A DNA stretch of 64,000 nt from NCBI RefSeq assembly GCF_005217525.1, contig NZ_PNXQ01000014.1, positions 113,486-177,485 on the forward strand. The letters are read 5' to 3'. The stretch is from Paenibacillus terrae. Lineage in GTDB: Bacteria > Bacillota > Bacilli > Paenibacillales > Paenibacillaceae. The stretch's first letter is position 1. Each line of letters starts with the position of its first letter. Made by a program: the position numbers and the translations under genes. Below the pieces are notes generated by a model. The model saw nothing but the letters and a program-made list of their open reading frames with translations, ran no database searches and had not been told where the DNA came from. Shown in pieces: positions 1 through 64,000 of this stretch.

Positions 1-1253
1 ATTACGACGTCAACAACTCTTACCAGAAGCTGGTGCGGATCGATTTCGATCTCAGCCGCTTTTACGATGTCATCGCCCGCGAGCGGGATTACCTGGATCT
101 CTATCTGGTTAACGACCAGAACGAGATCATCGTATCTATGGACAGCGGATACCAGCGCGAGAATACCCCCAGTTTTCCTTTGTTCAAAATGGACAAAGAG
201 GCGGACAACGATCTGCATATCATGCCGATCGGTAACGCCAGCTATGTGCGGGGGTGGAAGCTGATCGGCGTGCCCCAGGGGACGCGCGTCAGCAAGGCCA
301 TGCTGGATATGCAGCTTTATTCTAGCATACTGGTCGGCCTGATTACACTGTTCACCTCAGTGTTCATTTACGTCATGCTGCGCTCGTATAATCACCGGGT
401 CAAGCGCTTGGCCCGGCACATGCAAAAGGTAAGGAACGAGAAGTTCGACTTGATCACAATCGATGAGGGGCGCGACGAAATCGGGCATCTGATCCGCAAC
501 TTTAACATGATGACCTCCCAGATCCATTCCTTGATCAATAATGTGTATAAGCTGGAGATTCAGCAAAAAAGCCAGGAAGCCGAGCGCGTCCGAGCTGAGC
601 TCAATCTGCTGCAGAGTCAGATGAATCCCCATTTCCTGTTCAATACGCTGAATGCGCTTCTAGTGGTCAGTACCAAAAACAATTACACAGATGTTAAAGA
701 CATCATCAAGAACTTGTCGAAGCTGCTCCGCCGCTTGCTGAACTGGAAGGACGATCTGGTGCTGCTGGAGGAAGAGATAAATTTTACCGTGATGTATCTC
801 GGCATCGAGAAATTCCGCTTCCAGGACAAATTCGAGTATTCCATCGAGATCACCGAGGAAGTGCGTCACTACAAGATACCGAAGATGAGTATTCAACAAC
901 TCGCGGAGAACGCCTGCAAGTATGGAATACAGGCTATTGAGGGGCTTGGAGTTGTCAAAATCCGCGTCGAAGTAGCCGATGAGCAGTTGCGCGTGGTTGT
1001 ATCGGATAATGGCAAAGGTATTGACGAGGATCGTTTAAAGGAGGTTTTGTACAACATGCGCAGCGAAAAGGAGACTATAGGAGGTAATATCGGTATCCGT
1101 AATGTATACCGACGGCTGGAGTTGTACTACAACGACAGGGTTAGTTTTAACCTGACTAGCAAGGTGGGAGAAGGTACCGAGGTGTCCTTCGAAATTCCGA
1201 TGCAGTTGTTGAAATGTCAGGATGGAGAAGGAGGGAAGGGGAATGGGGTTTAA
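1..1253 (+). CDS. YesM-type sensor histidine kinase (5' partial)
   Basis: This is the C-terminal part of a membrane sensor kinase. The reading frame is open to the left edge, so the start lies outside the window. The visible order is an extracytoplasmic sensor tail, a transmembrane helix near 320-380, a HAMP-like linker with coiled coil to about 600, the His_kinase box MNPHFLFNTLN (phospho-acceptor His, 621-653), then an HATPase domain with N-box ENACKYG and G-boxes DNGKGID and GGNIGIRN. That His-kinase plus HATPase layout is typical of the YesM/LytS class. Its stop overlaps the YesN-like gene by 11 bp, so the two are surely cotranscribed. Context suggests it senses xylan-derived oligosaccharides outside the cell; the ligand is inferred. 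Confidence 0.93.
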   Translation, partial: YDVNNSYQKLVRIDFDLSRFYDVIARERDYLDLYLVNDQNEIIVSMDSGYQRENTPSFPLFKMDKEADNDLHIMPIGNASYVRGWKLIGVPQGTRVSKAMLDMQLYSSILVGLITLFTSVFIYVMLRSYNHRVKRLARHMQKVRNEKFDLITIDEGRDEIGHLIRNFNMMTSQIHSLINNVYKLEIQQKSQEAERVRAELNLLQSQMNPHFLFNTLNALLVVSTKNNYTDVKDIIKNLSKLLRRLLNWKDDLVLLEEEINFTVMYLGIEKFRFQDKFEYSIEITEEVRHYKIPKMSIQQLAENACKYGIQAIEGLGVVKIRVEVADEQLRVVVSDNGKGIDEDRLKEVLYNMRSEKETIGGNIGIRNVYRRLELYYNDRVSFNLTSKVGEGTEVSFEIPMQLLKCQDGEGGKGNGV

Positions 1254-2826
1254 AGTGCTGCTGATTGACGATGAGCCTTGGGCACTGGAGGGCATGCAGA
1301 TTTGTATTGATTGGGGAGAGATGGGCTTTGAGGTGTGTGGTATCTGCGGCAACGGAATGGATGGTTTGAGGCTAATGGAGGAATTGAGCCCAGACCTGGT
1401 GATGGTGGATATCCATATGCCGATAATGGATGGTTTGGAAATGATAAAGCAATGGCGGCAAAGAGGGAATGTCTCCACGAAATTTATCATTCTTACCGGG
1501 TACAGCGAATTTGATTACGCTCGAAAGGCTCTCAAATACAGAGTCTCCCGGTATTTGCTGAAGCCTTTGGATGAGGAGCAGACTGAACTGGAGATTCGGG
1601 CAATCCAGCGCGAATTGTTAGAGGAACAGGAGCTCATTTACATCGGGCAGATTGCTCGTCGGGAAGAGGTGCTGCAGATGATTAAGGAGGCACTACTGGG
1701 CAAATCGATGTCCACAGAGGGTAATGATTTCATGGAATCTGTGTCCCAATCCGCCGATTTATGGAATGTATGTCTGGTGCAAGCGCATCGGGACCAGTCC
1801 GGACGACTGGGCGAGTTTGCACTTGAATTACTCGATGACTTAGAGACAGTATATTTGGTGCATCTGTCCATGGAACATTTCGTCATTGTGTTCGGCGACT
1901 CGGCGTATCAAGGTGATGGGCTCAGTGCTGAGAAGACTATAGAAGCACTGGCCCGTCGCTTGGCGGGTTTTCGTGTCTTCATGGCTGTTGGTGCCCCGGT
2001 AGGCTCATTAACTGGCATTGGAACCGCCTACAAAACGGCGTCCAAGGCGCTGCTGCATGCGTTTTATGAGTCGGAAAATAATGGAATTATTCACTATGAC
2101 ATAATTAAAGACAGCGTGTTTCAACATTGCTACAATCAGGTGGAACTTTTGGAACGCATATTGGAGACATTTGAAATCATCGACTATGCTGGCTATCGGT
2201 CAATTGTCGATTCGATGGAGCAAATGTTTTGGGAGACGCGAGTGTATCCTGATGAGGTCCAAAAATTTGTCGTCTTTATCCTTCACGAAATCAGGGCGTA
2301 TATGAGTGTGCATTTTGCCGATGACAGGGAGCCTTCCGACTATCTGTTCGATATTCCCAATATGGACGAGGCATTGCTGACCTTTGACGATATGATTGGG
2401 ATACTACGCTCTTGTGGACAGGTTTGCTTTGAACTTCTTCTCAAACAGAGCATGATTGAGCCTCAGGGGATCGTGCAGGATATCAATGACTACATCCGTA
2501 GTTATTTCCGGGAAAGTCTGACCATTAAACAACTGGCAGAGCAATTTTTTCTGCATCCTACCTATCTGGGACAATTGTTGATACGCAAAAACGGTATCGG
2601 GTTCAATGAATTGCTCCATGATCTGAGGATTGAAGAGGCAAGTCGCCTGCTTCGTATGAACCAATATAAAAATAGCGAGCTATCGGAAATGGTAGGATAT
2701 ACTAATTATAACCATTTTCTGAAGCAATTTGAGAAGCGCTTGGGTATGTCACCAAACGAATATAAGAAAATCAAAGCTTTTCATGTGAAAAGCTTTAATT
2801 CGAATATAGTTTCCGATCAGATATAA
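1243..2826 (+). CDS. YesN-type response regulator, AraC family
   Basis: A 527-residue two-component regulator. The N-terminal receiver domain shows the acidic pair D9-D10, phospho-acceptor D56 in MVDIHMP and K107 in LLKP. A long linker of about 300 residues follows. Two AraC-type helix-turn-helices fill the last 100 residues (SLTIKQLAEQFFLHPTYLG, then SELSEMVGYTNYNHF). I chose ATG 1243 because AAGGAGG lies 8 bp upstream; an in-frame ATG at 1222 lacks such a site. It overlaps the kinase gene. By analogy with Paenibacillus xylan-utilisation clusters it should activate the transporter operon that starts 70 bp downstream. Confidence 0.92.
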   Translation: MGFKVLLIDDEPWALEGMQICIDWGEMGFEVCGICGNGMDGLRLMEELSPDLVMVDIHMPIMDGLEMIKQWRQRGNVSTKFIILTGYSEFDYARKALKYRVSRYLLKPLDEEQTELEIRAIQRELLEEQELIYIGQIARREEVLQMIKEALLGKSMSTEGNDFMESVSQSADLWNVCLVQAHRDQSGRLGEFALELLDDLETVYLVHLSMEHFVIVFGDSAYQGDGLSAEKTIEALARRLAGFRVFMAVGAPVGSLTGIGTAYKTASKALLHAFYESENNGIIHYDIIKDSVFQHCYNQVELLERILETFEIIDYAGYRSIVDSMEQMFWETRVYPDEVQKFVVFILHEIRAYMSVHFADDREPSDYLFDIPNMDEALLTFDDMIGILRSCGQVCFELLLKQSMIEPQGIVQDINDYIRSYFRESLTIKQLAEQFFLHPTYLGQLLIRKNGIGFNELLHDLRIEEASRLLRMNQYKNSELSEMVGYTNYNHFLKQFEKRLGMSPNEYKKIKAFHVKSFNSNIVSDQI

Positions 2827-2848
2827 ATTTAAACTAAAATTAATTAAA

Positions 2849-2862
2849 TGTAAGGGCTTTCA
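2849..2862 (+). promoter_or_regulatory. Possible CcpA cre site upstream of the transporter operon
   Basis: TGTAAGGGCTTTCA fits the catabolite-responsive element consensus TGWAARCGYTWNCW at 13 of 14 positions. The mismatch is at the C of the central CG, which is usually the best conserved pair, so binding is uncertain. It lies 34 bp before the ATG of the solute-binding protein gene, where repression by glucose would make sense for a xylan operon. Confidence 0.35.
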
Positions 2863-2895
2863 TTATTGGTATTACAAAACTATCGGAGGTGTCTT

Positions 2896-4581
2896 ATGGG
2901 GGACAGAAAAAAATCGTTACTTCGTATTGGAGCGGTAGCACTTTTGTCACTGAGCGTTGTTCTATCTGGCTGCTCAATCAGCGGCAGCAGCAAAGGTGGA
3001 AATTCCAATGCGGACAATGTCAACAGCGGAGAGGTTGGAGCGGCAAGTCCAATTGAAATCTCAGTCTTCTTGAATGAAGCTGGACAGCAGCCGACAGCGG
3101 ACAACAAGCTTTACAAAATGATGAAGGATGAGCTTGGTGTTACCTTCAAATTTGAATTTCTTGCGGGCGATAAGAACCAGAAGCTCGGCGTTATGATTGC
3201 TGGCGGGGACTACCCGGACCTGATCTCGGCAGACACAAAGCTGACCGCTGCGGGAGGTGTCATCCCGTTGGAAGATTTGATCGAGAAACATGCGCCTAAT
3301 CTGAAGAAACACTATGCAAAGTATTGGAACCAAATGAAGGACCCTAATGATGGACATATTTACTATTTGCCAAACTATGGTGTCTATAATGGTGAAGTTG
3401 CTGATACCTATTACGGTGGTCCTGCCTTCTGGATTCAAAAGGCTGTTCTCAAGGAGTTCAACTATCCGACTCCTAAAACATTGGATGAATACTTCGATCT
3501 GATTAAAAAGTACAAAGATAAATATCCAACGATTGATGGCAGCCCGACCCTTGGTTTTGAAGTCCTGAACTATGACTGGAAAACCTGGGGATTGCTGAAT
3601 CCTCCACAACATTTGATTGGTCATCCAAACGATGGCGGTGTAGTTGTAAACAAAGGCGTGGCAGAAATTTTTGCTGATAAAGATTACGCTAAGAAGTACT
3701 ACCAGAAGCTGAATGAAATTAATGCTCAAGACTTACTCGATAAGGAAACGTTTACACAGAACTATGATCAGTACTTGGCGAAGTTGTCTAACGGTAATGT
3801 TCTGGGGATGTTCGATCAGCACTGGAACTTTCTCAAAGCTGAGGATTCATTGAAGACGCAGAAGAAGCTGGAGCGGACATATGTAGGCTTCCCTCTGGTA
3901 TATGATTCCAGCATTAAGGATTACTATCGGGACCGTCCAGCGCTTAATCTGAATAATGGTTTTGGTATTACTGTTAACGCTAAGGATCCGGTAAAAATCC
4001 TCAAAGTACTCGATAAACTAATGGATGAAAAATGGCAAAAGCTATTTACTTGGGGTGTTGAAGGCGAGGATTATTATGTTAATAAGCAAGGTCGCTTTAT
4101 GAAAACACCAGAGCAGCGTACTAACACTGATGATGCTGCCTGGAAGCTCGCCAATAAGGCAGAAGCTTTATACAATACCGCACCGAAGCTGGAGGGTTAT
4201 TTTAGCGATGGCAACGCCACCACGGCAACCAATCAGCCTGAAGAGTATCAAGCAAGCTTGAAGCCTTACGATAAGGAAGTTCTAAAGGCATACGGGTTTA
4301 ATAGCTACGTTGACTTCTTTAGTGCTCCTCCTGAGAACCCGGTCTACTACCCGGCTTGGTCCGCCGATATCGTGGATGGTTCTCCGGCCAAGATTGCCAG
4401 CACAAAGCTGAACGAGCTTTCTACAAAGTATCTGCCTAAAGCAATCCTGTCGAGTCCGTCTAGCTTCGACTCCGTATGGAACGAATACACCTCCGAGATT
4501 CATAAGCTTGACATCAAGGCCTATGAAGACAAAATAAACGAAGTGCTGAAGTGGAGAATTGAGAATTGGACTGCTAAATAG
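2896..4581 (+). CDS. ABC transporter solute-binding lipoprotein (LplA-like)
   Basis: A 561-residue extracellular sugar-binding lipoprotein. The start ATG 2896 has GGAGGT 5 bp upstream; an upstream in-frame TTG has no such site. The signal peptide (residues 1-25) has K5-K6, a hydrophobic core and lipobox VLSGC, with Cys26 the predicted lipid-modified residue, followed by a Ser/Gly/Asn-rich linker. The mature protein resembles the large LplA/YtcQ-type binding proteins of Paenibacillus, which are about 500-560 residues long. No ATPase gene is present in the operon, as is usual for this family, where a shared MsmX-type ATPase energises several importers. The likely ligand is a xylo- or aldouronic oligosaccharide, inferred from the downstream GH43 and GH10 genes. 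Confidence 0.93.
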   Translation: MGDRKKSLLRIGAVALLSLSVVLSGCSISGSSKGGNSNADNVNSGEVGAASPIEISVFLNEAGQQPTADNKLYKMMKDELGVTFKFEFLAGDKNQKLGVMIAGGDYPDLISADTKLTAAGGVIPLEDLIEKHAPNLKKHYAKYWNQMKDPNDGHIYYLPNYGVYNGEVADTYYGGPAFWIQKAVLKEFNYPTPKTLDEYFDLIKKYKDKYPTIDGSPTLGFEVLNYDWKTWGLLNPPQHLIGHPNDGGVVVNKGVAEIFADKDYAKKYYQKLNEINAQDLLDKETFTQNYDQYLAKLSNGNVLGMFDQHWNFLKAEDSLKTQKKLERTYVGFPLVYDSSIKDYYRDRPALNLNNGFGITVNAKDPVKILKVLDKLMDEKWQKLFTWGVEGEDYYVNKQGRFMKTPEQRTNTDDAAWKLANKAEALYNTAPKLEGYFSDGNATTATNQPEEYQASLKPYDKEVLKAYGFNSYVDFFSAPPENPVYYPAWSADIVDGSPAKIASTKLNELSTKYLPKAILSSPSSFDSVWNEYTSEIHKLDIKAYEDKINEVLKWRIENWTAK

Positions 4582-4595
4582 AACTATTTCTAAAC

Positions 4596-4622
4596 CGGAA
4601 AGGGAGCACTCCTCCCTTTCCG
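4596..4622 (+). repeat. Intergenic hairpin between binding protein and permease genes
   Basis: A perfect 11-bp stem (4596-4606 with 4612-4622) closes a 5-nt loop and starts 14 bp after the binding-protein stop codon. No T-run follows, so it is not a classic terminator. Such a hairpin could protect the upstream mRNA from 3' decay or partly end transcription, so that more binding protein than permease is made. Confidence 0.75.
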
Positions 4623-4655
4623 AAAAATATAAGAATGGATAGGGAGTTTGATACT

Positions 4656-5630
4656 ATGGAGGAGATTGCAATTGGCGCCAAGTCAGTTAAACAGGCAGAC
4701 CCGAAGAAGAAACGCAGCGACAAACGCGTGACCTGGGCTATTATCAAGGATCAGAGACAACTTATCTATATGTCAGTTCCTCTGCTTGCTTATATAGTCT
4801 TATTTGCTTATGTGCCGATCTGGGGCTGGTCGATGGCATTTCAAGATTACAAGCCCGCACGAAGCTTTGATGAACAAACTTGGGTTGGCTTCAAGCATTT
4901 TAAGTTCCTGTTTACAGATGATAATTTTTTACGTGTCCTTCGTAATACACTTGCTATGAGTATGATCAACCTGATTTTTGGGTTTGTCACTGCCATTATT
5001 TTGGCATTGCTGCTTAATGAAATTAAAAAGATTATCTGGAAGAGAGCCGTTCAGACCATTTCGTATTTGCCACACTTTTTGTCATGGATTATCGTTACAG
5101 GAATTGTTGCCACTTCTCTTGCCTCTGACGGCATTGTCAACGAAATGTTGATGAAGCTGCATTTGGTTGATAAACCCATTTTATGGTTGAGTGAAGGAAA
5201 GTATTTTTGGGGAGTAGTGGGAGCCTCACACGTTTGGAAAGAAGTTGGCTGGAATACAATTATTTATTTGGCCGCCATAGCCTCTATTGATCCGGCTTTG
5301 TATGAAGCCGCTGATATTGACGGGGCCAACAGATATCAAAAAATGTGGAGCGTTACTTTGCCAGGCATTAAGCCAACTATTGTTATTCTGTTGATTATGT
5401 CAATTGGACATATTTTAGAAGCTGGTTTTGAAGTACAGTATTTGCTAGGCAACGGACTTGTTGTGGATTGGTCAGAAACGATTGATATTTTCGTTCTTAA
5501 ATACGGTATTGCGCAAAGTAACTATTCCTTGGCCACTGCGGGAGGCATATTCAAGACCATTGTCAGTATTACAATGTTGCTGCTCGCAAACTGGACAGCA
5601 AAGCGGCTTGGGGAAGAGAGGTTATTATAG
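4656..5630 (+). CDS. ABC sugar transporter permease 1 (LplB-like)
   Basis: A 324-residue inner-membrane permease with about six transmembrane helices. The EAA loop reads EAADIDGANRYQKMW...LP, the site that docks the ATPase. I prefer ATG 4656 (AGGGAG 9 bp upstream) over ATG 4635, which has no ribosome binding site; the first 30 residues are then a Lys/Arg-rich cytoplasmic tail. It pairs with the next gene as the heterodimeric channel of an LplABC-type oligosaccharide importer. The stop codon overlaps the GTG of the next gene by one base, showing translational coupling. Confidence 0.93.
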   Translation: MEEIAIGAKSVKQADPKKKRSDKRVTWAIIKDQRQLIYMSVPLLAYIVLFAYVPIWGWSMAFQDYKPARSFDEQTWVGFKHFKFLFTDDNFLRVLRNTLAMSMINLIFGFVTAIILALLLNEIKKIIWKRAVQTISYLPHFLSWIIVTGIVATSLASDGIVNEMLMKLHLVDKPILWLSEGKYFWGVVGASHVWKEVGWNTIIYLAAIASIDPALYEAADIDGANRYQKMWSVTLPGIKPTIVILLIMSIGHILEAGFEVQYLLGNGLVVDWSETIDIFVLKYGIAQSNYSLATAGGIFKTIVSITMLLLANWTAKRLGEERLL

Positions 5631-6583
5631 TGATGAAGAAAACTCAGATGTCTGGCCCAGAGAGTACAATTGCAATCTCCAGACGCCGTCCAGGAAGCAG
5701 GGGATTAGAGCCGCTTGTTTTCAACACACTTAATACAATATTTATGATTATCCTGGTCATTGTTACCTTATATCCGTTCCTAAATACAATTGTAGTGTCG
5801 TTTAATGCGGGGAACGACACGATCAGAGGCGGTCTCTATCTGTGGCCTCGGCAGTTCACGTTGCAGAATTATAAAGCGGTATTCGTTTCGGGCACTATTT
5901 ATAATGCATTCCTGATTTCGGTTGCACGTACCGTGCTTTCGACCTTGCTGAATATTTTCTTGACCACAATGCTGGCTTATGCACTTAGTCGGCGGAATTT
6001 TGTGTTCCGCAAGCCTATTACTACAGTTTTTGTCCTGACCATGTATTTTAATGCAGGTTTGATTCCTGGCTACTTCTTGATGAAGGACCTGAATTTAATT
6101 AATAATTTCTTCGTATATGTACTGCCGTCAATGATCAGCGCATTTAACCTAATTGTTATCCGTACCTATATCTATACAATTCCAGAGAGCTTGGTGGAAT
6201 CGGCTAAAATAGATGGGGCAGGGGATTTTAAGATTTTTTGGAGAATTATTTTACCGCTCTGTAAGCCTGTGCTGGCTACTATTGCGTTGTTTGTTGCGGT
6301 AGGTGCCTGGAACTCTTGGTTCGACGCTTTTTTGTATACCTCGTCCCAACAGGAACTGAGCACACTGCAATACGAGTTAATGAAGCTGCTCTCCTCTAGT
6401 ATGAACGCCAACAGCAATCCATCAGTGTCCAATGGTGTTGGAATGCAGAATGCTACCCAGGTTACACCCATTTCAATTCGCGCTGCTGTCACTGTAGTAG
6501 CTTCTATTCCAATCCTGGTAGTGTATCCGTTCATGCAAAAATATTTTGTTGTTGGGCTTAACGTTGGGAGTGTGAAGGAATAA
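5630..6583 (+). CDS. ABC sugar transporter permease 2 (LplC/YtcP-like)
   Basis: A 317-residue second permease with six predicted helices and the EAA loop ESAKIDGAGDFKIFWRIILP. Two starts are possible: GTG 5630, 8 bp after AGAGAGG and overlapping the previous stop, or ATG 5633. The difference is one residue. It ends at TAA 6581-6583 and the GH43 gene starts on the next base, so import and cleavage genes are tightly coupled. The family carries linear or branched oligosaccharides; substrate assignment to xylan fragments rests on context. Confidence 0.93.
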   Translation: MMKKTQMSGPESTIAISRRRPGSRGLEPLVFNTLNTIFMIILVIVTLYPFLNTIVVSFNAGNDTIRGGLYLWPRQFTLQNYKAVFVSGTIYNAFLISVARTVLSTLLNIFLTTMLAYALSRRNFVFRKPITTVFVLTMYFNAGLIPGYFLMKDLNLINNFFVYVLPSMISAFNLIVIRTYIYTIPESLVESAKIDGAGDFKIFWRIILPLCKPVLATIALFVAVGAWNSWFDAFLYTSSQQELSTLQYELMKLLSSSMNANSNPSVSNGVGMQNATQVTPISIRAAVTVVASIPILVVYPFMQKYFVVGLNVGSVKE

Positions 6584-8143
6584 ATGAATAATCAATTGGT
6601 ATCGCAAACCATTCGTTACTCAAATCCCATACTTCCTGGCTTTTATCCTGATCCTAGCATTACTAGAGCGGGAGAATACTTTTATTTGATTTGCAGTTCG
6701 TTTGAATATTTTCCCGGTGTTCCTATCTTCCGGAGTCGGGATCTGATTCAATGGGAACAAGTGGGTCATGTGCTGAACCGGCCCAATCAGCTTGATCTGA
6801 CGGATCGCAAGAGCTCTGACGGCATTTATGCACCATCAATTCGTTATTTCGAGGGCACCTTCTACATGATTACAACCGATGTAGGAGGGATCGGGAATTT
6901 TTATGTTACAGCGACCGATCCGGCCGGACCTTGGTCGAATCCGATCCATGTTCCTTACGGTGGGATTGATCCTTCACTGTTTTTTGACGATGACGGCAAG
7001 GTGTACGTCACCGCGCAGCAGGGAGCAGACTACGACTCCCATGCCATCCAGTATGAAATTAATATTGTGACTGGAGAAGCGCTTTCGGAGCCGCAGGTGG
7101 TTTGGTACGGTGATGGAGGTCCATGGACAGAAGGTCCTCATCTATACAAGATTAATGGAATGTATTATATGATGTCCGCCTCTGGCGGAACAGCGAAGGA
7201 ACACAGGGAGATTATCGGACGGAGCAACAATCCTTATGGTCCGTTTGAACGTTATCCGGAGCCGATCCTGACGCATCGGGGGCTTGATCATCCGATTCAA
7301 TATCTGGGCCATGCCGACCTGGTAGAAGATGTACAAGGGAATTGGTGGGCTGTTTTTCTCGGCGTTCGGTTGACTGAGGATGGTTACAGCGTACTTGGTC
7401 GTGAAACCTTTCTGGCTCCGGTCATCTGGAAGGACGAATGGCCGTATATCGACAATAACGAGGGCTGTGTCAAGCTGAAAATGTCGGTTGCGCGTCTGCC
7501 CGCAGCGACACCCAACGCTACGGGCGTCACTGTGGGCGAAGGCCGGGACGATTTTGCCGCAGACCATCTCGGACCCGAGTGGATCTTTGTGCGAAATCCG
7601 GCCGAGGGTAGTTATTCGCTAGATGAAGCTCCTGGGTCTTTGACATTGCATGGACAGGCGACGGGACTCGGGGATGCCGGCCGGATTACTTTTGCAGGCA
7701 AAAGACAGCAGCATAAGCAGGCAAGCTTCACCACTTGCATGTCGTTTGCGCCAACCGCTGAAGGTGAAGAGGCCGGATTATGTGCACGCCGGGATGAGGA
7801 TGCCCATTATGAGATCGGGGTGTTGCGTTCTGGTAACCGCAACCGAGTCATGGCCCGTCTGACCATTCGCGGAGAATCCCAGATCGTCTATGGGGCTGAG
7901 ACAGAATCGGAGCGAGTTTTGCTAAGAATTGAAGCGACTGAGGATGAATATGCTCATTCATATTCGGAGGATGGCGAGAACTGGTCCAGTATAGCTACAG
8001 GTCCGGCACGGGCGTTGTCTCCGGAGGATTTTGTGAATAAAATGTGCTTCACTGGGGTAGTCATTGGGCTGTACGCAACAGGAAATGGCCGCTTAAGTGG
8101 GGTACCTGCGCACTTCGATTGGTTTAAGTATCAGGCTAAGTAG
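6584..8143 (+). CDS. GH43 beta-xylosidase / arabinofuranosidase
   Basis: A 519-residue cytoplasmic glycosidase without signal peptide. The N-terminal five-bladed propeller carries the GH43 triad: D23 in YPDPS (base), D129 in GIDPSLF (pKa modulator) and E183 in WTEGPH (acid). The opening NPILPGFYPDPSI is typical of GH43 beta-xylosidases of the XynB group. The C-terminal region (about 330-519) forms the jelly-roll module common in these enzymes, which helps shape the substrate pocket. It probably removes xylose, and perhaps arabinose, from imported xylo-oligosaccharides. The start follows the permease stop without a gap, with AAGGA 5 bp upstream. Confidence 0.93.
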   Translation: MNNQLVSQTIRYSNPILPGFYPDPSITRAGEYFYLICSSFEYFPGVPIFRSRDLIQWEQVGHVLNRPNQLDLTDRKSSDGIYAPSIRYFEGTFYMITTDVGGIGNFYVTATDPAGPWSNPIHVPYGGIDPSLFFDDDGKVYVTAQQGADYDSHAIQYEINIVTGEALSEPQVVWYGDGGPWTEGPHLYKINGMYYMMSASGGTAKEHREIIGRSNNPYGPFERYPEPILTHRGLDHPIQYLGHADLVEDVQGNWWAVFLGVRLTEDGYSVLGRETFLAPVIWKDEWPYIDNNEGCVKLKMSVARLPAATPNATGVTVGEGRDDFAADHLGPEWIFVRNPAEGSYSLDEAPGSLTLHGQATGLGDAGRITFAGKRQQHKQASFTTCMSFAPTAEGEEAGLCARRDEDAHYEIGVLRSGNRNRVMARLTIRGESQIVYGAETESERVLLRIEATEDEYAHSYSEDGENWSSIATGPARALSPEDFVNKMCFTGVVIGLYATGNGRLSGVPAHFDWFKYQAK

Positions 8144-8183
8144 CAGTAAGTGTTTGCCGATAGCCTGCACAAGGAGGAAAAGG

Positions 8184-9209
8184 ATGAATTTATCGACTCG
8201 GCAAGAAGCTTCACTAAAAGAATTATACAAAAACGATTTCCAGATCGGAGCGGCGGTCAATCCTCTAACCATTGAGATTCAGAAATCGTTGCTTGCTTAC
8301 CACTTTAACAGTATAACAGCGGAAAATGAAATGAAGTTCTCAAGCTTGCATCCAGAGGAGGAGGTGTATACCTTTGAGAATGCCGACCGACTAGCTGCAT
8401 TTGCCAAGGAGCATGGGATGGCAATGCGCGGTCACACCCTGGTCTGGCATAATCAAACGCCGGATTGGCTGTTTGAGAATGAACAAGGCGGTCCAGCGGA
8501 TCGTGCCTTGCTGCTGGAGCGGCTCCGTTCGCATATCCAAACGGTAGTTGGACGGTATAAGGATACTGTATACTGCTGGGATGTGGTGAATGAGGTCATC
8601 TCGGACGAGGAGTCAGACAAGGAGGAGTTCCTTCGCCCGTCGAAATGGCTGGACATCGTCGGACCTGATTTTATCGCCAAGGCTTTTGAATATGCGCATG
8701 AAGCAGATCCTAAGGCTCTGCTATTCTACAACGACTATAATGAGTCCCATCCTTATAAGCGGGATCGTATCTATCGGCTGGTCAGGTCGCTGCTGGACCA
8801 GGGAGTGCCGATTCACGGCGTGGGTCTTCAGGCGCATTGGAATTTGTTCGATCCTTCCCTAAACAATATCCGCGCAGCCATCGAAAAATATGCAGAGCTG
8901 GGACTTCAGCTCCAGCTAACTGAACTGGATCTGTCAGTTTTTCGCTTTGATGACAGACGTACCGACCTGCTTCATCCTTCGGAGGAAATGGTGGAACGGC
9001 AAGCGGAGCTTTACGAAGCGGTTTTTCGTCTCCTGCGGGAATACCGCAACTGTATCAGTGCAGTCACATTCTGGGGGGCTGCCGACGATTATACCTGGCT
9101 GGACGGCTTTCCGGTAAGAGGCCGGAAGAACTGGCCTTTGTTATTCGATCAATCGCACCGTCCGAAGCTGGCTTATGAGCGTGTTGCTGCGCTGGCGATT
9201 CAGCCATAG
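8184..9209 (+). CDS. Intracellular GH10 endo-1,4-beta-xylanase
   Basis: A 341-residue TIM-barrel xylanase with no signal peptide, so it acts on imported oligosaccharides. Catalytic residues are acid/base E137 in WDVVNEV and nucleophile E247 in LTELDLS. The HTLVWHNQTPDWLF segment is the conserved GH10 substrate cleft. ATG 8184 is chosen because AAGGAGG stands 7 bp upstream; the longer in-frame extension runs into the GH43 gene and has no site. It matches the small intracellular Xyn10 (XynA2-like) enzymes that are operon partners of GH43 in Paenibacillus aldouronate clusters. It is the last gene of the operon, followed by a terminator. Confidence 0.94.
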   Translation: MNLSTRQEASLKELYKNDFQIGAAVNPLTIEIQKSLLAYHFNSITAENEMKFSSLHPEEEVYTFENADRLAAFAKEHGMAMRGHTLVWHNQTPDWLFENEQGGPADRALLLERLRSHIQTVVGRYKDTVYCWDVVNEVISDEESDKEEFLRPSKWLDIVGPDFIAKAFEYAHEADPKALLFYNDYNESHPYKRDRIYRLVRSLLDQGVPIHGVGLQAHWNLFDPSLNNIRAAIEKYAELGLQLQLTELDLSVFRFDDRRTDLLHPSEEMVERQAELYEAVFRLLREYRNCISAVTFWGAADDYTWLDGFPVRGRKNWPLLFDQSHRPKLAYERVAALAIQP

Positions 9210-9283
9210 TCAAGCCACTCAAATAGATGACAAAGATAAAGTTCTCTGTCTTAATAGTTGAAATATTTAAGCTTTAATGCAAT

Positions 9284-9323
9284 AGCTCCTGAATTTGTCC
9301 TTGTGGCGATCAGGAGCTTTTTT
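9284..9323 (+). terminator. Rho-independent terminator of the xylan operon
   Basis: Stem AGCTCCTGA / TCAGGAGCT (9284-9292 with 9310-9318) is followed by a run of six T. It lies 75 bp after the GH10 stop codon. The remaining stretch 9324-9599 holds no convincing gene; short open frames there lack ribosome binding sites. Confidence 0.85.
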
Positions 9324-9599
9324 GATATCATCGGAAATTGGAATGTATTGCTCTTCACCTGAGCACTTGGCGGGGATCATTTTCCAAAAGCTCCTCCTTA
9401 TACGAGAGGTGAGTGGTTGTAACGTTCCGGTTGTCCTACCTCTTGTTGCAGTTGTAGTAAACAATTCCATTTAATTGGAAGAGGATTTAGGCGTGCTGAA
9501 TATCCGGATAAGCTCTAAACAGCTTTGAATCAGGCGTAGAACAATGTAGAAACAAGGACTGGTTAGGTCTTTGTAGACAATATCCTTTTGAGAAAAAGA

Positions 9600-9629
9600 G
9601 AACCCGAGTCTTGGAAAAGACCCGGGTTC
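9600..9629 (-). terminator. Terminator of the GH30 glucuronoxylanase gene
   Basis: Stem GAACCCGAGTC / GACCCGGGTTC (9600-9610 with 9619-9629). On the minus strand the single imperfect pair becomes a G-U wobble and the stem is followed by CTCTTTTTCTC, so it suits the minus-strand gene that ends 23 bp away. Confidence 0.8.
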
Positions 9630-9652
9630 TTGAGTTTTTCGCCTGAATGCAC

Positions 9653-11326
9653 CTACTCGGCTGAGACGCTTATACTTTCTATATTCGGTCCTTCCGCACC
9701 GGTAGTTACCACTTTAAAAGTATTGTTTCCGCTATTCATAGGTACCTGAATCGTTTTTTCGCCCCAGGTTGCCCAGCTACCGGTTGCTGTAAAGGCAGCA
9801 TCGCTGATCACTTTCGTTCCGTTAACATAAACATCTAGATTTCGAGCCCCTGACTCCAGTGCATATCGGAATTTCACATTTTTAGTTCCAGAAACAGCGC
9901 AGTAGATTCTATTCCACTGTACGGTTGCATTTGTTGCAGCATTAAAGTTGACATATTGGATAGTGTCATCACCCGAATAGGTGGCTTCTACTACGGAGTG
10001 GGTCAATGTTGTATCCGCTTCCCCTCCATAAGTCGTGTTGCTGATGGTCTTGCCACCCAATTCACCTACAAAAGTTGTAACACTTTGGGCAGGGAGCTGG
10101 GCTGTAAAGGCACCGCCAGACAGATTAATGGCCGATCCTGCTGCCAGATTTCTGCTGCCGTCCGTTACCCATGAAGATACTCTCGATGCAGTCCCGTTCT
10201 GTAGGGCGAACCTTTGGTTTACTGCTGAAGTACCTCGATTAATTGCAACAATAACTACCTTGTTGTCACCTTTATATGCAGAGGTGTAGATGTTTGTATT
10301 TGGATTCTTCGTTGCATCTACTCGTACATATCCGGGACGAACAAATTTCGAGAAATGAGCCATATTATAACCACGTTTGCTTATTGTACCGTCCTCATTC
10401 ATAGGACCGTATTGTCTACGAATGTACCACCATACATATGTCTGAAAATCTCCCTCTACCATAGCATTGTGCATATGATATGAAACATCCAATGCCTCGG
10501 GCCAGCGATCTGCCGAGTTATTGTCGCTATTTGGATAGTATACTTCCGTCATCCAAAGCTCTTTTCCCGCTCCTTTTTGTTTGAAAAGAGGATAAAGGAA
10601 ATCACTAAATTTAGTACCATAAGTATGAGCACCAAGAATATCCATATTAGCAAGAGCCTGCGGATCGTTTAGAATTGGGTCTGACATATTTTTTAAGTAT
10701 GAAAATGACTCAGGAGCGATAACTCTGCAGTTAATAGATCCAGCATTTTCTTTCATAAAACGAAGCATTTCTTGTGGAGTCCACCATGTCCAAGTATGTG
10801 CATAATCAGGTTCATTTTGAACGGAGATAGCATACAGATCCACGCCATTATTCTTCATGTAAGAAACGAAATCGTTAAGATGCTGCGCATATGCAGCGTA
10901 CTTATCGTATTTAAGGCGTTTTGCTTTTGTATCACCTTCATGATTAAAGGTCTCAGTCATGTCACTTGGAGGATTCCATGGTGAAGCAAAAACGATTCCT
11001 CCGCTTTGAATTGCACGTTTTGCAGTTGGTATTTCTTTGTACCAGTTATTTTTATTGTCGTCTACATAAATTCTTAACACTGAAAAACCTAACTGATTAT
11101 TTCCATTACCAAAAGCTGTTTCTCTTTGAGATGTTGTCAAATCTCCAATCCAAGCCGGATGGTTTATTCCTCCAAAACCGCGAATCACCTGTTTTTGTGC
11201 CGATAAGTTAATGGTTACATCACTTGCTGCTGAAACTTCTGCAGGTGCTGACATGCTGAACATGAGCGGCAGTGCAGTTACAAATGCCAATAATACGCAA
11301 ATTGATTTTTTTACACGTGAAATCAT
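9653..11326 (-). CDS. xynC: Secreted GH30 glucuronoxylanase with C-terminal binding module
   Basis: A 557-residue exoenzyme. A signal peptide ends near VSAA (residue 33-34). The GH30 subfamily 8 barrel shows acid/base E172 in VQNEPDY and nucleophile E261 in WMTEVYYP. The segment YIRRQYGP (R303-R304) matches the arginine pocket that, in B. subtilis XynC, recognises the 4-O-methylglucuronic acid side chain. The enzyme should therefore cut xylan next to glucuronate branches. After the beta-sandwich, residues about 430-557 form an extra beta-rich module like CBM35/CBM6, absent from the 422-residue B. subtilis enzyme. AGGAG precedes the ATG by 8 bp. It converges on the uptake operon that would import its products. 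Confidence 0.93.
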   Translation of the reverse strand: MISRVKKSICVLLAFVTALPLMFSMSAPAEVSAASDVTINLSAQKQVIRGFGGINHPAWIGDLTTSQRETAFGNGNNQLGFSVLRIYVDDNKNNWYKEIPTAKRAIQSGGIVFASPWNPPSDMTETFNHEGDTKAKRLKYDKYAAYAQHLNDFVSYMKNNGVDLYAISVQNEPDYAHTWTWWTPQEMLRFMKENAGSINCRVIAPESFSYLKNMSDPILNDPQALANMDILGAHTYGTKFSDFLYPLFKQKGAGKELWMTEVYYPNSDNNSADRWPEALDVSYHMHNAMVEGDFQTYVWWYIRRQYGPMNEDGTISKRGYNMAHFSKFVRPGYVRVDATKNPNTNIYTSAYKGDNKVVIVAINRGTSAVNQRFALQNGTASRVSSWVTDGSRNLAAGSAINLSGGAFTAQLPAQSVTTFVGELGGKTISNTTYGGEADTTLTHSVVEATYSGDDTIQYVNFNAATNATVQWNRIYCAVSGTKNVKFRYALESGARNLDVYVNGTKVISDAAFTATGSWATWGEKTIQVPMNSGNNTFKVVTTGAEGPNIESISVSAE

Positions 11327-11376
11327 TCTTTCATCTCCTAATAAAAATAATAATTTCCTAATCCTGTAGCTGTGGA

Positions 11377-11405
11377 AATATAATTTCTATTTTACGAATG
11401 TTCAA
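11377..11405 (-). promoter_or_regulatory. Sigma-A type promoter of the GH30 gene
   Basis: On the minus strand TTGAAC (11405-11400), a 17-bp spacer and TATATT (11382-11377) give a good vegetative promoter about 50 bp before the GH30 start codon. Confidence 0.6.
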
Positions 11406-12186
11406 ACGATCGGTCTATTCTGATCACCCCCTTTCGTATTGTGGAGCACAGGGTCACCCATTTCTTACCTTGTTTCATTGAAGTCCCCCATAAATGAGGT
11501 TTCGCTTGGAACTTATCCTACAAGATCAGCCCTCAAAGGACAGGTTTAGTCCAAGGGCAGCAAATAATAATAGTTAAAATAGATCTTTAATCATTGAGAG
11601 CGCTTTATAATTGATATAAAAGCACTTTAATCACAATCTCATCTGGATGTTGGATATTGAAGGGAATGGTCTTTATTTCCGAAAGGAAGCGTTTATTCGG
11701 TCTGATTGCGTAAAATCCTGGGGGCTTACTAATAAGGAGAATTGCTACTGTTCTGGTTGTTTTGCCCGAGATAACGTTCTAGCTCTTAAACACGAGTGGT
11801 GAGGCATTGAATTTAGTCTATTAAACAGATAATAAACTGTTATTTTATCTTATTTATATCATGAATTTGTTTTTTTGTGAATTTTTTTATTCACTAAAAA
11901 TTATGATTATACACATATTTCGGTTTTTTTGTTAGGAGTATAAAGAGGCTCTTCGACATCTGCTGAGCACCTAAATGGTTACGCCTGTTAATGACGGGCG
12001 AATTCATTATTACGGCTTGCATGATAGTGCTATTGTCTCATAATATAATGAGATGCTAATTTTGTTGTTAGTGATATTTCATATGCTGTAGTCTAGGTTG
12101 AGCCGCAAGCTGATTTACTATATAGTTATGACTGGACAACGATTCCATCCATATTAAATGAATGCCAAAATAGGGGGACCCTTGCA
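11406..12186 (+). other. Long AT-rich intergenic region without a visible gene
   Basis: About 780 bp between the divergent GH30 and fabV genes. I see no open frame with both length and a ribosome binding site, and no tRNA or known riboswitch pattern. The part 11830-11940 is very AT-rich. A cre-like core AGCGCT lies at 11598-11603 and an imperfect palindrome CTCATAATATAATGAG near 12036-12053. GGGGGA 12 bp before the fabV ATG is its ribosome binding site. Confidence 0.6.
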
Positions 12187-13359
12187 ATGATTATTAAACC
12201 GAAAATCCGTGGTTTCATATGTACGACTGCACATCCTGTAGGATGTGCGGCTCATGTTAATACTCAGATCAACTACATCAAAAACAGCACATCACTACAA
12301 GGAGCTAAAAAGGTACTTGTCATTGGGGCATCTACTGGATATGGGCTGGCTTCTCGTATTGCTGCGAGCTTCGGTATGGGAGCGGACACCATAGGTGTAT
12401 CTTATGAACGTCCCGCATCAGAGGGGCGCACGGCTTCAGCAGGCTGGTATAATACCGTAGCCTTTGAAAGAGCAGCCAGAGCGGCTGGCTACATAGCAGA
12501 AAGCATTAATGGAGACGCTTTTTCCCATGAAATCAAGCAGGAGACGTTGAAACTGGTTAAGGAAAAGCTGGGTAAGGTAGATCTGATTGTGTATAGTGTT
12601 GCCTCACCACGACGGACGCATCCCGATACGGGTGAAACCTTCAACTCCGTTCTCAAGCCCATCGGGCAGCCCTTTTCTGATAAAACGGTGAATACCAATA
12701 CAGGTGTCGTATCGGAGATTACGCTGGAACCGGCTACAGAGGAGGAAATCGAAAATACGATAACGGTAATGGGGGGCGAAGATTGGTCCTTATGGCTAAA
12801 AGCGCTGGAAGAAGCTGATCTGCTGGCTGAAGGGGTAACCACACTGGCTTACTCGTATATTGGTCCAGAGATCACAGAGGCCATTTACCGTAAAGGAACC
12901 ATTGGCCAAGCCAAAAATGACTTGGAGGCCACAGCGCATACCTTAACGAAGCAACTGGAGCGTTATGATGGAAAAGCCTACGTTTCTGTAAATAAAGCTT
13001 TGGTTACACAGTCCAGCTCGGCTATTCCAGTTGTACCTCTGTATATTTCTTTGCTGTTTAAGGTTATGAAGGAAAAGGGTTTGCATGAGGGCTGTATCGA
13101 GCAAGCGCAGCGTCTGTTCGGGAAGCTATATAGTGGAGCGACAGTGGAAACCGATGAGGAAGGGCGCATTCGTCTGGACAACTGGGAAATGAGAGCTGAT
13201 GTCCAGCAGGCTGTCCAAGAGGCTTGGTCCGGGATTACTACAGAAAATGTGTCTGAACGGGGCGACCTTGAACAATATCGTCTGGATTTCCTTCAGTTGT
13301 TTGGATTCGGGTTTGATGAAATTGATTATGATTTGGACGTAAATCCAGATATTCAGTAG
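12187..13359 (+). CDS. fabV: Trans-2-enoyl-ACP/CoA reductase, FabV type
   Basis: A 390-residue NADH-dependent enoyl reductase of fatty acid elongation. The N-terminal FabV signature (PKIRGFICTTAHPVGC) is followed by a Rossmann loop (GASTGYGLASRI) and the family catalytic motif Y-X8-K in IYRKGTIGQAK. The length (about 400) is normal for the family, longer than FabI. FabV is the triclosan-tolerant isozyme in several bacteria; whether it is the main enoyl reductase here cannot be told from the window. It is monocistronic, with its own terminator. Confidence 0.95.
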   Translation: MIIKPKIRGFICTTAHPVGCAAHVNTQINYIKNSTSLQGAKKVLVIGASTGYGLASRIAASFGMGADTIGVSYERPASEGRTASAGWYNTVAFERAARAAGYIAESINGDAFSHEIKQETLKLVKEKLGKVDLIVYSVASPRRTHPDTGETFNSVLKPIGQPFSDKTVNTNTGVVSEITLEPATEEEIENTITVMGGEDWSLWLKALEEADLLAEGVTTLAYSYIGPEITEAIYRKGTIGQAKNDLEATAHTLTKQLERYDGKAYVSVNKALVTQSSSAIPVVPLYISLLFKVMKEKGLHEGCIEQAQRLFGKLYSGATVETDEEGRIRLDNWEMRADVQQAVQEAWSGITTENVSERGDLEQYRLDFLQLFGFGFDEIDYDLDVNPDIQ

Positions 13360-13401
13360 CATCGTAGCTGATCGCGAATTGTACGGCAAATATAATAAAA
13401 A

Positions 13402-13445
13402 CGGGCACTTACAAGCGAATTAAATGGCTTGTGGTGCCCGTTTTT
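13402..13445 (+). terminator. fabV terminator
   Basis: A long hairpin: CGGGCAC (13402-13408) pairs with GTGCCCG (13434-13440), extended inward by ACAAGC / GCTTGT, followed by TTTTT. On the minus strand the preceding AAAA would also give a T-run, so it could serve both directions. Confidence 0.85.
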
Positions 13446-13517
13446 ATATATCAGGATTTTGCAAAATTCCTCATATGTTAGGCAAATGTATAGTGTTCTT
13501 ATTTTTAACAGTTGAAA

Positions 13518-13721
13518 CTATTGGGGATCTGACGTAGATACCGATTTGTGATGAAGCAGACGAAAAACAGCGATGGTAATCATGATCCCGGCAACGCCGA
13601 AGACAGCAACGGAGGTTAGAGCCCGGTAGGCTTGCCAGCCGAATAAAAAAGCAACACCACTGCCAAAGGTTGTGCCTGCCAGTAAACCGAGTGCGCAAGC
13701 GATGTCTGTTCTGAATTTCAT
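13518..13721 (-). CDS. Small two-helix membrane protein, unknown
   Basis: A 67-residue protein with two hydrophobic stretches (about residues 8-29 and 34-54) and a charged end (RLLHHKS). ATG 13721 is chosen over 13727 and 13754 because GAAAGGA lies 9 bp upstream of it. The N-terminal Gly-rich helix (LLAGTTFGSGVAFLFG) could pack against a partner. I do not recognise the family. It is transcribed away from araM and its start lies about 70 bp from the araM promoter region. Confidence 0.6.
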   Translation of the reverse strand: MKFRTDIACALGLLAGTTFGSGVAFLFGWQAYRALTSVAVFGVAGIMITIAVFRLLHHKSVSTSDPQ

Positions 13722-13758
13722 AAGCATTTTTCCTTTCGGAATCAGTATTTGCAAAGCA

Positions 13759-13766
13759 ACTTGTAC
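13759..13766 (+). promoter_or_regulatory. Possible AraR half-site upstream of the araM operator
   Basis: ACTTGTAC equals one half of the AraR operator and begins 31 bp (three helical turns) before the full operator at 13790. In B. subtilis AraR binds paired operators cooperatively; this half-site could serve that role. Chance occurrence is possible. Confidence 0.3.
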
Positions 13767-13779
13767 TTTTCATCTGGAC

Positions 13780-13810
13780 TTGGACAGGAACTTGTGCGTA
13801 CAATTAAATA
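13780..13810 (+). promoter_or_regulatory. Putative araM promoter overlapping an AraR operator
   Basis: TTGGACA (13780-13786) and TTAAATA (13804-13810) are spaced by 17 bp. The AraR-like palindrome fills the spacer, so repressor binding would block polymerase directly. Confidence 0.5.
13790..13805 (+). promoter_or_regulatory. AraR operator, araM
   Basis: ACTTGTGCGTACAATT matches the AraR consensus ANTTGTACGTACAANT with one change. It lies 85 bp before the araM ATG, between the putative -35 and -10. Confidence 0.75.
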
Positions 13811-13823
13811 GAAATCGTTTTCA
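13810..13823 (+). promoter_or_regulatory. Candidate cre site, araM
   Basis: AGAAATCGTTTTCA matches the cre consensus at 12 of 14 positions including the central CG. It sits just downstream of the -10, a usual roadblock position for CcpA. Confidence 0.5.
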
Positions 13824-13889
13824 AAGAGAATCTTTTTAACAGTATGGATCATTCTTGTGCAAATTATTCCTTTTCAGGAGGTAGATGAA

Positions 13890-15041
13890 ATGAATATGAA
13901 TGAGCAGATCAAGCAGTGGAACGAAGAGGCACAGGCGAACAACACCGATCACCCTTATCGAAAGGTAGAATTATTTATTGAGGTGCGTGATGGAGCGCTT
14001 GAAGCCGTCGTCCCTTATTTGAAGCAACAGAATTACCATCATGTGACGCTGGTAGAGGATGAATACACTTCTGCGGCGGCAGGGAAAAAGGTGACGCAAC
14101 GGATACGTGATGCAGGTTTGGTGGTCGATGTGGTTCGGTTGCCTCCCAATGCTGTGGGGGATGTGATTGCAGATGAAGGCTATATCGTAAAGGTGTTGTT
14201 GGGCGTGGCAGATGAGAGTCAGGCTGTACTGGCCGTAGGCTCCGGCACTATTCATGATCTGGTTCGCTTCGCATGCTATAAAATGAATCGTCCTTTTCTG
14301 TCGGTGCCGACGGCCGCTTCTGTGGATGGATTCACATCGGCAGGCGCGCCGTTGATTGTGGGCGGCAGCAAGCAGACATTCCAGGCTGTTCCGCCGGAAG
14401 CGATCTTTGCTGATCTATCCGTACTGGCGAATGCGCCACAAGCGATGACTGCCGCAGGCTTTGGCGATATGCTCGGCAAATTCACCTCATTAGCCGATTG
14501 GCAGGTGTCCAGGGATTTGGGGGGCGAACCGTATTCGCCTTTGGCTAATCGAATCACGGAGGAGGCGCTGCGGGCCTGTGTAGAGCATGTTGATGAGATT
14601 GCGGCGGGTAGCCAGGCAGGTGTCGAAGTGCTGATGAACGCGCTGATCGCATCAGGCATTTCCATGCTGATGATTGATCATTCCCGTCCAGCATCGGGGG
14701 GAGAGCACCACATTTCTCACCGAATTGAAATGGATTTTATTGCAGAGGGGCGCAAGCAAGTTTTGCATGGTGCCAAAGTGGGCGTAGCTTCAACTTTACT
14801 GGCGGACTTGTACAGGGACCTGGCTGCGAGCCAAGCTGTGGATGCTTTGGAGGTATATCGAACCTTGCCCACGTCAGAGCAGATGCGTGCATGGCTGACT
14901 CAGGTCGGCGGTCCATCTACGATTGCCGAGCTGGGCGTAAGCGAGGAGCAGCTTGCGCGCGCACTTCGTACGGCTCATACTCTGCGTAATCGCTATACAG
15001 GGCTCAAGTATATGAACGATCATCAATTGCTTCGCTCATAA
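13890..15041 (+). CDS. araM: sn-glycerol-1-phosphate dehydrogenase AraM
   Basis: A 383-residue enzyme of the iron-type alcohol dehydrogenase superfamily. It reduces dihydroxyacetone phosphate to sn-glycerol-1-phosphate. Visible features are the nucleotide loop AVGSGTIHDLVR, the TAASVDGFTSAGAPL segment, the metal-ligand region AAGFGDMLGKFTSLADW, and His residues in GGEHHISH. ATG 13890 follows AGGAGGT by 7 bp; the longer in-frame frame lacks a site. In B. subtilis AraM lies in the ara operon and supplies the backbone for heptaprenylglyceryl phosphate. Here it stands alone upstream of araR, behind an AraR operator and a cre-like site, so arabinose control is likely. Confidence 0.92.
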   Translation: MNMNEQIKQWNEEAQANNTDHPYRKVELFIEVRDGALEAVVPYLKQQNYHHVTLVEDEYTSAAAGKKVTQRIRDAGLVVDVVRLPPNAVGDVIADEGYIVKVLLGVADESQAVLAVGSGTIHDLVRFACYKMNRPFLSVPTAASVDGFTSAGAPLIVGGSKQTFQAVPPEAIFADLSVLANAPQAMTAAGFGDMLGKFTSLADWQVSRDLGGEPYSPLANRITEEALRACVEHVDEIAAGSQAGVEVLMNALIASGISMLMIDHSRPASGGEHHISHRIEMDFIAEGRKQVLHGAKVGVASTLLADLYRDLAASQAVDALEVYRTLPTSEQMRAWLTQVGGPSTIAELGVSEEQLARALRTAHTLRNRYTGLKYMNDHQLLRS

Positions 15042-15159
15042 AATGCACATTTACAGAAGCGATATTTATACAGGATAACCAAGCACTTGTAACATGGAAG
15101 GGATTAGCGAATGGGTTTACGCCTCCGGCAGCTATACAACGATATCCTGCTCCTGTGAC

Positions 15160-15175
15160 ATTTGTATGTACAAAT
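15160..15175 (+). promoter_or_regulatory. AraR operator, araR autoregulation
   Basis: ATTTGTATGTACAAAT is a near-perfect match to the AraR consensus. It covers the -35 area of the extended -10 promoter at 15184-15192, so AraR should repress its own gene. Confidence 0.8.
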
Positions 15176-15183
15176 GAACGATA

Positions 15184-15192
15184 TGCTATAAT
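15184..15192 (+). promoter_or_regulatory. araR extended -10 promoter
   Basis: TGCTATAAT is an extended -10 element 48 bp before the araR ATG. The -35 is poor, which fits an extended -10 promoter. Confidence 0.6.
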
Positions 15193-15239
15193 CGTGAAAT
15201 ACAAAAGGGTACACGATATTGCAAGTGACGGAGGAAATT

Positions 15240-16337
15240 ATGGCGCCCAAATATATACAAGTTAAACAGGAAATTTTGTCATGGATTCATTCATCCAGGC
15301 TGGAGCCTCAAAGCCAGCTTCCATCTGAGCATGAAATGTCTGAGCAATTTGCGGTTAGTCGGCAAACCGTGCGTCAGGCGTTAGGTGAGCTGGTGCAGGA
15401 AGGTTGGCTGTTTCGCATGCAGGGCAAGGGGACCTTTGTCGCCACACGGGATAGCAAGCAGCCCGAGGACCCACGGACGATCGGGGTCGTTACGACCTAT
15501 ATATCCGATTATATTTTTCCGTCGATAGTGCAGGGAATTGAGTCCAAATTAAGTCGTCAGGGCTATAAGCTACTGCTGTCAAGCACAGGCAATGACCCCG
15601 AGCAGGAACGGCAGTGTTTGGAAATGCTGTTAAGTCAGCCCTTGAGCGGGATTATTATTGAGCCGACGAAAAGTGGGGAGCGCAATCCCAATCTGAATTA
15701 TTACCTGACCTTGGAAAATCGCCAAATTCCTTATTTAATGATCAATGCGCGGTATGAGGAAATGGATGCGCCATGTCTGCGTGTAGATGATGAGAAGGGT
15801 GGATTTTTAGCGGCTGAGCATCTGATTAAGCTGGGACATCGGCGGTTAGCCGGGTTTTTCAAGACAGATGATATGCAGGGAATTCTTCGTATGAAGGGAT
15901 TTGTGGCCGCCCACCGTAAATATGGGGTTACGCTGCATCCGAATGCAGTGACCACCTACCGGACAGAAGAAAAAAATGAGGTTCCGTTACAGCGTGCGTC
16001 TGCACTGTTGAGTATGGAGCCGGAAGAGCGCCCTACTGGATGGGTAACCTATAATGACGAGCTGGCTGTGCGTTTGTTGGACATTGTGCGTTCGGCGGGT
16101 CTGAGCATTCCGGGCGATTTGTCGCTGGTGGGGTTTGATGACTCTTTTTTGGCAACGGCAACGGAAATCAAGCTAACTACAATCCGCCATCCCAAAGAAG
16201 AACTGGGATTTCGCGCTGCTGATACAATATTGTCGATGATCGAAGAAAAGGGCTTCCGCGAAGAGGATCGCCAGTGGATTATTCCACCAGAGCTGATTAT
16301 CCGTGAATCTACGGGTCCTGTTGCCAGTGACGTATAA
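15240..16337 (+). CDS. araR: Arabinose-responsive repressor AraR
   Basis: A 365-residue chimeric repressor: a GntR-type winged helix at residues 1-70 (LPSEHEMSEQFAVSRQTVRQ is the recognition region) joined to a LacI/GalR-type sugar-binding domain (TIGVVTTYISDYIFPSIV to the C-terminus, ending PPELIIREST). This domain pairing is the mark of AraR. ATG 15240 is 5 bp after GGAGG; the TTG 21 bp upstream has no site. Three AraR-like palindromes, before araM, araR and araD, give its local regulon. It has its own promoter and terminator. Confidence 0.94.
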   Translation: MAPKYIQVKQEILSWIHSSRLEPQSQLPSEHEMSEQFAVSRQTVRQALGELVQEGWLFRMQGKGTFVATRDSKQPEDPRTIGVVTTYISDYIFPSIVQGIESKLSRQGYKLLLSSTGNDPEQERQCLEMLLSQPLSGIIIEPTKSGERNPNLNYYLTLENRQIPYLMINARYEEMDAPCLRVDDEKGGFLAAEHLIKLGHRRLAGFFKTDDMQGILRMKGFVAAHRKYGVTLHPNAVTTYRTEEKNEVPLQRASALLSMEPEERPTGWVTYNDELAVRLLDIVRSAGLSIPGDLSLVGFDDSFLATATEIKLTTIRHPKEELGFRAADTILSMIEEKGFREEDRQWIIPPELIIRESTGPVASDV

Positions 16338-16447
16338 GAACCTAATAAATATGGTCGAGTTTTTATTTGGATACATGTAAGGACAAGTTGGAATGAATGT
16401 AGTTCTGACACCTCATAGCGTTTCGGCCTACCTACGCGCCTTATCGT

Positions 16448-16486
16448 ACAGCCTGTTTTCTGTATTGCAGAAAATAGGCTGTTTTT
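16448..16486 (+). terminator. araR terminator
   Basis: ACAGCCTGTTTTCTG (16448-16462) pairs with CAGAAAATAGGCTGT (16468-16482) around a 5-nt loop and is followed by T5. Confidence 0.85.
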
Positions 16487-16551
16487 GCTATGTTTTTTCT
16501 GAAAATATAGACAGTTACGCAGTGAAAAAACGTATAAAAAAACACTGGCTA

Positions 16552-16567
16552 AGTTGTACGTACAAGT
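16552..16567 (+). promoter_or_regulatory. AraR operator, araDB
   Basis: AGTTGTACGTACAAGT is a perfect AraR consensus palindrome. It abuts the TATAAT -10 at 16569-16574, so repression would be by promoter occlusion. Confidence 0.85.
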
Positions 16568-16568
16568 G

Positions 16569-16574
16569 TATAAT
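16569..16574 (+). promoter_or_regulatory. araDB -10 element
   Basis: Consensus TATAAT 117 bp before araD. The region 17 bp upstream (TGGCTA) is a weak -35. Confidence 0.55.
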
Positions 16575-16690
16575 GAAAGCGGAACCAAGGATAAGGGACA
16601 TTATGATCCTCTTGTGGTTTTCCATTTGAAGCTAGGTTTAGCACTTCCATTTTAGATTTCAGAAATGATAGTAAAAGGAGTGTCTTATAC

Positions 16691-17401
16691 ATGTTAGAAC
16701 AATTAAAACAGGAAGTATGGGAGGCCAATCTGGCTCTTCCCAAGCATGGTCTGGTTACTTTTACGTGGGGAAATGTAAGCGGTATCGACCGTGAGCAGGG
16801 GCTGGTTGTAATTAAGCCAAGTGGTGTGGCCTATGAGGAGCTGAAAGCAGAGCAATTGGTCGTACTCAATTTGCAAGGCGATATTGTCGAAGGGGACCTT
16901 CGTCCTTCATCGGATACACCAACACATCTGGCGCTGTACCGTGCTTTTCCACAAATAGGCGGTATTGTACACACGCATTCCTCTTGGGCCACAAGCTGGG
17001 CGCAGGCAGGACGCGCGATTCCTGCATTAGGGACAACACAGGGTGATTATTTTTATGGAGCGATTCCGTGTACTCGCGCGATGACTTCAGAGGAAATTGC
17101 CGGAGAGTATGAGCTGGAGACGGGACATGTGATCATTGAGACGTTTCAGGATATTAGTCCGGCGGATATTCCAGGTGTACTCGTTAATCAGCACGCACCG
17201 TTCGCTTGGGGGAAAAATGCCGATGATGCCGTTCATAATGCGGTGGTGCTGGAGGAAGTAGCCAAGATGGCGTACCGTTCCTTCGCGCTGAACCCGGAAT
17301 TAACTTCCATGGATCAGGCGCTGCTGGATAAGCATTTTCTGCGCAAGCATGGAGCGAACGCTTACTACGGTCAAACGAAAAAGGAGGAGACACACAAATG
17401 A
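16691..17401 (+). CDS. araD: L-ribulose-5-phosphate 4-epimerase
   Basis: A 236-residue class II aldolase-fold enzyme converting L-ribulose 5-phosphate to D-xylulose 5-phosphate, the last step of arabinose entry to the pentose phosphate pathway. Zinc ligands are in HTHSSWA and the distal His in [18 protein letters not shown] and [10 protein letters not shown] are the phosphate and substrate loops. AAGGAG stands 10 bp before the ATG. The stop overlaps the araB start (ATGA), so the two are coupled. The isomerase gene araA is not in this operon. Confidence 0.96.
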
Positions 17402-19095
17402 GCAAGTATACCATTGGTGTCGATTATGGAACAGAGTCCGGGCGTGCAGTCATTGTTGATCTATCTAACGGAGCTGAAATTGCCACACACGTAACACCTT
17501 ATCGCCATGGGGTTATTGATGAAGTGCTACCTGGCAACGGACGCAAGCTGGAAATGGACTGGGCGCTGGAGCATCCGGCTGACTATATTGAAGTGCTGAC
17601 AACTTCTGTACCTGCTGTCATGAAGGAGACAGGAATTTCTCCGGACGACATCATCGGGATCGGCATTGATTTTACGGCATGTACGATGCTGCCAATCGAC
17701 GCACAAGGACAACCATTGTGCTTTGACGAGAAGCTGAAGGATAATCCGCATAGCTGGGTAAAACTGTGGAAGCATCATGCAGCACAGGATGAAGCGGACC
17801 GTCTGAACGAAATTGCCTCACAGCGGGGAGAGGCATTCCAGCCCCGTTATGGTGGTAAAATTTCATCTGAATGGATGATCGCAAAAATCTGGCAAATTCT
17901 GAACGAAGCGCCGGATATTTATGATCAGACAGATCGCTTTGTAGAAGCGACCGACTGGGTTATTTCCCAGCTTAGTGGAGAGCTGAAACGCAATCAATGT
18001 ACAGCAGGCTACAAGTCCATTTACCATCATCGTGACGGTTATCCGGACCGTGAGTTTTTCAAAGCGCTCGATCCTCGTCTGGAAAATCTGACGGATACGA
18101 AGCTGCGTGGTGAGATTTATGACTTGGGTAGCCGTGCAGGTGGATTAACAGAGGACATGGCTGCAAAACTCGGGTTGAATCCGGGAACTGCGGTAGCCGT
18201 AGGTAACGTGGATGCACATGCGGCTGTTCCGGCGGTAGGTGTCGTGACACCAGGGAAGCTGGTTATGGCGATGGGCACCTCTATTTGTCATATGCTGCTC
18301 GGTGAGGAAGAAAAAGAAGTCGAAGGTATGTGCGGTGTTGTAGAAAACGGAATTATTCCGGGCTATTACGGCTATGAGGCTGGTCAGTCGGCGGTAGGAG
18401 ATATTTTCGCATGGTTCGTTGAGCATGCTGTTCCCGGCGAGGTGAAGGAGCAGGCTGCGGCAGAAGGCGTGAACGTTCATGTGTGGCTGGAGCGCAAAGC
18501 GGCTGCGTACAAACCGGGCGAAACCGGATTGCTTGCACTGGATTGGTGGAACGGCAACCGTTCTGTGCTGGTGGATACGAACCTGACGGGTCTTATTGTC
18601 GGCTATACGCTGCTGACGAAGCCAGAGGAAGTGTATCGTACATTGCTGGAAGCAACAGCGTTCGGCACACGTAAAATCGTCGATGCGTTCCATCACAACG
18701 GCGTGCCGGTAGATGTATTGTACGCATGCGGTGGATTACCGCAGAAAAACCGTCTTTTGATGCAAATTTATGCGGATGTAACTGGACGGGAGATCAAAGT
18801 GGCGGCTTCTACTCAAACCCCTGCGCTGGGCGCAGCGATGTTCGCGGCAGTGGCTGCGGGAGCAGAAGCCGGAGGGTATGACGATATCGTCGAAGCAGCG
18901 CGCCATATGGCTCGTGTACGGGACGAGAGCTTTAAGCCGATCCCAGAGAACGCGGCCGTCTATGATAAGCTGTACGAGGAATACAGCCGTCTTCACGACT
19001 ACTTTGGACGTGGAGGCAATCCGGTGATGAAGAAGCTGAAGGCGATTAAGGAAGAAGCCGGACGTTCTACACAAGCGGCAAGCACTCATTCTTAA
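17398..19095 (+). CDS. araB: L-ribulokinase
   Basis: A 565-residue FGGY-family sugar kinase that phosphorylates L-ribulose. The N-terminal phosphate loop is [15 protein letters not shown], the sugar-binding DFTAC segment follows near residue 90, and the C-terminal ATP site includes [10 protein letters not shown] and ACGGLPQKN. Length equals that of B. subtilis AraB (about 560). It overlaps araD by 4 bp. The kinase and epimerase together handle ribulose made by an AraA that must be encoded elsewhere. Confidence 0.96.
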
Positions 19096-19113
19096 AGAGA
19101 TAAGATATCTAAA

Positions 19114-19155
19114 AAAGCACAGTGTGCCGAGAAAACGGCAGACTGTGCTTTCTTT
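19114..19155 (+). terminator. araDB terminator
   Basis: AAAGCACAGT (19114-19123) pairs with ACTGTGCTTT (19142-19151), with an inner TGCCG/CGGCA stem, followed by TCTTTG. A-rich flanks could let it work in both directions. Confidence 0.75.
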
Positions 19156-19270
19156 GTTCTTATATTCCGTGATTTGCAGCAAGCGAAAGTCTTATGAAAT
19201 GAAAGATGGTAATGCGTTCCTTTCATAGACTTTCAGGTAAAGTACAAAAGTTTAGTTTTAACGGACATTC

Positions 19271-19855
19271 TCACTTTTTCAGCATGGCATCAGCAAACAA
19301 AATGGATTTCGGAATACGGAAAAACTGTTCCGCCTGATCCTGGAAGGTTTGAGAAGGAACGGTACCCTGGTGCAACCATTTTCGGAATGTGCCGGGATGA
19401 ACGCCAATCCAATGACTGACATCGGTCACCGAAATATCATGGACCATACATAGACCCGCCAAAATCCGGTTTTTGACCGGGGAACGAGTCACAGTCCGTT
19501 TCATAAAACGGGACGGTGATGGCTGACAGATGAGCGGTGAACGCCGGACAACCTCTTCATTAAACAGAATATGGTGTGGATACCCAAGTGTGTTACACGT
19601 TTTTTCCAGATTAGTGTTGCCGGGAATACGGCCCTCATATACCCACGCGCTGACGCTACGTGAGGAAATGGAAAGCTCCTCGGCAAGCTGAGACAGTTTA
19701 ATGTCATTAGCCATCAAAACGGCTAGCAGAACACGGTTTCGTACTTGACAGCGTGTCGGCTTGCGAAAACGTTTGACGCGCACACCTTTTCCCAAATATT
19801 TGCGATTGATCAGAGACCACGCCTGAATGGAATGTTTATCTTGTTGTTTAGGCAT
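19271..19855 (-). CDS. Double helix-turn-helix protein of unknown role
   Basis: A 194-residue basic protein built of two copies of the same HTH unit. Residues 40-105 and 129-194 align over 66 positions without gaps, with 14 identities by hand (for example NR-V/I-L, D-I, W...G..P, P..ILF). Each copy looks like a Cro/XRE-type HTH (LAEELSISSRSVSAWV and VSHWIGVHPGTFRKWL). The first 39 residues are rich in Lys/Arg. ATG 19855 is chosen because GGAGG is 4 bp upstream; the upstream in-frame ATG 19882 has no site. No sensor domain is visible. It is divergent from the NERD helicase gene. I cannot name a family with confidence. Confidence 0.75.
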   Translation of the reverse strand: MPKQQDKHSIQAWSLINRKYLGKGVRVKRFRKPTRCQVRNRVLLAVLMANDIKLSQLAEELSISSRSVSAWVYEGRIPGNTNLEKTCNTLGYPHHILFNEEVVRRSPLICQPSPSRFMKRTVTRSPVKNRILAGLCMVHDISVTDVSHWIGVHPGTFRKWLHQGTVPSQTFQDQAEQFFRIPKSILFADAMLKK

Positions 19856-20199
19856 ATATCCTCCGATTTTTTTTAACCACATACTACTATACCCGGAGGG
19901 GGCTTTGCAAGTGACTCCCCTCCTGATTTTCTTTTAATCCCATGGGCTTAACCGGTTTATGGAAAATAAGGTCCATTTGACCTATGAAAAGAGGCGTTTA
20001 AGGGACCGATATATTAAATTATTATATTTATTGTGGAAATGGAGGAAATATGTTCTTTTTTATGATTGTAAGGTTTATAAGAGAGAAATGGATAGCTGTA
20101 CTTCGCCCTTTGGAAAATATTTGATATACTATATATGTAATATGCTGTTGAAATCTATACATTACTGTGGAAGAACCGCGAAATGGAGAGACAGAACAC
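19856..20199 (+). other. AT-rich divergent intergenic region with GC-rich hairpin
   Basis: This stretch separates the double-HTH gene from the NERD helicase gene. It is strikingly AT-rich after 19960. A GC-rich inverted repeat GGAGGGG / CCCCTCC lies at 19895-19901 and 19917-19923, just before the double-HTH start, and could be an operator or leader hairpin. An open frame at 19959-20264 has no ribosome binding site and is not called. Confidence 0.5.
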
Positions 20200-22098
20200 A
20201 TGGCTTATATGGTACCGGAGTATATACCGAAGAATGCAACAGCAGGAGAGCGACTTCTGTTTGAAACCTTAAAGAGATATTTACCTAGTGATTATATTGT
20301 TTATTATGAACCGGAAATTCGGGGACGACGACCTGATTTTGTTATTATCGGCCCGGATCTTGGACTCGTTGTTCTTGAAGTAAAGGATTATACGAAAAGC
20401 ACGTTGCATCAAATTAATCAGGACGAATGGATGCTACATACCTCAGCCGGTGAGACACGAACGGTGAAAAGTCCGCTGAAACAGGCGCGGGACAATGCCC
20501 GACTTATTTCGGACCAATTGAAAAAAGACAAAAACTTACTTCAAGGTTTATCTGGTTATCTAAAGTTTTCCTATGGATACGGTACGGTATTTACACGTTT
20601 GAAGCAAGAGGATTTCATTAAATTAGGACTATACAATGTAATAGATCCTTCTTTTGTGCTGTGCAGAGATGAGATTGATACAGAAGACGAAGGATTTTCC
20701 AGCGAAACTTTGATGGAAAAGCTGTTTGGTATGTTCACGATTCAAAGCAAACGTCGTTATACCCTTACAGATGAGGACATTCAGGCTATCCGGTTTCATT
20801 TATTTCCCGAAGTACGGATTAGCGCAGAGTTCAAGGAACCTGTACCTTATCAGGATCAGTTGTTGCTATCTCTTCATAATATCAAAACCATGGATCTGCA
20901 CCAGGAGAATATGGCTAAACAATTGGGAGACAGACATCGTCTTATTCGTGGCGTGGCAGGTAGTGGAAAAACGCTGGTTCTTGTCAGTCGGGCTAAGATG
21001 CTGGCTCAAGCCCATCCTGATTGGAAAATTCTTGTTCTTTGCTATGGTATCCCCCTATCTCGGACTCTCAAGCAGTGGATTGGCCAAAAAATGAGGGAGC
21101 CGGAAGATTTATTTGGTTTTGCTAATGCAGAATGTGAATGGGAGTCTTCTAATATTGAAGTATATAACTTTCATGAATGGCTTGGTAGTCATATGCGGAT
21201 CAAGGACAGTGCGATACCTGAGTTGCTAGAGAAATTGGACAAATCTGAAGCCATTGTTCCGATCTACGATGCCATACTCATTGATGAAGGACAGGACTTT
21301 GAGCCAGATTGGTTGCGTTTGGTCAGTCATTGTCTCAATCCTGATACGAAGTCCCTACTGTTAGTAGAGGATCGGGCACAATCTATTTTCAAAAGGAAGA
21401 ATAGTCTTGTACAGGAAACGGGTCTCGATTTTCGGGGGAGATCGAAAATCCTTTCTATTAACTACCGAAATACGGCCCAAATTGTACAGTTTGCTTGGGA
21501 TTTTTATCGCAGCCATTCACAACTACAGAACAAGGTGCAAAGCGGATCACTTGAAGGAGTTGAAATTATTCCCCCACAGTCAACCAAGCGCAAGGGACCT
21601 GAACCTATCTTCCGTAGATGCCGAAATATTCGCGAGGAGATGGATTTTATTATTAAATCTATTACATTTCTGCGTCAAGAAAAGGCTATTCCGCTTAATG
21701 ATATAGCTATTTTATATAGGGTGCAGAACAGTTACAAAATCTCTTATATTAATGAGATCAAAAGCAGCTTACAGAAGCATCAGGTACCGTATACCTGGAT
21801 GACTGAAAGCCGTGAATCCAAACGTAATTTTATAAGAGAAGAAGAGACGGTAAAAATATCTACTCTCGACAGTGCTAAAGGTCTGGATTTTCGTGCTGTC
21901 TTTATTGTGGCGATTGAGAACATGCCATTTAAGAGGGAAGAGGTTGAAGAAAGAGAGGTCTCTCTGCTATATATTGGCATGACCCGTGCGCTCGAATGGT
22001 TGTTTCTTACATATAGCGGAGAGTCCAAATATACCTTGTATCTAGATGAGATGTATAAGAGGAAAACGAAGAAAATCGCACCCAAGCAATCAGGTTGA
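20200..22098 (+). CDS. NERD nuclease-UvrD helicase fusion
   Basis: A 632-residue protein. The N-terminal NERD domain (about 10-125) has the PD-(D/E)xK nuclease residues D46 in RPDF and E60-x-K62 in LEVKDY. A superfamily 1 helicase follows, with Walker A GVAGSGKT (251-258), motif II DEGQD from D362, and the C-terminal lobe with KISTLDSAKGLDF and YIGMTRALEWLF. ATG 20200 follows GGAGAG by 9 bp; an upstream GTG 20167 is less likely. Such fusions probably process foreign or damaged DNA, but the role is not established. It stands alone, next to a DNA-binding protein, in a patch more AT-rich than its neighbours, which hints at horizontal transfer. Confidence 0.9.
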   Translation: MAYMVPEYIPKNATAGERLLFETLKRYLPSDYIVYYEPEIRGRRPDFVIIGPDLGLVVLEVKDYTKSTLHQINQDEWMLHTSAGETRTVKSPLKQARDNARLISDQLKKDKNLLQGLSGYLKFSYGYGTVFTRLKQEDFIKLGLYNVIDPSFVLCRDEIDTEDEGFSSETLMEKLFGMFTIQSKRRYTLTDEDIQAIRFHLFPEVRISAEFKEPVPYQDQLLLSLHNIKTMDLHQENMAKQLGDRHRLIRGVAGSGKTLVLVSRAKMLAQAHPDWKILVLCYGIPLSRTLKQWIGQKMREPEDLFGFANAECEWESSNIEVYNFHEWLGSHMRIKDSAIPELLEKLDKSEAIVPIYDAILIDEGQDFEPDWLRLVSHCLNPDTKSLLLVEDRAQSIFKRKNSLVQETGLDFRGRSKILSINYRNTAQIVQFAWDFYRSHSQLQNKVQSGSLEGVEIIPPQSTKRKGPEPIFRRCRNIREEMDFIIKSITFLRQEKAIPLNDIAILYRVQNSYKISYINEIKSSLQKHQVPYTWMTESRESKRNFIREEETVKISTLDSAKGLDFRAVFIVAIENMPFKREEVEEREVSLLYIGMTRALEWLFLTYSGESKYTLYLDEMYKRKTKKIAPKQSG

Positions 22099-22385
22099 GG
22101 GGTCTCCAATTTATTCACAACTTTGTAACCTCGATGGTCGGGGAGATTGCGAGATTGTTGTCGAATTGTTTCACTATATTTACATACTATACTCTGGTAA
22201 TCTATTAATATATATAGGTGGGACGGAAAGGCGTTCCGATTCAATAAGTTGAGATGCGTTTATGTTCTATATGTTTAGTGAATGTCTATATTGCCATGTC
22301 TATACCGTCATGTCTGTATAACTTCATAGACAAGCTAGAGATAGCTCCCGCACAATATAAAATACAGCACAGGATGGTGTAAGTA

Positions 22386-23522
22386 ATGAAGTTTTTGAAT
22401 GTAAAATGGATGGCTGTATGTTTGATGGCAATATGTTGTTTGGGTCTGTTGGGCGTACATACGAATACGGCAAGTGCGCAAGCGAAGGCTCCTTTGCTGG
22501 GGGTCAATGATGTATTACTGGATTCGAATACGATTCGGCCAGTGATGGAAAATGACAAATTGTATGTACCTATCGTTACATTAGGTCAAAAGATGGGGAT
22601 TTCCACTTCGGTCAGCGGTCGTACATTGCAGTTGACGGGACATAATCGCAGCTTTACGCTGGATCTGACCAAGGGTGATGTTTTTGAGCGCGGAGGACGT
22701 ACGATGGTGCCGATTCGCACCTTGGCGGATGCCTTCGGTTTTACCATCACGATACCTTCAAGCAATCTATACCGAATTCAGAATGCGAATTCAAGCTTGT
22801 CTGATACACAATTTTTGAACAAATTTGCCGTAGAAATTAAACAGTATGCCGCTGTGAAGCCAGGCAAAGCCAGCAATGCAGGAACTAAGGGGAACGCTTC
22901 CCCATCAAGCCGTACGATTTATTTGAGCTTCGATGACGGTCCTACAGCCCATACTTCACAGCTGTTGGATATCTTGGATAAATATAATGCCAAGGCGACT
23001 TTCTTCATGTTGGGACCGGAAATTCGTCAACATAGTGCAGTTATGAAAAGAATGGTAGAGGCAGGGCATGGTTTGGGCTTGCATGGTATGACGCACCAGG
23101 TGAAGAAAATCTATGCTTCTCCGGCAGCGGCGCTTGGAGAAATGAATCAGGATAATGAGATTTTATTCCAGGCAACAGGACAACGCACTTCTTTAATTCG
23201 TACGCCTTATGGCAGCAAACCGTATTTGAATAAAGCATTCCGTGATCAGCTGACGGGTGCAGGCTATCATATTTGGGATTGGAATGTAGATTCCAACGAT
23301 TGGCGTTATACCAAAAATCCAGAGCATTTTGAACAGAGCGTTCTGCGTGATATTAAAAGATTGAAAAAACAAGGCAGAACACCTGTCGTTCTTATGCATG
23401 ATAAGCCATCTACGATCAAGGTTCTTCCACAGATCATGGCAGCTTTGCAGAAAGAAGGCTATTCGTTCGAACCGTTAAATGGCAATTTGACTCCACTTAA
23501 TTTTTGGAATGATCATCGTTAA
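22386..23522 (+). CDS. Secreted polysaccharide deacetylase with N-terminal stalk domain
   Basis: A 378-residue exported protein. A signal peptide ends near TASAQA (about residue 33). Residues 40-125 resemble the copper-amine-oxidase N-terminal (stalk) domain common in Paenibacillus cell-surface proteins (MVPIRTLADAFGF). The NodB deacetylase domain has all five motifs: SFDDGP, HGMTH, RTPYGS, WDWNVDSNDW and VLMHD. It probably removes acetyl groups from peptidoglycan or another cell-wall polymer. Monocistronic, with a terminator at about 23538. Confidence 0.93.
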   Translation: MKFLNVKWMAVCLMAICCLGLLGVHTNTASAQAKAPLLGVNDVLLDSNTIRPVMENDKLYVPIVTLGQKMGISTSVSGRTLQLTGHNRSFTLDLTKGDVFERGGRTMVPIRTLADAFGFTITIPSSNLYRIQNANSSLSDTQFLNKFAVEIKQYAAVKPGKASNAGTKGNASPSSRTIYLSFDDGPTAHTSQLLDILDKYNAKATFFMLGPEIRQHSAVMKRMVEAGHGLGLHGMTHQVKKIYASPAAALGEMNQDNEILFQATGQRTSLIRTPYGSKPYLNKAFRDQLTGAGYHIWDWNVDSNDWRYTKNPEHFEQSVLRDIKRLKKQGRTPVVLMHDKPSTIKVLPQIMAALQKEGYSFEPLNGNLTPLNFWNDHR

Positions 23523-23537
23523 TTGAATAGCTGTCAG

Positions 23538-23588
23538 AAAAACAGGCTACCCTACTTTATTTTTTGAAGAGGGGGGTCTGTTTTTTTC
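23538..23588 (+). terminator. Terminator after the deacetylase gene
   Basis: AAAAACAGGCTACCCT pairs with AGGGGGGTCTGTTTTTT with one or two wobbles, followed by a long T-run. Confidence 0.75.
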
Positions 23589-23730
23589 GTGTTTGCACAG
23601 AAAATCATGAGGTTTAACAGCTTGTTTTATATGAATCTATGAATTCTTATCCCTGTCCAGGTCATATGACTTTACGGGTTGCCACGTCGCTGCATATATT
23701 GCAGTAACCGCCCCGAGAGGAGGAACAGGT

Positions 23731-24144
23731 ATGAATATTAACCCGGCAATGTTTAGTATGTTTTGTGCTACCACAGGTGCCATTATTACATTTGCATTTG
23801 GCGGCTGGAATCAGTTGATGGTGCTGTTCACAGTTGCGATGGCTGTTGATTATGTGACAGGAGTTGCCGCAGCGATTAAGACAGGACAAGGCTTGAGCAG
23901 CAAAGCCGGTTTTTGGGGGTTGATGAGAAAGGCTTTGATGCTGATGGTGATTTCTTTGGCACATCATATGGATCTTCTGATGGGCACCGAAATCATGAAA
24001 GGGGCGGCGACGTATTTTTATTTATCCAACGAATTAATCTCTATTACAGAAAACTGCTCACGCATGGGCTTGCCGCTTCCACCAAAGCTCAAGAATTTTT
24101 TTGCTTTGCTGAAGGACAAGGAGTCTGGTGGGAAAGATCGCTAG
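23731..24144 (+). CDS. Phage-type holin family membrane protein
   Basis: A 137-residue membrane protein with three to four hydrophobic segments, resembling the holin family of toxin-secretion/phage-lysis proteins (Phage_holin_4_1; TcdE-like). The motif VDYVTGVAAAIKTGQGLSS and the GFWGLMRKALML segment are characteristic. AGGAGG precedes the ATG. There is no endolysin or phage gene next to it; the nearest murein enzyme is the LysM peptidase 3 kb away. Palindromes GTCATATGAC (23661-23670) and CTGCA-TATAT-TGCAG (23690-23704) lie just upstream. Confidence 0.85.
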   Translation: MNINPAMFSMFCATTGAIITFAFGGWNQLMVLFTVAMAVDYVTGVAAAIKTGQGLSSKAGFWGLMRKALMLMVISLAHHMDLLMGTEIMKGAATYFYLSNELISITENCSRMGLPLPPKLKNFFALLKDKESGGKDR

Positions 24145-24226
24145 AATTATAAAGCTTCTTTCCGTATGTGGGGCGTTATGATAAAATTTTGAAGAGAACA
24201 TTTTAAAAGATAAGGAGCCTATAAAT

Positions 24227-24514
24227 ATGATTAAACATATTGTTTTGTTCAAATTGAAAGACCGCTCCCCTGAAAGCATTGAGCATACGGCGTCCGTCTT
24301 GCGCAGCATGAACGGTAAAATCAAAGAACTTCTGTCACTCGAAATAGGTACGGATGTGATTCGTTCGGAACGATCTTATGATATTTCCCTTACGGCTGTT
24401 GTCGAAACACTGGAGGACTTGCAAACGTATCAGGTACACCCTGTGCATCAGGAGATCATTGTACACATGAATGAAGTGAAGGATGTATCGATCGCAGTAG
24501 ATTATGAAATTTGA
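24227..24514 (+). CDS. Dabb (stress-responsive alpha/beta barrel) domain protein
   Basis: A 95-residue single-domain protein of the Dabb family. The start MIKHIVLFKLK and the HPVHQE-hydrophobic end are typical. These small dimeric barrels occur in stress-induced proteins and a few cyclases; no catalytic function can be assigned here. AAGGAG is 10 bp before the ATG. The DUF86 gene begins 24 bp later and the two may share a transcript. Confidence 0.88.
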   Translation: MIKHIVLFKLKDRSPESIEHTASVLRSMNGKIKELLSLEIGTDVIRSERSYDISLTAVVETLEDLQTYQVHPVHQEIIVHMNEVKDVSIAVDYEI

Positions 24515-24538
24515 AGCGGTTACGGGAGGTGCAGGACC

Positions 24539-24979
24539 TTGTATTATGTCAACCGGGAGCAAATTGAGCTTCGACTCGGTGCCGTTCCCGAGATTGTTGC
24601 AGGACTCCGCCGCATAACGGCCGCTTGGAACGGAGATTTGTTGCAGGGGCTGGTGCAGGAGCGCTGTCTACATTTGGCGATTGAAACGGTAACAGATGTA
24701 GGGAGCTATATCATTGACGGATTTATTATGCGTGATGCGAGCAGCTATGAGGATATTATCGGTATCATTCATGAAGAGGGCGTGCTGAATGATACCGTGT
24801 TTAATCCGCTGCTGGAACTGGTAGCTTTGCGGAAACCCTTGGTGCAGGAGTATTTCGATTGGGACCGGACGAGCCTTCATCCGCTTACACCTGAGCTGCC
24901 TGAGCTATTGGAGTGTTTTGTATCCAGTGTGCATGACTATTTAAATAAGGAATTGGGTCCGCAGCCCGAGGGAGTGTAA
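24539..24979 (+). CDS. DUF86 HepT-like (HEPN fold) protein, YutE-like
   Basis: A 146-residue helical protein of the DUF86 group. RCLHLAIETVTDVGSYIIDG is the conserved HEPN core helix. In toxin pairs HepT is an RNase partnered by an MntA nucleotidyltransferase, but no such gene lies here, and the solitary Bacillus YutE-like members are not known toxins. The start is TTG 24539 with GGGAGGT 8 bp upstream. The regulator gene follows 8 bp later, so they are likely cotranscribed. Confidence 0.82.
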   Translation: MYYVNREQIELRLGAVPEIVAGLRRITAAWNGDLLQGLVQERCLHLAIETVTDVGSYIIDGFIMRDASSYEDIIGIIHEEGVLNDTVFNPLLELVALRKPLVQEYFDWDRTSLHPLTPELPELLECFVSSVHDYLNKELGPQPEGV

Positions 24980-24987
24980 AGGCTAAA

Positions 24988-25635
24988 GTGACGGATAAGC
25001 ATATCGTACCCGAAATGCCCACCAGGCGCATGATTATGACATTGTTGAAAACGAAGGGACCTGTGGGTGTCGGAAGCTTGGCAGCTCAATTGGGCATTAC
25101 CGAAATGGGGGTGCGCAGACACCTCAAATTGATGGAGCAGGATGGTCTCATCGTCGCTACAGTAGTGCGGCAGGCGATGGGGCGTCCGACGTTTTTATAC
25201 AGTCTGAGTGAGCAGGGAAGTGAGCAGTTTCCTCGGAATTATGATCATTTGTTGCTGGAACTACTGGAGGAACTGGATGAAGAGCAGGGAATGGAAGCTG
25301 TTTACTCTCTGTTTGACGGTAGAAAACGCAAAATGATGAAGCGTTACGCTCCTCAGATCGAAAGTGAGACCACGCTGGCTTCACGTGTGGAAAAGCTTTC
25401 CGGTATTCAGAACGCCTCCGGTTATATGGCGGAGTGGCGGGAAGAAGAGGACGGGAGCTACTCTATTGTGGAATACAATTGTCCGATTTCTCAAATTGCA
25501 GGCCGTTACCGCAAGGCTTGTGAATGTGAGCAGCAAATGTTCGAGGAGCTGCTTGATGCCGAGGTTGTCCGTGAGGATTGCCTAGCGGATGGAGGACGTT
25601 GCTGCCTGTACCGTATCCGGTCCCGAAAAATGTAG
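24988..25635 (+). CDS. DeoR/SufR-like winged-helix regulator with Cys-rich C-terminus
   Basis: A 215-residue regulator. The N-terminal winged helix (PVGVGSLAAQLGITEMGVRRHLKLME) is followed by a helical linker and a Cys-rich end: Cys in YNCPIS, then CEC 12 residues on, a Cys in REDC and CC in GRCCLY. The first spacing (C-x12-C) equals that of the cluster-binding end of SufR-type repressors, while the later spacings differ. An Fe-S cluster or metal is therefore plausible but unproven. Start GTG 24988 has AAAGG 5 bp upstream. The likely targets, such as suf genes, are not in the window. Confidence 0.82.
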   Translation: MTDKHIVPEMPTRRMIMTLLKTKGPVGVGSLAAQLGITEMGVRRHLKLMEQDGLIVATVVRQAMGRPTFLYSLSEQGSEQFPRNYDHLLLELLEELDEEQGMEAVYSLFDGRKRKMMKRYAPQIESETTLASRVEKLSGIQNASGYMAEWREEEDGSYSIVEYNCPISQIAGRYRKACECEQQMFEELLDAEVVREDCLADGGRCCLYRIRSRKM

Positions 25636-25733
25636 GAACTTTCACGGCTTGTTCGCTGTGTCATGACAAGCTCCCCGTGCTTATAATGCATTAACAGATG
25701 GGCATTCGCCCGGGCACAAAGGGAGAGATGATG

Positions 25734-26057
25734 ATGAAAGAAACCCACAAAAGCTTTATCCGTGGTGCGGTGACAGGTAGCATTGTCGGTTCGCTGGCTG
25801 CGCTGCTGTTTGCCCCCAAGTCAGGTCGTGATCTGCGTCAGGACATAACGGAGCAGGCACGTCTTGTCAGTGATAAGGGGCAGGAGCTGGCCGGTAAAAT
25901 TACAGATGTCTCTATTGAGTATACGGATAAAATTAAGGATACGGCCTCAGCGGTCATTCATGAAATCGGGCAATTTCGCAAAAAAGGCGAAGTTCTTCCT
26001 GAGGTCAGCATTTCATCCGCTCCTGTTCAAGAAGATACGAAAAAGGATTCTCTGTAA
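25734..26057 (+). CDS. YtxH domain general-stress-like protein
   Basis: A 107-residue protein with an N-terminal Gly-rich hydrophobic helix (FIRGAVTGSIVGSLAALLFAPKSGRDLRQDI) and a long amphipathic, Lys/Asp-rich tail, the standard YtxH layout. In B. subtilis YtxH belongs to the SigB stress response; its function is unknown. Three consecutive ATGs (25728, 25731, 25734) compete; GGGAG is 8 bp before the third, which I chose. Confidence 0.85.
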   Translation: MKETHKSFIRGAVTGSIVGSLAALLFAPKSGRDLRQDITEQARLVSDKGQELAGKITDVSIEYTDKIKDTASAVIHEIGQFRKKGEVLPEVSISSAPVQEDTKKDSL

Positions 26058-26102
26058 GCAGCTTCTAAATGAATACATTATAACTGAATATGGATTCGCT
26101 TT

Positions 26103-26133
26103 GAGGCTTCTCCTGTTGGGATGGAGCCTCTTT
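26103..26133 (+). terminator. Weak terminator after the YtxH gene
   Basis: GAGGCT / AGCCTC with an inner TCC/GGA, followed by TTTG. The T-run is short. Confidence 0.45.
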
Positions 26134-26151
26134 GTTGATGGCTTTCCCTTT

Positions 26152-26185
26152 TTCGAGTAATATTTGGGGGTACCTTTTACTCGAA
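26152..26185. repeat. Unexplained 9-bp inverted repeat upstream of murI
   Basis: TTCGAGTAA (26152-26160) and TTACTCGAA (26177-26185) form a perfect inverted repeat with a 16-nt spacer. No T-run follows on either strand. It lies 77 bp before the murI start, a position suited to an operator. A second short hairpin TTCCC-GCGA-GGGAA follows at 26217-26230. Confidence 0.6.
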
Positions 26186-26261
26186 TACAACATAAGGTAA
26201 TGTAGCAACGGATCGCTTCCCGCGAGGGAACGACTCATACTTGAACAAAAAAGGAAGCGGT

Positions 26262-27077
26262 ATGTACGTGCAGCAAGCGATTGCAATATTGGATTCCGGT
26301 GTAGGAGGTCTGACGGTTGTTAAAGAAGTTATGCGGCAGCTTCCACGGGAAAAAATCATTTATTTTGGAGACACTGCGCGCACCCCGTATGGACCTCGGC
26401 CATCGGAAGAGGTTAAGAAATTTACAGAGCAAATGGTTGATTTTTTGATTCAATTTGATCCGAAAGTCATTATTATTGCCTGCAACACGGCAACAGCCGC
26501 GGCATTGGATTATATTAGCCAAAAGGTATCCATTCCGGTGATCGGAGTGATCCACCCCGGGGCACGTGCTGCAATCAGCGCAACAGCCACCGGGCATGTC
26601 GGGGTGATTGGGACTGTCGGTACGATTCGAAGCGGAGCCTATACGGCTGCGCTGAAGCAACTATCCCCCTATGTAGACGTGGTGAGTCATGCTTGCCCTT
26701 CGCTTGTTCCTTTGGTGGAACAGGGATTGTTCCGTTCAGAGAGAACAACAGAGGTTGTAGAGGAGACATTGAGACCGATTCAAGCGTACCCGATTGATTG
26801 TCTGATTCTTGGTTGTACGCATTATCCTTTTTTGAAGGAAACGATTCAGGAAGTGATGGGCCCCAACGTGAAGCTGATTAGCTCCGCAGACGAAACGGCT
26901 CGTGAGACGAGTACGATTTTGTATAACAAGGGCAAGTTGGAAGCCGGGGATGAGACACCAGTGCATCAGCTTTTTTGTTCTGGTGATCCAGAATTGTTCC
27001 AGAGTATTGCCGCACAGTGGCTCGGGGAGCAAATTCGTCAAACGCCTGTTGTTTGGCAGGTCACCCATCTGGATTGA
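26262..27077 (+). CDS. murI: Glutamate racemase
   Basis: A 271-residue cofactor-independent racemase making D-glutamate for peptidoglycan. The paired catalytic cysteines are in ACNTATA and GCTHYPF, and the N-terminal ILDSGVGGLTV and GDTARTPYG are family signatures. ATG 26262 follows AAGGAAG; an upstream TTG gives seven more residues without need. It sits apart from other wall genes, with its own terminator. Confidence 0.95.
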   Translation: MYVQQAIAILDSGVGGLTVVKEVMRQLPREKIIYFGDTARTPYGPRPSEEVKKFTEQMVDFLIQFDPKVIIIACNTATAAALDYISQKVSIPVIGVIHPGARAAISATATGHVGVIGTVGTIRSGAYTAALKQLSPYVDVVSHACPSLVPLVEQGLFRSERTTEVVEETLRPIQAYPIDCLILGCTHYPFLKETIQEVMGPNVKLISSADETARETSTILYNKGKLEAGDETPVHQLFCSGDPELFQSIAAQWLGEQIRQTPVVWQVTHLD

Positions 27078-27081
27078 TGAG

Positions 27082-27125
27082 ACAGCCGATTTTTTTGTCA
27101 TGGGACAAAAGAATCGGCTGTTTTG
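27082..27125 (+). terminator. murI terminator
   Basis: ACAGCCGAT (27082-27090) pairs with ATCGGCTGT (27113-27121), with an inner TGTC/GACA, followed by TTTT. Confidence 0.8.
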
Positions 27126-27194
27126 GTATTCGTTACATCAAGACACGCCGCGTCTGCATAACATGCAGTAAGACAGATGGAAGGGGCGTAGAAG

Positions 27195-28451
27195 ATGAGG
27201 GAATATATCGTACAAAAAGGAGATACTTTGCACCGGGTCGCCTCGGCTTTTAAATTATCGGCAGATACATTGATGGCAGACAATCCGTGGGCTGCCGCGC
27301 AACCCTATCTGATTTGTGGTCAAGTGCTGTACATTCGTCCGTCAATGGATCGTAAATACGTTATTCAGGCCGCTGAGCATGCCAGACAGATTGCCAAGCA
27401 GTTTGGTATGGAGCTTGATGAGCTGTGGCAGGCCAATCCCAAACTTGCGGAGCATGATTTTGTGGAAGGAAAAACCATTATTATACCTGAAAACCATCAG
27501 AATCAGATTGTACGCTTGCGTGGAGAGTATGGATACGAGGACTTGAGAGAAGATCTTGCGGCCCTGGCTCAAAGGTATCCGTTTATTGAAGTGGGCAGCA
27601 TCGGCACCAGTGTCATGGGAAAAGATATCCCCTATGTACGCATTGGACAGGGACCGTTGAAAATTCACGCCAACGCCTCCGTACATGCCAATGAATGGCT
27701 GACGACGCCATGTTTGCTGCGTTTTGTTGAGCGATATGCGCAAGGGGTCGACAGTATGAATGGAAATGAAGGGGGGGAGCATCATGATGAACGAGAGGAT
27801 CCAGGCGAGGCTCCTCTATGGATATATGGAGTTTCTCCACAGACTTGGCTAAACCGTACTTCCTTATGGGTAGTGCCCATGGTTAATCCAGACGGGGTGG
27901 AACTGGTTCAACAGGGTGTCCTTCCGTCTCATCCCCTGTACCATAACTTAAGAAAGTGGAATGAAGGCCGTGCTGATTATCGTGGATGGAAGGCTAACAT
28001 TCGCGGTGTGGACCTTAACGATCAGTTTCCGGCGTATTGGGAGGAAGAGGTACGCAGACGTGGTAAAACAAGCCCGTCCAGAAGGGATTATGCGGGTCCT
28101 GCGCCTTTGTCTGAGCCGGAGGCTAAAGCGCTTGTCGATCTGACGGAGCGGGAACAGTTTGATATGGTGTTGTCCATACACAGTCAGGGACAGGAAATCT
28201 ATTGGAATTACCGGGATTTGGAGCCAAAGGAGAGCAGGGACTGGGCATCACGGTTGGCGGCTGCAACAGGATACCGGGCGGTAAAGCTGGGGGGCAGCGA
28301 TGCGGGATATAAGGATTGGTTTATACAGCGATTTGGAAAACCGGGCTTTACCGTTGAAGTCGGGCTGGGTGTAAATCCGCTGCCTATGCGTGATTATGAC
28401 GATATTGCGGCAGAGGTGGGCATGTTAATGGCAACGGTGCTTTCATGGTAA
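27195..28451 (+). CDS. LysM-M14 gamma-D-glutamyl peptidase
   Basis: A 418-residue peptidoglycan peptidase. Two LysM repeats (about 1-48 and 54-98; YIVQKGDTLHRVA and YVIQAAEHARQIAKQFG) bind the glycan. The zinc carboxypeptidase domain has H164-x-x-E167 in VHANEW, a third ligand in LSIHSQG and catalytic Glu in FTVEVG. This layout matches gamma-D-glutamyl-L-diamino acid endopeptidases (ENP1 type) that trim spore or vegetative peptides. There is no signal peptide, as in other family members acting in sporulating cells. An acidic insert (EGGEHHDEREDPGE) sits in the catalytic domain. Confidence 0.92.
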   Translation: MREYIVQKGDTLHRVASAFKLSADTLMADNPWAAAQPYLICGQVLYIRPSMDRKYVIQAAEHARQIAKQFGMELDELWQANPKLAEHDFVEGKTIIIPENHQNQIVRLRGEYGYEDLREDLAALAQRYPFIEVGSIGTSVMGKDIPYVRIGQGPLKIHANASVHANEWLTTPCLLRFVERYAQGVDSMNGNEGGEHHDEREDPGEAPLWIYGVSPQTWLNRTSLWVVPMVNPDGVELVQQGVLPSHPLYHNLRKWNEGRADYRGWKANIRGVDLNDQFPAYWEEEVRRRGKTSPSRRDYAGPAPLSEPEAKALVDLTEREQFDMVLSIHSQGQEIYWNYRDLEPKESRDWASRLAAATGYRAVKLGGSDAGYKDWFIQRFGKPGFTVEVGLGVNPLPMRDYDDIAAEVGMLMATVLSW

Positions 28452-28581
28452 AAAGTTAGCCTGAAACTCCATGGTTTATCAGCACGTATTAGGAGGAGCA
28501 CGTGTTTTTACAAGTGTTCCTCTTACATGTCCCTTCATTGGGGTATATACTTAGGAGCATTGGAAATGGAGTGAACAACCT

Positions 28582-28848
28582 ATGAAGTGGAAAAGATTAC
28601 TGTCTCTCCGTCAATGGTCACATGTGTTTCGTCGCATGCCCCGATTGATTACTTCGTCGAAGATTCCATTAAGTGAAAAATTGCTGTTTGCCATCCCTGT
28701 ATTGCTCTATTGGGTGTTGCCAGATGTCATGCCCTTTATGCCTATTGACGACATTGGGGTGACGCTGCTGATGATGAACTGGTTTGTGACCCGCGCTGAA
28801 CGTAAATATCCCGACGTGCTTGAGAAGCAGCACGTACGTGTCCGGTAG
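28582..28848 (+). CDS. DUF1232 small membrane protein
   Basis: An 88-residue protein with the DUF1232 core (LPDVMPFMPIDDIG) and a hydrophobic helix either side. A GGAG stands 10 bp before the ATG. The function of the family is unknown. It is preceded by a short hairpin (CACGT / ACGTG with T-run, 28483-28509). Confidence 0.85.
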   Translation: MKWKRLLSLRQWSHVFRRMPRLITSSKIPLSEKLLFAIPVLLYWVLPDVMPFMPIDDIGVTLLMMNWFVTRAERKYPDVLEKQHVRVR

Positions 28849-29041
28849 GAATAAAAGCTTATGAATTTCGTGATTGCGATTTTTCGCAGTTTTCTTTACA
28901 ATAGGAATATTGCCTTTCTAATATATAGAGGCTATTTTGTAGTTTATAGTTGTTGAATTTACCTGTTAATTGGTGTGGTACGGATATTCATACTCCAATG
29001 GACCACACTTCATTTGATTAATATGAAGGAGATGATAGTTG

Positions 29042-29344
29042 ATGAATTGCAAAATTACTCGCAACGCAGCTAAAGTATTGAAGCTTGAATTGGATAAAGA
29101 AGAAAACCAAGGGAAGAGCCTGCGCGTTGTCATTACTCATTCCCATGGGGACCATGCTCATTACGGGCTGGATTTGGACACGCCTAAAGAAACGGATACC
29201 GTCGTATCAACGGATAAAGGCATTGATGTTATTTTAGAAAACGGCCAGCCGTTGCTGGATGGTGTAAAAATTGATTACTTGTACTTCCCCGAAGAAGGCT
29301 TTGTCATTACTAACCCTTCCCAAGGTAATCACGGCGATCACTAA
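29042..29344 (+). CDS. HesB/IscA-fold protein lacking cluster cysteines
   Basis: A 100-residue protein of the HesB-like family (Fe-S biosynthesis fold), as found in B. subtilis YneR-like proteins. A-type Fe-S carriers use three conserved cysteines; here only Cys4 is present, and the usual positions hold other residues. Instead there is a His-rich loop HSHGDHAHYGLDLD and an end NHGDH, which could bind a metal. Start ATG 29042 has AAGGAG 10 bp upstream; the TTG 3 bp before is equally possible. The DUF1450 gene follows after 23 bp. Confidence 0.82.
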   Translation: MNCKITRNAAKVLKLELDKEENQGKSLRVVITHSHGDHAHYGLDLDTPKETDTVVSTDKGIDVILENGQPLLDGVKIDYLYFPEEGFVITNPSQGNHGDH

Positions 29345-29367
29345 GCCGGAGCACGGAGGGATGACAG

Positions 29368-29589
29368 ATGGCCAATGATATTCGCGTATGTGATGAATGC
29401 AATCATATTCGCTTGAAAACGATCTTGCCCAAGCTGCAAAAGATGGCACCGGATGCGGAGATCAAAATCGGTTGCAAATCGTATTGCGGTCCTTGTGGAA
29501 AGCGGGCGTTTGTATATGTGAACGGACGTTATATAAGTGCAGCTACAGAGGATGAAGTATTGGAGAAGGCTGCGCGTTTTATAAAATAA
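29368..29589 (+). CDS. DUF1450 (YuzB-like) Cys-rich small protein
   Basis: A 73-residue protein with paired cysteines (VCDECNHI and GCKSYCGPCGKRAF), like B. subtilis YuzB. The pattern suggests a metal or Fe-S site or a thioredoxin-like fold; function unknown. It is close behind the HesB-fold gene, which supports a joint role in metal or cluster handling. Confidence 0.88.
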   Translation: MANDIRVCDECNHIRLKTILPKLQKMAPDAEIKIGCKSYCGPCGKRAFVYVNGRYISAATEDEVLEKAARFIK

Positions 29590-29682
29590 TTCCAGTGCGC
29601 AGCATTCACAGCTTTGTATAGTTCCCCTTCTTCTGATCCATGCTAATGGATGCAGACCACTGCCCAGAAGGAGGAGTGACTC

Positions 29683-29952
29683 ATGGCTCAATATGATTCC
29701 AATCTCGACAATCACAGTGTCGAGGCCCAAACGCAAAACTCGGTGGACAAGCTTCACCATGCCGTATCACAGGCATTGTCACATCCGGCTGAGCAACTGA
29801 TTGAGCAGGCGGAGCAGTCCCGTACTCATGCGGAGCATGCCTTAGAGCAGGCGAAGGACAGCCTTGGCGACGATGCGGTAGAGGTTGCCGAGGAAATGCT
29901 TGGTGAAGAGACACAACGGCTGGAGCAAGCCAAAAAAGCGTTGCGCCCATAA
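29683..29952 (+). CDS. Small helical hypothetical protein
   Basis: An 89-residue acidic protein, almost all helical, rich in Gln, Glu and Ala (LIEQAEQSRTHAEHALEQAKDS). AAGGAGG stands just upstream of the ATG, so it is surely translated. No motif or signal peptide is seen. Its composition resembles small spore or stress proteins, without a nameable family. Confidence 0.7.
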   Translation: MAQYDSNLDNHSVEAQTQNSVDKLHHAVSQALSHPAEQLIEQAEQSRTHAEHALEQAKDSLGDDAVEVAEEMLGEETQRLEQAKKALRP

Positions 29953-30000
29953 GCATTCGTAAATGTAAATGAGCGCCGTTTACTAGCTCAAGAATACAAA

Positions 30001-30042
30001 AAGCCCGATCATCAGCATATTGCTGCTTGATCGGGCTTTTCT
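30001..30042. terminator. Bidirectional terminator
   Basis: AAGCCCGATCA pairs with TGATCGGGCTT with an extended AGCA/TGCT stem and flanking A- and T-runs. It serves both the plus-strand 29683 gene and the minus-strand LTA-synthase-like gene. Confidence 0.9.
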
Positions 30043-30105
30043 TGTTGGTATTAACTTTCCGGGAATCTGGGAAGAGTGCTGTGTAAGCAACTTTCCTCAG
30101 AAAAT

Positions 30106-32115
30106 TTAGTTGGATGTCGAAGGAGTCGCAGTGACTTCTTTGATTTCCGGTTCCCATTGGCGAATGAGATCATACGTGATCACCTGATCGGAAATGTTCA
30201 ACCGATTGAGAGCTTCAGTATACCCCGGTCCGCAGGCGTTCACATCCGTAGGCTGGCCTGTGGTGAGGTTGTAACAGGTTCCTTTGGAGAATGTACCGTC
30301 CTCGGATGGAATATAGTATAAACGACCATCAGTGAAAGCACCACTGCGCAGCACGACCATACGAGGCTTCCCGCTGAACAGATCATTTCCCATAAAGTGA
30401 TACGGCTTCGTTGAAATGCCAAGCAGATGCATCACTGACGGTGTCAGATCAAGCTGTCCTGCCGGTTCGGTGTAAGTTCCCGCGTGGCTTCCATCGGGAA
30501 GATGCACAAGCAGCGGCACCTGGTTCATGATTTTCTGCATATCAAGATCTGTGAGTGGTTTACCCAAAAATTTCTCATACAGTGCCTTATCTTTAATAGA
30601 ATTGTCATGATCCCCGTAGAACATGAGGATTGTATTATCCCACAATCCGTCTTTCTTCATTTGATCGACCAGCTCGCCCAGTGCTTCGTCCACATAATGG
30701 ACGGATTTCAGATAGTCTCCGAACATGGTCCCTTCAAACTCACCAACGTCCAAATCCACGGCGTCTGGTGGCAGATTGTACGGGTGGTGGCTCGAAATTC
30801 CGACCATATAGGCGTAGAACGGCTGTTTGACCTCAGTGGTGAGATCATTGAGCGTTTGACGAAAGAAGGATTTGTCTCCCAGTGACCAGCCCAATGGCTC
30901 ATCTATTTCAAAATCCTTTTTACTGTAGAACTTGTCATAGTTCATTGCCTTATACATTGTATAGCGATTCCAGAAGCTGCTGTCGTATACGTGAAATGCA
31001 TTAGGGCTGTAGCCAGTATCTTTTAGAATAGAAGGCAACGTATCGAATTTATGGTCCGCATAACGGATGAATACCGAGCCTGTAGGGAGCGGATGCAGAG
31101 AAGCATGTGTAGAGAAATCCGCATCCGAGGTACGACCCTGTGCAGTCTGGTGATAATAATTGTTAAAATACATGCTTTCCTTCGTCAGCTTGTCAAAGTT
31201 AGGCGTAATAGCCTGACCGTTGATTTTTTTGCCGATGAAAAAGTTCATATACGCTTCAGCTTGAATGACCATCACATTTTTGCCTTTATACTTGCCGGAT
31301 AGGTCATTTTTCACCTGAAGCAGCTTTTGATGCTGATTAAACCATTCCTTATCCTTATCGGACTCTGCCTGAGCCAGCGTAGGCTGGGATCCCAGATGGT
31401 CCTGACTATAGCGGTAAATGTCGTACCCGTGAAATCCGATCAGCCCGGTTACATTGTACAGGGCCATCGACCACCAGTTACCGACGAAAATGCCGGTTGC
31501 CCACGTGGACGTATAATATTTAATCGGTCCAAAGGTAAAAATGTAGCCGATCAGGAAGGCCAGCGCGCCTTTGGAGAAGCGAAGCAGAAAGCTTTTAGTG
31601 AATGAGCGGTGGGACGTTTTAGAGTAAGGATCACTCGTTACATACCGACGCCGTAAGGAAGCTACGAACAGCACATACGGAATGAACAGAATCCAGTCTG
31701 CAAAAAAGAAAAGATCCCACCAGTACATCAGAGATACGATACTTCCACCCAAGGAATCAACTTGTCCAGCTTGAAGCAAGACGGGGATCGTAATGAAATC
31801 CTGAAAGTACCGATAATAAACCATGTCAGAATAAATGAGAGCGGTAAGCAAAATATCGAGCACTACAAGAGCGACCAAGCGTCCGCGCCTTGACAGCCAT
31901 AAGGTCCAAAAACTCACAAGCAAGAGCGAACCGATAGCGATGACATAATCCAGTATATTCATGTCAATATTTTGGGCATGCAGGTTATGGTGGATCAGAA
32001 CGAGCTTGCCAATCATAAGTACAAAAAACAGACCAAACCCAAAATATCGGGACAGCAGCATTCTGCTGAACATGTTTCCAGTGCGATTTGCACCGGCCGT
32101 GCGAATAACCAACAC
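30106..32115 (-). CDS. LTA synthase family membrane sulfatase-fold protein
   Basis: A 669-residue protein with five N-terminal membrane helices and an extracellular sulfatase-type domain. Catalytic features are Glu in VIQAEAYMNF, nucleophile Thr in QGRTSDADF, and metal ligands in FYGDHD, all as in LtaS. It should polymerise glycerol phosphate from phosphatidylglycerol or act as an LTA primase or paralogue. The length (family about 620-670) is normal. GTG 32115 has a GGGGGT site 4 bp upstream. It ends at the bidirectional terminator. Paralogue number in the genome cannot be judged here. Confidence 0.9.
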   Translation of the reverse strand: MLVIRTAGANRTGNMFSRMLLSRYFGFGLFFVLMIGKLVLIHHNLHAQNIDMNILDYVIAIGSLLLVSFWTLWLSRRGRLVALVVLDILLTALIYSDMVYYRYFQDFITIPVLLQAGQVDSLGGSIVSLMYWWDLFFFADWILFIPYVLFVASLRRRYVTSDPYSKTSHRSFTKSFLLRFSKGALAFLIGYIFTFGPIKYYTSTWATGIFVGNWWSMALYNVTGLIGFHGYDIYRYSQDHLGSQPTLAQAESDKDKEWFNQHQKLLQVKNDLSGKYKGKNVMVIQAEAYMNFFIGKKINGQAITPNFDKLTKESMYFNNYYHQTAQGRTSDADFSTHASLHPLPTGSVFIRYADHKFDTLPSILKDTGYSPNAFHVYDSSFWNRYTMYKAMNYDKFYSKKDFEIDEPLGWSLGDKSFFRQTLNDLTTEVKQPFYAYMVGISSHHPYNLPPDAVDLDVGEFEGTMFGDYLKSVHYVDEALGELVDQMKKDGLWDNTILMFYGDHDNSIKDKALYEKFLGKPLTDLDMQKIMNQVPLLVHLPDGSHAGTYTEPAGQLDLTPSVMHLLGISTKPYHFMGNDLFSGKPRMVVLRSGAFTDGRLYYIPSEDGTFSKGTCYNLTTGQPTDVNACGPGYTEALNRLNISDQVITYDLIRQWEPEIKEVTATPSTSN

Positions 32116-32301
32116 TTTACCCCCTTCGGCATAAATATTCGGCTAGTATAAACTACATATTAACGTAATGTTAAAACCGAAATCGCCTTTAATTATTATA
32201 GCGCTCATCCCGCGCATTTCAATGATTAAGTAAAGAAAATACAGCATTTTCCTTCCTGCACAATAGGGAAGGAGCCTATTTTATCAGGTGCGAAGCACAA
32301 A

Positions 32302-32342
32302 TCAGGCCAGAAAGCGAACAGCTGGTTCGCTTCCTGGCCTGA
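32302..32342 (-). terminator. Long hairpin after the methyltransferase gene
   Basis: TCAGGCCAG (32302-32310) pairs with CTGGCCTGA (32334-32342) and GCGAAC with GTTCGC. Read on the minus strand it follows the methyltransferase stop. The T-run (TTTGTG) is short, so termination strength is uncertain. Confidence 0.55.
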
Positions 32343-32353
32343 GCGTGATCTGT

Positions 32354-33514
32354 TTAAGACTGTGACGGCGAAGTGTCTTTGTGGCGCGGAGGCAGAGGGC
32401 CCAGATACTGATAGTATTGGCACTCGATCCGTCCGTTAAACAGCTTGCGTCTCTTATCGGCTTTGCGTCCCCAATAGTGCTCGAATTGCTTGGTGGAGCT
32501 GATCGCAAAGAAGGACCATGTCTTCATTTCCGCTGCCGTGCGTGCGATTGACCGGATCAACTTCTCCACCTCGGCTTGCTCACTCAATCTTTCACCATAA
32601 GGTGGATTGGTAATCATCACACCATATTGGCCTTCAAGTCTGACTTTCGTTACAGGCATCACCTTTAATGAGATATCTTTAGCGAAGCCAGCTGCCTTTA
32701 CAGCAGCCTCTGCGACTTCGATGGCACCCGGGTCAATATCGCTGCCTGCAATCTCGAAAGGAATGTCATCGCGGGTCAAATCCATCGCTTCGTCGCGAGC
32801 TTGATCCCATAGCTCGCGACCAATGACAGGCCAGTCTTCCGAGTTAAAGGTACGTCTCAATCCCGGGGCAATATTCCATGCCTGCATTGCTGCTTCTACC
32901 AGTAGAGTACCGGAACCGGCGCACGGGTCATAGAATGGTCGATCCGGGGTCCAGCGGCTAAGCTGAATAAGAGCCGAAGCCATAGTCTCTTTGAGAGGGG
33001 CCTCTGTCACGAGCTTGCGGTAGCCGCGCTTGTGCAGCCCCGGACCTGTCGTATCGAGCGTTAGCAATGCACGATCGTTTAAGAGAATGACCTCTATTAC
33101 GTAACGAGGGCCATCCTCCTCAAACCAATCCGTGTGGTAAGTTTCCTTGAGCTTTTCTACAATTGCCTTCTTGACGATTCCCTGACTGGCTGGTACGCTA
33201 CTAAGCTGTGATTTGTGCGAGCGTCCCTCTACAGGAAATTCACCATCCACAGGAATCCAATCCTGCCAAGGCAATGCTTTGGTGCCCTCGAACAGCTCGT
33301 CGAAGGTTGTGGCTGCAAATTCACCCATTTTAATAAGAACGCGGTCTGATGTGCGCAGCCACAGGTTACACCGGCATATATCCATATAATCTCCTGTAAA
33401 AACGACGCGGCCATTCTCGACGGTCAGGTCCTCGTATCCGAGTTCTCTAAGCTCCCGAGCCACGACGGCTTCAAGTCCCATCGGCGCAGTTGCAATTAGT
33501 TGCAGTTGAGTCAT
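32354..33514 (-). CDS. THUMP-domain rRNA methyltransferase (RlmL/YpsC-like)
   Basis: A 386-residue SAM-dependent RNA methyltransferase. An N-terminal ferredoxin-like and THUMP RNA-binding half (to about 160) is followed by a Rossmann methylase with DPCAGSGTLLVEAAM (SAM loop), SDIDPGA and the catalytic TNPPYGER motif of N2-guanine or N6-adenine methylases. It matches B. subtilis YpsC and the N-terminal half of E. coli RlmKL, which methylates 23S G2445. The target base is inferred from homology. Confidence 0.92.
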   Translation of the reverse strand: MTQLQLIATAPMGLEAVVARELRELGYEDLTVENGRVVFTGDYMDICRCNLWLRTSDRVLIKMGEFAATTFDELFEGTKALPWQDWIPVDGEFPVEGRSHKSQLSSVPASQGIVKKAIVEKLKETYHTDWFEEDGPRYVIEVILLNDRALLTLDTTGPGLHKRGYRKLVTEAPLKETMASALIQLSRWTPDRPFYDPCAGSGTLLVEAAMQAWNIAPGLRRTFNSEDWPVIGRELWDQARDEAMDLTRDDIPFEIAGSDIDPGAIEVAEAAVKAAGFAKDISLKVMPVTKVRLEGQYGVMITNPPYGERLSEQAEVEKLIRSIARTAAEMKTWSFFAISSTKQFEHYWGRKADKRRKLFNGRIECQYYQYLGPLPPRHKDTSPSQS

Positions 33515-33671
33515 TAAACGTATTCACTCCGTCCCCATAATCATATAAGCTTGGTTCAATCCCTATAGTATAGGTCATTGTACACCAAGAGACAAATCAT
33601 TAAGCCAAATAATTTACGAAGGACACCGCGTCCAACCTGCGTTATGATAAAGCGAGAAGGAGAGATGAAAC

Positions 33672-34316
33672 GTGGAAATTACACCCAATATGACACCTGA
33701 ACAATATGTAGACCAACTGGTACAGGAAGATGAAGCGCTACGCGGCATCAGGGAGGCCATAGTTGCAGAGGGAATGCCTGAGGTATCGGTGGCTCATCCT
33801 TACGGGAAGCTGCTGACCTTTCTGATTGAGGTATCCGGCGCGCAGCAGGTACTGGAGATTGGCGTATTAGGCGGATACAGTGGATTATGTCTGGCCCGTG
33901 GGCTGGGAGAAAAGGGGCGCATTGTGTCACTGGAGCTGAAAGAAGCGTATGCGGCGCTGGCACATCGACATATGGAGGAAAACGGCTACGGTGACCGTGT
34001 CGAATATCGTATCGGACCCGCAGCGGACAGCCTGAAGAAGCTTCAGGAAGAGGGGAGAACATTCGATTTTTTCTTCATCGATGCGGATAAGGAAAATTAC
34101 CCGGTGTATCTGGAATATGCGATTGCTCTGGCAAATCCAGGTGCCATTATTGCGGGAGATAACTGTTTCCTTCGTGGACGGACGCTGAATACGAACAAGA
34201 ACGGTCCCGCCGTACAGGCCGTGAGACGCTTTAACGAAACGATAGCTACGGATCCACGGCTGGTCAGTACGCTTTTGCCAGCCTATGACGGATTGGCGTT
34301 GGCCCGAGTAAAATAG
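33672..34316 (+). CDS. Class I SAM-dependent O-methyltransferase
   Basis: A 214-residue enzyme of the catechol/caffeoyl-CoA O-methyltransferase type: SAM loop VLEIGVLGGYSGL, metal-binding acidic residues in FFIDADKENY, and GDNCFLRGRT. GTG 33672 lies 9 bp after AAGGAG. The substrate is not apparent from the neighbours, which are an RNA methylase and an MFS exporter. Confidence 0.9.
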   Translation: MEITPNMTPEQYVDQLVQEDEALRGIREAIVAEGMPEVSVAHPYGKLLTFLIEVSGAQQVLEIGVLGGYSGLCLARGLGEKGRIVSLELKEAYAALAHRHMEENGYGDRVEYRIGPAADSLKKLQEEGRTFDFFFIDADKENYPVYLEYAIALANPGAIIAGDNCFLRGRTLNTNKNGPAVQAVRRFNETIATDPRLVSTLLPAYDGLALARVK

Positions 34317-34361
34317 GCTGTAATGCCACTGATATAGATTAAAAAAAGTAGCGATACCAAA

Positions 34362-34405
34362 AAGAACCTCCTTGTCCACAAAATTGTGGATCGGAGGTTC
34401 TTGTC
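34362..34405. terminator. Terminator shared by O-methyltransferase and MFS genes
   Basis: AAGAACCTCC (34362-34371) pairs with GGAGGTTCTT (34393-34402), with inner TCCACA/TGTGGA. On the minus strand it is followed by TTTTT, so it best fits the MFS gene but may work for both. Confidence 0.8.
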
Positions 34406-34439
34406 TGATCTGGAAGGCTGACCTTACCAGAGGACTAGC

Positions 34440-35660
34440 TTACCTGAAATCAGGCGCAGGCTTACGATCGTAGAGCTTCATACGTACCCAGAATATGTTG
34501 ACGATCAGCAGGACACCTGACATAATGAATAGTCCTTCGATGCCGATAAATCCGGACAGCACCCCGCCAATGACAGCGCCCAGCATATTCCCCAGTGCCA
34601 GCGAGCTGGTATTGAAGCCGAACGAACGGCTTTCCATGCCTTCCGGTGTATACGTGCGAATCAGCGCATTAACGCTCGGCAGCAGACCGCCCATAAACAC
34701 GCCCATGAAAAAACGAATCGTGGCGAGTTGCCACACCTGATTGACAAAAGCTTGCGGAATGAGCATAAGTGCTGTTCCAAGCAGAGCGAGGGTCAAAATG
34801 CGGTGTGCCCCGATCTTGTCACTCAATCTTCCAAGCAGCGGCGCGGCGACCATATTGGATACGCCGGTAATAGCTGTAACAAAGCCAGCAATGAGCGCAA
34901 TTCCTTCTGCAGACCCATACAGCTTTTGCACATATAACGGCAACAAAGATACCGTACTGATCATGGCAAACTGGAGCAGGAACGTTACGGTAAACAGAGC
35001 CGGAAGCTGGGGCGTATGGCTTAGCTCCTTTAATCCGGCAAGAACCGAAATTTGAGGTATTCGTGCAGCTTCGGCTTTGCTGAAATCTTCCTTAACCAGA
35101 AGCATTGCGATGAGAGAGGCTACAAGAATAAGAGCGCCTGTAATGTAGAAGATCGGTCTGAATCCAACCCAGTCAGCCAAAAAACCGCCCATTAGAGGGC
35201 CGAGAATCGTACCCGCCATCTGACCGGATTGCATAATCCCCATAGCGAAACCAGTCCGTTCTTTGGGTGTGGTACCCGACACCAGAGAAATCGAAGCTGG
35301 ATTGAAGCCCGAAATCGTACCATTCAGCAGACGAAGCGCCAACAATTGCCACGGATGGGTGACCAAACCCATGCAGCCGATCACCAGAGCCATACCGAAA
35401 CCCGAGCGGAGCAGCATTGCTTTGCGCCCATATCGGTCAGCCAGCTTGCCCCATAGAGGCTGGAACATAAATGAAGTCAAAAAGTTTGCGGCAAAAATAA
35501 CTCCGGCCCACAGCCCGATATCATGTTCTCCCTTCACATGAAGGTCTTGAGCCAGATAGAGGGCGAGGAATGGAGTAATCATCGTAATACCCGCATTGAC
35601 CAGAAACTGACCGAACCAAAGCACAATGAGATTGACTTTCCACGTCTCCCACGTTTTCAA
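34440..35660 (-). CDS. MFS drug exporter
   Basis: A 406-residue major facilitator with 12 predicted helices. Motif A is GKLADRYGRKAM in loop 2-3, and motif C-like GPLMGGFLAD lies in helix 5, a mark of drug/H+ antiporters (YfmO or MdtG group). The start is TTG 35660 with AAGGAAG upstream at a somewhat long spacing; no better start is seen. It is monocistronic and divergent from hemE. Confidence 0.9.
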   Translation of the reverse strand: MKTWETWKVNLIVLWFGQFLVNAGITMITPFLALYLAQDLHVKGEHDIGLWAGVIFAANFLTSFMFQPLWGKLADRYGRKAMLLRSGFGMALVIGCMGLVTHPWQLLALRLLNGTISGFNPASISLVSGTTPKERTGFAMGIMQSGQMAGTILGPLMGGFLADWVGFRPIFYITGALILVASLIAMLLVKEDFSKAEAARIPQISVLAGLKELSHTPQLPALFTVTFLLQFAMISTVSLLPLYVQKLYGSAEGIALIAGFVTAITGVSNMVAAPLLGRLSDKIGAHRILTLALLGTALMLIPQAFVNQVWQLATIRFFMGVFMGGLLPSVNALIRTYTPEGMESRSFGFNTSSLALGNMLGAVIGGVLSGFIGIEGLFIMSGVLLIVNIFWVRMKLYDRKPAPDFR

Positions 35661-35821
35661 TGTGCTTTCACTTCCTTTCTGTCATTTCTTGCTGATGCAA
35701 AACTACTTATTCATGTAGAACTTCCCGGAGCTTTAAAAAAGCCATTTCTCTAGTATAGCACACTTCATTGAAACTTTATCCAAATGTCATGGGTTTGTCA
35801 TGGATTGTCCGCCAGCGGCGG

Positions 35822-35850
35822 TTGTTACGACTCCTGAAAAAGGGCATAAT
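35822..35850 (+). promoter_or_regulatory. hemEHY promoter
   Basis: TTGTTA (35822-35827), a 17-bp spacer and CATAAT (35845-35850). A heptamer GTTACGA occurs at 35824-35830 and again at 35862-35868, flanking the -10; it may be chance or a regulator site. Confidence 0.6.
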
Positions 35851-35889
35851 AAAAAATAGTAGTTACGATTCGAACTGGAGGCTGAAGTC

Positions 35890-36936
35890 ATGACCTACAA
35901 CGATACCTTTATCCGCGCCTGCCGCAAGCAGGCTGTGGATCATATTCCCGTATGGTACATGCGGCAGGCCGGAAGGTATGATCCTGAATATCGCAAAATT
36001 AAAGAGAAATACACGTTGCTTGAAATTTGTCGTCAGCCCGAGCTGGCCGCAGAAGTGACCTTAATGCCCGTGCGCAAGCTCGGGGTGGACGCTGCTATTT
36101 TATATTCTGATATTATGAATCCGGTAGCCTCGCTGGGGGTTGATTTTGATATTGTCAAAAATATTGGTCCGGTTATTGAACATCCGATTCGTACAGCGGC
36201 GGACGTGGACAAGCTGCGCCCGATTGATGTAGAACGAGATCTGGGTCATATTTTGGAAACGATCCGTATTTTAGACCGTGAGCTGGAAGTACCGCTGATT
36301 ACGTTCGCCGGAGCTCCTTTTACAATTGCTAGTTATTTAATAGAAGGCAGACCGTCCAAGGGATATATCCGCACTAAGGCCATGATGTACGGAGAGCCTG
36401 AATTATGGCGTCGGCTGATGGACAAGCTTGGAGACATGGTTATTACATACGTGCGTGCCCATATCGCTAACGGTGGCAAGGCATTTCAACTGTTTGACAG
36501 CTGGGTAGGGGCGCTTTCGCCTCGTGATTTCCAAACGTTTGTGTTGCCGACGATTACACGTATTTTCCATGAGATGTCCGATCTGGACGTACCGAAAATT
36601 TATTTTCCAGGTGTAAGCTCGGGTGAGTTGCTTCCGCTGCTGGGCGGGGTAAAAGCCGATGTGATCGGACTGGACTGGCGGGTGAGTATACCTGAAGGAC
36701 GCCGTCGTTTGGGTAATGCTTTTGGTGTGCAGGGAAATCTGGACCCTTATGTGCTCACAGCGCCGATAGATGTAATTAAACAGTATGCGAAAACGATTGT
36801 GGATGAAGGAATTTTGGAGCCGGGATATATTTTTAATCTGGGTCATGGTTTATTTCCAGAGGCTTCGTTAGATAAGCTGAGAGAGCTTACAGAGTATGTG
36901 CACGAGTATTCCCGATCCGTTTTGACAAAAAAGTAA
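35890..36936 (+). CDS. hemE: Uroporphyrinogen decarboxylase
   Basis: A 348-residue TIM-barrel enzyme decarboxylating uroporphyrinogen III to coproporphyrinogen III. The N-terminal signature PVWYMRQAGRYDPEYR binds substrate carboxylates; DIMNPVASLG and the C-terminal FNLGHGLFPEA are family motifs. GGAGG is 8 bp before the ATG. First gene of a hemEHY operon, as in Bacillus. Confidence 0.97.
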   Translation: MTYNDTFIRACRKQAVDHIPVWYMRQAGRYDPEYRKIKEKYTLLEICRQPELAAEVTLMPVRKLGVDAAILYSDIMNPVASLGVDFDIVKNIGPVIEHPIRTAADVDKLRPIDVERDLGHILETIRILDRELEVPLITFAGAPFTIASYLIEGRPSKGYIRTKAMMYGEPELWRRLMDKLGDMVITYVRAHIANGGKAFQLFDSWVGALSPRDFQTFVLPTITRIFHEMSDLDVPKIYFPGVSSGELLPLLGGVKADVIGLDWRVSIPEGRRRLGNAFGVQGNLDPYVLTAPIDVIKQYAKTIVDEGILEPGYIFNLGHGLFPEASLDKLRELTEYVHEYSRSVLTKK

Positions 36937-36967
36937 TCAATCCAAAATGTTAAGAGGTGTTGTGCTG

Positions 36968-37909
36968 ATGAAAACCAAAGTGGGTGTACTGGTTATGTCC
37001 TACGGGACACCGGAAAGTTTGGATCAGGTGGAAGCCTATTATACGCATATTCGTCGTGGTAACCCTCCTTCCCCGGAGCAATTGAAAGAATTAAAGGACC
37101 GTTATGAAGCTATTGTGGGCGGTGTATTCCCGCTACGTCAAAATACGGATCGTCAGGTTCAAAATCTGCAAGAAACCTTAAATCGGGAAAATCGTAATCC
37201 AGATATTGAATTTGTCTGCTATCAAGGACTCAAACATGCCAAGCCGTTCATCGAGGATGGCGTGGAGGCTATGGTGCAGGAAGGTATCCATACAGCGGTG
37301 GGTGTCGTACTGGCTCCGCATTATTCCGTGATGAGTGTAGGCACTTATATCAAGCGCGCACAGGCCAAGGCACAGGAATTGGATCTGGCTATATCGTTTG
37401 TGGAGAGCTATCATCTTCATCCAAAGCTGATCAAGACGTTAACTGAGCGTGTGAATACAAAACTGGCGCTTTTCGAAGAGGCAGGGGCGAATCGGGACGA
37501 GGTACGTGTATTGTTCAGTGCGCACAGCCTGCCTGAGCGGATTTTGGCGATGGGTGATCCTTATGTTGAGCAATTAATGGCTACATCGCAAGCAATTGCG
37601 GATAAGGCAGGAATCACCAACTGGCAGTTTACGTGGCAGAGTGCAGGCCGCACAGCAGAGCCTTGGCTGGGTCCTGACATCCTGGATACCATGCATAGTC
37701 TCAAGGAAGACCAGGTTGAATATGTGCTGGCTGCGCCAGTCGGCTTCGTTTCCGATCATCTGGAAGTACTGTACGATCTGGATATTGAGGCGCAGGCTTT
37801 GGCGAAAGAACTGGATATGCGTTTCCAGCGGATTGATTCGCTTAACAGTGATCCATTGTACATGGAGACGCTTAGCGATGTCATCATAGACCAATGGAAA
37901 AAGGGATGA
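36968..37909 (+). CDS. hemH: Ferrochelatase (coproporphyrin type)
   Basis: A 313-residue monomeric, Bacillus-type chelatase. Metal-binding His is in SAHSLPERI and Glu in FVSDHLEVLYD. ATG 36968 follows AGAGGTG by 8 bp; the frame is open further upstream without a site. In Gram-positive bacteria of this group it inserts iron into coproporphyrin III rather than protoporphyrin. It lies 31 bp after hemE. Confidence 0.96.
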   Translation: MKTKVGVLVMSYGTPESLDQVEAYYTHIRRGNPPSPEQLKELKDRYEAIVGGVFPLRQNTDRQVQNLQETLNRENRNPDIEFVCYQGLKHAKPFIEDGVEAMVQEGIHTAVGVVLAPHYSVMSVGTYIKRAQAKAQELDLAISFVESYHLHPKLIKTLTERVNTKLALFEEAGANRDEVRVLFSAHSLPERILAMGDPYVEQLMATSQAIADKAGITNWQFTWQSAGRTAEPWLGPDILDTMHSLKEDQVEYVLAAPVGFVSDHLEVLYDLDIEAQALAKELDMRFQRIDSLNSDPLYMETLSDVIIDQWKKG

Positions 37910-37916
37910 GGACATA

Positions 37917-39362
37917 ATGGAGCAAAAATTACGCAACATTGTGATTGTAGGCGGAGGATTGACCGGACTGAGCGCAGCTTTTTATACACGTAAAATGTAC
38001 AAAGAAGCAGGCTACACACCACGGATTACGTTGGTGGAGAAGGCCCCGGTGCTGGGCGGGAAAATCGAAACGTTGCATAAAGACGGGTTTGTGATTGAAA
38101 AAGGGCCGGATTCCTTTCTGGCCCGTAAAACGGCTATGATCGATCTGGCGAAAGAGCTGGAGCTGGATCATGAGCTGGTAAGCACAAATCCTGAGGCAAA
38201 AAAAACATACATTTTGCATGAAGGACAGCTTCATCCGATGCCCCCCGGCCTGGTACTGGGGATTCCGACGGAGCTGAAACCGTTTCTGCAAAGCGGATTG
38301 ATCTCGTTGCGCGGCAAGCTGCGGGCCATGATGGATTTTGTTATTCAACCCCGTCGTGTACCGGGGGATGAAGCCTTGGGTGATTTTATTGAACGCCGAT
38401 TGGGCAAAGAAGTGCTGGAGAATGTAACCGAGCCGCTGCTGGCTGGCATATATGCTGCCAATATGAAGACGCTGAGCTTGCAAGCGACCTTCCCGCAATT
38501 TGCTGAAGTAGAGCAGCAATATGGGAGCCTCATTCACGGGATGATGACCGGAAGGAAACCGGCAGAGACGCATACAGGTACGAAAAAAAGCGCCTTCTTG
38601 ACCTTCCGTCAAGGGCTGCAAAGTTTGGTGCATGCGTTGCTGAATGATTTGCATGACTGTGATTTGCGCACGGGAATTGCTGTTACCGAATTCACAAAGA
38701 CAGCAGACGGTGAAGGAAGCGTCTACCATGTTGTACTGGATAATGGGGAGACGTTGGAGGCGGACGATCTATTTGTCACGACTCCAAATTTTGCCGCTGC
38801 GCCGCTGTTGCGGGGACATGTGAATGTGGCAGCACTGGAAGCCGTTAATTATGTGTCCGTGGCAAATGTGGTCATGGCCTTTAATAAAAAAGACATCGAG
38901 AATGTCTTTGATGGTTCCGGTTTTCTGGTTCCGCGTAAAGAGGGACGCAGTGTGACGGCATGTACGTGGACGTCCGCTAAGTGGCTACATACCAGTCCAG
39001 ACGATAAGGTACTGCTGCGCTGCTACGTGGGGCGTGCCGGAGCCGAAGAAACAGTAGAGCTACCCGATGATGGACTGACTGCGCTGGTACGCAAGGATTT
39101 GCAGGACATGATGGGCGTTACGGCGACTCCGCTATTTACGGAAATTACCCGTCTTCGCCACTCCATGCCGCAATATCCGGTAGGACACCCGCAGGCTATT
39201 GCTGATCTGCGTGAAGAACTGCGTACAACGATGCCGGGAGTGTATGTTTTGGGTGCTGGCTATGATGCCATCGGCTTGCCGGATTGTATCCGCCAAGCCA
39301 AGGAATGGGCCTCTGTCGCCGTCCAAGCTGCGGAACGGGAAGCGGTTGAGGTACAGGTATAA
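37917..39362 (+). CDS. hemY: Coproporphyrinogen/protoporphyrinogen III oxidase HemY
   Basis: A 481-residue FAD enzyme. The N-terminal dinucleotide loop is VGGGLTGLSAAFYTRK and the C-terminal FAD motif is YVLGAGYDAIGLPDCI. It forms coproporphyrin III for the coproporphyrin-dependent heme route (CgoX). It begins 7 bp after hemH. The last enzyme of that route, the heme synthase ChdC/HemQ, is not in this window. Confidence 0.96.
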   Translation: MEQKLRNIVIVGGGLTGLSAAFYTRKMYKEAGYTPRITLVEKAPVLGGKIETLHKDGFVIEKGPDSFLARKTAMIDLAKELELDHELVSTNPEAKKTYILHEGQLHPMPPGLVLGIPTELKPFLQSGLISLRGKLRAMMDFVIQPRRVPGDEALGDFIERRLGKEVLENVTEPLLAGIYAANMKTLSLQATFPQFAEVEQQYGSLIHGMMTGRKPAETHTGTKKSAFLTFRQGLQSLVHALLNDLHDCDLRTGIAVTEFTKTADGEGSVYHVVLDNGETLEADDLFVTTPNFAAAPLLRGHVNVAALEAVNYVSVANVVMAFNKKDIENVFDGSGFLVPRKEGRSVTACTWTSAKWLHTSPDDKVLLRCYVGRAGAEETVELPDDGLTALVRKDLQDMMGVTATPLFTEITRLRHSMPQYPVGHPQAIADLREELRTTMPGVYVLGAGYDAIGLPDCIRQAKEWASVAVQAAEREAVEVQV

Positions 39363-39389
39363 TTAAATGAATGGAGCTACTTGAATAAC

Positions 39390-39425
39390 GAACCCTTCGC
39401 GATCCCAAGCGAGGGGTTCTATTTA
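39390..39425 (+). terminator. hemEHY terminator
   Basis: GAACCCTTCGC (39390-39400) pairs with GCGAGGGGTTC (39409-39419), followed by TATTTAT. Confidence 0.7.
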
Positions 39426-39517
39426 TACCGAAATTTGATATATAATGGAGAGGGTGTCAAAATCGCCGGATCATTCAAGAATGTAATGCATATGCAATAG
39501 CATAGAAGGAGTGAAGA

Positions 39518-41005
39518 ATGTACCCTCCCAGATCACAGAAAAATGAAGGTCGAAAGAAAGCAAGGAAGCGAAAAATAGGCAAGGCCTGGATTATTACAAA
39601 TCTTGTCCTGCTGCTTATGATCGTAGGTCTTTTTGGATATTATTACATATTTGAACACAGGGAGAGCAGCTCTCTTGTGGAAAACGCCGGACTATTGCAA
39701 CAGGAGAACAAGGCCAAAACGGATTCTGCGGGTGGAGGACAGTCTTCTAGTCCGATAAGGGAGAACGTTACAGCCGTTTCAAATGAACAACTGGACAATA
39801 ACCCCAATGGCGACGAACAAGCTGCTGACGATAAAACGGAGCATCCTTCTGATACTACTAAAGACACAGCCCGCCCGCCCGCGACAACGTCTGACACAAA
39901 TGTTGCCGAAGGCAACTCGTCAGAATCAGGAGAATCTTCGGAGAACGCTGGGCAATCACCGGACAGATCTTCAAATAAGGATGTATCGAACAGTGGAAAT
40001 TCTACTGACCCCAACGAATCGGAGCAGGGAAAGAACGTGGCATCGGATGGAACAGCTTCACAGACAGTCACCCTCCATTTTGTAGGGGATGTGCAGTTTT
40101 CCGGTAAGGTTGAGCAGCGGTTGGAAAAGAACGGATTTGATTTTCCATATCAATATCTCGGAAATCTGTTTCGCAAGGACGATCTGACGATAGCCAATCT
40201 GGAAACGCCGGTTACAACCGGGGGCGTGGGTGCGCTGAATAAAACGTATGTTTATAAGTCATCTCCCAAGGCGTTGACTGCGTTGGCTGCGGCAGGGATA
40301 GACGCTGTAAATTTGGCCAACAATCATATTTTGGATCAGGGCACAGCGGGATTACTGGATACGCTGAAATATTTGAAAGAAAATGATATAGCGTATACCG
40401 GAGCCGGACGCAATGCAAAAGAAGCGTATGCTCCGCACTATTTGGAACGTAAAGGGTTTAAAATTGCGTTGTTGGGGGCTACACGGGTTATGCCCGAGGC
40501 CCACTGGAATGCAGGCACCAAGCAGCCCGGTGTTGCAGGAGCCTACGATTCGACTGCAATCGTGAAGTCGATTCGCGAGGCGCGCAAGCAGGCTGATTTG
40601 GTTATTGTCATTGCCCATTGGGGCAAGGAGCGCGTGACTGTATTGGAGCCTCATCAAACCGAGCTATCGCACGCTTTTATTGATGCAGGGGCAGATCTCG
40701 TAATTGGAGGTCACCCGCATGTGCTACAGGGGATGGAGCAGTATAAAGGCAAATGGATTGCATACAGCACAGGTAATTTTATTTTTTCTAAATCTACAGT
40801 ACCAGCCACCTGGGATACAGCGATATTTCAGGCAACCTGTACCCGGGCCGGGGCTTGCAGCATGAAGCTGACTCCTTACCGGGCGGAACTGGGTCAACCA
40901 GTTCCGATGAAGGATGCGGAGGCCAGCAAAATTTTGCAAGGAGTAGCGGCGATGTCACCGGCTAATGTTTCAGTAGGCGCAGACGGAACAGTAACCGCCC
41001 GATAA
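39518..41005 (+). CDS. Membrane-anchored CapA-type metallophosphoesterase
   Basis: A 495-residue protein. A basic N-terminus and a membrane helix (about 27-46) anchor it, followed by a disordered Ser/Thr/Glu-rich stalk (60-180). The CapA domain shows HFVGDVQFSG, the ANLETPV and LANNHILDQG metal-site motifs, and GGHPHVLQG. CapA acts in poly-gamma-glutamate synthesis or anchoring, but no capB/C genes are here, so the present role is unclear. AAGGAG precedes the ATG. Confidence 0.9.
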   Translation: MYPPRSQKNEGRKKARKRKIGKAWIITNLVLLLMIVGLFGYYYIFEHRESSSLVENAGLLQQENKAKTDSAGGGQSSSPIRENVTAVSNEQLDNNPNGDEQAADDKTEHPSDTTKDTARPPATTSDTNVAEGNSSESGESSENAGQSPDRSSNKDVSNSGNSTDPNESEQGKNVASDGTASQTVTLHFVGDVQFSGKVEQRLEKNGFDFPYQYLGNLFRKDDLTIANLETPVTTGGVGALNKTYVYKSSPKALTALAAAGIDAVNLANNHILDQGTAGLLDTLKYLKENDIAYTGAGRNAKEAYAPHYLERKGFKIALLGATRVMPEAHWNAGTKQPGVAGAYDSTAIVKSIREARKQADLVIVIAHWGKERVTVLEPHQTELSHAFIDAGADLVIGGHPHVLQGMEQYKGKWIAYSTGNFIFSKSTVPATWDTAIFQATCTRAGACSMKLTPYRAELGQPVPMKDAEASKILQGVAAMSPANVSVGADGTVTAR

Positions 41006-41078
41006 TTGTGAAGAAAAGCTTTTACACGAGGCTGGTCTGTATGGAGGCTACCACCTGTGGTTGGAGGGGATAACCGGA

Positions 41079-41852
41079 ATGGATCATTTGTGCGTGGCTC
41101 ACCGTGGTTTTTCGGGAATTGCTCCCGAGAACACGTTGGCGGCCTTTAAGCTTGCGATCGACCAGCCGTTTGTGCGCTGGATTGAGCTGGATGTGCAATT
41201 GTCGAAGGACGGCGTTCCGGTGGTCATTCATGATTTCACGCTGGAACGCACGACCAACGGCACAGGTAAAGTAAAGGATACGGACTGGAACGAGCTGAAG
41301 TGTCTGGATGCAGGTGGCTGGAAAGGTGCGGAATACCAAGGAGAAAGGATTCCTGCTCTCGCACAGGTGCTGGATTTGTGTCGTGGCCGCGTATCGCTCA
41401 ATATTGAGCTAAAAACCGCAGGGGATATGTATCCGGGGCTGGAGAAGGCCGTACTCCGTGAAATTGTGGCGCGGGATATGGAGAATGAGGTGGTATTGAC
41501 CTCTTTTGAGCGTTCGGCTTTACGTCGGGCCAAAGAGCTGGCGCCAGGTATCCGTACCGGTCTGATTATCGATGCTCGTCCGGATGATCTGGCAAAGCAG
41601 CTGGAAGGGCTGCAATGCTCTTTTCTATCCATGGGCTACCCGCGTTTGGATCGAAAGCTGATGAAAGACTTGACCGGACGCGGTATCACTGTCATGGCGT
41701 GGACGGTGGATGACCGCAGCATAATGCGAAGATTGGCCTCGTTGCATCCTGAATTGATGATTTGTACCAATTGGCCGGATCGCTGGGAGCAGGTTTTTTT
41801 GCATTCCAGGCATCGGATGTGGCACTATATACGTAATCTATTTATTAAATAA
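41079..41852 (+). CDS. Glycerophosphodiester phosphodiesterase
   Basis: A 257-residue cytoplasmic GDPD barrel. Catalytic features are H in VAHRGFSG, the E/N pair in APENTL, ELDVQLSKDG and H in VIHDFTLERTTNG, plus NIELK. ATG 41079 is 9 bp after GGAGGGG; an in-frame TTG 18 bp upstream is not preferred. It hydrolyses glycerophosphodiesters to glycerol-3-phosphate and an alcohol. Confidence 0.92.
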   Translation: MDHLCVAHRGFSGIAPENTLAAFKLAIDQPFVRWIELDVQLSKDGVPVVIHDFTLERTTNGTGKVKDTDWNELKCLDAGGWKGAEYQGERIPALAQVLDLCRGRVSLNIELKTAGDMYPGLEKAVLREIVARDMENEVVLTSFERSALRRAKELAPGIRTGLIIDARPDDLAKQLEGLQCSFLSMGYPRLDRKLMKDLTGRGITVMAWTVDDRSIMRRLASLHPELMICTNWPDRWEQVFLHSRHRMWHYIRNLFIK

Positions 41853-41887
41853 TTGGACTACATACGGGGGAAGGATGACGGGTCGTA

Positions 41888-42511
41888 ATGAACGTGGAAA
41901 TTCGTAATGTTTACTGTGTCGGGCGCAATTATAAGCTGCATGCCGAGGAACTGGGAAATGAGGTTCCTACAGAACCGATGATTTTTTTAAAGCCTTCCCA
42001 TGCGGTAGTACCGCTGGATGGAGAAACACTGGAGCTTCCTAAAGATCAAGGAGACATTCACTATGAGGTAGAGCTGGTTGTGGCGGTAGGCCGTAATTAC
42101 GAACCGGGCATGTCTGCGGAAATGATTCTGAATGCATTTGCCTTTGGTATTGATTTTACCCTGCGTGATGTACAAAGCGTGCTCAAGAAAAAAGGTCATC
42201 CATGGACGGCGGCTAAAGGTTTTAAATTTTCTGCTCCCGTCACACCGTTCTTGCCTTTAGAGAAACTGGACACGCTGGAGCAGCAGGATTTTTCATTGCT
42301 CAAAAATGGACAGGAAGTACAGCGCGGTCATATCAAGGATATGATTTTTTCCATCGAGCATATCCTTGATTACATAGGGAGCCATTATGGACTGGGTGAG
42401 GGCGATATTATTTTTACAGGCACTCCGGCAGGTGTAGGGCCTACAACAAGTGGAGACCGCTTCGAGCTATTTTGGGGAACTGACCGTCAAGGAAGCTGCA
42501 CAATAGGTTAA
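41888..42511 (+). CDS. Fumarylacetoacetate hydrolase family protein
   Basis: A 207-residue FAH-family enzyme. Metal ligands sit in YEVELVVA and in FTLRDVQ; the C-terminal FTGTPAGVGPT loop is the family signature. Members cleave C-C bonds in fumarylpyruvate or acylpyruvate, or decarboxylate oxaloacetate. Nothing nearby fixes the substrate. It is shorter than eukaryotic FAH and equals the single-domain bacterial type. Confidence 0.9.
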   Translation: MNVEIRNVYCVGRNYKLHAEELGNEVPTEPMIFLKPSHAVVPLDGETLELPKDQGDIHYEVELVVAVGRNYEPGMSAEMILNAFAFGIDFTLRDVQSVLKKKGHPWTAAKGFKFSAPVTPFLPLEKLDTLEQQDFSLLKNGQEVQRGHIKDMIFSIEHILDYIGSHYGLGEGDIIFTGTPAGVGPTTSGDRFELFWGTDRQGSCTIG

Positions 42512-42581
42512 GTTGATTAAAAAGGGAGTTCCCTTGGCAGTTGGGCAGTATGGAGGGATTCCCACAGGCAAGAACGTAAGG

Positions 42582-42619
42582 GCCGTGTCCTGTGCCATAT
42601 AGCATGGGACACGGCTTTT
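42582..42619 (+). terminator. Terminator after the FAH gene
   Basis: GCCGTGTCC (42582-42590) pairs with GGACACGGC (42607-42615), followed by TTTTA. Confidence 0.8.
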
Positions 42620-42699
42620 ATATAAGTGTAGAGCGTTGTACAATAAAATACGAACTGAAAAATGAAAAACGAGAGATTCATTCAAAGTGGGGGTATATC

Positions 42700-43506
42700 A
42701 TGGATTGGATCATCGGATTGCTTGGCGCTGGTATAGTGGCGGGAGCTGCTTTTTATAAAAAATCCTTAACCTTATCGGGCTTTGCGGCGGCTGTGCTGAT
42801 GGGAACCGTGTATTATGGTGCAGGCAACCTGTTTTGGTTCGGGACCTTGCTTCTGTTCTTTATTACATCGACCTTGCTGTCGAGGTTCAAAAAGGAGCGC
42901 AAGGCAGAGCTTGAAAAATCATATGCCAAAACCGGAAATCGGGATGCTGGTCAGGTATGGGCCAACGGGGGATTAGGTATGCTGTTATGCCTGGGCTATG
43001 CAATCTGGCCTCATGTTGCCTGGCAGTTGGCTTTTGTTGGCGTCATGGCTACAGTCACGTCGGATACGTGGGCAACGGAATTTGGCAGCCTGAGCCGTAA
43101 GCCGCCCCGCTCGATACTGAATGGCAAGGTGCTGGCACCTGGAACCTCGGGAGGTGTATCTGTTTTGGGGACAGCTGCGGCCTTGGCTGGGGGAGTGCTG
43201 ATTGGAATAGGCGCATGGGTCTTTGGATACGCCATAGGAATGCCAGGCTTGTCGCTATGGCTGTGGGCACTGATCGGAGGGGTATCTGGTAGTGCTGGGG
43301 CCTTTGCCGATTCCTATCTTGGTGCTACAGTGCAAATGATGCGTTCCTGCATGGTTTGCGGCCGAGAAGTAGAGGTAGACTCGCACTGTGGACAACCGAC
43401 GGTCTATGTGCGGGGCTGGCGTTGGATGAGCAATGATAGAGTGAATAGCATCAGTTCGATTTTCGGGGGGCTGGTCGCTCTCGCAGGCATTCTGTTTATA
43501 CTCTAG
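42700..43506 (+). CDS. DUF92 multi-pass membrane protein
   Basis: A 268-residue protein with six to seven membrane helices and the DUF92 (TMEM19-like) signature TSDTWATEFGSLSRKPPRSI followed by GTSGGVS. The family resembles enzymes using isoprenoid or CDP-linked lipid substrates; in phototrophs a relative is phytyl-phosphate kinase. ATG 42700 has GGGGG 6 bp upstream; the upstream open frame runs through a terminator and is not used. An insert with CMVCGREVEVDSHCG could bind zinc. Confidence 0.9.
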   Translation: MDWIIGLLGAGIVAGAAFYKKSLTLSGFAAAVLMGTVYYGAGNLFWFGTLLLFFITSTLLSRFKKERKAELEKSYAKTGNRDAGQVWANGGLGMLLCLGYAIWPHVAWQLAFVGVMATVTSDTWATEFGSLSRKPPRSILNGKVLAPGTSGGVSVLGTAAALAGGVLIGIGAWVFGYAIGMPGLSLWLWALIGGVSGSAGAFADSYLGATVQMMRSCMVCGREVEVDSHCGQPTVYVRGWRWMSNDRVNSISSIFGGLVALAGILFIL

Positions 43507-43523
43507 TACAGGGAGGTGCGAAG

Positions 43524-43757
43524 ATGGGCGGTATACATGGAGATAAATATGAGGCCATTTTGGACGCCGCTTACACAGTCTTCGGCACCAAAGGCTTTTA
43601 TGAAAGCAAAATTTCCGTGAATGCGATGTGGATCAGACGGCTGGATTTGCGGCTAACTTGTTTATGTACGGCTGTAAGGCCGGGAGTGGGATACGCAGAC
43701 CGTGATATTGTAAAGCCAGAAACCGTACTGACTTCGTTCAGATTACGGTTTTTTTAA
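43524..43757 (+). pseudogene. Broken TetR-family regulator
   Basis: A good ribosome binding site (GGGAGGTG) and start lead into a TetR-type first helix (KYEAILDAAYTVFGTKGFYESKIS). The frame then loses similarity at about 43616. In another frame the HTH continues as DVDQTAGFAANLFMYG, so a frameshift has probably occurred, and no TetR ligand domain follows before the terminator. It is a remnant rather than a working regulator. Confidence 0.55.
43720..43757 (+). terminator. Terminator before the ABC-F gene
   Basis: AAACCGTACTGA pairs with TCAG-AT-TACGGTTT (two-base bulge), followed by T7. Confidence 0.75.
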
Positions 43758-43825
43758 TCATTTGGTGTGACTGTGTTAAAATAAACAAGATGCATCACAA
43801 AATAGGGGAAGAGTAGGGAATCCGT

Positions 43826-45772
43826 ATGAATATTATGACCATTGAACATATAACGAAAAGCTATGGCGAAAAAATGCTGTTTGAGGATGCTTCCTTTGGC
43901 ATGGATGAACGTGACAAAATAGGAGTGGTCGGTGTGAACGGCACCGGGAAATCTACTTTTTTACGCGTGATTTCCGGCTTGGAGCCACCGGATGATGGTA
44001 ATATTGCGGTCAACAACGATGTACGTATTCAATATTTAGCGCAAAATCCGGAGTTTGACCCCGAGGTGAAGGTACTCCAGCATATTTTCCACGGCAACCA
44101 GCCTGAAATGAAGGCAGTGCGCGAATATACGGAAACGATGGAGATGCTGGAGCTGAATCCGGGTAGCGAGGAGCTTCAAAACCGCCTGTTGCGGGCAAGC
44201 CAGCAGATGGATACGCTCCAGGCATGGCAACTGGAGAGTGAGGCCAAAAACGTGTTGACCCGACTGGGTATCACACAGTTTGAAGCACGTATGGGTGTGC
44301 TCTCTGGGGGACAGCGCAAGCGGGTTGCTTTGGCAGCAGCCTTGATCCAGCCCTGTGAGCTGCTCATTCTGGACGAGCCTACTAACCATATTGATAATGA
44401 GTCGGTGGAATGGCTGGAGCAGTATTTGCAGAAAAGACGCGGCGCGTTGCTGATGATTACGCATGATCGCTATTTTCTGGATAGAGTGGCGAATGTCATG
44501 CTGGAGCTGGATCATGGTCGACTTTTCCGGTATGAAGCTAACTATACCCGTTTTCTGGAGCTAAAGGCGGAACGCGAGGAACGGGAAGCGTCTTCGGAGC
44601 AGAAACGGCAAAACCTGTTGCGCAATGAACTAGCCTGGATTCGCCGGGGGGCAAAAGCCCGTTCGACCAAGCAGAAAGCGCGTATTGAACGATTTGAACA
44701 GCTTAAGGATCAGCAGCCGGAAGCTCGTTCCGGGTCTGTAGACATGTCGGTAGCCTCCACGCGTCTGGGTAAAAAAATACTGGAGCTGGAGCATCTGTCC
44801 AAATCGGTAGATTCCCGCAAGCTAATACAGGATTTGAGTTATATTGCTGTGCCCGGTGACCGAGTCGGGATTGTGGGTCCCAACGGTAGCGGAAAATCGA
44901 CCCTGTTCCAAATGATTACACAGCGCGTAGAACCGGACTCAGGCAGCGTGGTATTGGGACCGACCGTGAAGCTCGGTTATTTTACCCAGGAACATCAGGA
45001 AATGAACGAATCGCTGCGTGTCATCGAGTATATTAAGGAAGAAGCAGAAGTCATCCGGACAGCAGATGGCTCGGCTATTACAGCCGCACAAATGCTAGAG
45101 CGGTTTCTGTTTGCGCCAAGCGCGCAATGGACGGTCATTTCCCGGTTGTCAGGGGGCGAGAAACGGCGCTTGTACCTGCTGCGCGTCCTGATGTCCGCAC
45201 CGAATGTATTGTTACTGGATGAACCAACGAATGATCTGGATATTCAGACTCTTTCCGTGCTGGAGGACTATCTGGATGAATTTCCGGGTGTTGTTTTTAT
45301 CGTTTCCCATGACCGGTATTTCCTGGACCGCACGATAGACAAGGTACTGGCATTTGAAGGAGAAGGTCAGGTACGTGTGCATGTGGGCGATTACAGCGAG
45401 TATGCAGAATGGATCAGTAAAAATGCTCCATCCGCTGCGAATTCGTCTGTCTCGGCGGGTACTTCTTCTGCTCAGTCTTCCACGTCTAAGTCTGCGGATG
45501 CTTCGGATTCAGTCAAGGAGACTACCAAAACCAGGCTTAAATTCACCTTTAAGGAACAGCGGGAATATGAGCAAATTGACGAATTGATCGAACAGGCTGA
45601 AGAGAAGTTGGCTAGCATCCAGCGACAGATGGAAGAGTCTTTCAATGATTCCGCACGACTACAAGAGCTTATGGCTGAGCAAACAAAGGCCGAACAGCAT
45701 TTGGAGCATCAAATGGAGCGCTGGACCTATCTGAACGAGCTGGCCGAGCAAATCGAACAAAGTAAATCTTAA
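43826..45772 (+). CDS. ABC-F ATPase (YfmR/Uup-like)
   Basis: A 648-residue soluble protein with two ABC domains: Walker A GVNGTGKST and GPNGSGKST, signatures LSGGQRKRV and LSGGEKRRL, and LLLDEPTNDLD. The inter-domain linker is the P-site interaction helix pair. A Ser/Thr-rich spacer (about 540-575) and a C-terminal coiled coil (about 580-648) are as in Uup/YfmR. These proteins act on the ribosome to rescue stalled or proline-rich translation; no membrane segments are present. ATG 43826 is used. Confidence 0.93.
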   Translation: MNIMTIEHITKSYGEKMLFEDASFGMDERDKIGVVGVNGTGKSTFLRVISGLEPPDDGNIAVNNDVRIQYLAQNPEFDPEVKVLQHIFHGNQPEMKAVREYTETMEMLELNPGSEELQNRLLRASQQMDTLQAWQLESEAKNVLTRLGITQFEARMGVLSGGQRKRVALAAALIQPCELLILDEPTNHIDNESVEWLEQYLQKRRGALLMITHDRYFLDRVANVMLELDHGRLFRYEANYTRFLELKAEREEREASSEQKRQNLLRNELAWIRRGAKARSTKQKARIERFEQLKDQQPEARSGSVDMSVASTRLGKKILELEHLSKSVDSRKLIQDLSYIAVPGDRVGIVGPNGSGKSTLFQMITQRVEPDSGSVVLGPTVKLGYFTQEHQEMNESLRVIEYIKEEAEVIRTADGSAITAAQMLERFLFAPSAQWTVISRLSGGEKRRLYLLRVLMSAPNVLLLDEPTNDLDIQTLSVLEDYLDEFPGVVFIVSHDRYFLDRTIDKVLAFEGEGQVRVHVGDYSEYAEWISKNAPSAANSSVSAGTSSAQSSTSKSADASDSVKETTKTRLKFTFKEQREYEQIDELIEQAEEKLASIQRQMEESFNDSARLQELMAEQTKAEQHLEHQMERWTYLNELAEQIEQSKS

Positions 45773-45822
45773 AATACGAAATAAGTATGATGCGTGAATC
45801 GTTTTTCCGTTGTTACTTAAAC

Positions 45823-45859
45823 AAGCAAGTCTCCGTTAAGCACTGGAGACTTGCTTTTT
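45823..45859 (+). terminator. Terminator after the ABC-F gene
   Basis: AAGCAAGTCTCC (45823-45834) pairs perfectly with GGAGACTTGCTT (45845-45856), followed by T5. Confidence 0.9.
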
Positions 45860-45979
45860 CGTATTTATTCCAGTACATCGGTTGTGGAAATAACTCATAT
45901 CCGGACTTAGAAACTCGAAGCTACCTATCATTATGCAAATGTATGAATTTATTAATATGTTTTTCATATTAATAATCAG

Positions 45980-46004
45980 TTTAATATATATTTCTAATAT
46001 TAAA
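45980..46004 (+). promoter_or_regulatory. Inverted repeat overlapping the aldo/keto reductase promoter
   Basis: TTTAATAT-N9-ATATTAAA is a perfect 8-bp inverted repeat that covers the -35 area of the extended -10 at 46012-46020. It suits a regulator operator, possibly for the LysR protein encoded downstream, but AT-richness makes chance likely. Confidence 0.45.
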
Positions 46005-46011
46005 ATTTGCT

Positions 46012-46020
46012 TGCTATAAT
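46012..46020 (+). promoter_or_regulatory. Extended -10 promoter of the aldo/keto reductase gene
   Basis: TGCTATAAT, 30 bp before the ATG, with no good -35. Confidence 0.55.
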
Positions 46021-46049
46021 CAAATTTATATGGAAGGGAGGCATTCAAA

Positions 46050-47039
46050 ATGGAATATCGTAAACTTGGAAAAAGCGGTTTGAGGGTAAGCGAGATAGCA
46101 TTGGGGAACTGGATAACCCACGGTGCACAAGTGGATGACACCACAGCGAAAGCATGTGTCCATGCTGCATTAGATTCAGGAATCACAACGTTTGATACTG
46201 CTGATGTTTATTCAGAAACGATGGCGGAAACGGTTTTAGGTCATTCTTTAAAGGGAATACGACGTGAAAGTATTGAACTTTGTACAAAGGTTTTTCATCC
46301 AACAGGTACCGGACAGAATGATAAAGGGCTATCCCGCAAGCACATTATGGAGGCCTGCCATGCTTCCCTTCGACGCTTGCAGACGGATTATATTGATGTT
46401 TATTATGCACATCGTTTTGATCCAAACGTATCGCTAGAAGAGACATTTTTGGCATTATCCGATTTGGTTCGTCAGGGGAAGGTTTTGTATGTAGGGGTGA
46501 GCGAGTGGACAGCAGACCAGATAAAGCAAGCTGCGGATTTAGCGAGAGAGCTAAAGATCCCCTTCGTGGCAAGTCAACCCCAATATTCCATGCTCTGGCG
46601 TATTATTGAAGCTGAAGTGATTCCCGCTTGCGAGCAGGAAGGAATTGGACAGGTCGTTTGGTCACCTCTGGCACAGGGTATTCTTTCTGGCAAATATGCA
46701 GCAGACAAGCCGCTTCCCGAGGGTTCACGTGCTTCTACGACAGCAGGTTCACCATTTTTCGAACGCTTGGCCGGACAATGGTTACGTAAAGAGGTCCTTC
46801 AGGCAGTGGAGCAGATCCGGCCGATTGCACAAGAAAATGGTTTGACGTTACCACAGCTTGCAGTGGCATGGGTTTTACAAAACCCGCAGGTGTCCTCAGC
46901 TATTATCGGTGCTTCCAAGCCAGAGCAGGTGAAGGAGAACGTAAAAGCTGCGGGTGTCCGTCTCGATGAAGAGGTTATGAGACAAATGGACAGTATTTTA
47001 AACGGTGTTGTTGAACTCGATCCGAGTAAAACGGGTTAG
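46050..47039 (+). CDS. Aldo/keto reductase
   Basis: A 329-residue NADPH-dependent oxidoreductase of the AKR superfamily, closest to the YdbC/voltage-gated-channel-beta type. The catalytic tetrad can be placed: Asp in FDTADVYSE, Tyr in the same segment, Lys in CTKVF and His in YYAHRFD. SSAIIGASKPEQVKENV binds the cofactor phosphate. It converges on a LysR gene 20 bp away. Substrate unknown. Confidence 0.92.
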   Translation: MEYRKLGKSGLRVSEIALGNWITHGAQVDDTTAKACVHAALDSGITTFDTADVYSETMAETVLGHSLKGIRRESIELCTKVFHPTGTGQNDKGLSRKHIMEACHASLRRLQTDYIDVYYAHRFDPNVSLEETFLALSDLVRQGKVLYVGVSEWTADQIKQAADLARELKIPFVASQPQYSMLWRIIEAEVIPACEQEGIGQVVWSPLAQGILSGKYAADKPLPEGSRASTTAGSPFFERLAGQWLRKEVLQAVEQIRPIAQENGLTLPQLAVAWVLQNPQVSSAIIGASKPEQVKENVKAAGVRLDEEVMRQMDSILNGVVELDPSKTG

Positions 47040-47058
47040 GACTACACACTGATGGAGT

Positions 47059-47958
47059 TTACATGTCTAATGGCTCACTACAAGCTATTTCTTCAACCAC
47101 CTTCAGAAAATGAGTTAGAACAGCGTCATTCGCATCTGTTTTCCATGCAGCGTAAAGTGGGATGGACGGAGAATCTTCGTGAAAAGAACGAAATACGACA
47201 TCACTACGTTGGAACACAGAAACAGAAGAGGGAACAATGGAAATGCCTATACCAGCAGCTACCAAGTTAACGATTGTATACATTTGAACGGCTTCCTGTA
47301 CAATTTTGGGCTGGAAGCCGTGTTGTCTGCAAAAGTCTAATATGAGGTCATGAAAAGACGCTCCCATATGAGGCGGAGACAGGATAAAAGATTCTTCCGC
47401 TAAAGAACGTAAAGACAAGGTTGGGTGGTGGGCTAGCGGATGTGTTGCGGGAAGCACGGCGATGAGTGATTCGTTGCTGTAGAGCTGGGAGGTGATATGT
47501 ATAGATGGATCTGCCCAGCGCAGGAAGCCCACATGAACTTTACCGTCGTGTATGGCTTTCAGTTGTTGAACAGATGTCATTTCAAACAACGTGAGCTTCA
47601 CGTCAGGAAAACGCTCCCGGAATTTCTTTAAGGCGTTAACCATCAGACCGCCAGATGCCGAATCAACAAAAGCGATGGATAAATGTCCGAATTTCCCCTG
47701 ACTTGCAAGCTGTGTCATTTTAATGGATTTTTCCAATTGAGAAACCATGTTTCTGGATTCTTCTAAAAAGATGGCTCCTGCGGACGTAAGTCGAACTTGC
47801 CTTTTGGTTCGTTCCAATAGTTTCACGCCAAGCTCTTCCTCAAGGCTTTGGATTTGTTGGCTCAAGGGGGGCTGGGTGATATTCAGTTTTTTTGCAGCAC
47901 GATTAAAATGTAGTTCTTCTGCGACTGCGATAAAATAACGTAGTTTCTTCAAATCCAT
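47059..47958 (-). CDS. LysR-family transcriptional regulator
   Basis: A 299-residue regulator with an N-terminal HTH (FNRAAKKLNITQPPLSQQIQSLEEELGV) and a C-terminal periplasmic-binding-like effector domain. Its 3' end faces the aldo/keto reductase end, so it is not divergent from a target as LysR genes often are. The effector and targets are unknown; the inverted repeat before the reductase gene is a candidate site. Confidence 0.92.
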   Translation of the reverse strand: MDLKKLRYFIAVAEELHFNRAAKKLNITQPPLSQQIQSLEEELGVKLLERTKRQVRLTSAGAIFLEESRNMVSQLEKSIKMTQLASQGKFGHLSIAFVDSASGGLMVNALKKFRERFPDVKLTLFEMTSVQQLKAIHDGKVHVGFLRWADPSIHITSQLYSNESLIAVLPATHPLAHHPTLSLRSLAEESFILSPPHMGASFHDLILDFCRQHGFQPKIVQEAVQMYTIVNLVAAGIGISIVPSSVSVFQRSDVVFRSFHEDSPSIPLYAAWKTDANDAVLTHFLKVVEEIACSEPLDM

Positions 47959-48030
47959 AGTTGTGATTTCCTTTCGGCAAGCCTTCGCCGACCTATTCTC
48001 AGTGGAACAGGCCGGTCGTCATCGTTCGGA

Positions 48031-49068
48031 TTAAACCGTCACATAAGCGGCAAGCAGACGAGCAGTGTTCACCACAGCCAGCTTGTGCGTACGCTCCATC
48101 GCATGGGAGGCGTGTACGCCAGGGCCGATCAGCGCAGCACGGATATTGTTGCCTGCTTTCAGCGCAGCCGAAGCGTCAGAACCATAGTGCGGATAAATAT
48201 CAACCGCATACGGGATATTCAGCTCCTTGGCCAGCTCAATCAGACGAGTCGTCATGTCATAATCATAAGGCCCGGAAGAATCCTTGGCACAAATGGATAC
48301 ATCCGTCTCCTTGCAGCTCAGATCCTCGCCTATGCAACCCATATCGACAGCAATCATCTCGCTGACCCCTTCAGGGATGTAAGCAGCTCCGTGACCGACT
48401 TCCTCATAGTTGGAGATGAGCAGCTTAACAGTATGACGGGGCTTCCAGTCTTCGCGTACAGCGGATTCCAATAAACCAAACAGCGCAGCTACGCTGGCTT
48501 TATCATCCAGATGCCGCGACTTGATAAAGCCGCTGGGTGTCACGACCGGACGGGCGTCGAACGAAATAAAATCGCCTACCGCAATGCCGAGCTGGAGCAC
48601 ATCTTCTTTGGATTCAACAAGCTCGTCGATCCGCACCTCCATATGGCTTTCCTTGCGTTCAAAGCTGCGTGCATCATCATAGACATGCACAGACGGATGG
48701 CTCGACAAAATCGTGCCTGTATACGTTTGTCCGCTTCTGGTATGAATAAGGCAGTATTCGTTTTCGATGCTGTTCATCATGAAACCGCCGACAGATGTCA
48801 GGCGCAAGGTGCCGTGACTGGTAATCGAGCGTATCATTGCGCCTAATGTATCCACATGCGCGCTCAGTGCAATTGTAGGGCCTTTTTCATGGCCCTCCAG
48901 GGTCAAGATGGCACCGCCTTTGGCGTTCCATTCTATGGGCATCCCAAGGCTTGCGGCTTCCTTACGGATCAGTTCCATCACATGATGTGTGTAGCCGCTG
49001 GGACTAGGGGTGTTCAATAGTTGATTCAGAAAGCTCATTATATAATTCTCATTCAGGTGAATCGTCAT
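48031..49068 (-). CDS. M42 family metallo-aminopeptidase
   Basis: A 345-residue cytosolic peptidase of the M42 (YsdC/FrvX-like) family. Metal ligands include H in SAHVDTLGAM, D in KSRHLDDKAS, the E-E pair in SNYEEVGHG and D in IAVDMG, with a last His in HASHAMERTH. ATG 49068 follows GGAGGAG by 7 bp; a longer start overlapping the previous stop (ATGA) lacks spacing. It is the second gene after the LapA-like gene. Confidence 0.92.
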   Translation of the reverse strand: MTIHLNENYIMSFLNQLLNTPSPSGYTHHVMELIRKEAASLGMPIEWNAKGGAILTLEGHEKGPTIALSAHVDTLGAMIRSITSHGTLRLTSVGGFMMNSIENEYCLIHTRSGQTYTGTILSSHPSVHVYDDARSFERKESHMEVRIDELVESKEDVLQLGIAVGDFISFDARPVVTPSGFIKSRHLDDKASVAALFGLLESAVREDWKPRHTVKLLISNYEEVGHGAAYIPEGVSEMIAVDMGCIGEDLSCKETDVSICAKDSSGPYDYDMTTRLIELAKELNIPYAVDIYPHYGSDASAALKAGNNIRAALIGPGVHASHAMERTHKLAVVNTARLLAAYVTV

Positions 49069-49082
49069 GTTGTTGCTCCTCC

Positions 49083-49460
49083 TCATTTGGACAACCGGTC
49101 AGGCTCAGAGGACGTTTGCTCTGTAACCTTGTCGGATGTAGACACCACACTGGACGAACCAGACGTGTTATAGACGGTATCCGCATATGCTTCCACAGCG
49201 GGTGTGTGCTCTTCTTGTAGTGTATGAAGCTGGGTGGTCAGACGTTTGATTTCTCTCTGAAGCTTATATTGACGGAAAATACCGAAGGAACCGACGATAA
49301 GCCCTCCAAGAAGAGTGCAGCCGAGAATAAGTAAAATCAAAGGAACGTTGACCGTACGAAATAGTAGATTTACTTGGACCGATTTCACGTTAATGACAGC
49401 GAATACAGCCGTTAACAAAGCAATAACAAGAGCTGCAATCAAAGACCATTGTGTTTTCAA
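49083..49460 (-). CDS. LapA-domain (DUF1049) membrane protein
   Basis: A 125-residue protein with two membrane helices (about 5-25 and 40-62) and a helical coiled tail with a Ser/Thr-rich end. The LapA domain (VNVKSVQVNLLF...VPLILLILGC) is typical. TTG 49460 has AGGAGGT 7 bp upstream, and the longer open frame lacks a site. In E. coli LapA pairs with LapB in LPS assembly; the Gram-positive role is unknown. Confidence 0.85.
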   Translation of the reverse strand: MKTQWSLIAALVIALLTAVFAVINVKSVQVNLLFRTVNVPLILLILGCTLLGGLIVGSFGIFRQYKLQREIKRLTTQLHTLQEEHTPAVEAYADTVYNTSGSSSVVSTSDKVTEQTSSEPDRLSK

Positions 49461-49561
49461 AATGCCACCTCCTTCCGCTACATTATAAAATCCCTTGCCC
49501 GTCATGGACAAGGGATTTATCCGTGCATCGTTTCAATGCCGGATTCTAATCGTGTATGGTT

Positions 49562-51358
49562 TTACTTTCCGGCGGTCAGCTTTTCCATTTCCGTAATAAC
49601 TTCCTCGAATACGCTCATCGCTTCGCGAATGGGTTGTGGAGAGGACATATCCACGCCGGCCTTCTTCAAAATATTAATCGAATAATCGCTGCCGCCGCTC
49701 TTCAGGAATCCTAAATAACGGTCAACGGCTGGCTGGCCTTCTTCCAGAATCTGTTTTGAGAAGCTGGTTGCCGCAGAGAAGCCGGTAGCATATTTGTAGA
49801 CATAAAAGCTGTTATAAAAATGGGGGATACGCGCCCATTCCATTTCAATGTCTTTGTCTACTTTCATGCCAGGGCCGTGATATTTCACATTCAGATCATA
49901 ATAAATCTCTGATAGAAGCTGCGGTGTAAGGGACTCTCCCTGTTCTGCGCGTTCATGTACGATTTTCTCGAACTCCGCAAACATCGTTTGACGGAATACC
50001 GTCGTGCGGAATTGGTCCGCATAGTAGGTAAGGAGGTACATTTTCTCTTTTGCATCGGTAGATTTTTTCAGCAAGTAGTCCATCAGCAACGCTTCATTCG
50101 TTGTCGATGCTACTTCAGCCAGGAAAATGGTGTACTGGGCATCCCGATACTTTAACGCATTATCCGAGTAATACGAATGCAGCGCGTGTCCCATCTCGTG
50201 AGCGAGCGTGAACATGCTGTTCAGATTATCTTTATGGTTCAGCAGCACATAAGGGTGAGTGCCGTAAGCGCCCCAGCTGTATGCACCTGTACGTTTATTT
50301 TCATTTTCGTACACATCAATCCAGCGGTCATCGTAGCCTTTTTGCAACGAAGCCAGGTAGTCCTTGCCCAACGGCTTTAGACCTTCCTTCGTTTGCTTTT
50401 TAGCATCTTCAAATGAAATATCGAGCTTGTATTCGTCCACAAGCGGAGCAAACAGGTCATACATATGAAGCTCATCCACACCCAGCAGCTTTTTACGTAG
50501 CTTGATATAACGGTGCAGCAAAGGCAAGCTCTCGTGAATGGTATCAATCAGATTGGTGTACACTTCCTTCGGAATATTGTCACCGTATAATGACATTTCC
50601 AGTACGGAAGGGTACTTGCGAACACGAGAATAAAAAACATTTTTGTTCACATTGGCACTCAATGTGGAAGCAATCGTATTTTTATTTTTGGCATACGTAT
50701 CATAGACCGCTTTAAAAGCACGCTCCCGTACTTCCCGGTGCGGGCTTTCAAGAAATTGAATATAGCTGCCATGTGTCAGCTCAGCCTCTTTGCCGTTTTC
50801 ATCCTTGATTTTTGGGAATTTCATATCGGCATTGTTCAGCATACCGAAAATGGTTTGTGGTGCTTGAGCCAGGTTACCAACCTGTGCGAGCAGGGCTTCT
50901 TCCGACTTACCCAAAATATGCGCTTTCTCCCGTTTCATTTCTTGAAGCGTAAAGCGATAATCTGCCAGCTTCGGATCTCCAATCAATGCATCGAGCTGAT
51001 TGTCGGGCAGCGCCAAAATTTCAGGTGTCACGAAAGACAGGGCTTCACTAACCTCAACGCCTAATTTTTTGGCTTTTTGTGAAAGGCCCTGATATGTAGG
51101 TTCAGCCGTATCCTCGTCATGATGTAGATGGGCGTATACGTATACACGCTCGGTTTTGAGTGATAGTTCATCTTCCAGCTTAAAGCAATTGACAATCACT
51201 TCGGCTGAATTGAGCTTGCCTTGGAATTGTGTAGCCTTTTTGGCTAATTGTTTGACTTCTTCGTACTCTTGATCCCATGCTTTACGGTCTGGAAACAGAT
51301 CATCAAGCTTCCAGGTATTTTCCACAGGCGCATCTGCGCGTTTTACGATTTCACTCAT
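49562..51358 (-). CDS. pepF: Oligoendopeptidase F
   Basis: A 598-residue M3B zinc peptidase. The HExxH site is in LAHEMGHALHS and the third ligand Glu lies in LAEVASTTNEALLM. It cleaves oligopeptides, usually in the cytosol. ATG 51358 has AGGAGG 6 bp upstream, and the length equals that of the family. However, the frame stays open for 44 more codons to 51490 and encodes a signal-peptide-like leader with its own AAGGAGG, so a longer exported form (about 639-642 residues) is possible; see findings. Confidence 0.94.
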   Translation of the reverse strand: MSEIVKRADAPVENTWKLDDLFPDRKAWDQEYEEVKQLAKKATQFQGKLNSAEVIVNCFKLEDELSLKTERVYVYAHLHHDEDTAEPTYQGLSQKAKKLGVEVSEALSFVTPEILALPDNQLDALIGDPKLADYRFTLQEMKREKAHILGKSEEALLAQVGNLAQAPQTIFGMLNNADMKFPKIKDENGKEAELTHGSYIQFLESPHREVRERAFKAVYDTYAKNKNTIASTLSANVNKNVFYSRVRKYPSVLEMSLYGDNIPKEVYTNLIDTIHESLPLLHRYIKLRKKLLGVDELHMYDLFAPLVDEYKLDISFEDAKKQTKEGLKPLGKDYLASLQKGYDDRWIDVYENENKRTGAYSWGAYGTHPYVLLNHKDNLNSMFTLAHEMGHALHSYYSDNALKYRDAQYTIFLAEVASTTNEALLMDYLLKKSTDAKEKMYLLTYYADQFRTTVFRQTMFAEFEKIVHERAEQGESLTPQLLSEIYYDLNVKYHGPGMKVDKDIEMEWARIPHFYNSFYVYKYATGFSAATSFSKQILEEGQPAVDRYLGFLKSGGSDYSINILKKAGVDMSSPQPIREAMSVFEEVITEMEKLTAGK

Positions 51359-51500
51359 GGAGAGCCTCCTCTTATCGAACGAAATGTGGGGTGGGGCTGC
51401 GGCGGAACGGGGCGGCTGCCAAAATGAAGAAACCGCCACGCTGACCGTGAGCAGCAGAGCAAGAGGTTTTGTGGCATGCATGAACGGCATATCCTCCTTA

Positions 51501-51525
51501 TACCATGGCTTGTTATGCCATAGTA
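51501..51525 (-). repeat. Leader hairpin in front of the upstream pepF ribosome binding site
   Basis: On the minus strand TACTATGGC and GCCATGGTA form a 9-bp stem (one G-U) with loop ATAACAA. It ends two bases before AAGGAGG at 51499-51493. Such a hairpin next to a Shine-Dalgarno supports use of that site. Confidence 0.6.
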
Positions 51526-51556
51526 TGACCTCTTGCGCCCAAAAGTATCATTTTCC

Positions 51557-51745
51557 TTACCTTGGGTCGGAACCTATATTTAATAAGCTGTATACAATAA
51601 GATAAAAGGCAAAGCAAACCATGATTACGGCAGTGAGGGCCATCCACTTTTTGAGAGGAGCCGGTAACGTATCACGTTTCATGATCAGCACTCCGCCCAG
51701 CGTAAAGGCCAGAATAATGAAGATGAGAAAGCTATTGGACACCAT
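51557..51745 (-). CDS. Small two-helix membrane protein
   Basis: A 62-residue protein made of two hydrophobic helices joined by a basic loop (MKRDTLPAPLKKW). The ribosome binding site is weak (AGG 12 bp upstream), but it starts 7 bp after the stop of the preceding gene and may be translated by coupling. No family recognised. Confidence 0.5.
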   Translation of the reverse strand: MVSNSFLIFIILAFTLGGVLIMKRDTLPAPLKKWMALTAVIMVCFAFYLIVYSLLNIGSDPR

Positions 51746-51752
51746 GAATGCG

Positions 51753-51986
51753 CTATACCTGTTTGAAAGCGTTCATGATCCGCTGCCACTCTTCCTCGTT
51801 ATCTTGAAAGGACTGCTTGGGAAACCGATTTTGAGCCCAATGCATCAGCGCCGGACGGCTCAAAAACGTGTGGGCTTCTTCGCCCCAATCATCGGATATT
51901 TCCCGTAGAACGATGTAACGGCCCTGCACCTCGACAGTCATCATGTTCCAATTGTCTTTTTTGTATATTTCGTGTTTTTTCATCAT
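51753..51986 (-). CDS. Small hypothetical protein
   Basis: A 77-residue soluble protein with many aromatic and charged residues (YIVLREISDDWGEEAHTF; WAQNRFPKQSF). ATG 51986 is 8 bp after GGAG; longer starts fit less well. It precedes the two-helix gene in a likely transcript. I do not recognise the family. Confidence 0.6.
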   Translation of the reverse strand: MMKKHEIYKKDNWNMMTVEVQGRYIVLREISDDWGEEAHTFLSRPALMHWAQNRFPKQSFQDNEEEWQRIMNAFKQV

Positions 51987-52085
51987 ATGCATGTCTCCGA
52001 TTTTAAAGATGTTTTGGTTCATGATACCGCAGTTTCCGCGACAAAAGCAAATCATTCCAGCCTGTAAAAGCCCTCAAAACATCAA

Positions 52086-52114
52086 TTGCATTGTGAAAAA
52101 GCATGAAGTATAAT
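52086..52114 (+). promoter_or_regulatory. Cold-shock gene promoter
   Basis: TTGCAT (52086-52091), 17-bp spacer and consensus TATAAT (52109-52114). The short leader contains CGCC-ATAGAT-GGCG at 52124-52137, next to the GGAGG. Confidence 0.7.
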
Positions 52115-52159
52115 ATGGATATTCGCCATAGATGGCGGTATTTTTAGGAGGTTGTTCAC

Positions 52160-52357
52160 TTGAAAGGTACAGTAAAATGGTTTAACGCAGAAAAAGGTTA
52201 TGGCTTCATCCAAGTGGATGGTGGCGAGGACGTATTCGTACATTTCTCCGCAATCCAAGGCGACGGTTTCAAGACTTTGGAAGAAGGTCAAGCGGTTGAA
52301 TTCGAAATTACTGAAGGTAACCGTGGACCCCAAGCAGCTAACGTAAATAAACTGTAA
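52160..52357 (+). CDS. Cold-shock protein (CspB-like)
   Basis: A 65-residue OB-fold nucleic acid chaperone. RNP1 is KGYGFIQV and RNP2 is DVFVHFS, and WFNAEKGYG holds the surface aromatics that stack on single-stranded RNA/DNA. The start is TTG with AGGAGG 7 bp upstream. It has its own strong promoter and a terminator downstream. Confidence 0.96.
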
Positions 52358-52429
52358 GTGTAACTGAATTGTAAGAAATGTTCCGCTCATGCGGATGTCT
52401 TATATATTACGGTTAAACGATGAATTGAG

Positions 52430-52467
52430 AGCGCAGTTCCTTGAAATTTAAGGGACTGCGCTTTTTT
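52430..52467 (+). terminator. Terminator between csp and the MATE gene
   Basis: AGCGCAGTTCCTT pairs with AAGGGACTGCGCT with one wobble (outer stem AGCGCAGT/ACTGCGCT, 52430-52437 with 52455-52462), followed by T6. Confidence 0.85.
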
Positions 52468-52564
52468 GCGTAAAAAAGTTTATGATATGACAAAGCTGAA
52501 CTGGAATAGGGTATTATACCGTAATGGAAACAAAGCATTCGTTATTATTGAAGGAGTTGATAAG

Positions 52565-53977
52565 ATGAGCGCAGCAGAGGCTAGTCGTAAACCTTCCTTG
52601 ACCGAAGGTCCAATTGCCAAAACACTGTTTTTATTTTCCTTGCCAATGCTGTTCGGAAACGTGATACAGTCGTTGAATGGAACGATCAATTCGATCTGGG
52701 TCGGCAAGTTTCTGGGCGAGGCTGCATTGACCGCCGCTTCCAACGGAAACATTATTATGTTTTTTCTCATCAGCGCCATCTTTGGCGTCACCATGGCTGC
52801 CACCATCATGATCGGGCAGAAGATTGGTGCGGGAGATGTTGCTGAAACCAAGCGTATAGTAGGCACAAGTGCAGTCTTTTTTCTTGTACTTGCTCTGGCT
52901 GTTGGCATTATAGGATTTTTTGGATCTCCATGGATTCTTCGTGTGCTGAACACACCCGCTGAGTCTGTGGATATGGCAATCACATATACGCGTATTATTT
53001 TTGCGGGTATGCCCTTTTTGTACGGTTATAACTATATTATGACCGTGATGAGAGGGGCGGGGGATTCCAAAACACCATTTTATTTTCTACTCATTTCTGT
53101 CGTACTGGATGTGCTGCTTAATCCATTGTTAATATTTGGATGGGGACCTATACCCGCGATGGGCATCGGGGGTTCTGCAGCGGCTACACTGATCGCTCAA
53201 GGGGTCAGCTTCGTGCTGATTCTCATTTATCTTTACCGTGTAAAATACTTTTTGCGTATTACATCCTCAGAGCTTCATTTGCTGAGATTTGATTGGGAAA
53301 TTATTTGGGCCTTAATCCGTAAGGGAGTGCCTATGGGGCTGCAAATGATTGCTGTCTCCTCCAGTGCAATCGCGTTGATGAACCTGATTAACGGATACGG
53401 TACAGTGGCGGCAGCAGCTTATACTGCAGCAAATAACTTGTCCAGCTATGTGCAGATGCCAGCCATGGCACTAGGTGCTGCTGTGTCTTCCTTTGCGGCA
53501 CAAAATATCGGGGCTGGGCGTTGGGATCGGGTGCGCAAGATTACATGGATTGGAATTGTGTACAATTTTGTACTGACTGGTGGATTAGTAGTATTGATTT
53601 ACATCTTAAACCGGGAGGCCTTGCTGATGTTCCTTCCTTCTAGTGGCGGCGCTTTGGAACTGGGCATGCGGATTAATCTGATTACGTTGTGGTCTTTTGT
53701 CATATTCGGTATTACAAATGTCATTACAGGGGTTGTACGATCTACGGGTTCCGTAGTCGTACCACTTTTAATTACCATCATTTCATTATGGGGCATTCGT
53801 ATTCCTCTGGCCTATGCGTTTGTCGATGAATACGGTCTGGATGCTGTATGGTGGAGCTTCCCTGTTGGCTTTGCCATCTCAGCAGTGGCAGTTATTTTCT
53901 ATTATGCTTTTGGAAAATGGAAGCAGGCCAGCATGGATGGATTCCATGGCGTAAAGCCTGTAGAGGATGAGGGATAG
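52565..53977 (+). CDS. MATE family multidrug/Na+ antiporter
   Basis: A 470-residue exporter with 12 predicted helices and two MatE halves. Features include the N-terminal LFLFSLPMLFGNVIQSLNG and MRGAGDSKTPF in the first half, and the Ala/Gly-rich AAAAYTAANNLSSYVQMPAMA in the second. ATG 52565 follows AAGGAG by 8 bp; the frame upstream crosses the terminator. Substrate not predictable. Confidence 0.92.
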   Translation: MSAAEASRKPSLTEGPIAKTLFLFSLPMLFGNVIQSLNGTINSIWVGKFLGEAALTAASNGNIIMFFLISAIFGVTMAATIMIGQKIGAGDVAETKRIVGTSAVFFLVLALAVGIIGFFGSPWILRVLNTPAESVDMAITYTRIIFAGMPFLYGYNYIMTVMRGAGDSKTPFYFLLISVVLDVLLNPLLIFGWGPIPAMGIGGSAAATLIAQGVSFVLILIYLYRVKYFLRITSSELHLLRFDWEIIWALIRKGVPMGLQMIAVSSSAIALMNLINGYGTVAAAAYTAANNLSSYVQMPAMALGAAVSSFAAQNIGAGRWDRVRKITWIGIVYNFVLTGGLVVLIYILNREALLMFLPSSGGALELGMRINLITLWSFVIFGITNVITGVVRSTGSVVVPLLITIISLWGIRIPLAYAFVDEYGLDAVWWSFPVGFAISAVAVIFYYAFGKWKQASMDGFHGVKPVEDEG

Positions 53978-54214
53978 GCAGGGCCTTAAGCCTATTTTAA
54001 ATTAATAATTTTATCAGGGGAAATTTTGTTTAATTTCAATTTTTGTGCATTTGATCAAGACAGGTAAAAAGATTTTTTATGAAAATGGTTCGTTTTTCTT
54101 AAATAATAAAGAAAAAGTGAGGTTGTTCATTTGTGCTAAAAGGACGATCATATTATAATGAGTATGGTTTGGATAGGTATAATTACGTAGACAACAATGT
54201 GGAGGCACCGTCAT

Positions 54215-55294
54215 TTGAGTTATGTTGAGCAAGGACGTTATCAAGTTCCGAGAGGCCCCATAGGTCTAATGAGCCGAATGTACAAGCACATTCTCCCTGA
54301 AACGAAGCACGAATTGGCAAATTGGAAACATAAGGCTGAACAGATTCCGGATCCCGAGCTGAGAAGTCAGGCACTTGCAAGCATAGCAGAAAAGACATTT
54401 CACTGTGTAGGCGGAGCGGTGTATGCCGCAGGGAATATGTCTGCCCGGCAGACGTTAATTCCGCTTATTGTGGCGTATCAGACGATTAGCGATTATCTGG
54501 ACAACCTGTGTGATCGCAGCACGTCCATGGATCCGGATGATTTCAGGCTGTTGCATCAGTCTATGCTGGATGCGGTCAACCCGGCAGCCAAGCCAGTGAA
54601 TTATTACGCTTTGCGTCGTGAGCAGGAGGATGGCGGTTATTTGACCGGGCTGGTGACAACCTGTCAGTCTTGTATAAGCAGGCTTCCTGGCTATGAGGCG
54701 GCAATGCCTTACGTTCAGGATCTGGCGGGATTATACACGGATTTGCAAGTTTACAAGCATATTAAACCCGAATTGCGCGAACAAGCGCTACTGGATTGGT
54801 GGTCGGTTCATAAGGGCCGTACACCGGAGCTGCGCTGGAACGAATTTGCTGCTGCTACCGGTTCAACCCTGGGGGTATTTATGCTGTTTCTTGCTGCCAG
54901 CGACCGGCATCTCACGGATGCGGGGGCTGCCTCAATACATGCATCGTATTTTCCACATGTGTGCAGTCTTCATATTTTGCTGGATTATCTAATCGATCAA
55001 GACGAAGACCGGAAGGGCGGAGATCTTAACTTCTGCAATTATTATGAAGATACCGACATGATGCTGGACCGGATCGCCTATGTTGTGAATCGGGCGCGGG
55101 TTGATATTGCAGATGTCCCTGCCAGCTCCTTTCACCGGATGATTATCGAGGGATTGCTGGCGTTATATTTATCCGACCCCAAAGTTAGCGAGCAGCAGGA
55201 AGTGCGCTCGGTTTCGAAACGTTTAATGAAAAACAGTCCGCTCATGCGCTTGTTTTTCTTCTTAAACAGTCGATGGATAAGAAGGCTTTTATGA
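54215..55294 (+). CDS. ytpB: Tetraprenyl-beta-curcumene synthase (DUF2600, YtpB)
   Basis: A 359-residue helical terpene cyclase of the DUF2600 family, which forms tetraprenyl-beta-curcumene, a C35 sesquarterpene, from heptaprenyl diphosphate in Bacillus. Acidic metal-binding motifs are DYLDNLCDR and DYLIDQDED. The start TTG 54215 follows GGAGG by 9 bp; ATG 54197 precedes that site. The downstream squalene-hopene-type cyclase that makes the spore-protective sesquarterpene is not adjacent. It lies 23 bp before pfkA and could share a transcript. Confidence 0.9.
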   Translation: MSYVEQGRYQVPRGPIGLMSRMYKHILPETKHELANWKHKAEQIPDPELRSQALASIAEKTFHCVGGAVYAAGNMSARQTLIPLIVAYQTISDYLDNLCDRSTSMDPDDFRLLHQSMLDAVNPAAKPVNYYALRREQEDGGYLTGLVTTCQSCISRLPGYEAAMPYVQDLAGLYTDLQVYKHIKPELREQALLDWWSVHKGRTPELRWNEFAAATGSTLGVFMLFLAASDRHLTDAGAASIHASYFPHVCSLHILLDYLIDQDEDRKGGDLNFCNYYEDTDMMLDRIAYVVNRARVDIADVPASSFHRMIIEGLLALYLSDPKVSEQQEVRSVSKRLMKNSPLMRLFFFLNSRWIRRLL

Positions 55295-55317
55295 ACATTT
55301 TGAGGAGGTCATAAATC

Positions 55318-56289
55318 ATGACAGCAGTTAAGAAAATCGCAGTATTAACGAGTGGTGGAGATTCACAGGGGATGAACGCCGCAGTTCGCGCCGTTGTGCG
55401 CAGTGGCTTGTATTTTGGACTTGAAGTATTCGGGGTTCAGCGCGGATATCAGGGCCTGTTGAATGATGATATTTTCCCGATGGATTTGAGAAGTGTCGGA
55501 GATATTATCCAACGTGGGGGTACTGTACTTCAATCTGCAAGATGCAAGGAATTTACGACTGAAGAAGGGCAGAAAAAAGGCGCACAAATTTTGCGTGACC
55601 GTGGAATTGATGGTGTAGTCGTGATTGGTGGAGACGGTTCCTATCAAGGGGCTAACAAACTGACCAAGCAAGGAATTAAAACCATGTGTCTTCCAGGTAC
55701 GATTGACAATGACATTTCCTTCACTGACTACACGATTGGTTTTGATACGGCAGTTAGTATCGTAGTGGACGCCATCAACAAGCTGCGTGATACGATGTCA
55801 TCGCATGAGCGTTCTTCTATCGTAGAAGTTATGGGACGTCATTGCGGCGATATTGCTTTGCATGCAGGTCTGGCTTCCGGTGCGGAAACGATTTTGGTAC
55901 CCGAGGTAGAGTTTGACCTGAATGAAGTATCTGATCGGATGAAGCAAAACTTTAAGCATGGCAAACGCCATAGTATCATTATCGTTGCTGAAGGCGCAGG
56001 CAAAGGCGAGACCGTAGCACAGGTAATCCAGGAAAACTGTCCGGATTATGAGCCGCGTGTAACAGTGCTTGGGCACATTCAACGTGGAGGCACACCAACC
56101 GCATTTGACCGTAATCTGGCAAGCCGTTTGGGTGACTTTGCTGTTCGTCAATTGATTGAGGGCGTATCTGACAAGGCTTGTGGAACGATTGACGGCAAGC
56201 TGGTAGCCACAGATATTGATCAGGTCGTAAATACGAAAAAAGAATTCAATATGGAGCTTTACGAGCTGGCTTTGCGCTTGTCCCAGTAA
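55318..56289 (+). CDS. pfkA: ATP-dependent 6-phosphofructokinase
   Basis: A 323-residue glycolytic enzyme. The ATP loop GGDSQGMNAAVRA carries Gln where most PfkA have Pro, and the catalytic segment PGTIDNDI and the sugar loop GGDGSYQGA are normal, as is LGHIQRGGTPTAFDR. GGAGG stands 7 bp before ATG. Unlike Bacillus, pyk does not follow; a DUF3906 gene does. Confidence 0.94.
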   Translation: MTAVKKIAVLTSGGDSQGMNAAVRAVVRSGLYFGLEVFGVQRGYQGLLNDDIFPMDLRSVGDIIQRGGTVLQSARCKEFTTEEGQKKGAQILRDRGIDGVVVIGGDGSYQGANKLTKQGIKTMCLPGTIDNDISFTDYTIGFDTAVSIVVDAINKLRDTMSSHERSSIVEVMGRHCGDIALHAGLASGAETILVPEVEFDLNEVSDRMKQNFKHGKRHSIIIVAEGAGKGETVAQVIQENCPDYEPRVTVLGHIQRGGTPTAFDRNLASRLGDFAVRQLIEGVSDKACGTIDGKLVATDIDQVVNTKKEFNMELYELALRLSQ

Positions 56290-56342
56290 TGAAAGCTGTT
56301 TTAGTAACAAATTGATTCACATTTAGGAATTCTTAAATTCAT

Positions 56343-56372
56343 GCGGATGACTCCAGTCATCCGCTTATTTTT
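56343..56372 (+). terminator. pfkA terminator
   Basis: GCGGATGAC (56343-56351) pairs with GTCATCCGC (56356-56364) around a 4-nt loop, then TTATTTTTT. Confidence 0.88.
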
Positions 56373-56405
56373 TAACATTTAAAGCAGATCTGGAGGAAAT
56401 AAACC

Positions 56406-56609
56406 ATGTATTTGTTCAAAATCGAAGTGGACAGCTCGGAAGGAGCCTTAACGGTTATTCTCGTTGCGGAAAATGAGGAGCAGGCATTCCAGGCTGTAGA
56501 TCAGCATGTGGAGAGACATTTTCTGTATCCTCCGAAACTGAACGAAGTAGCTATTGTGGAGAAAAAAAGAATAGCTTCGGGTACTGCCTATGTCATGGAA
56601 ACACGCTGA
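56406..56609 (+). CDS. DUF3906 small protein
   Basis: A 67-residue protein of the DUF3906 type (MYLFKIEVDSSEGALTVILVAENEEQAF...HVERHF), a compact alpha/beta fold of unknown function found in Bacillales. It is close to pfkA but separated by the terminator. AGGAGG-type site precedes the ATG (GGAGG near 56391). Confidence 0.82.
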   Translation: MYLFKIEVDSSEGALTVILVAENEEQAFQAVDQHVERHFLYPPKLNEVAIVEKKRIASGTAYVMETR

Positions 56610-56619
56610 TACGCAAAGG

Positions 56620-57990
56620 CTAAACAGCCTCTGCGCGTCGTTTATTTTCGGTAAAACGTCGTTGTACAACCAGCAGGCGGAAGAGAAGTGCCACTGCTCC
56701 CGCGGCCAAACCTGTAATCAAGCCAATCCAATAGCCGTAGGGACCAAATGATGTCCAACGTGCGATAATATACCCTACAGGAAGTCCGATAACCCAATAG
56801 GCCAGGAACGTAATCAGAAAGGCCGAATTGACATCCTTATACCCACGCAGTGCTCCTTGAGTAGGTGTAGCAATAGCGTCGGATATTTGAAAGAAAATCG
56901 CATAGAGCAGGAAATGTTGCGTTAACTGAATAACCTGTGGATCGGTGGAGTACAGCCGGGCGACCTGTTCGCCCCAGATCACAAGCACAACAGCCGTGAT
57001 CAATGACAGGCCAATCGCACTGCTGATCCCCATTACGCTGTATATTTTTGCATCCCGCGATCGTCCTGCCCCTGCCTCATACCCAACTAGAATCGTGAGT
57101 GCCATACAAATGCTGAGTGGAATCATATACAGCGTGGATGCAAAGTTCATAGCTGCCTGATGTGCCCCAATTGTTGCCGTATTATAACTGCTCATGAAAA
57201 GGGTAACAGCTGAGAAGACAGCGGTCTCGAAAAAGATCGCAAAGCCGATGGGTACGCCGATTTTGATAAGCTCTTTCCAAGCGCTAGCAGCGATGCCGTA
57301 TATCTTGCTGAAAACCTCGTACTCGGCAAATATCCTTCCCCGATGTGCGGTGATGCCAGCAACAAGCATAACAATCCAGTACGTGGCGGCAGTTGCCACT
57401 CCGGAACCCACACCTCCCAGGCGCGGAAACCCCCAGTTTCCATAAATAAGTAAGTAATTCAACAAGACATTGATGGGTAACGACATCAGTGTGATGGTCA
57501 TTGTAAACCGAGTTTGTCCCAGCGCATCCATAAAGCTCCGAAGGACCGTATAAGCAAAGAGCGGGGCAATGCCGAAGGCCATCGCACAAAGGTAGTACAA
57601 AGCCACATTATGAACCCTCAACTCCAGATTCATTCCGTGGAGAATGGGCTTAACGAGAAAAACACCTGCAATCAGAACAATCATGGATAGAGTGAGTGAA
57701 AGCCACAGCGCCTGAATGACATAGTAAGAAACCTTGTCCTTGCGCTGTGCTCCAACCAATTGCGATACAATAGGGGTAACGGCCATAAGTATTCCGTTGA
57801 GGCCTGTTTGCACGGGTACCCACAGACTCACACCGATGGCTACACCAGCCAAATCGGCAGAAGAAAAGTGTCCTGACATATTAGTATCAAAAAAAGTCAT
57901 CGCGGATAGTGCAAGCTGTGTTACCAGAATAGGGAGCAAAATGTTAAAAAGCTGCTTCCATTTCTGGCTGTTAGTTAGAGTTAATTGCAT
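56620..57990 (-). CDS. MATE family exporter (NorM-like)
   Basis: A 456-residue second MATE antiporter in this window, with 12 predicted helices. FFDTNMSGHFSSADLAGVA and NIVTPIVSQLVGA-type segments (here MAVTPIVSQLVGA) are NorM-like, and the two halves are joined by the HQAAMNFASTLYMIPLS region. It converges on the DUF3906 gene with 10 bp between stops. GAGGAC lies upstream of the ATG. Confidence 0.92.
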   Translation of the reverse strand: MQLTLTNSQKWKQLFNILLPILVTQLALSAMTFFDTNMSGHFSSADLAGVAIGVSLWVPVQTGLNGILMAVTPIVSQLVGAQRKDKVSYYVIQALWLSLTLSMIVLIAGVFLVKPILHGMNLELRVHNVALYYLCAMAFGIAPLFAYTVLRSFMDALGQTRFTMTITLMSLPINVLLNYLLIYGNWGFPRLGGVGSGVATAATYWIVMLVAGITAHRGRIFAEYEVFSKIYGIAASAWKELIKIGVPIGFAIFFETAVFSAVTLFMSSYNTATIGAHQAAMNFASTLYMIPLSICMALTILVGYEAGAGRSRDAKIYSVMGISSAIGLSLITAVVLVIWGEQVARLYSTDPQVIQLTQHFLLYAIFFQISDAIATPTQGALRGYKDVNSAFLITFLAYWVIGLPVGYIIARWTSFGPYGYWIGLITGLAAGAVALLFRLLVVQRRFTENKRRAEAV

Positions 57991-58084
57991 TTTTATGTCC
58001 TCACTTACTTGGAGTTATCAATCGAATATATCATAACATGTCAAGTATTTATTGTAAGGGATGCGGCAGCATTTGAACAGCAAC

Positions 58085-58123
58085 AAAAAAGACTGTACCC
58101 ATGATCAAACGAATGGGACAGCC
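58085..58123 (-). terminator. Terminator of the glycosidase-like gene
   Basis: On the minus strand GGCTGTCCC pairs with GGGTACAGTC (one bulge), followed by T6 (58090-58085). Confidence 0.7.
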
Positions 58124-58186
58124 TTCGAAACTTCTAAATCATTGGGTGTATTTCTTAAAATTAATAATAAGACCGGGATATATGGA

Positions 58187-59365
58187 TTATTTGTACGTTA
58201 CTCCGCTCGTATAGCGGTTTGTAGCATTCCAGAGTAAATATTCATCCACTTTCATGTCCTTAAGCGCTCGAATTTGATCCTCAACCTGGGTTTTACCATA
58301 TTTGGCATAATGACCGTTTCCCAACCAGCTTGCGGTAAAATCCTGAATCCATGGACGAATGATCGGTTTCAGCTTGCCTGTCGGGTCAAGCTTTTTGTGC
58401 GTATCCGCCATCGAACCCTTAATGGTCTGGTACGGATTTTTGTCGGGGTCCTTTACACCGAACCAGCCTGTAGTATAGTGACTAGGATAGATCATAGGAG
58501 AAATGACATCCACGTTTTCCGAAATTTTGGCGAAATCCTGTCCGATTCCCTCTGCAGCAGGAACGGAAGCGGCATACCCGAAAATATCTACCGATACCCG
58601 CACACCCAGTGGAGCAAGCTCTTTACGGGCATATTGCACGAACTCAGCGACCACATCTACACGTGATTGATCGGATTTGGTATATTTCAACTTGTCCGCT
58701 CTTTTCTCAAAGCCTTCAGGGAAACGTACATAGTCAAACTGAATTTCCTTGAAGCCCAGCTTTGCCACCTCCCTGGCGATAGCAATATTATAATCCCAAA
58801 CCTCTTTATTGTAGGGATTAACGAACCCGTCTCCCTTGCCGTTTTTCCAGACAGAGCCGTCAGGATTACGGAAGGACATTTCGGGATTCTTGTTGGCTAA
58901 TACCGTATCTTTAAAAACAACAATACGGGCAATTGGGTAAACGTTATGCTTTTTCAATCGCTCCATCAAACCGGAGATATCCCGAATGAATTTTTGCGGC
59001 TTACCCAATTTCAGCAATTCGGGATTGGTCGTTGGATAGGTGATGTAGCCTGCATCATCTTTAATATCAATAACCATGGAATTGAGCTCTGTCTTGTCTA
59101 GCAGTTCAAGCAACTGGGTCATACGTGAACCGCCTGCGCTATAAGCCGTGACATAAATCCCCTTGATAGCAGGAGTCGTCGGCTGGGGGTCAATTTTAAC
59201 TGGAGGATTGGATGCATCCACCTTCAGATCACTTTGTTGGGCCTGAATCATCGCGCTGTTGATTGTCGTTGCCACCGTATCTTTTACATTTGGGCCGTTG
59301 ACTGATTGTGTCTCGTTTCCGCCCATTCCTATTGCCAATAGCATAATTGCCCAAATCATACTCAT
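58187..59365 (-). CDS. Putative glycoside hydrolase (DUF4015)
   Basis: A 392-residue protein with the DUF4015 TIM-barrel: KGIYVTAYSAGGSRMTQLLEL, IDIKDDAGYITYPT, GFKEIQFDYVRFPEG, SVDIFGY and SPMIYPSHY. These match a putative glycosidase family often secreted in Firmicutes; substrate unknown. The N-terminus has a short hydrophobic stretch without the usual positive charges, so its export signal is doubtful. GGGAGAG precedes the ATG by 9 bp. Confidence 0.88.
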   Translation of the reverse strand: MSMIWAIMLLAIGMGGNETQSVNGPNVKDTVATTINSAMIQAQQSDLKVDASNPPVKIDPQPTTPAIKGIYVTAYSAGGSRMTQLLELLDKTELNSMVIDIKDDAGYITYPTTNPELLKLGKPQKFIRDISGLMERLKKHNVYPIARIVVFKDTVLANKNPEMSFRNPDGSVWKNGKGDGFVNPYNKEVWDYNIAIAREVAKLGFKEIQFDYVRFPEGFEKRADKLKYTKSDQSRVDVVAEFVQYARKELAPLGVRVSVDIFGYAASVPAAEGIGQDFAKISENVDVISPMIYPSHYTTGWFGVKDPDKNPYQTIKGSMADTHKKLDPTGKLKPIIRPWIQDFTASWLGNGHYAKYGKTQVEDQIRALKDMKVDEYLLWNATNRYTSGVTYK

Positions 59366-59596
59366 TTCTTAACTCTCTCCCTTATGTATGTCGCTTACCT
59401 GATTATACGTAAAGTTATGTATCGAAAAAACAACACGGTTGTAACCAATGCTGGAATCATCAGGCACAGTCTTACATGATTAACCCAACCCGTGTCCATT
59501 GAATCCGTAAAATGGCATAAATAATGCCGCTTTCTTCGTGGCTGCGGACTGCAACCGGAAGGAGCGGCACTTGGTGGAGAGATTTAATGAAGATGT

Positions 59597-59791
59597 TTAC
59601 TGAAGATACGTATTGTCCTGATGCTCACAAATACTGTACTGAATAATTTCGAGCGCATCCGTGGGCTTGAGAATGGCCATCCCGTCCCGAAGTACAATCA
59701 TCGAGTTCAGCTCATTCTTTTTGAGAAACGGGAGCATTTCTGGATACCACCTCAAGACAATGTCGGACAGTTTTACCGTTTCCATTTCCAC
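59597..59791 (-). CDS. Small orphan protein
   Basis: A 64-residue soluble protein with no known motif (VKLSDIVLRWYPEMLPF and IVLRDGMAILKPTDALEI). The chosen GTG 59791 follows AGGAAAGG by 9 bp; GTG 59800 and ATG 59785 are alternatives. It has no operon partner. Confidence 0.55.
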   Translation of the reverse strand: MEMETVKLSDIVLRWYPEMLPFLKKNELNSMIVLRDGMAILKPTDALEIIQYSICEHQDNTYLQ

Positions 59792-59957
59792 AAAAATCAC
59801 CCTTTCCTGCTCGGAATCATTCCATCAGAATCATTCGGTACGAATCGGAAAAGCAAAGTGCCTGTGAAATAGCAGGTAAAGCTGGTCTTTATATAGTATG
59901 GGAACAGCGCACGTATAGTGTACCACAGAAACGACATTTTGACACTTGGGTTCGTGC

Positions 59958-60779
59958 TTATCTTCGACGGAAAGAGCCCATAACTCCTACTGTTTCCACG
60001 ATATTAACGAAAGCAGAGGGATCCACTTGCTTAATAATGCGTTTCAGTTCTGCCAGCTCGTAGCGTGTTGTAACTGTCATCAGCATATCCTTTTCAGTAT
60101 GAGAAAATGCACCTTCAATTTTAATTTTACTGACTCCACGTGGAGTCGTCAGCATTCGGCTGAGCAATTTCTCAGTATGCTCTGTGATGATGTAAACGGT
60201 TATTTTGGTGTGGCTCACATAAATCTGATCCAGCACCTTGCCGGTCACGAAAATGGATAACATGGATGCAAGGGCAATATTCCAGTCTTGATTCAGATAT
60301 CCCGCTGCCAGAATAACCAGTCCATTCAAACCGACGATCACGGTCCCTACAGGGAAATCGCGGTAACGGGTGACAATGGAGCCGATAATGTCAAAGCCGC
60401 CAGTAGATCCTCCCACCCGAAAGGAGATCCCTGCTCCAACGCCAATCAACACTCCACCAAAAACGGAGGCAAGCAGCGTATCTTTAACGAGAGCTTGCAC
60501 TGGAATCCAGGCCAAAATCCATGTTGTAGCGACAACAGATAAAATACTCATACTAATAAATCGCTTGCCTAAAATAAACCAGCCAGCAATAAGCATCGGG
60601 ATGTTCAGAACAAAATACATCACGCTGATATCGAATTTTGTAAAGTAGCCAATTAACATGGAAAGCCCTGCTACTCCGCCGCTCAGCAGGTGGTGGGGCA
60701 CGAGAAACAGATTAAAACCGCTTGCTATAGCAGCGGCCCCCAAAATGACAACAAAACAGTTTAACACTATTTTTAACAA
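59958..60779 (-). CDS. YitT family membrane protein
   Basis: A 273-residue protein with about five N-terminal helices (YitT domain; GVAGLSMLIGYFTKFD and GGSTGGFDIIGSIV) and a C-terminal DUF2179 ferredoxin-like domain. The family is widespread in Firmicutes; function is unknown. The start is TTG 60779 with GAGGTG 9 bp upstream. Confidence 0.9.
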   Translation of the reverse strand: MLKIVLNCFVVILGAAAIASGFNLFLVPHHLLSGGVAGLSMLIGYFTKFDISVMYFVLNIPMLIAGWFILGKRFISMSILSVVATTWILAWIPVQALVKDTLLASVFGGVLIGVGAGISFRVGGSTGGFDIIGSIVTRYRDFPVGTVIVGLNGLVILAAGYLNQDWNIALASMLSIFVTGKVLDQIYVSHTKITVYIITEHTEKLLSRMLTTPRGVSKIKIEGAFSHTEKDMLMTVTTRYELAELKRIIKQVDPSAFVNIVETVGVMGSFRRR

Positions 60780-60841
60780 CGTTTTTTCACCTCATTTAAA
60801 ATATACGGAAAGCAACTTGCTGGTATTCATGAATTGTTTTG

Positions 60842-60850
60842 TGCTATAAT
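60842..60850 (+). promoter_or_regulatory. Extended -10 promoter of cshA
   Basis: TGCTATAAT. The start would lie near 60857, leaving about 250 nt of leader before cshA. A -35 is not evident. Confidence 0.5.
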
Positions 60851-61104
60851 GCGATGTGGATATTCTTGAGTAGGGACCTTCTGTCCAGAGAAACACTTAA
60901 AATTTAAACTGTTTTAAAAAGGATAAATTCGTTTAAGATGTATCGGATAAGGTTACCCGAGTTTATACAGAATGATGCAGTTATAGGCCTAAATAAACTG
61001 TTACTGTATTGGGAAAACCTATACAATAATATCGCTACTTAAGAATACAGACAACATTGTGGATTGTCCACCACATCCACCATTATGAAGGAGTTTGAAT
61101 AAAT
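60851..61104 (+). other. Long untranslated leader of cshA
   Basis: No open frame with a ribosome binding site lies here. Just before the GAAGGAG site, GTGG-ATTGT-CCAC and the competing GTGGAT...ATCCAC can form, giving two exclusive hairpins at 61059-61080. Long, foldable leaders are common for cold-induced RNA helicases, so control at the RNA level is plausible. Confidence 0.4.
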
Positions 61105-62694
61105 TTGACGACATTTGCAGAATTTAATCTTGAACCGAAAGTACTTGAGGCGATTACAGAGCTTGGTTTTGAAGAAGCGACGCCGATTCAATCCCAATCC
61201 ATTCCTCTTGCGCTGCAAGGAAGAGACATGATTGGCCAAGCCCAAACAGGTACAGGTAAAACCGCAGCTTTTGGTATTCCATTGATCAGCAAAATCTCTA
61301 GAAACGACGACAAAATCAGAGCACTGATTATGGCACCTACACGTGAGCTTGCCATTCAGGTAGCTGAAGAAATCGAAAAGCTGTCCCGCTTCAAAGGCCT
61401 TCGCACCCTGCCGATCTATGGCGGTCAAGATATCGTGCGCCAGATTCGCGCTTTGAAAAAGAAACCTCAAATTATCATTGGTACACCAGGTCGCTTGCTC
61501 GACCATATTAACCGCAAAACCATCAAGCTGGAAGACGTAAACACCGTTGTTTTGGATGAAGCGGATGAAATGTTGGATATGGGCTTTATGGAAGATATCC
61601 AATCCATTCTGAAGCAGGTTCCGGACGAGCGTCAAACGATGCTTTTCTCGGCTACGATGCCTCCTAATATCAAAAGACTGGCTGAACAATTCCTCAAAAA
61701 CCCTGAGCATGTTTCAGTTATCCCTAAACAAGTTAGTGCTCCACTGATTGATCAGGCCTACATTGAAGTTCCTGAACGTCAAAAATTCGAAGCTTTGAGC
61801 CGTTTGATCGACATGGAATCTCCAGAACTTGCTATCGTATTTGGTCGCACCAAGCGTCGGGTAGACGAGCTGGCTGAAGCTCTGCAAAAACGTGGATATT
61901 CCGCTGACGGTTTGCATGGTGACTTGTCTCAGAACCAACGTGATGCTGTAATGCGCAAATTCCGCGATGGAAGCATTGACGTGCTCGTAGCAACTGATGT
62001 AGCTGCCCGTGGTTTGGACGTTTCCGGTGTATCTCACGTTGTGAATTTTGACCTTCCGCAAGATCCGGAAAGCTATGTTCACCGTATTGGACGTACTGGA
62101 CGTGCAGGTAAAGAAGGGGAAGCATGGTCTTTCGTAACGCCTCGTGAAATTGATCATCTGCATTTCATTGAACGCGTAACTCGTCACCGTATTGCGCGTA
62201 AGCCGCTTCCAACCTTGGCTGAAGCTTTGGAAGGCAAACAACGCATCATCGCAGAACGTCTCCTAGAGGCTGTAGAAAGCGGTGAGCTGAACGAATACAA
62301 AGGCTTAGCTATTCAAATGCTGGAGCAGTATGACTCCGTACAACTTCTCTCCGCAGCTTTGAAGCTTATGACTGGCGAGAAAAGAGAAGCGTCTATTGAA
62401 CTGACTCCGGAAGATCCAATTCGTGCAAAACGTCGTAAACCGGATGTTCGTTCCGGCGGACGCAAGCCGTCTAACTACAGCGGACGCAGTAACGGTGGTT
62501 ATAACTCCAATCGTACTGGCGGCAGCGGTAGTGGCAGCAAAGGCGGATATGGTGGCTACAACCGTGGCGGCAAAGAAGGCGGTAGCTACAACCGTGATTC
62601 CGCAAGCCGCAATAGCGGAGATCGCAGACCACGTCCAAGCAATAGCGGAGAAACTCGTCGTCCTGCAAGACGCGATGATTCCTCTTCTGAATAA
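61105..62694 (+). CDS. cshA: DEAD-box RNA helicase CshA
   Basis: A 529-residue RNA helicase. Motifs in order: Q ([14 protein letters not shown]), I AQTGTGKT, Ia PTRELA, II DEAD, III SAT and [12 protein letters not shown]. The C-terminal tail (about 440-529) is rich in Gly, Arg, Ser and Tyr ([15 protein letters not shown]), a flexible RNA-binding extension. The start is TTG 61105 after GAAGGAG. It should act in cold adaptation, ribosome assembly and mRNA decay. A terminator follows. Confidence 0.95.
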
Positions 62695-62713
62695 GAATTG
62701 AATAACAGGAAAG

Positions 62714-62742
62714 CCGAAGTGAATTCTCGCTTCGGTTTTTTT
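62714..62742 (+). terminator. cshA terminator
   Basis: CCGAAGTG pairs with CGCTTCGG (one wobble), followed by T7. Confidence 0.88.
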
Positions 62743-62916
62743 GCTATGAACTCAATGAGTATAAAATTTCTTAGCAATCTGCTTCGATTCCCGAAGTATT
62801 GATTTCACTGGCGCATTGGGGATGATATACGGTATGATATAGTCAACAGCCGGAATTTACAGGCACAGCAACATGAGCCGTGGAACTGCCAAGGCTTGCG
62901 GAGGGAGAGGCTAACG

Positions 62917-63684
62917 TTGGAGTTTAAAGGAGCTATGGGTGGTATTTATCGCCTGACTGAATGGATTACCCGACTGGCGGCTACCAATTTGTTATGGGTG
63001 TTATGCTCGTCGCCTTTTATGTTCTGCCTCATACTCAAACTACTTGTGATGAATCAGAACTTGGTTAATGAATCTTTACAAATGAATTGGGCGATGGCTT
63101 TTTTGGCACCGCTTACTTTATTCCCGGCTACATCGGCCATGTTTAGCGTTGTTCGCAAATGGGTAATGGGCGATACGGATTTAGGTGTGTTTCGTACTTT
63201 TTTTAAAGGATACAAGGAAAACTACAAGCAGAGCCTGATTGGAGGCATCTTTTACACGCTGCTGTTTGTCATTATGTATGTGGATTATACCGTGTATATG
63301 ACGCAGCTCAGCAATTTGCAAATTGTAGGCATTATCATGCTTATTCTCATCATTATTTTGCTCGTATCCATGTTTAACTTTTTCTCGATGGTTGCTCATT
63401 ATCATATGTCCATCGGACAACTGATCAAAAATGCGGTCTTGCTGACGCTCATTCGACCGTTCCGTGTATTTTCTACTATGCTCGGTAGCGCGGTTGTTAT
63501 CTTTATTGGGGCCAAATACCCTGTGCTGTTTTTGTTCTTCATTGGTAGTGTGGTGGCCTGGTTCGCATTCTTTAATTTTTATGGAACGTTCCTCAAAATG
63601 CAGGATCAGATGGAAAAGATGAAACAGAAAGACGAAGAGGAAGCAAGCACGAAAGACAAGAAAAGTGATAACCTCCAAAAATAA
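62917..63684 (+). CDS. DUF624 (YesL-like) membrane protein
   Basis: A 255-residue protein with five to six helices and the DUF624 opening (YRLTEWITRLAATNLLWVLCSSPF) and MGDTDLGVFRTFFKGYKENYKQS loop. YesL-type proteins are often next to sugar ABC importers; here no importer lies beside it. TTG 62917 follows GGAGGGAGAGG; an in-frame TTG at 62896 is inside the ribosome binding site. The C-terminus is a charged Lys/Glu tail. Confidence 0.9.
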   Translation: MEFKGAMGGIYRLTEWITRLAATNLLWVLCSSPFMFCLILKLLVMNQNLVNESLQMNWAMAFLAPLTLFPATSAMFSVVRKWVMGDTDLGVFRTFFKGYKENYKQSLIGGIFYTLLFVIMYVDYTVYMTQLSNLQIVGIIMLILIIILLVSMFNFFSMVAHYHMSIGQLIKNAVLLTLIRPFRVFSTMLGSAVVIFIGAKYPVLFLFFIGSVVAWFAFFNFYGTFLKMQDQMEKMKQKDEEEASTKDKKSDNLQK

Positions 63685-63702
63685 AACAGATTTCTCCTGG
63701 CA

Positions 63703-63731
63703 TTTACTTTCCAAGTGAGAAGCGCTATAAT
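63703..63731 (+). promoter_or_regulatory. Promoter of the 6S-like RNA
   Basis: TTTACT (63703-63708), 17-bp spacer, consensus TATAAT (63726-63731). It predicts a start near 63738. Confidence 0.75.
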
Positions 63732-63737
63732 AAGGTC

Positions 63738-63944
63738 ACATCCTGCGATGCACGTTACGATCATTTGTTGTTTTGAACCAATGACAATGTCTAGGGAGAC
63801 CAATACGGGTGGACAGCTGAAAAGCCCTGTCAATTTTGACAAGGGGACTTCAAAAGTTTGTCCTGCGGTCACCCACCTGCTAAAGCAGGTTCAGAAGACG
63901 CTATGGTCGGACGGCATCGGCGGGTACTCAATGACGTAATCAAC
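63738..63944 (+). ncRNA. ssrS: 6S RNA (SsrS) candidate
   Basis: About 205 nt with its own promoter and terminator and no supported gene. The ends pair (GTTACG-A-TCATTTG near 63757-63770 with CAATGACGTAAT near 63929-63940), forming the closing stem. A long apical rod follows: GGGTGGACAG with its partner near TTTGTCC...CACCC, and inside it AAGCCCTGTCAA / TTGACAAGGGG. The 3' strand of the central bubble holds a small hairpin CCTGC-TAAA-GCAGG (63884-63898), as in Bacillus 6S-1. The segment TGTTTTGAACCAATGACAA also resembles the Firmicute 6S element. It would bind the sigma-A holoenzyme and act as a promoter mimic. No covariance search was possible. Confidence 0.75.
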
Positions 63945-63984
63945 ACACCCTGATACTGCTCCGTGCAGAAATAGGGTGTTTTTT
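63945..63984 (+). terminator. Terminator of the 6S-like RNA
   Basis: ACACCCT (63945-63951) pairs with AGGGTGT (63973-63979), with inner CTGC/GCAG, followed by T6. Confidence 0.85.
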
Positions 63985-64000
63985 GTATGTAACAATGCTA

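Follow-up and report, generated by a model that had tools for sequence, protein, structure and literature searches.

Oligoendopeptidase F (PepF) of the type described in Bacillus subtilis and Lactococcus (M3B, TIGR00181) is regarded in the literature as an intracellular enzyme, and its substrates are short peptides. Alternative translation starts that yield products differing by a signal sequence are exemplified by SpeA of Escherichia coli. The intermembrane space that separates forespore and mother cell is not known to hold proteases other than signalling and remodelling enzymes. SpoIIR (σF) and SpoIVB (σG) of B. subtilis, which combine a forespore-type promoter with an export signal, have this space as their destination according to PMC4383634. 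Overexpression has connected PepF of B. subtilis with sporulation (Kanamaru 2002, as cited by later papers). Paenibacillus polymyxa SC2-M1, a strain that reportedly forms no endospores, expresses a pepF copy that is activated by MsmR1 and that may or may not correspond to the one described here, and deletion of pepF lowers the expression of spore and biofilm genes (PMC9722767); expression in this strain therefore suggests some expression outside sporulation. Among the papers listed, titles and abstract openings on oligoendopeptidase F, combined with either signal peptide or Paenibacillus, mentioned no dual starts, and the listings held no usable bacterial precedents for genes with such dual starts.

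The window analyzed here is a stretch of 64,000 nucleotides from Paenibacillus terrae. Its pepF gene had been proposed in the initial annotation to encode both a cytosolic and an exported PepF, a reading that the comparative evidence presented below supports; in addition, the dual start appears to be linked to sporulation, a connection the initial annotation lacked. The features concerned are as follows.

49562 to 51358, minus strand: pepF, oligoendopeptidase F, short form of 598 aa, an M3 peptidase with HEMGH (TIGR00181).
51359 to 51481, minus strand: 41-codon leader from the conserved ATG at 51481, signal-peptide-like, MHATKPLALLLTVSVAVSSFWQPPRSAAAPPHISFDKRRLS (conservation, dN/dS).
51365 to 51370, minus strand: internal Shine-Dalgarno (SD) site AGGAGG, read as Arg-Arg (AGG AGG) in the leader frame (conservation).
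51419 to 51463, minus strand: hydrophobic core of the leader, LALLLTVSVAVSSFW (hydropathy), with a candidate signal-peptidase site SAAA-P just downstream that ends near 51395.
51493 to 51499, minus strand: SD site AAGGAGG of the long form (-11.1 kcal/mol).
51501 to 51525, minus strand: 9-bp dyad TACTATGGC/GCCATGGTA overlapping the -10 block (folding, -13.9 kcal/mol, z -3.5).
51521 to 51530, minus strand: -10-like block GGTCATACTA of forespore (σF/σG) type (motif logo; comparison with SASP, spoIIR, gpr and spoIVA).
51543 to 51548, minus strand: -35-like block ATACTT (HATAWTT in relatives), its ATA 18 nt ahead of CATACTA (motif logo).

The catalytic part of this PepF is that of a full family member; at 685 bits the TIGR00181 match exceeds the cut-off of 490.55, and it covers positions 1-591 of the 591 in the model. 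The translation of the gene contains HEMGH, an instance of the HExxH zinc motif. The family alignment spans residues 51-638 of the 642-aa long form and two solved homologue structures align from its residues 71 and 47, which places the first 44 residues outside the enzyme. The short form has no export signal and the long form carries the conserved signal-like leader. Directly upstream of pepF is a 62-residue membrane-type ORF (51557-51745) with no Pfam or NCBIfam match, and visual inspection suggests that in many relatives, too, such a reading (...VYS...MG) stands before pepF. Downstream of pepF on the same strand (48031-49511), genes for a LapA-domain protein and an M42 peptidase are possibly co-transcribed with it. 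Among the matches listed, a second PepF with 32-36% identity appears for many leader-bearing relatives, but none is listed for the window's own genome or its closest group.

The good ribosome binding site reported for the start at 51358 was recovered as AGGAGG at 51370-51365, preceding the ATG, and the frame was confirmed to stay open for 44 codons upstream. AAGGAGG (51499-51493) had been reported to precede two in-frame ATGs, at 51490 and 51481; all of these are present and 51481 is conserved, but 51490 is in frame in this genome only, a 1-base difference putting it out of frame in the near relatives (L002-L008). The SD spacing is 11 nt for 51481, which is long, and only 2 nt for 51490, and the SD energies in the window are -12.3 kcal/mol for the internal start and -11.1 kcal/mol for the leader start. 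That chance frames rarely combine such features was borne out among the window's 90 ORFs of 120 codons or more: seven have two strong-SD starts separated by 25-60 codons, and in pepF alone a hydrophobic stretch lies between two such starts (peak 2.43; next best 1.14).

For comparison, each of the 59 related genomes proved to contain pepF, and these, the named genome contigs and further genomes of the class gave 159 loci, 152 of them distinct; 135 belong to the order and 17 (L135 and L229-L244) were set apart as outside it, and the counts are not independent as near-identical species remain among the 152. Of the 135 pepF loci of the order, 131 have a further start in the same frame, 18-75 codons upstream. 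The hydrophobic peak reaches at least 1.6 in 130 of these 131 leaders in frame, compared to 25 and 9 when the two alternative frames are read, and the first eight residues are net positive in 129. Both the positive n-region and the hydrophobic core expected of a Sec signal are therefore found in nearly all leaders, which together with the in-frame coding constraint described below supports the proposal that the extension is a probable signal peptide. The leader SD is at -6 kcal/mol or below in 130 of 131 loci, the exception being L048, and 129 combine this energy with the hydropathy of at least 1.6, L048 and L092 failing the strict criteria; within its range, each internal and upstream start was chosen as the candidate with the best SD, a choice that favours strong SDs, and the frame, hydropathy, codon and dN/dS results are independent of SD strength. 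AxA-like sites follow the core in 110 of 131 leaders (mean 88.6 and maximum 102 with shuffled tails), giving no more than moderate support to a possible cleavage by signal peptidase, and five leaders have a lipobox-like look. By the same criteria, a comparable leader is absent from 16 of the 17 pepF loci outside the order; the exception, L135, passes the numeric criteria with 23 codons. The four loci of the order that are leaderless are L059, L086, L106 and L245.

Upstream of the leader, loci aligned on CATAMTA show two blocks with near-fixed spacing, HATAWTT and then GGNCATACTA (HATA, 18 nt). With one mismatch, this two-block pattern matches window positions 51521-51548 (G000:C14:165006-165033). 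In 103 of 131 loci, CATAMTA lies no more than 200 nt from the leader start (3.5 on average after shuffling; 8 on the reverse strand), and CATAMTA or GGNNANACTA does so in 117, leaving 14 of 131 with neither form. These motifs are found in none of the four leaderless loci of the order and in one of the 17 loci outside it. A later set of loci gave the motif in 32 of 39 leader-bearing versus 1 of 14 leaderless loci; the leaderless L332 has a chance-level CATAATA, and a hydrophobic 25-codon stretch without an SD.

The motif was first spotted in these very pepF loci, and the comparisons with other genes are the fair tests. SASP genes are assigned to σG, gpr to σF/G, spoIVA to σE and spoIVB to σG. 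CATAMTA is present in 29 of 30 SASP upstream regions of the same genomes, and the broader CAHAMTR in 30/30 SASP (shuffle mean 6.7), 22/28 spoIIR (3.5) and 25/29 gpr regions (7.3), as it is in 119/131 leader-bearing pepF loci (15.4), compared to 5/21 leaderless or outside pepF loci (2.9). It was found in none of 29 spoIVA regions (3.4); spoIVA replaced spoIID as σE reference, the choice of start for spoIID being ambiguous. The -10 element is thus like that of known forespore genes. Many spoIIR regions show GG.CATACTG, and several gpr regions CACACTA or CACAATA. A GG before the -10 (GGNNANAYT) occurs in 22/28 spoIIR, 3/30 SASP and 4/29 gpr regions; as the GG before the pepF -10 is common to spoIIR and not to SASP or gpr, σF is the favoured candidate. 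The -35, HATA at 18 nt in most loci and ATACTT in the window, differs from the forespore consensus GCATA/GTATA. According to PMC4383634, spoIIR is under σF, and the σF promoter of B. subtilis csfB (GTATA / GGGGAGGCTA) has the GG....CTA -10 pattern in common with pepF, which has HATAWTT where csfB has GTATA. Upstream of the leader there would thus be a conserved pepF promoter resembling the forespore type. A regulon defined by the motif was also considered and rejected, since no enrichment over control and no recognizable regulon were found; in the window's own genome, the two-block pattern has 17 matches versus 23 for the control and the exact GGTCATACTA one occurrence versus 14.

The 9-bp leader hairpin (51501-51525) of the initial annotation is present as a dyad, but its role as an RNA hairpin is doubtful, as the -10-like CATACTA (51527-51521) overlaps it; this overlap means that the dyad may be a DNA element and may not be transcribed. 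Some related Paenibacillus have a dyad at a similar position with different letters, which still pair in, for example, L009, L015 and L034, and in the other loci shown it is weak or absent. Folding of 86 segments gave a mean z of -1.01, with 39 below -1 and strong hairpins in several Paenibacillus, and the hairpin was rejected as a general conserved RNA element. An operator or a 5' RNA hairpin are both possible.

None of the four leaderless loci of the order has the promoter motif, and one of their genomes, G045, has no spoIIR match. The prediction that leaderless genomes lack spoIIR held in the three further leaderless genomes, and eight of eight leader-bearing genomes were spoIIR-positive. 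Across 296 genomes of the order, 16 had no spoIIR match, namely 15 of one genus and G045. A follow-up of 54 genomes hand-chosen from the 296 (14 spoIIR-less members of genus g19 and 40 spoIIR-positive) found the leader in 0 of 14 further g19 members and in 39 of 39 spoIIR-positive genomes from many genera; of its 53 loci, 33 leader-bearing and 12 leaderless ones are new and eight were in the earlier set, G225 being excluded from the counts because it yielded no pepF at 1e-200. Among genomes of known leader status, the leader is thus present in 0 of 16 spoIIR-negative and 100 of 100 spoIIR-positive genomes (G170, the same record as G043, was left out), and the Fisher's p of 6e-20 for this table is overstated, as it ignores that two events stand behind the negatives. 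The spoIIR-positive G039 (locus L048) has a leader with a weak SD.

The spoIIR-less genomes represent two lineages only, one genus, to which Saccharibacillus and P. dauci belong, and the long-branch G045. In the tree, the leaderless genus is nested inside leader-bearing relatives (a branch of 40 rows), and one loss of the leader can therefore be placed there; the spore-gene evidence for this genus is spoIIR alone. Saccharibacillus is described as being without spores. The placement of G045, on its long branch, is unsure, and since it is over the cut-offs for spoIID, gpr (partial) and spoIVA in spite of having no spoIIR match, it may still sporulate. None of the 15 g19 genomes examined, G103 and G203 among them, has a spoIIR match, which suggests one loss of spoIIR at the base of the genus. 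Two g19 loci are identical, over the stretch compared, to the loci of Saccharibacillus qingshengii and P. dauci (L086), and P. dauci may be misplaced in Paenibacillus.

These comparisons make it fairly probable that one gene gives cytosolic and exported PepF and that the exported form is tied to sporulation, probably in the forespore. Alternatively, the dual start could have a general role, the exported form serving nutrition or peptide signals in growing cells and the promoter being read by another sigma factor, with the joint absence of leader and spoIIR being coincidental; we regard this as unlikely but worth weighing. SpoVT is taken as cytosolic. The pepF expression under MsmR1 in a reportedly non-endospore-forming strain (PMC9722767) would fit a general role, as would the presence of a pepF/M3 protein in P. 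larvae exoprotein fractions (PMC6527061); these fractions also hold SpoVT and similar proteins, and therefore lend little support to export. An AT-rich upstream block like TATAAT in several genera points the same way, as does the restriction of spoIIR absence to two lineages, one of which keeps matches to spoIVA, gpr and spoIID. A σA promoter, however, was rejected as the main reading of the upstream block, as no σA -35 block appears in the logo, and it is retained here only as part of this alternative. Moreover, the -10 block matches the corresponding sites that these genomes have at spoIIR, SASP and gpr genes, and promoter and leader are jointly absent from the leaderless loci, where one chance-level motif was found in 14.

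It is improbable that only the long form is made, PepF of the order being exported or membrane-anchored and the internal start a relic or rarely used. Such a reading accounts for a near universal leader with its own SD, but not for the retention of the internal start, which is ATG in 134 and GTG in one of the 135 loci of the order and has an SD at -9 kcal/mol or below in 134. The internal SD also persists as a nucleotide sequence, in otherwise rare AGG codons and at a near-fixed distance, despite divergence of the leader protein. AGGAGG begins 12 nt before the internal start in 114 of 131 loci, 15 nt in two and 18 nt in seven. The Arg-Arg pair of the leader is written AGG-AGG in 123 of 131, while AGG accounts for 0.9% of the 2759 Arg codons of the enzyme cores and, outside this pair, for 11 of the 147 Arg codons of the leaders. 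In L057, the sole locus with an out-of-frame SD, the Arg pair is lost and the SD is retained. Within a leader selected as protein there is thus an SD selected as ribosome site, which argues that both starts matter. Two in-frame starts, each with its own conserved SD, are accordingly supported as an order-wide trait of pepF.

Translation of the short form only would mean that the leader is a regulatory upstream frame, or promoter or 5' UTR sequence open by chance, from which no stable fusion arises. The leader start codons (ATG in 72, TTG in 42 and GTG in 17 of 131 loci) are weak in the 59 with TTG or GTG, and the window combines the long SD spacing of the leader with a better SD at the cytosolic start, all of which would suit this very improbable reading. 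An untranslated stretch, however, would face no selection for a signal peptide, and the hydrophobic core and positive n-region are found in almost all leaders. The leader dN/dS, from 28 disjoint pairs, is 0.38 in frame and 1.05 and 1.71 in the shifted frames (0.063 for the enzyme part in the same comparison). Substitutions by codon position number 71/48/126, and stops interrupt the other two frames in 116 and 82 of 131 loci. A regulatory frame, moreover, normally has its own stop, whereas this one is continuous into pepF in 131 of 135 loci. Refutation had been tied to leader codons that are unconserved or stopped in relatives, and the leader was instead found to be in frame and under coding constraint; it evolves as coding sequence in the pepF frame only, the pattern of a translated signal peptide.

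That the in-frame AGGAGG is a ribosome pause aiding membrane targeting of the nascent leader, and not a start site, is hardly credible, because its position about 35 codons past the leader start, roughly where the signal would emerge, is outweighed by its retention as an AGGAGG-type SD in the leaderless L059, L086, L106 and L245, where it is usable only as the SD of their start, and by PepF outside the order, whose start falls in the region of the internal ATG and has an SD at -9 kcal/mol or below in 10 of 17 loci.

Seven pepF genes outside the order (L135, L229, L231-L234 and L236; Aneurinibacillus, family f21) have a GC-rich hairpin GCGG...CCGC between the SD (AAGGGGG, AAGGAGG or alike) and the ATG, with changes that keep pairing (GCGGT/ACCGC, GCGGC/GCCGC). 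In L236, GTGGC/GCCAC pairs by eye and is absent from the short-segment fold. It looks like the hairpin would bridge an over-long SD spacing in these start sites.

In the preferred reading of a sporulation-linked dual start, initiation at 51358, behind the strong AGGAGG, would produce the ordinary cytosolic oligopeptidase, and initiation at 51481 would add to this enzyme an N-terminal Sec signal peptide that moves it across the membrane. Leader, leader SD and forespore-type promoter would form one module of the spoIIR-bearing members of the order, and because the module spans these members, the forespore is the likeliest setting. Secretion would then carry the long form into the space that divides forespore from mother cell, with the short form retained in the forespore, so that both may jointly cleave short peptides on either side of the membrane; the simplest role in the intermembrane space would be peptide clearing or recycling. 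More tentatively, and with the doubt slightly outweighing the confidence, sporulating Paenibacillales may use the two conserved starts, behind a forespore promoter, to put a single oligopeptidase to work on each side of the forespore membrane, and may have dropped the module with the loss of sporulation.

By comparison to known systems, PepF outside the order starts near the internal ATG, with a leader in none of the 17 loci except L135. SpoIIR and SpoIVB likewise combine a forespore-type promoter with an export signal; unlike them, pepF keeps a cytosolic start and has no known signalling role, and its destination is suggested by analogy. SpeA-type genes likewise have two in-frame starts, the longer product carrying a signal sequence, but the pepF starts are conserved across an order and apparently tied to a developmental program. 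What is new is therefore a variant of PepF, of location-changing alternative starts and of forespore-secreted proteins, and not a new kind of system. If true, pepF would represent a deeply conserved case of bacterial dual localization through alternative translation starts, one that the DNA by itself reveals, since the leader spells the internal ribosome site as two rare Arg codons. A signal peptide followed by AGG-AGG and an in-frame ATG offers a search recipe for further genes of this type, and PepF, if the reading is correct, would gain a defined position within the sporulation program.
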